From assembly GCA_946614685.1 (NCBI GenBank), contig CAMOHF010000009.1, positions 1 to 11,702 on the forward strand: DNA of 11,702 bases, written 5' to 3'. The position numbers and the translations under genes are program-made. Source of the DNA: an uncultured Clostridia bacterium (lineage in GTDB: Bacteria > Bacillota > Clostridia > Lachnospirales > Lachnospiraceae). Below, piece after piece: positions 1 through 11,702 of this stretch (within the stretch, counting starts at the first letter, position 1; each line of letters opens with the position of its first letter). Below the pieces are notes generated by a model, which did not search any database, was not told where the DNA came from, and worked only from the letters and a program-made list of their open reading frames with translations.

Positions 1-13
1 GGAGAGCTATGAG

Positions 14-328
14 TTGATCTCCGACAGCCCGGCGAAGCGGATCTACGATGCGGTTAGGCGGATTCCGTACGGCCGTGTCGCGACCTATGCGCAGGTTGCG
101 GAGATGGCGGGCGACAGGAAGATGGCCAGGGCAGTGGGAAATGCACTGCACAAGAATCCCGATCCTTTGAACATTCCGTGTTACCGCGTGGTGAACTCCA
201 AGGGAGAACTTGCCGGGGAGTTCGCATTTGGCGGCGCCGGCAGGCAAGCGGAGCTCCTTATCGCGGAAGGCGTTGAGGTCGTTGACGGCAAGGTGGATTT
301 GGAGCGGTTTGGGTGTGAAGATGAATAA
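14..328 (+). CDS. MGMT/ATL-family alkyltransferase-like DNA-binding protein
   Basis: A 104-residue protein of the O6-methylguanine-DNA methyltransferase C-terminal fold. Seen: the IPYGRVATYAQVA opening (residues 17-29), the RAVGNAL recognition-helix motif (39-45) and the active-site segment NIPCYRVV (53-60) with the acceptor Cys56 retained, then a C-terminal EGVEV segment. It is about the usual length for a stand-alone domain without the N-terminal part of Ogt/Ada. Family members bind O6-alkylguanine in DNA and either transfer the alkyl group to the Cys or, in ATL proteins, flag the lesion for excision repair. The usual His after the catalytic Cys (PCHR) is Tyr here, so transferase activity is uncertain. 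The TTG at 14 follows a GGAGAG at 1-6, but the frame stays open to the window edge, so the true start could lie upstream. The gene overlaps the next one by 8 nt. Confidence 0.85.
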   Translation: MISDSPAKRIYDAVRRIPYGRVATYAQVAEMAGDRKMARAVGNALHKNPDPLNIPCYRVVNSKGELAGEFAFGGAGRQAELLIAEGVEVVDGKVDLERFGCEDE

Positions 329-902
329 GCTTGTTTTATATGGTGATTCAAATACATACGGTTACGATCCGAGTGGCTTTTTGGGCGGCAGATATCCGGC
401 GGAGGTTCGCTGGGCGGACACACTTGCGCGCAAATTACAGGGCAAGTACATGGTGCTCAATGAGGGCATGAACGGACGGCCCTTACCGACGCTTCCCAGG
501 GACGAGCAGTTTTTGGAATCGGTAATCGGCGATCTTACTGCGGGCGACGTCCTGCTTATGATGCTTGGGACGAACGACATTCTTCTCACGAACCACCCCG
601 ATGCAAATGTGCCGATACGGAAGATGGAACGTCTCTTGAACTATGAGAGGCTCACCCAAGCTGCGTTTCGCTTTATCGTTGTCGCTCCGCCGTATATTGG
701 GTCGGAAGAAGGCAGCATGAGCCGCTACTATTCTGAAAGCATAAAGATGAATGAAGGCTTTAAGAAACTGTGCGAAGCGCACGGTGTAGAGTTTGTTGAT
801 GCAGGAACTTGGAATGTCCCGCTTGCATTCGACCTCGCACATTTGTCGGAGGAAGGGCATAGACTGTTTGCGGAACGTTTGATGAAGAGCGTGGGTATAT
901 GA
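321..902 (+). CDS. SGNH/GDSL-family hydrolase (esterase/lipase-like)
   Basis: A 193-residue cytoplasmic-looking SGNH hydrolase. Family blocks are visible in order: GDSNT (8-12, nucleophile Ser10), Gly49 in NEGMNGR, GTND (83-86, Asn85), and DLAH (171-174, Asp/His of the triad) followed by LSEEGH. The GDSNTYGYDP opening resembles the small arylesterase/acyltransferase branch of the family, so a short-chain ester or acetylated sugar substrate is plausible but not shown. No signal peptide is seen. The ATG at 321 was chosen because it puts the GDS block at residue 8, as in homologues; an upstream in-frame start would place about 37 out-of-family residues inside the preceding gene. The ATG lies inside the 3' end of the alkyltransferase-like gene, so translational coupling is likely. 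A terminator follows closely. Confidence 0.9.
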   Translation: MNKLVLYGDSNTYGYDPSGFLGGRYPAEVRWADTLARKLQGKYMVLNEGMNGRPLPTLPRDEQFLESVIGDLTAGDVLLMMLGTNDILLTNHPDANVPIRKMERLLNYERLTQAAFRFIVVAPPYIGSEEGSMSRYYSESIKMNEGFKKLCEAHGVEFVDAGTWNVPLAFDLAHLSEEGHRLFAERLMKSVGI

Positions 903-921
903 GATGATGAGAGTCAGTATG

Positions 922-951
922 AAAAAGCGCAGTCAATGACTGTGCTTTTTT
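922..951 (+). terminator. Rho-independent terminator after the SGNH hydrolase gene
   Basis: The arms GCGCAGTC and GACTGTGC (one G-T pair) enclose a 3-nt loop. The flanking A-run and T-run extend the stem and supply the U-tract (TTTTTT at 946-951). It ends the alkyltransferase-hydrolase transcription unit. Confidence 0.85.
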
Positions 952-971
952 CGTCTGCAGATGGTTGTTTA

Positions 972-980
972 TGGTATAAT
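972..980 (+). promoter_or_regulatory. Extended -10 promoter for the zinc-ribbon gene
   Basis: TGGTATAAT is a TGn-extended perfect -10 box about 38 nt upstream of the ATG at 1018. No convincing -35 hexamer is seen at the right distance. It starts just downstream of the preceding terminator. Confidence 0.6.
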
Positions 981-1017
981 GAATCCATGAGTTGCCTGAT
1001 GCAAAAGGAGGTGCGCG

Positions 1018-1329
1018 ATGATTACAGAAAATGCAGATGATGAGGTTGAAGAAGTATGTGCAAATTGCGGTATGGAGTTTCTGAGCGATGAAGATATGTA
1101 TTGCAGGATCTGCGGAACAAAGCGCGGAGAAGGAGAATACGATCCGTCGAACAATTTTAATGCATGTGTATATGGACCGCCGATGATAGCAAAGATTCGT
1201 TGTGAAAACTGTGGCTTCTCGTGGACCAGTTCCTTCTGGGGCACGGATTTTTCGAAGTACTGCCCGCGATGCGGTCAGGAATCGTTAGAGAAGGATGAAC
1301 AAATGGATCCGGAGTTTCTGGCCTTTTGA
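1018..1329 (+). CDS. Double zinc-ribbon protein, ended by an in-frame TGA
   Basis: A 103-residue protein with two four-Cys zinc knuckles: Cys14/Cys17 with Cys29/Cys32, and Cys62/Cys65 with Cys82/Cys85. Between them sits an ACVYGPP segment, which I recall from small clostridial zinc-ribbon proteins. Such proteins usually mediate nucleic-acid or protein contacts; the function here is unknown. The start is firm, with GGAGG at 1006-1010 and the ATG at 1018. The ending is odd. The TGA at 1327-1329 follows a LAF sequence and the same frame then stays open and protein-like for another 62 codons to a second TGA at 1516-1518. The natural gene was therefore probably about 166 codons, and this is either a nonsense-truncated allele, a sequence error or a readthrough case. 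Confidence 0.75.
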   Translation: MITENADDEVEEVCANCGMEFLSDEDMYCRICGTKRGEGEYDPSNNFNACVYGPPMIAKIRCENCGFSWTSSFWGTDFSKYCPRCGQESLEKDEQMDPEFLAF

Positions 1330-1518
1330 GATGAGCTGATTGCAGATGCGAAACAGAAACGGCTCCGGGAAGAGGCGCAAAAAGCGGCGGAAGAAAAAGA
1401 AAATGCGTTGCACGTTTGTATGAGCGATGAGGGAAGTGCAAGCAGAATCATTACGGCATATTATCCGGATTCCAGCAAATGGAGCGCGGATTTCAAGAAT
1501 AGAAAGGAGAGCATCTGA
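1330..1518 (+). pseudogene. In-frame 3' continuation of the zinc-ribbon gene
   Basis: In the exact frame of the upstream zinc-ribbon gene, 62 sense codons follow its TGA. They begin DELIADAKQKRLREEAQKAA, a charged amphipathic helix or coiled-coil-like stretch rich in Lys, Glu, Gln and Ala, and continue with MSDEGSASRIITAYYPDSSK before a second TGA at 1516-1518. That stop overlaps the ATG of the next gene (TGATG), the arrangement expected of the true end of the upstream gene in an operon. A Trp TGG to TGA change at 1327-1329 would explain the interruption. An internal ATG at 1420 is in frame but has no clear ribosome site, so independent expression is doubtful. Confidence 0.6.
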
Positions 1519-1718
1519 TGAAGTGTTTGATGTGCAAGTCGGAAACGATGGTAGATTCTACGAATACTTACTTCACCCAACTCGAAAACGGGTATGTGAT
1601 TATTGAAAACGTGCCCTGTAGAAAATGCACACAGTGTGGAGAGGTTGTTTACTCGGCATTGGTTGTTGAAAAATTAGACGAGACTTTGGATAGTTGCAAG
1701 CATGCAACATACAAATAA
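1518..1718 (+). CDS. YgiT/MqsA-type zinc-finger protein (antitoxin-like)
   Basis: A 66-residue protein matching the stand-alone YgiT-type zinc finger, the N-terminal metal-binding domain of MqsA antitoxins. It has Cys3-x2-Cys6 near the N-terminus, a beta-rich middle with VIIENVPC, and Cys37-x2-Cys40 in CTQCGE, followed by a short helix VVEKLDETLD. There is no C-terminal XRE DNA-binding domain. Such proteins are commonly paired with a small toxin encoded just upstream, but no MqsR- or DUF4258-like toxin is visible here; the upstream neighbour is the interrupted zinc-ribbon gene. The C-terminal tail after residue 58 looks short compared with family members as I recall them. AGGAG at 1504-1508 serves the ATG at 1518, which overlaps the stop of the continued upstream frame. 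Confidence 0.7.
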   Translation: MKCLMCKSETMVDSTNTYFTQLENGYVIIENVPCRKCTQCGEVVYSALVVEKLDETLDSCKHATYK

Positions 1719-1722
1719 AGCG

Positions 1723-1742
1723 ATGTTACAAAAACATAACAT
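1723..1742. promoter_or_regulatory. Inverted repeat, probable operator of the XRE operon
   Basis: ATGTTA-N8-TAACAT is a perfect 6+6 inverted repeat ending 6 nt upstream of the -35 box at 1749. Its place and size suit a dimeric XRE repressor acting on its own promoter. This role is inferred from position only. Confidence 0.5.
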
Positions 1743-1748
1743 TTTCCG

Positions 1749-1776
1749 TTGACATTGCTCTGATTCGTGGTACAAT
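1749..1776 (+). promoter_or_regulatory. Sigma-A-type promoter of the XRE-ImmA-PIN operon
   Basis: A perfect TTGACA (1749-1754), a 16-nt spacer and TACAAT (1771-1776) preceded by TGG, which gives an extended -10. It is one of the strongest promoters in the window by eye. The predicted transcript start is near 1783, just ahead of the ribosome site at 1786-1793. Confidence 0.8.
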
Positions 1777-1799
1777 GAAAGTGAAAAGGAGGGATGGTC

Positions 1800-2132
1800 A
1801 TGAACGCATTACTGGGTGGCCGTATAAAGGCATTAAGAACAGCGAAGAATTTTACACAGGAGCAGCTCGCTGAACACCTTGGGATAAGTAGGCAAAAGTA
1901 TGCCAGAATTGAGAACGGTGCGAACAGTATTACGCTTGATATCCTTACAAAGATTGCAGGCATGCTTGATGTGACGGTTGGTGATATCACCAGAGTTCTT
2001 GATGAAGAACCGGCAGTAGCGTATCGCGCCGGAACAGATATTTCCTCCTCCGAGAAGATTCTGGATATGTTGGATCTATTCTATGCCAATAAACACATGT
2101 ATACCAAACTACAGCATAGAAACAGGACATAG
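1800..2132 (+). CDS. XRE-family helix-turn-helix repressor
   Basis: A 110-residue protein with an N-terminal Cro/CI-type helix-turn-helix (about residues 7-62). Seen: GGRIKALRTAKNFTQEQLAE, GISRQKYARIENGANSITLDIL and LDVTVGDI, all standard for the fold. The C-terminal 45 residues (SSSEKILDMLDLFYANKHMY) form a helical tail without a recognised domain and could carry dimerisation or protease recognition. The ATG at 1800 was preferred over the ATG at 1794 because AAGGAGGG (1786-1793) directly abuts the latter. It is the first gene of a three-gene operon and sits behind an operator-like inverted repeat, so autorepression is likely. By analogy with ImmR-ImmA of ICEBs1, the downstream metallopeptidase is a candidate for cleaving and inactivating it. 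Confidence 0.9.
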   Translation: MNALLGGRIKALRTAKNFTQEQLAEHLGISRQKYARIENGANSITLDILTKIAGMLDVTVGDITRVLDEEPAVAYRAGTDISSSEKILDMLDLFYANKHMYTKLQHRNRT

Positions 2133-2143
2133 GAGGACTCTTC

Positions 2144-2962
2144 ATGCATGATAGTAGGAAAAGAGAAATACGGATACAAGCTGATTCTTTTCGAGAAAAG
2201 TGCAAGATCAGTCGATACGGGATTATAGATCTTTTCAAGGAGTGTGATCGTCTGGGTTACAAACTAATCAGATATCCGCTCGGAGAGGATGCGGATCTTG
2301 GTTTTGCATTGAAAAAAGATGATGATATTATTGTTTTTATAAACTCAAGTATCAGACTTTCCAGAGAGATTTTTACATTGGCGCATGAGATAGGGCACAT
2401 TGTTCTTCATCTCAACGGTGAGAAATCTTTTATTGATAACAAGGCAACGATTGCAGACGGCAACACTGATGAGATAGAGCAGGAAGCAAATTATTTTGCG
2501 GCCAATTTATTGATGCCGTCAGATGAAGTCGAGCGTTTTATTGATCTGGAACTTCCGGGATTTGAGAAGAACGGATTATCAGGCATGGATATAGCCAGAA
2601 TCATGTCCGAGTTTAATGTCAGCTATGATGTGGCCTTAAACAGACTTGAGTCGTTAAGAAAGATTGATAGTAATCAAAAAACACGTTTGGAAACTGAGCG
2701 GAGTGAAAAACGGGTTGGAAACCTTCTTAAAAGTATTGGCGGTAACTCGAGATTGAACATAGCGGGCCATGAAATCGTTATTCCGTACGAGTACATCGAC
2801 TACGTTATATACAATTACAATCATAATGCGATTCCCAAAGAAACTTTGGAGAAAGTTCTGGAGTGCTATCAGCTTACGATAGAAGATATAAGTGATAGAC
2901 TTGTGGAGTTCCCTGAGGAAGATGATGATCTTGATGATTTGATAGGGGGGTTGGAGGATTGA
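2144..2962 (+). CDS. ImmA/IrrE-family metallopeptidase (peptidase M78)
   Basis: A 272-residue protein with the M78 zinc-peptidase core. The HEIGH motif is at residues 81-85 inside REIFTLAHEIGHIVLH, and the downstream acidic ligand region EQEANYFAANLLMP (112-125) supplies Glu114 or Glu112. A helix-turn-helix-like segment follows (about 146-171, SGMDIARIMSEFNVSYDVAL), as in many ImmA-type proteins. The last 80 or so residues are an extension ending in a very acidic tail (EEDDDLDDLIGG). Family members cleave XRE/DdrO-type repressors in response to DNA damage or quorum signals. AGGAGG (2131-2136) overlaps the stop of the XRE gene and lies 7 nt before the ATG. The 3' end overlaps the PIN gene by 4 nt. 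Its likely substrate is the XRE protein of the same operon. Confidence 0.9.
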   Translation: MHDSRKREIRIQADSFREKCKISRYGIIDLFKECDRLGYKLIRYPLGEDADLGFALKKDDDIIVFINSSIRLSREIFTLAHEIGHIVLHLNGEKSFIDNKATIADGNTDEIEQEANYFAANLLMPSDEVERFIDLELPGFEKNGLSGMDIARIMSEFNVSYDVALNRLESLRKIDSNQKTRLETERSEKRVGNLLKSIGGNSRLNIAGHEIVIPYEYIDYVIYNYNHNAIPKETLEKVLECYQLTIEDISDRLVEFPEEDDDLDDLIGGLED

Positions 2963-3615
2963 GAGCCTCTTTGGATACCAATGTGATCATACACCTTTAC
3001 AAGGCGGGACTGCAGAGCGTGTTGTTTGATGTTTTTGATGAAGGTGTATTCATATACGAACAGATTCGAAATATTGAACTTGAGAATCATGGGCAAGATG
3101 TGCTTGATACAGTTGATGCTGATATAGCATCAGGGAGAATAGAAGTATATACGGATCAAAAACTGAAAGAATTAGCAGTCTACAGACTGTTTGATAACAA
3201 CTTCAAAGAAAACAGGCTTTTGTATGGGGCCGGAGATTTGGGAGAAGTTTATGCGATTTCATTGGCGCAGACATTAGGAGCGTATTCGCTGGTGACGGAC
3301 GACACAAAACAAGGTGGTCCATATATGTCACTGCTTCAGTTTGAAGACGATGTTATGCCGTTTACATTTGCTGATGTTTTGATCCTAAGATACTTGATGG
3401 GGATAGCTGAAGCAGATCAAACGGTTGCAGATTTTGATGAAGTCAACACAGCATCTGATCTGAACTGGGCATTTCGAAGTCAATTATCAAAATTCATAAA
3501 GCGATTCCTTAAGGATCCGTATAGAGAAGAGGATGTCACATGGATTCGGGAACTTGAAAAGAAGAATGAAATAAACCTAAAAGACAAATTAATATACCTG
3601 AGTAAATTGCTATAG
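2959..3615 (+). CDS. PIN-domain protein, putative ribonuclease toxin
   Basis: A 218-residue protein with the acidic metal-binding motifs of PIN ribonucleases. Seen: LDTNVII at the N-terminus (Asp6), an acidic helix RNIELENH (Glu40/Glu42), GDLGEVYAI (Asp93, Glu96) and LVTDD (Asp114, Asp115). The core covers roughly residues 1-125; a C-terminal region of about 90 residues, with many charged residues, is not recognised and is longer than in compact VapC toxins. The start is a TTG overlapping the ImmA stop (TTGA). It is the only plausible start, since a stop in this frame lies at 2935-2937 and no ATG or GTG intervenes before the LDTN motif. A weak start with tight overlap would keep the level low and coupled to the peptidase. 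PIN proteins outside toxin systems include RNA-processing enzymes, so toxicity is inferred from context. Confidence 0.8.
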   Translation: MRASLDTNVIIHLYKAGLQSVLFDVFDEGVFIYEQIRNIELENHGQDVLDTVDADIASGRIEVYTDQKLKELAVYRLFDNNFKENRLLYGAGDLGEVYAISLAQTLGAYSLVTDDTKQGGPYMSLLQFEDDVMPFTFADVLILRYLMGIAEADQTVADFDEVNTASDLNWAFRSQLSKFIKRFLKDPYREEDVTWIRELEKKNEINLKDKLIYLSKLL

Positions 3616-3627
3616 GATATGGAAAAT

Positions 3628-3651
3628 AAGGATCTCTCCGGAGGTCCTTTT
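3628..3651 (+). terminator. Rho-independent terminator of the XRE-ImmA-PIN operon
   Basis: AAGGATCTC and GAGGTCCTT pair (9 bp, one T-G pair) around a TCCG loop and run into a short T-tract. It closes the operon 12 nt after the PIN stop codon. Confidence 0.8.
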
Positions 3652-3652
3652 G

Positions 3653-3661
3653 TGGTATAAT
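3653..3661 (+). promoter_or_regulatory. Possible extended -10 promoter upstream of the SOS promoter
   Basis: TGGTATAAT is a perfect TGn-extended -10 immediately after the PIN terminator, without a recognisable -35. It could give a second, LexA-box-proximal start for the 95-residue gene, and a LexA dimer at 3686-3699 would lie just downstream of its start as a roadblock. Confidence 0.35.
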
Positions 3662-3675
3662 TACGTGAAATCCAC

Positions 3676-3704
3676 TTGCCAAACCAGAACAAATGTTCTA
3701 TACT
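3676..3704 (+). promoter_or_regulatory. SOS-type promoter of the 95-residue gene
   Basis: TTGCCA (3676-3681, 5 of 6 to consensus), a 17-nt spacer and TATACT (3699-3704, 5 of 6). The LexA box fills the downstream half of the spacer and touches the -10, so LexA binding would block polymerase. The predicted transcript start is near 3711, about 32 nt before the ATG at 3743. Confidence 0.8.
3686..3699. promoter_or_regulatory. LexA binding site (SOS box)
   Basis: AGAACAAATGTTCT contains a perfect GAAC-N4-GTTC palindrome, the core recognised by LexA (DinR) in Gram-positive bacteria, extended by one further A/T pair on each side. It lies between the -35 and -10 of the promoter for the gene at 3743. 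Confidence 0.8.
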
Positions 3705-3742
3705 AAAATGTACACCATTACAGTTTGAGATGGGGTGCGTTT

Positions 3743-4030
3743 ATGGCATACGAGGATTTAAAACCGATCGATGTGATCTGCGAGCATACGGCGGATGGAG
3801 AGATTATACCGCTGAAGCTGCGCGTGAAGGATGACAGCGGAGAGTATCAGTCGTATCGGATACATGCGTATAAGGATTTGTCCGGACAGGGGGCGTACGA
3901 TACGCAGGATGGGATTTATGTGACGAATTCCACGATACATTTCCTGTGCAGTATTACGGTGTTCGGACGGACGCGGAATGTAAGGCTGTACTACAAGTCG
4001 GATGAGGGCATCTGGCGAATGGCGGCGTAG
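3743..4030 (+). CDS. Conserved-looking 95-residue protein of unknown function, LexA-controlled
   Basis: A 95-residue soluble protein. Features seen: an N-terminal YEDLKPIDVICEHTADGEIIP segment, alternating polar/hydrophobic stretches suggesting a beta-rich fold (IIPLKLRVKDD, YRIHAYKDL, IHFLCSITVFG, NVRLYYK), and a C-terminal aromatic end (GIWRMAA). There is no signal peptide, membrane helix or Cys cluster. I recognise no named domain; from memory, similar short proteins occur in Lachnospiraceae, possibly near Y-family polymerase genes, but I cannot verify this. The ATG at 3743 follows a GGGGTG at 3732-3737; an in-frame TTG at 3725 is less likely. The promoter with an embedded LexA box makes DNA-damage induction the best functional clue. 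A strong terminator follows at 4115, so it is monocistronic. Confidence 0.75.
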   Translation: MAYEDLKPIDVICEHTADGEIIPLKLRVKDDSGEYQSYRIHAYKDLSGQGAYDTQDGIYVTNSTIHFLCSITVFGRTRNVRLYYKSDEGIWRMAA

Positions 4031-4114
4031 AGGGATGGCGTAAGACAGATGATAAGAACAAGATAACGTCGAGGATTATGAGGAGATCCTGGATCCCGAT
4101 TCCAAGAACACCAG

Positions 4115-4149
4115 CACCCGCAGTGTGAAAGACTGCGGGTGTTTTTTTT
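4115..4149 (+). terminator. Strong Rho-independent terminator
   Basis: CACCCGCAGT and ACTGCGGGTG form a perfect 10-bp stem with a GTGAAAG loop and an eight-T tract (4142-4149). It separates the SOS-controlled gene from the cyclase operon. Confidence 0.95.
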
Positions 4150-4156
4150 CTTTCTG

Positions 4157-4165
4157 TGTTATAAT
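4157..4165 (+). promoter_or_regulatory. Extended -10 promoter of the cyclase-bioB operon
   Basis: TGTTATAAT is a TGn-extended perfect -10 lying 7 nt after the T-tract of the preceding terminator. No clear -35 is seen; the spacing would place it inside the terminator stem. The transcript start would be near 4172, ahead of AAAGGGGA at 4184-4190. Confidence 0.6.
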
Positions 4166-4196
4166 AAAAAACAAGCAATCCGAAAGGGGATGAGTG

Positions 4197-5360
4197 ATGA
4201 GTCAGGATATGCTTTATACCGTGTTATATATGGAGATCAACCTGGTGGCGATCGTGCTTGTGGGGATCATCGGTTTCAAAACGAACGGCCTTTCCAAGAT
4301 GGTGGCGCAAAGGAATTTTGCTATGTCCATCGGCGCGGAAGTTTTATTCTTTTTGTCCGACACCGTTTATGTGATGAGTGTGCACGGTCTTTTTCCGTGT
4401 GGAACGGCCATGATCATGGTCACCAAGTCGGTATACTTCTTCTCAACGACGATGATGTGTTATTTCTGGTTTGTCTACTTCGAACATATTCAGGAATCAC
4501 GCTTTGTGGAAAGCCTGAGAAACGTGCATATCGCGGCGATCCCGCTTGTGATCATGACGGGACTTCTCGTGGTGAATGCATTTACAGGTGTTTTATTCTA
4601 TGTCGACGGAGAGGGAATCTATCGACGCGGTCCGCTGTTTATCGTTCAGTATGCGCTTGCCTACGCCTACGTGTTCTTTACCTGCGCCCGCGCATTTCTC
4701 GGGATCTTCAACAAGAACAAATACGCCAAACGCAGACAGCTGGTCATCCTGTCATGCTTTCCGATCGCTCCCGCGGGAGCCGGCATCCTGCAGTTTGTCT
4801 ACCCGCAGCTGCCGCTTGCCTGCGCGACGCTTTCGCTGGCAACACTTCTCTTGTACCTGGAGTGGACGGATCAGGTGATCTCCATGGATCCCCTCACAAA
4901 GCTCAACAACAGAAAGCAGCTTACATACAGGTTCGGTGTCTGGTCCGAGATGCATGAGGACGACCAGGATTTGTATCTGTTGATGGTGGATGCCGATCAC
5001 TTCAAGTCCATCAATGACACTTACGGACATCTGGAGGGGGATGCGGCTCTGATCAGGATTGCCGATGCGCTTCGTCACGGATGCCGCGTGCACGGAAGAA
5101 AGAGCAGCATCTCGCGGTACGGTGGAGATGAATTCGTGGTATTGGCCTGGGTCAAGCGTGAAAACAGCGAGGAAGAGATCGGGCGTTTGATCAGTGAGAT
5201 ACAGACACATCTGGATATGCTGAACCGTGAAGCGCAAAGCCCCTATGAATTAAAAGTTTGCATCGGAACAGCAGTTGTAACAGCGCCCGCATCGTTGAAA
5301 GAAGTGATCGAAGAGGCCGATGCCAGCTTGTACGAACAAAAAGAACTGGTACACAGATAG
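4197..5360 (+). CDS. Membrane-bound diguanylate cyclase (GGDEF)
   Basis: A 387-residue protein making cyclic di-GMP from two GTP. The N-terminal 220 residues hold about seven hydrophobic segments (roughly 9-27, 42-62, 73-97, 108-132, 146-170, 182-202, 205-222), an uncharacterised sensory membrane region. The C-terminal cyclase domain has DPLTKLNNRKQL (231-242), VDADHFKSINDTYGH (264-278, metal-binding Asp265/Asp267) and an intact RYGGDEF (307-313). The inhibitory RxxD I-site expected before RYGGDEF is absent (KSSIS in that place), so product feedback through that site is unlikely. The ATG at 4197 sits 7 nt after AAAGGGGA; a GTG at 4194 is also in frame. It heads an apparent operon with bioB 26 nt downstream and no terminator between them. 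Confidence 0.92.
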   Translation: MSQDMLYTVLYMEINLVAIVLVGIIGFKTNGLSKMVAQRNFAMSIGAEVLFFLSDTVYVMSVHGLFPCGTAMIMVTKSVYFFSTTMMCYFWFVYFEHIQESRFVESLRNVHIAAIPLVIMTGLLVVNAFTGVLFYVDGEGIYRRGPLFIVQYALAYAYVFFTCARAFLGIFNKNKYAKRRQLVILSCFPIAPAGAGILQFVYPQLPLACATLSLATLLLYLEWTDQVISMDPLTKLNNRKQLTYRFGVWSEMHEDDQDLYLLMVDADHFKSINDTYGHLEGDAALIRIADALRHGCRVHGRKSSISRYGGDEFVVLAWVKRENSEEEIGRLISEIQTHLDMLNREAQSPYELKVCIGTAVVTAPASLKEVIEEADASLYEQKELVHR

Positions 5361-5386
5361 ATACTTAACATACAAGAGGAAGAATA

Positions 5387-6352
5387 ATGACAGCAAGAGA
5401 ATTGGCACAGGAAATCATTGAAGGAAGAAGACTCGGCAGACAGGACGATCTCGCATTTTTGAAAGACTGTCCGCTTGAAGAATTAAAAGAGGGAGCGGAC
5501 ATGATCCGCAAGGCACTGGTCGGAGACAGGGTGGATCTTTGTACGATCATCTCCGGAAAGAGCGGTAACTGCGGCGAAAACTGCAAGTTCTGTGCGCAGT
5601 CCGCGCACAATCACACGTCCTGCGAAGTGTATAGCCTGATGGACTACGACAGGATCTTGCAGGAGGCGAAATCCAACGAGGCTGAGGGCGTGAACCGGTT
5701 TGCAATCGTCATCTCGGGGCACAGTCCCTCCAAGGAGGATTTTGAAAAACTGATCGAGATCTATCGGGGCCTCAGGAAGGAACTTACGATATCTCTGTGT
5801 GCTTCTCTCGGCTTTCTGACGCAGGAGCAGTTTGACAGGCTCTACGAAGCCGGTGTGCGAAGCTATCACAACAATATCGAGACATCAAGGAGATACTTTC
5901 CGCAGATCTGCACGACACATACCTTTGACGATAAGATTGCGAATATCAAACGCGCACAGGCAGCGGGCCTTTCCGTATGCTCGGGCGGTATCATCGGTAT
6001 GGGGGAAACCATGGAAGACAGGATCGATATGGCGGTGGAACTCTCAACACTCGGTATCGCATCGATCCCGATCAATTCGCTGATCCCGATCCCTCACACA
6101 CCGCTTGAGAATCTTCCGACGCTGTCAGAGGATGAGATCCTGCGCACCGTTGCTGTCTTTCGCTATATCAATCCCGAAAGCAACATCCGGCTCGGCGCGG
6201 GCAGAAAGCTGATCACGGAAAACGGCGTGCCTGCTTTCACGGGAGGTGCAAGTGCAACTATCACCGGCAACATGCTGACGACCTCTGGGTCTACGATCGC
6301 AAGTGACCGCGAGATGCTTTTGTCACTTCACAGAGAAGTGATCGCAAAATAA
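5387..6352 (+). CDS. bioB: Biotin synthase, apparently with a non-canonical auxiliary cluster
   Basis: A 321-residue radical SAM enzyme that inserts sulfur into dethiobiotin to make biotin. The SAM-binding 4Fe-4S motif is CGENCKFC (Cys62, Cys66, Cys69), followed by AQSAHNHTSC. Other family signatures are YHNNIET (160-166), SGGIIGMGE (199-207), PINSLIPIPHTPLE (228-241), RLGAGRKL and the C-terminal TGNMLTTSGST. Of the ligands of the E. coli [2Fe-2S] cluster, Cys138 and Cys198 correspond to Cys128 and Cys188 and the Arg of RLGAGR is present. The equivalent of Cys97 (RFCMG in E. coli) is RFAIV here, so that Cys is missing, and an extra Cys79 follows the radical SAM motif. AGAGGA at 5375-5380 serves the ATG. 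No other biotin genes are in the window. Confidence 0.95.
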   Translation: MTARELAQEIIEGRRLGRQDDLAFLKDCPLEELKEGADMIRKALVGDRVDLCTIISGKSGNCGENCKFCAQSAHNHTSCEVYSLMDYDRILQEAKSNEAEGVNRFAIVISGHSPSKEDFEKLIEIYRGLRKELTISLCASLGFLTQEQFDRLYEAGVRSYHNNIETSRRYFPQICTTHTFDDKIANIKRAQAAGLSVCSGGIIGMGETMEDRIDMAVELSTLGIASIPINSLIPIPHTPLENLPTLSEDEILRTVAVFRYINPESNIRLGAGRKLITENGVPAFTGGASATITGNMLTTSGSTIASDREMLLSLHREVIAK

Positions 6353-6395
6353 ATGTAACCGAAACGACGTGAGTTTTTTCAAAGGGGGAAGTTCT

Positions 6396-7229
6396 ATGGT
6401 ATGTCCTTACTGTAACTCCGTGATTCCGGACGGATCGGGTTTCTGCGCAAACTGCGGAAACTTTATCAACCCTTCGAGTACTCCGAAGATGGGAAGTCAA
6501 AACACGCCCGATCCCGAATACAATGTGCTTGAGCATCTGTTTTCCACGACGGATCTCGTCACTATGCGTGAGACGAAGAAGGTGAAGTCGGCGAAGCCGA
6601 AGGGCCTTGGTATCGTGGCGATTGTTGTTTTGGCTTTGCTCTTTGTGGCGGCTACGGTTAAAACCATCAGCCGACAGGGCGTGCGAAGAGCCATAGCGGG
6701 ACTGGAAGAACCGATCCAGGAGGAGACGACAGGCTATACGGAGAAAAACGTCGCCGGTTATGAGGCGTCGATTTACTACAAGTATTCCTATGAGGTGGAT
6801 GCCTTGGTGGTGTCAAGCAAGCATTACATAGGCTTTGGATTATCGGACAGACTTGCGCCGGTGGATGTGGCTTTCGCATGGGGAGATGTGGCTGCGAACA
6901 ATGAGGCCATCGATTTTAACTGGAAACAGTCCGGACGATGGGTGCACTGGAAGGTGAAGAATTATGCCGATCTGGATAAGGTGGGAGGCATAGAAGGGGT
7001 GAACATGCAGTGCTCCAACAACCACCTGATCCCCGCGGACAACTCCGTGAAACGAAAGATCAAGAAGATCAAACGAGGCGATCATATCAAACTCACCGGC
7101 TATCTGGTGGATGTGGACGCCGAGAACAAAGCAGGAAGAGTGTTTACATGGAACTCCAGTACATCAAGGTTTGATTCGGGTGACGGAGCGTGCGAAGTCA
7201 TCTATGTAACGGATGTTGTATGGAAATAA
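6396..7229 (+). CDS. Membrane-anchored zinc-ribbon protein with a conserved extracytoplasmic domain
   Basis: A 277-residue protein. It starts with a zinc ribbon (Cys3/Cys6 and Cys17/Cys20, CPYC and CANC), then a linker, one membrane helix (about 70-88, GLGIVAIVVLALLFVAATV) and a C-terminal domain of about 180 residues, probably outside. That domain carries HYIGFGLSDRLAPVDVAFAW (143-162), SGRWVHWKV (179-187), SNNHLIPAD (207-215), KRGDHIKLTGYLVDVD (226-241) and GDGACEVIYVTDVVW (262-276). I recall the last three motifs in uncharacterised exported proteins of other phyla. The function is unknown; the GDHIKLTGYL portion reads like a strand-rich fold. The ATG at 6396 was chosen over a GTG at 6369 because AAAGGGGGAAG (6381-6391) lies just before it. 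It follows bioB by 43 nt with no terminator. Confidence 0.85.
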   Translation: MVCPYCNSVIPDGSGFCANCGNFINPSSTPKMGSQNTPDPEYNVLEHLFSTTDLVTMRETKKVKSAKPKGLGIVAIVVLALLFVAATVKTISRQGVRRAIAGLEEPIQEETTGYTEKNVAGYEASIYYKYSYEVDALVVSSKHYIGFGLSDRLAPVDVAFAWGDVAANNEAIDFNWKQSGRWVHWKVKNYADLDKVGGIEGVNMQCSNNHLIPADNSVKRKIKKIKRGDHIKLTGYLVDVDAENKAGRVFTWNSSTSRFDSGDGACEVIYVTDVVWK

Positions 7230-7273
7230 AAAAGAACCGGGTCGCGATCAGGTTTCCGCGATCCGGTTCTTTT
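7230..7273. terminator. Bidirectional terminator between convergent genes
   Basis: A 17-bp stem (7230-7246 with 7257-7273, one G-T pair) around a 10-nt loop, with A-runs on the left and T-runs on the right, so it can act on both strands. The left arm begins right after the stop of the plus-strand gene. The TGA of the minus-strand radical SAM gene lies in the loop. Confidence 0.95.
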
Positions 7274-8141
7274 CGTTCAAAACTTCTCTCTGGATACGGT
7301 TCCAGACATGCTTTTTGTTGCCGCTCCAGGCAGGAGCGATGAGCAGACGCTTGTCCCCGTCGCCGGTGAGACGGTGGATGACGACGTGATCCGGGATGAC
7401 CGCAACGCAGTCACGAAGAAGCGAGATGTATGCATCCTCGGTGAGGACGGTAAATTCACCTCTTGCGTAAATCTCGGCCAGGTCGGTCCCCTTTAGGACG
7501 TGAAGAAGCTGCAGCTTGATCCCGTCGGTTCCCGCTGCCGAGACATAGCGCACGGTCTCAAGCATATCTTCCCTGCTTTCGCCGGGAAGCCCGAGGATGA
7601 CGTGGGTGATCACCTCGATGCCGCGTGCGTGCAGCTTTTGCACGGCTTCGTCATATACGGAAAGGTCATAGCCTCTGCGGATCATATCCGCTGCCTTTTG
7701 GTGTATCGTCTGAAGCCCGAGCTCCACCCATACAGGCTTTTCTTTTGCCAGTTCTTCGAGAAGGCCGAGTGTCGAATCGGGTAGACAGTCCGGCCGCGTG
7801 GCGATCGAGAGAACGGCGATATCGGGATGGGAGATGGCTTCGGTGTAGAGCGCGCGAAGACGGTCGGTGGGACCGTAGGTTCCCGTATAGGCCTGGAAGT
7901 AGGCAATGTAGCGACCTTCTTTCACCTTTTTTGCAACACGGGCCTTGCCTTCTTCGATCTGAGCGGTGATTCCGACACCTGCGTCCCCGGCAAATTCTCC
8001 GCTTCCACCCGCAGAACAAAAGATGCAGCCGCGCGTGTCAAGCGTGCCGTCTCTGTTGGGGCAGGTGAACCCGCCGTTTAGGGCGATCTTATAAACTTTG
8101 CATCCGAACTGCTCGCGCAGATAATCATTTAATAATCTCAT
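7248..8141 (-). CDS. YhcC/TIGR01212-family radical SAM protein
   Basis: A 297-residue radical SAM protein close to E. coli YhcC and Bacillus YtqA. The N-terminus reads NDYLREQFGCKVYKIALNGG, then the family-specific cluster motif with wide spacing, TCPNRDGTLDTRGCIFC (Cys27, Cys39, Cys42). Further signatures are YFQAYTGTY, VLSIATRPDCLPD, WVELGLQT, THVILGLPGE and IKLQLLHVLKGTDL. The substrate is not established. The ATG at 8141 matches the family start, since homologues also open a few residues before NDYL. No ribosome site precedes it, and a TATAAT lies 6 nt upstream, implying a leaderless message. The last codons form one arm of the two-way terminator. It is divergent from the unknown gene at 8213. 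Confidence 0.92.
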   Translation of the reverse strand: MRLLNDYLREQFGCKVYKIALNGGFTCPNRDGTLDTRGCIFCSAGGSGEFAGDAGVGITAQIEEGKARVAKKVKEGRYIAYFQAYTGTYGPTDRLRALYTEAISHPDIAVLSIATRPDCLPDSTLGLLEELAKEKPVWVELGLQTIHQKAADMIRRGYDLSVYDEAVQKLHARGIEVITHVILGLPGESREDMLETVRYVSAAGTDGIKLQLLHVLKGTDLAEIYARGEFTVLTEDAYISLLRDCVAVIPDHVVIHRLTGDGDKRLLIAPAWSGNKKHVWNRIQREVLNEKNRIAET

Positions 8142-8147
8142 AAGACA

Positions 8148-8176
8148 ATTATAAGTGACAATCTGCGGATGTGCAA
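8148..8176 (-). promoter_or_regulatory. Promoter of the radical SAM gene, predicted leaderless
   Basis: On the minus strand: TTGCAC (8176-8171), a 17-nt spacer and TATAAT (8153-8148). Only 6 nt separate the -10 from the ATG at 8141, so transcription would begin at or next to the start codon. Confidence 0.65.
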
Positions 8177-8206
8177 TTGTCGATGCTGTGGAAGGTGTGT
8201 TATAAT
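8177..8206 (+). promoter_or_regulatory. Promoter of the unknown/TSCPD operon, predicted leaderless
   Basis: TTGTCG (8177-8182), an 18-nt spacer and TATAAT (8201-8206) with a TGT extension. Six nt (CAGACT) separate the -10 from the ATG at 8213. The -35 box directly abuts the -35 of the divergent promoter. Confidence 0.65.
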
Positions 8207-8212
8207 CAGACT

Positions 8213-8719
8213 ATGAGCAGCGAGATTTTTCAAAATGCACTATCGGGTTTTGTGACGGATGTTGCGGTGGGTGATACCGTTCGCGCACTGGTTCTGAAAG
8301 GATATTCCGTAAGCGGGATCAAAAGGTACCTGGATTATCCGGTTTCCGACGAGAAACTGAGGCAGATGGTCTGGAACTGTCTGATCGATACGGGCGTGAT
8401 CCGGCTTGCCAAACCGGGAAGTTCCGATGCAAAGCGGGGCTATACCTACGAGCGGGATCGAAGCCCTTACGGTACAGTTACGTATCGCAGGGTTGCGTCC
8501 GATTCGGAGCGTACCGAACCATCGTATCTTCCCTGCGATTTCGGGAGCCTGCGAAAGAAGGATCCCGGGGCGTTCGAGAAATCACTGCAGGCGCTTCTTC
8601 CGGAGGACCGGGAGTATATTCTGGATCTACCCTGGCCGGTTTCGACGGTCTGGCATGCGGAGAACGAGCGCATGAAACGTATTATGAGCACCATCAAAAA
8701 GGAGAGCAACACAAGATGA
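8213..8719 (+). CDS. Unknown 168-residue protein coupled to the TSCPD gene
   Basis: I do not recognise a named domain. The N-terminal half (about 19-63, VGDTVRALVLKGYSVSGIKR and DEKLRQMVWNCLIDTGVI) looks like two helical units that could form a helix-turn-helix. The middle (74-95) is rich in Arg and Tyr with a repeated TY pattern, and the C-terminal part (120-162) is helical with LLPEDREYILDLPWP. There is no signal peptide or membrane segment. The ATG at 8213 was chosen because an upstream in-frame extension (from 8171) would run through the -10 box. No ribosome site precedes this ATG, consistent with a leaderless message. The stop overlaps the start of the TSCPD gene (ATGA), so the two are probably translated together and functionally linked. 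Confidence 0.75.
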   Translation: MSSEIFQNALSGFVTDVAVGDTVRALVLKGYSVSGIKRYLDYPVSDEKLRQMVWNCLIDTGVIRLAKPGSSDAKRGYTYERDRSPYGTVTYRRVASDSERTEPSYLPCDFGSLRKKDPGAFEKSLQALLPEDREYILDLPWPVSTVWHAENERMKRIMSTIKKESNTR

Positions 8720-8967
8720 AACATGTTACATTTTCCCCCAAAGGCGTATGTTCGGTGAAGATTGATTTTGATATTGATGATGAGAACAAGCTTCACAATG
8801 TGCAGTTTGAAAGAGGCTGCAACGGTAATCTTCGGGCGATCGGCCGTCTGGTCGAGGGGAAGGAGGCATCTGAGATCGCCGATGTACTGCGCGGCAATCA
8901 GTGCGGTATGCGCGGGACTTCATGTGCAGATCAGTTTGCAAAGGCGATTGACGAAGCGATTGCATAG
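8716..8967 (+). CDS. TSCPD-domain protein (TIGR03905 family)
   Basis: An 83-residue protein matching the small TSCPD/TIGR03905 family. It has Cys12, a GCNGNLRAIGRLVEGK segment (34-49, Cys35), GNQCGMRGTSCADQ (60-73, Cys63 and Cys70), and a short C-terminal helix. The TSC-DQ motif and Cys pattern resemble the C-terminal TSCPD domain of vitamin-B12-dependent ribonucleotide reductases; four Cys residues suggest metal binding or redox chemistry. The function of stand-alone members is unknown. The ATG overlaps the stop of the preceding gene by 4 nt, with AGGAG about 12 nt upstream. No convincing terminator follows; the 160 nt to the next gene hold only short imperfect repeats and a weak promoter candidate. 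Confidence 0.9.
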   Translation: MKHVTFSPKGVCSVKIDFDIDDENKLHNVQFERGCNGNLRAIGRLVEGKEASEIADVLRGNQCGMRGTSCADQFAKAIDEAIA

Positions 8968-9056
8968 GGAGAAATGCCGTGGCTCCTTTTCTGCAAAATC
9001 GGGCATGATGAAACTGATATTTTGTGGCATCATCATAGTAGAAAACTTTTAAGGTG

Positions 9057-9067
9057 TATAGTATACT
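9057..9067 (+). promoter_or_regulatory. Possible promoter of the GH16 lipoprotein gene
   Basis: Two overlapping -10-like hexamers, TATAGT (9057-9062) and TATACT (9062-9067), lie about 60 nt before the ATG and contain the near-palindrome GTATAGTATAC. No good -35 is seen at the right distance, so an activator may be needed or the promoter may lie elsewhere. Confidence 0.3.
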
Positions 9068-9127
9068 TGCGTTACTGAAACGTACGGACAAAGTAATCAT
9101 TTTTACATTTTTGTGGAGGAGTATGTT

Positions 9128-10549
9128 ATGAGACGTAAGATTGCTTGTGGAGTATGCCTGCTCTTGCTCCTGACGGGATGCGGCAATACAGCCAAGAAAG
9201 GCAGCGAGACAACCACCGAGACCGCAGTTGCGACCGCTACGGAAGCGGTAGCTACGGAGGAACCGGCAAATCCGCCCGAGGGTTATCACCTGGTTTGGGA
9301 GGATACATTTAACGGCGATAAGCTTGAAGATGCCGATTGGAACTACGAGGCACACGAAGTCGGCTGGGTGAATCACGAATTGCAGGAGTATATTCCCAGT
9401 GACGAGTACGCCTTCGTGAAGGACGGCAAGCTTGTGATCCAGCCCGTAAAAGAAGAAAAGGACGGCAAGGTGTCCTACACCTCCGGCCGTGTGAACACCG
9501 CAGGAAAGCATGACATCAAGTACGGACGCATCGAGGCATCCATCAAGGTGCCCCGCGGCAAGGGATTCCTTCCCGCGTTCTGGATGATGCCGACAGACGA
9601 GCAGTACTACGGACAGTGGCCGAAGTGCGGTGAGATCGACATCATGGAAGTGCTTGGTGATGATACCAAGAGACTCTACGGTACGCTTCATTTCGGCGAG
9701 CCTCACACAGAGCGCCAGGGTACGCTCGAGCTTACCGACGGCGATTACGCTGAGGAGTATCATCAGTTCGCTATCGAGTGGGAGCCCGGCGAGATCCGCT
9801 GGTACATGGACGGCGAGCTCTACAATCAGACGAACGACTGGTTCACCAAGGTACAGGGCGAGGATGAGAAGCCCTATCCCGCACCCTTCAATCAGGATTT
9901 CCACGTTATCTTAAATGTGGCAGTCGGCGGCGATTGGCCCGGTGATCCGGATGATACCACCGTATTCGACGAGAATGCGGCAATGTACGTGGACTACGTG
10001 AGATTCTATCAGAAGGATTCTTACGACGAGAATGTCAAGAAGCCCGAGCGCGTATACAATTGGAAGGAAGCTGATGAGACCGGCAACTTTATCACCAACG
10101 GCGATTTTGCTGCGGATGAGGATCTGACGGATGATGTGGATTGGAAGTTCCTTCTCTTCAACGACGGTGCCGGTGAGGCGAAGATCGCAGACGGCGAGAT
10201 GACGATCACATCCACCAAGGCAGGTACGGAGGAGTACAGCGTACAGCTGGTTCAGCCGCAGATGCCGATGCAAAAGGGCAAGACCTACAAGTTCTCCTTC
10301 GAGGCGAAGGCCGACGAGGATCGTAAGATGAAGGCAGCGGTTACCGCACCCGAAGTCAGCTGGATCCGCTACTTCCCGGATACCACCGTGGAACTTACGA
10401 CGGATTGGCAGGAATACAGCTTCACATTTGACATGACTGAGGCGGATGATGATATGGGACGTGTGGAATTCAATATGGGTAAGCAGGGATCTACAGCTAC
10501 CATTCACATCAAAAATGTCAGACTCGAAATCGTGGAAGGCGAAGAATAG
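9128..10549 (+). CDS. Secreted GH16 beta-glucanase lipoprotein with CBM4/9-like domain
   Basis: A 473-residue lipoprotein. Residues 1-17 form a signal peptide ending in the lipobox LLTGC, with Cys18 the lipidation site. A Thr/Ala/Glu-rich linker (20-50) follows. The GH16 domain (about 52-295) starts LVWEDTFNG and has the catalytic EIDIME (Glu169 nucleophile, Asp171, Glu174 acid/base), GRIEASIKVPRGKGFLPAFW before it, LHFG, WYMDGE, LNVAVGGDWPG and MYVDYVRFYQ. This is the laminarinase-like branch, so beta-1,3 or mixed-linkage glucan is the likely substrate. The C-terminus (about 319-468, ITNGDF to IHIKNVRLEI) resembles the CBM4/9 carbohydrate-binding fold. The ATG at 9128 follows GGAGGAG (9115-9121). 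It would act on the cell surface on plant or yeast glucans, or on the cell's own polysaccharide. Confidence 0.95.
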   Translation: MRRKIACGVCLLLLLTGCGNTAKKGSETTTETAVATATEAVATEEPANPPEGYHLVWEDTFNGDKLEDADWNYEAHEVGWVNHELQEYIPSDEYAFVKDGKLVIQPVKEEKDGKVSYTSGRVNTAGKHDIKYGRIEASIKVPRGKGFLPAFWMMPTDEQYYGQWPKCGEIDIMEVLGDDTKRLYGTLHFGEPHTERQGTLELTDGDYAEEYHQFAIEWEPGEIRWYMDGELYNQTNDWFTKVQGEDEKPYPAPFNQDFHVILNVAVGGDWPGDPDDTTVFDENAAMYVDYVRFYQKDSYDENVKKPERVYNWKEADETGNFITNGDFAADEDLTDDVDWKFLLFNDGAGEAKIADGEMTITSTKAGTEEYSVQLVQPQMPMQKGKTYKFSFEAKADEDRKMKAAVTAPEVSWIRYFPDTTVELTTDWQEYSFTFDMTEADDDMGRVEFNMGKQGSTATIHIKNVRLEIVEGEE

Positions 10550-10551
10550 AC

Positions 10552-10580
10552 TGGACAAACTAAAGGTTTTATAGTTTAAT
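10552..10580 (+). promoter_or_regulatory. Promoter of the QueD-like gene with an embedded inverted repeat
   Basis: TGGACA (10552-10557), a 17-nt spacer and TTTAAT (10575-10580). The spacer carries the inverted repeat AAACTA-N9-TAGTTT (10557-10577), placed where a repressor would compete with polymerase. The predicted start is near 10587. Confidence 0.6.
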
Positions 10581-10624
10581 ACCGATATATTAGAAAGACA
10601 GATATCTATTGACGGTGGTGTTTC

Positions 10625-11017
10625 ATGCAGAAGTATTACAAATACCAATACAGATTTAACGCCAGTCATAGCTTTGACTATGATCGTGAACATGAGCATA
10701 TGCACACGTTCACGATCACAGTCTATATCAGCCCGACGGATTCCGATAAGGAATTCGCATTTACGGACATAGACGAGCGGATGGATGTCTTTCTTTCGTA
10801 TTATGAAGGAAAGTATTTAAACGACCTGCCGGAGTTTTCGCAGAACTCGCCGACACTCGAGTGTATCGGGGACTGCTTCTACGACAAGCTTTCGGACAAA
10901 TTAAAGGGTATCGGCATCGAGCTGCATCAGCTGGATATAGCCGATCATCCCACAAGTACCTATCAGGTGTCGGACAGGCTGCACATTCCTGTCTGCTATA
11001 TCAGAGAATTGGAGTGA
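10625..11017 (+). CDS. QueD/6-pyruvoyltetrahydropterin-synthase-related protein (exosortase-G-associated type)
   Basis: A 130-residue protein of the tunnel-fold QueD/PTPS family. Zinc-ligand histidines are visible: His15 in FNASHSF and His25/His27 in HEHMH. Later landmarks are FTDIDERMD (46-54), PTLECIGDCFYDKL (76-89, cf. PTxEN in QueD) and ADHPTSTYQV (106-115). The catalytic Cys normally a few residues before the HGH motif is missing, so ordinary 6-carboxytetrahydropterin synthase activity is doubtful. From memory, a TIGRFAM group (TIGR03112) covers such divergent PTPS-related proteins encoded beside exosortase XrtG and its glycosyltransferase in Firmicutes. No queC, queE or queF is nearby. 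GGTGG at 10613-10617 precedes the ATG. The stop is 5 nt from the next gene's ATG at 11023, which favours an operon. Confidence 0.75.
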   Translation: MQKYYKYQYRFNASHSFDYDREHEHMHTFTITVYISPTDSDKEFAFTDIDERMDVFLSYYEGKYLNDLPEFSQNSPTLECIGDCFYDKLSDKLKGIGIELHQLDIADHPTSTYQVSDRLHIPVCYIRELE

Positions 11018-11022
11018 TGGAT

Positions 11023-11702
11023 ATGAAGAAGATCAGAAGACGGACAGCATGCATACTCTCGATTATGATGCTTCTTTTCGCGCTGTGCGGAAACGTGGTG
11101 ACGACGCGTGCAGAGGGCGGCTCCATCAGCGCGTCCTCGGACGGAAGTTACATTTATATCACCTATACGGGCCCCTGGAACAGTTACTTCCAGGAGACGG
11201 TCGGCGTGACCGTGGACGGTGTGGCCGCACCCGGTGAGAAGAATCAGATCGTGGTAAGAGGCGAGAATACTGGAGACAGCCAGTCTGTCACCGTACGCAA
11301 TGCATGGAGCGGCGAGATCGCCGGTGCTACGGGCACACTTACGAATGACGGAAAGATCGAAGAGGTTTATCAGCCTGTGCGATATACAACTACCACACTG
11401 ACGATGGCTGTTCCCGTATCCTACTACGGCGACAGCGTGTCATCCGTGGGACTTTCTTACGGAGGACAGTATGTTGAGGTGACCACGGGCGCTGCGGAGC
11501 CCGCAACCGAGGAAGCGACTACGGAAGCCCCGACGACCGAGGCACCGACCGGCGAGGAACCGACGACGGAGGCACCGACAACCGACGCACCGACCGGCGA
11601 GGAGCCGACCACTGAGGCACCGGCAGCAGATCCCACGACGGAAGCGCCCGGAGGAGAAGAAGTGGATCCCGGCAAGCTTCCGGATCTTGACGTGAATTCT
11701 TC
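11023..11702 (+). CDS. Secreted protein with Thr/Glu/Pro repeat linker, 3' end outside window
   Basis: Partial: 226 codons are visible and the frame is open at the window end. It starts MKKIRRR with a hydrophobic core (ACILSIMMLLFALCG) and a likely signal-peptidase site after TTRA (about residue 30). The mature part is beta-rich (about 33-155: ISASSDGSYIYITYTGPWNS, a VTVDGV segment, VSSVGLSYGGQYVEV). From about residue 157 a low-complexity linker of TTEAP/TGEEP units follows, typical of spacers before a surface-anchoring C-terminal signal. ATG 11023 was preferred over ATG 11017, because GGAG at 11011-11014 is 8 nt away. Next to the PTPS-related gene, it may be a Firmicu-CTERM substrate of exosortase XrtG; the deciding C-terminus is not in the window. 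A sortase or membrane anchor is the alternative. Confidence 0.75.
   Translation, partial: MKKIRRRTACILSIMMLLFALCGNVVTTRAEGGSISASSDGSYIYITYTGPWNSYFQETVGVTVDGVAAPGEKNQIVVRGENTGDSQSVTVRNAWSGEIAGATGTLTNDGKIEEVYQPVRYTTTTLTMAVPVSYYGDSVSSVGLSYGGQYVEVTTGAAEPATEEATTEAPTTEAPTGEEPTTEAPTTDAPTGEEPTTEAPAADPTTEAPGGEEVDPGKLPDLDVNS
11536..11625 (+). repeat. Two 45-bp tandem coding repeats in a TEAP-rich linker
   Basis: Two imperfect 45-bp copies encode TEAPTGEEPTTEAPT and TDAPTGEEPTTEAPA (15-residue period). Shorter TTEAP units flank them from about 11518 to 11649. The structure suits length variation by slippage or recombination. Confidence 0.8.

Follow-up and report, generated by a model that had tools for sequence, protein, structure and literature searches.

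The systems that come closest to the locus analysed here belong to the small accessory parts of bacterial translesion polymerases. ImuB-C is a small β domain with a conserved C-terminal tryptophan, encountered alone with DinB or together with UmuC and YolD (PMC3765255), and it has been described as coupled to polymerases of the YqjH type, mostly in Clostridia (Timinskas and Venclovas, PMC6511836). Its modelled structure is a barrel that has no close relatives in the PDB, and within ImuB the domain has been modelled as contacting ImuA and the PHP domain of DnaE2 (PMC12926913); standalone forms beside the genes of DnaE-type polymerases have been published, too (PMC6511836; PMC8072749). As far as the Gram-positive bacteria are concerned, UmuD is given as undetected among them in PMC6511836. 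Variants of YolD have been reported whose similarity is confined to the N-terminal arm, and in one such variant the arm is fused to an unrelated domain (PMC12926913).

The locus of interest, located in a stretch of DNA of 11,702 bases (the window) from a gut bacterium of the Lachnospiraceae, consists of a gene for a 95-residue protein and its promoter, the features being summarized in Table 1. The promoter TTGCCA-N17-TATACT with a palindrome in its spacer, as given in a preliminary description made from the sequence alone, was confirmed at its coordinates; it scores 10 of 12 matches with a spacer of 17 nt, chance promoter-like matches being common (a mean of 2.3 per shuffled region of 901 bases), and the last T of the palindrome AGAACAAATGTTCT is at the same time the first base of the -10 element. 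The terminators claimed on both sides were also recovered, the upstream hairpin having a stem of 9 bp and a short T tail; it was seen on folding and was absent from the output of the terminator scan that found the downstream one. The sequence GAACNNNNGTTC occurs once in the window (0.24 expected), and 42 of 200 shuffles of the window contain at least one GAAC-N4-GTTC, so that the presence of the site in the window says little by itself.

Table 1 Features of the window around the gene for the 95-residue protein
Feature	Position	Strand	Basis or remark
DNA_binding_1 (alkyltransferase type) ORF	2-328		Pfam
XRE regulator (HTH), Peptidase_M78 (ImmA type), then overlapping 218-aa ORF	1794-3615		Pfam for the first two
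Terminator-like hairpin, upstream	3628-3649	+	9-bp stem, short T tail; fold -11.5 kcal/mol
-35 element TTGCCA	3676-3681	+	sequence scan
LexA box (putative) AGAACAAATGTTCT	3686-3699; core GAAC-N4-GTTC 3687-3698	+	palindrome in the spacer, touches the -10 element
-10 element TATACT	3699-3704	+	sequence; TATNNT directly after 61/65 perfect homologue boxes
Probable ribosome-binding site GGGGTG	3732-3737	+	inferred from sequence
95-aa ORF	3743-4030	+	ATG 3743, stop 4028-4030
Product of the 95-aa ORF	3743-4030	+	ImuB-C-like all-β domain; predicted accessory subunit of a Y-family polymerase
Intrinsic terminator, strong, downstream of the 95-aa gene	4113-4153 (4113-4143 in the terminator scan)	+	12-bp stem, loop of 7, T run

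Concerning the protein itself, no fitting family was found in Pfam, NCBIfam, PHROGs, PADLOC or the sequences of the PDB, in agreement with its earlier description as domain-less; a match to DUF4333 (E 0.029, 21 residues) has been taken as chance. A single-sequence search of 299 genomes from the window's taxonomic family detected homologues in 35. Profile searches of protein space yielded 194 homologues for the family of the window protein (the window family) and 427 for a more distant one introduced below (the bridge family); among the 120 matches listed for each, one has a Pfam domain, none of those listed for the bridge family having any, and the named ones are called hypothetical protein in the former case and hypothetical or uncharacterized in the latter. 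Likewise, no Pfam or NCBIfam family fits the 38 aligned members of the bridge family (alignment A4). Literature searches, supplements aside, gave no paper recognisable as describing the Lachnospiraceae family, nor is it named in parts 1 and 2 of the COG-based study PMC3998124.

The AlphaFold2 model of the 95-residue protein is six-stranded and all-β (pLDDT 93.7, pTM 0.82). In the alignment of 95 window-family sequences (A3), the residues I12, P23 and W91 are invariant and R27 is conserved in at least 90% of the sequences, there being no second basic position at that level. At one locus (L118) the match covers only a part of the domain, the copy at another (L221) is flagged with an internal stop, and several genomes exhibit 2–5 matches; the gene may thus often be gained, duplicated and lost.

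The putative LexA box is found throughout most of the family. With regard to 76 Lachnospiraceae homologue loci—the 77 named Lachnospiraceae-type loci minus one with too little upstream sequence—a perfect GAAC-N4-GTTC is present within 150 bp upstream in 65 and a site with at most one mismatch in 71, the corresponding numbers for 22,034 control windows being 15 and 798; these loci are related by descent, and the homologue counts and the Fisher values are therefore not independent. A perfect box is missing from 11 of the 76, and five (L066, L099, L103, L109 and L118) do not possess even a site with one mismatch. A smaller sample of 30 loci, which includes the window's own locus and overlaps the larger set, contains the box within 130 bp of the matched start in a perfect form in 21 and with at most one mismatch in 28 (control windows: 4 and 154 of 5405). 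Directly behind the 65 perfect boxes, TAT follows in 62 and TATNNT in 61. In the genomes carrying the family, the same site precedes, within 200 bp, both recA (perfect in 22 of 28, at most one mismatch in 27 of 28) and lexA (8 and 27 of 30 loci, respectively), these counts standing without a control set of their own.

In the window's genus, lexA and recA have only sites with one mismatch. The lexA gene of the window's own genome (G000) is preceded by GAACAAATGTGC-TATACT, and in both this genome and another one of the same genus (G180), lexA carries with one mismatch the site GAACNNNNGTTCTATANT, combining the box and the -10 element, whose sole perfect match in either genome lies before the gene for the 95-residue protein. 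The recA gene was not found in G000, which is 64% complete, and the strict Bacillus-type LexA pattern has no match there. The scan of the genome for the box, suggested in the preliminary description, showed no enrichment, GAAC-N4-GTTC being much rarer with 11 sites than its reversed control with 80; nine of the other ten sites are within or overlap ORFs of at least 237 codons, the tenth being within or overlapping an ORF of 50 codons.

Because it is conserved at the homologues and precedes recA and lexA, GAAC-N4-GTTC is most likely the LexA box of the group, and the 95-residue gene is, as judged from its promoter, very likely under LexA control and a member of the SOS regulon. Its box matches the motif before lexA and recA of the relatives, the sites of its own genus being one mismatch off, so that the expectation of finding the box at both these genes holds in related genomes. 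The previous assignment of the product to the SOS response has gained support from the same observations and from the 65 perfect boxes among the 76 loci; the possible lack of conservation upstream of orthologues, on which that assignment could have failed, was examined and conservation was found instead, 71 loci retaining the box with at most one mismatch.

A profile search of genomes revealed full-length distant homologues outside the window's taxonomic family, i.e. the bridge family, matches being obtained in 61 of 391 genomes of the class and in 19 of 299 of the phylum (8 and 3 of them, respectively, from the window's own family). Outside the family, 68 genomes have a match, and 38 of these contributed the 39 loci analysed (L227–L265), referred to as the outside loci. 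A gene for a Y-family polymerase adjoins on the same strand in 24 of these loci, spanning 12 taxonomic families, as compared with none of the 57 lexA and recA control loci with similar flanks. The polymerase is situated upstream in 21 of the 24, with 49–242 bp between the end of its match and the gene (532 bp in L235), and downstream in the remaining three, 14–16 bp away; the Pfam domain IMS was confirmed in all four polymerase frames scanned (L121, L228, L243 and L253). With regard to the box, the 21 copies that follow a polymerase all lack a perfect one of their own within 250 bp, whereas all three copies in front of the polymerase and 11 of the 15 solitary ones possess it. For the 21 copies, the polymerase itself is preceded by a perfect box in 12 cases and by one with at most one mismatch in 17, three of the four polymerases without a box having 10 bp or less of sequence before the match. 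From this placement, the gene appears to be LexA-controlled via either the polymerase operon or its own promoter. Among the Lachnospiraceae-type loci taken together with one phage and one plasmid (77 + 1 + 1 = 79), many of which have flanks shorter than 9 kb, a Y-family polymerase is found within 9 kb in four, one of them being the plasmid pCY186.

The plasmid pCY186 from Butyrivibrio proteoclasticus encodes in a row a Y-family polymerase, a YolD-like protein and a protein of the window family; the 16 kb examined have no perfect LexA box, three sites with one mismatch being located before the operon. Among 79 genomes from the genus to which G805 belongs, 49 are matched by a query that includes the YolD arm, some of the matches thus being YolD only. 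Three of the 30 loci analysed from this genus (L287, L291 and L293) exhibit the order polymerase–YolD–gene, L293 being probably the same place as pCY186 since both the polymerase and YolD are identical. Four others possess, directly behind the polymerase, an in-frame fusion of the N-terminal arm of YolD (MPRADRASQF...) with the window-family domain, so that the linkage to the polymerase concerns 7 of the 30 loci overall. Three of the fusions are at least 97% identical to the query, and the fourth one, at 61% identity and without a stop, argues against decay. The polymerases of the fusion operons are preceded by two one-mismatch boxes each in three cases and by a perfect box in the fourth, and 12 of the remaining 23 loci have a perfect box of their own within the stretch scanned. 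A search for the YolD arm across the other homologue loci then collected brought no further fusion. The fusion fits the published pattern of the arm-only YolD variants (PMC12926913). As for the window's genus, its gene for the Y-family polymerase lies at another place, with YolD behind it (L272 in G180, L277 in G000), and the window protein would therefore act in trans; two one-mismatch LexA boxes, weaker than the perfect box of the window gene, are present upstream of the polymerase at L272.

The relatives are thus often found beside polymerases or fused to parts of the polymerase machinery, and the window protein is therefore probably a small subunit of that machinery. The preliminary description had offered three guesses and proposed to look for homologues beside Y-family polymerase genes or behind LexA boxes. 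The outside loci answer to both, with 24 of 39 beside a polymerase and 11 of the other 15 behind their own box; of the guesses, the polymerase partner obtained strong contextual support from these loci and the YolD-arm fusions, while the checkpoint and the nuclease modulator gained none.

A second line of evidence concerns the Pfam family DUF6504, which we take to be ImuB-C on the basis of genomic context and a Caulobacter match. The profile comparison (hhalign) gave 99% over 86 columns for the window family versus the bridge family. For the bridge family versus DUF6504, the value was 96%, with about 79 columns aligned and a single-comparison E of 8e-10, and a deeper profile gave 95.7%. When compared directly, the window family and DUF6504 reached 3–8%, which is not significant, and merging both families into one profile with the window protein in the lead gave 77% against DUF6504 over only 23 columns, so that the link of the window family to DUF6504 passes through the one bridge family. 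The two significant pairs scored 47–101. As controls, the columns were shuffled 100 times per pair in a first set of four pairs and 150 times per pair in a second set of two, and 21 unrelated families were compared; these scored up to 20.7 and reversed profiles up to 14.5. The outliers were a single shuffle out of the 100 for three pairs of the first set (about 132–136 each), one of 150 in one pair of the second (131 over 5 columns) and one unrelated family with all three queries (132–136 over 7–15 columns); they have been taken as program artefacts because of their tiny aligned lengths, seen for all but the outliers of the first set. A DUF6504 match is absent from the window protein (Pfam, E 1) and the 38 bridge-family members, nor is the family among the best 25 of the 37 Pfam families matched by the 95 window-family members; as the Pfam threshold was not reached, the window protein is not filed as a member of PF20114.

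The tryptophan near the C-terminus is conserved in the alignments (invariant W91 in A3, W73 in A5), and the six strands of the window-protein model follow one another as in the DUF6504 model, which has one extra short strand, the strand order alone being compared. The fold of the window protein is accordingly predicted as mostly β, presumably a small barrel as in ImuB-C, and the window family is, with the profiles taken into account, probably a distant relative of ImuB-C. In one genome, a DUF6504 gene directly adjoins the gene of a DnaE-type polymerase. DUF6504 and the bridge family can occur together, as seen in genome G529, where each of them is matched on a contig of its own. The 'two subgroups of YqjH polymerases' that PMC6511836 describes as coupled with ImuB-C may include the bridge family.

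Based on the above results—the box and its conservation, the polymerase linkage of the relatives, the YolD-arm fusion and the profile homology, all of them read from sequence—it appears that the 95-residue protein is probably induced in the SOS response and serves a translesion complex around a Y-family polymerase as a small, ImuB-C-like accessory subunit. In the established pathway, DNA damage leads to the RecA filament, the cleavage of LexA and the release of the promoter. Here, LexA would occupy AGAACAAATGTTCT within the spacer of the promoter and block RNA polymerase; upon damage, the RecA-stimulated cleavage of LexA would free the promoter, and the β-barrel protein of 95 residues would be made and join the Y-family polymerase complex as its accessory subunit, with a presumed role in lesion bypass. 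In Clostridia and their relatives, the subunit would be produced either from the LexA-controlled operon of the polymerase or, where the gene is solitary, under the control of a box that belongs to it. The window gene would represent the solitary kind, its lineage having freed the gene from the polymerase operon, and its product would act in trans, its target being the Y-family polymerase that shares another locus of the genome with YolD. In the fusion form, the YolD arm would anchor the barrel in the polymerase, whereas the free form would have to bind unaided or with RecA, YolD or the replicase as an intermediary; by analogy with ImuB-C, one may guess at contacts with RecA and, in PolC or DnaE1, with the PHP domain. 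A more general and rather speculative view would be that the small subunits of translesion polymerases are exchangeable in Gram-positive bacteria, the YolD-type arm bearing either an SH3 core or an ImuB-C-like barrel, with the Lachnospiraceae barrel as a free, strongly LexA-controlled third subunit acting in trans beside polymerase and YolD. In this view, the free barrel may attach the translesion polymerase to a stalled PolC or DnaE1 replicase through the PHP domain of the latter, as ImuB-C is modelled to dock on that of DnaE2 (PMC12926913).

The distant relationship to ImuB-C would also allow for another role, compatible with that of a polymerase subunit, namely an adaptor that recognises damaged DNA and guides polymerases and other repair proteins to it, a role that Aravind and colleagues proposed for ImuB-C (PMC3765255). 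The conserved basic position R27 might speak for DNA binding; of the 12 invariant or nearly invariant positions listed, however, no other is basic, and the fusion to a polymerase-binding arm suggests a protein contact, so that such an adaptor seems rather unlikely. Damage checkpoint genes are often solitary with a strong LexA box of their own, as the window-family gene mostly is, and the product could in principle be an SOS-induced protein of a different kind, such as a checkpoint protein or an inhibitor of cell division, its polymerase neighbours reflecting just the shared LexA control. This is improbable in view of the linkage to polymerases in 12 families, in both gene orders and accompanied by the YolD-arm fusion, all of which exceed co-regulation; moreover, the model is compact and all-β without any helix long enough to cross the membrane, unlike the division inhibitors of the YneA and SidA types.

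The XRE-ImmA operon adjoining the window gene, the occurrence of one phage copy and the multiple copies in some genomes could be taken to indicate an anti-phage, toxin-antitoxin or phage gene riding on the SOS response. The neighbours, however, seem to be incidental. The operon had previously been given as XRE-ImmA-PIN; its HTH and Peptidase_M78 parts are backed by Pfam, whereas the 218-residue ORF named PIN has no Pfam match at E 1. The alkyltransferase-like gene noted upstream was found again as the DNA_binding_1 match. For the PIN ORF, ImmA and GGDEF genes, all within 1.5 kb in the window, no counterpart turned up at up to that distance from the orthologue of the same genus, a comparison that does not reach the XRE and alkyltransferase genes; in the flanks examined, the XRE, ImmA and PIN genes occur at none of the other homologue loci, and an alkyltransferase match occurs at just one of these (L083, 2.5 kb downstream). 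Clustering of the genes around the 79 loci gave no neighbour common to more than 19, the larger clusters resembling, by eye, response regulators, ABC transporters and signalling proteins. The phage copy (L120:11995-12276, Lachnospiraceae phage PV036455.1) is from one record of 50,697, two further scans of viral contigs yielded no copy of the family, and the PADLOC scan of 29 family members produced one weak match only (E 0.018). A defence or phage gene is thus highly improbable, as opposed to the accessory subunit of a polymerase. A chance palindrome before a gene outside the LexA regulon, for which the sites in shuffled windows and the lack of genome-wide enrichment might be quoted, is less probable still, the same promoter position being kept in 65 of the 76 loci.

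A few side observations should be added here. The phage copy is on the strand opposite to most of the surrounding genes and near the terminase gene, and no perfect LexA box is present in the 24 kb of this phage examined. In the window, a zinc-ribbon-type ORF at 1018-1518 stops at an in-frame TGA (1327-1329), its frame remaining open and, by eye, coding-like up to the stop at 1516-1518; it is possibly a broken gene or a sequence variant. An ORF of 66 residues at 1518-1718, upstream of the XRE-ImmA operon, has sub-threshold matches to proteins of the YokU/MqsA-antitoxin type (E 8.8e-5 and 4.8e-4).

With the 95-residue protein seen as a polymerase subunit, hundreds of unnamed small proteins from Lachnospiraceae and other Bacillota would gain a likely role in damage-induced mutagenesis, and the YolD-arm fusion would offer a testable lead on how Gram-positive bacteria build a complex like Pol V. 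As for the known systems, the standalone ImuB-C (DUF6504, PF20114) shares with the window protein the small all-β form, the invariant C-terminal tryptophan and, in the models, the strand order; it is found in operons with Y-family polymerases, like the relatives of the window protein, the bridge family matching it in full length at 96%. It differs in that the window-family gene usually stands alone behind its own LexA box, away from the polymerase. In the ImuA-ImuB-DnaE2 mutasome, a related domain is carried by the C-terminus of ImuB (PMC6511836; PMC3765255), but there an inactive polymerase forms the rest of the protein, and the domain is modelled as contacting DnaE2 (PMC12926913). YolD/YqjX (PF08863), the proposed Gram-positive counterpart of UmuD, is likewise a LexA-controlled small partner of Y-family polymerases, and in four genomes its N-terminal arm is joined to the window-family domain; it has, however, an SH3-type core (PMC6511836) and a polymerase-binding arm (PMC12926913), whereas the window protein has neither a YolD match in Pfam nor the arm, and the window's genome encodes both proteins.
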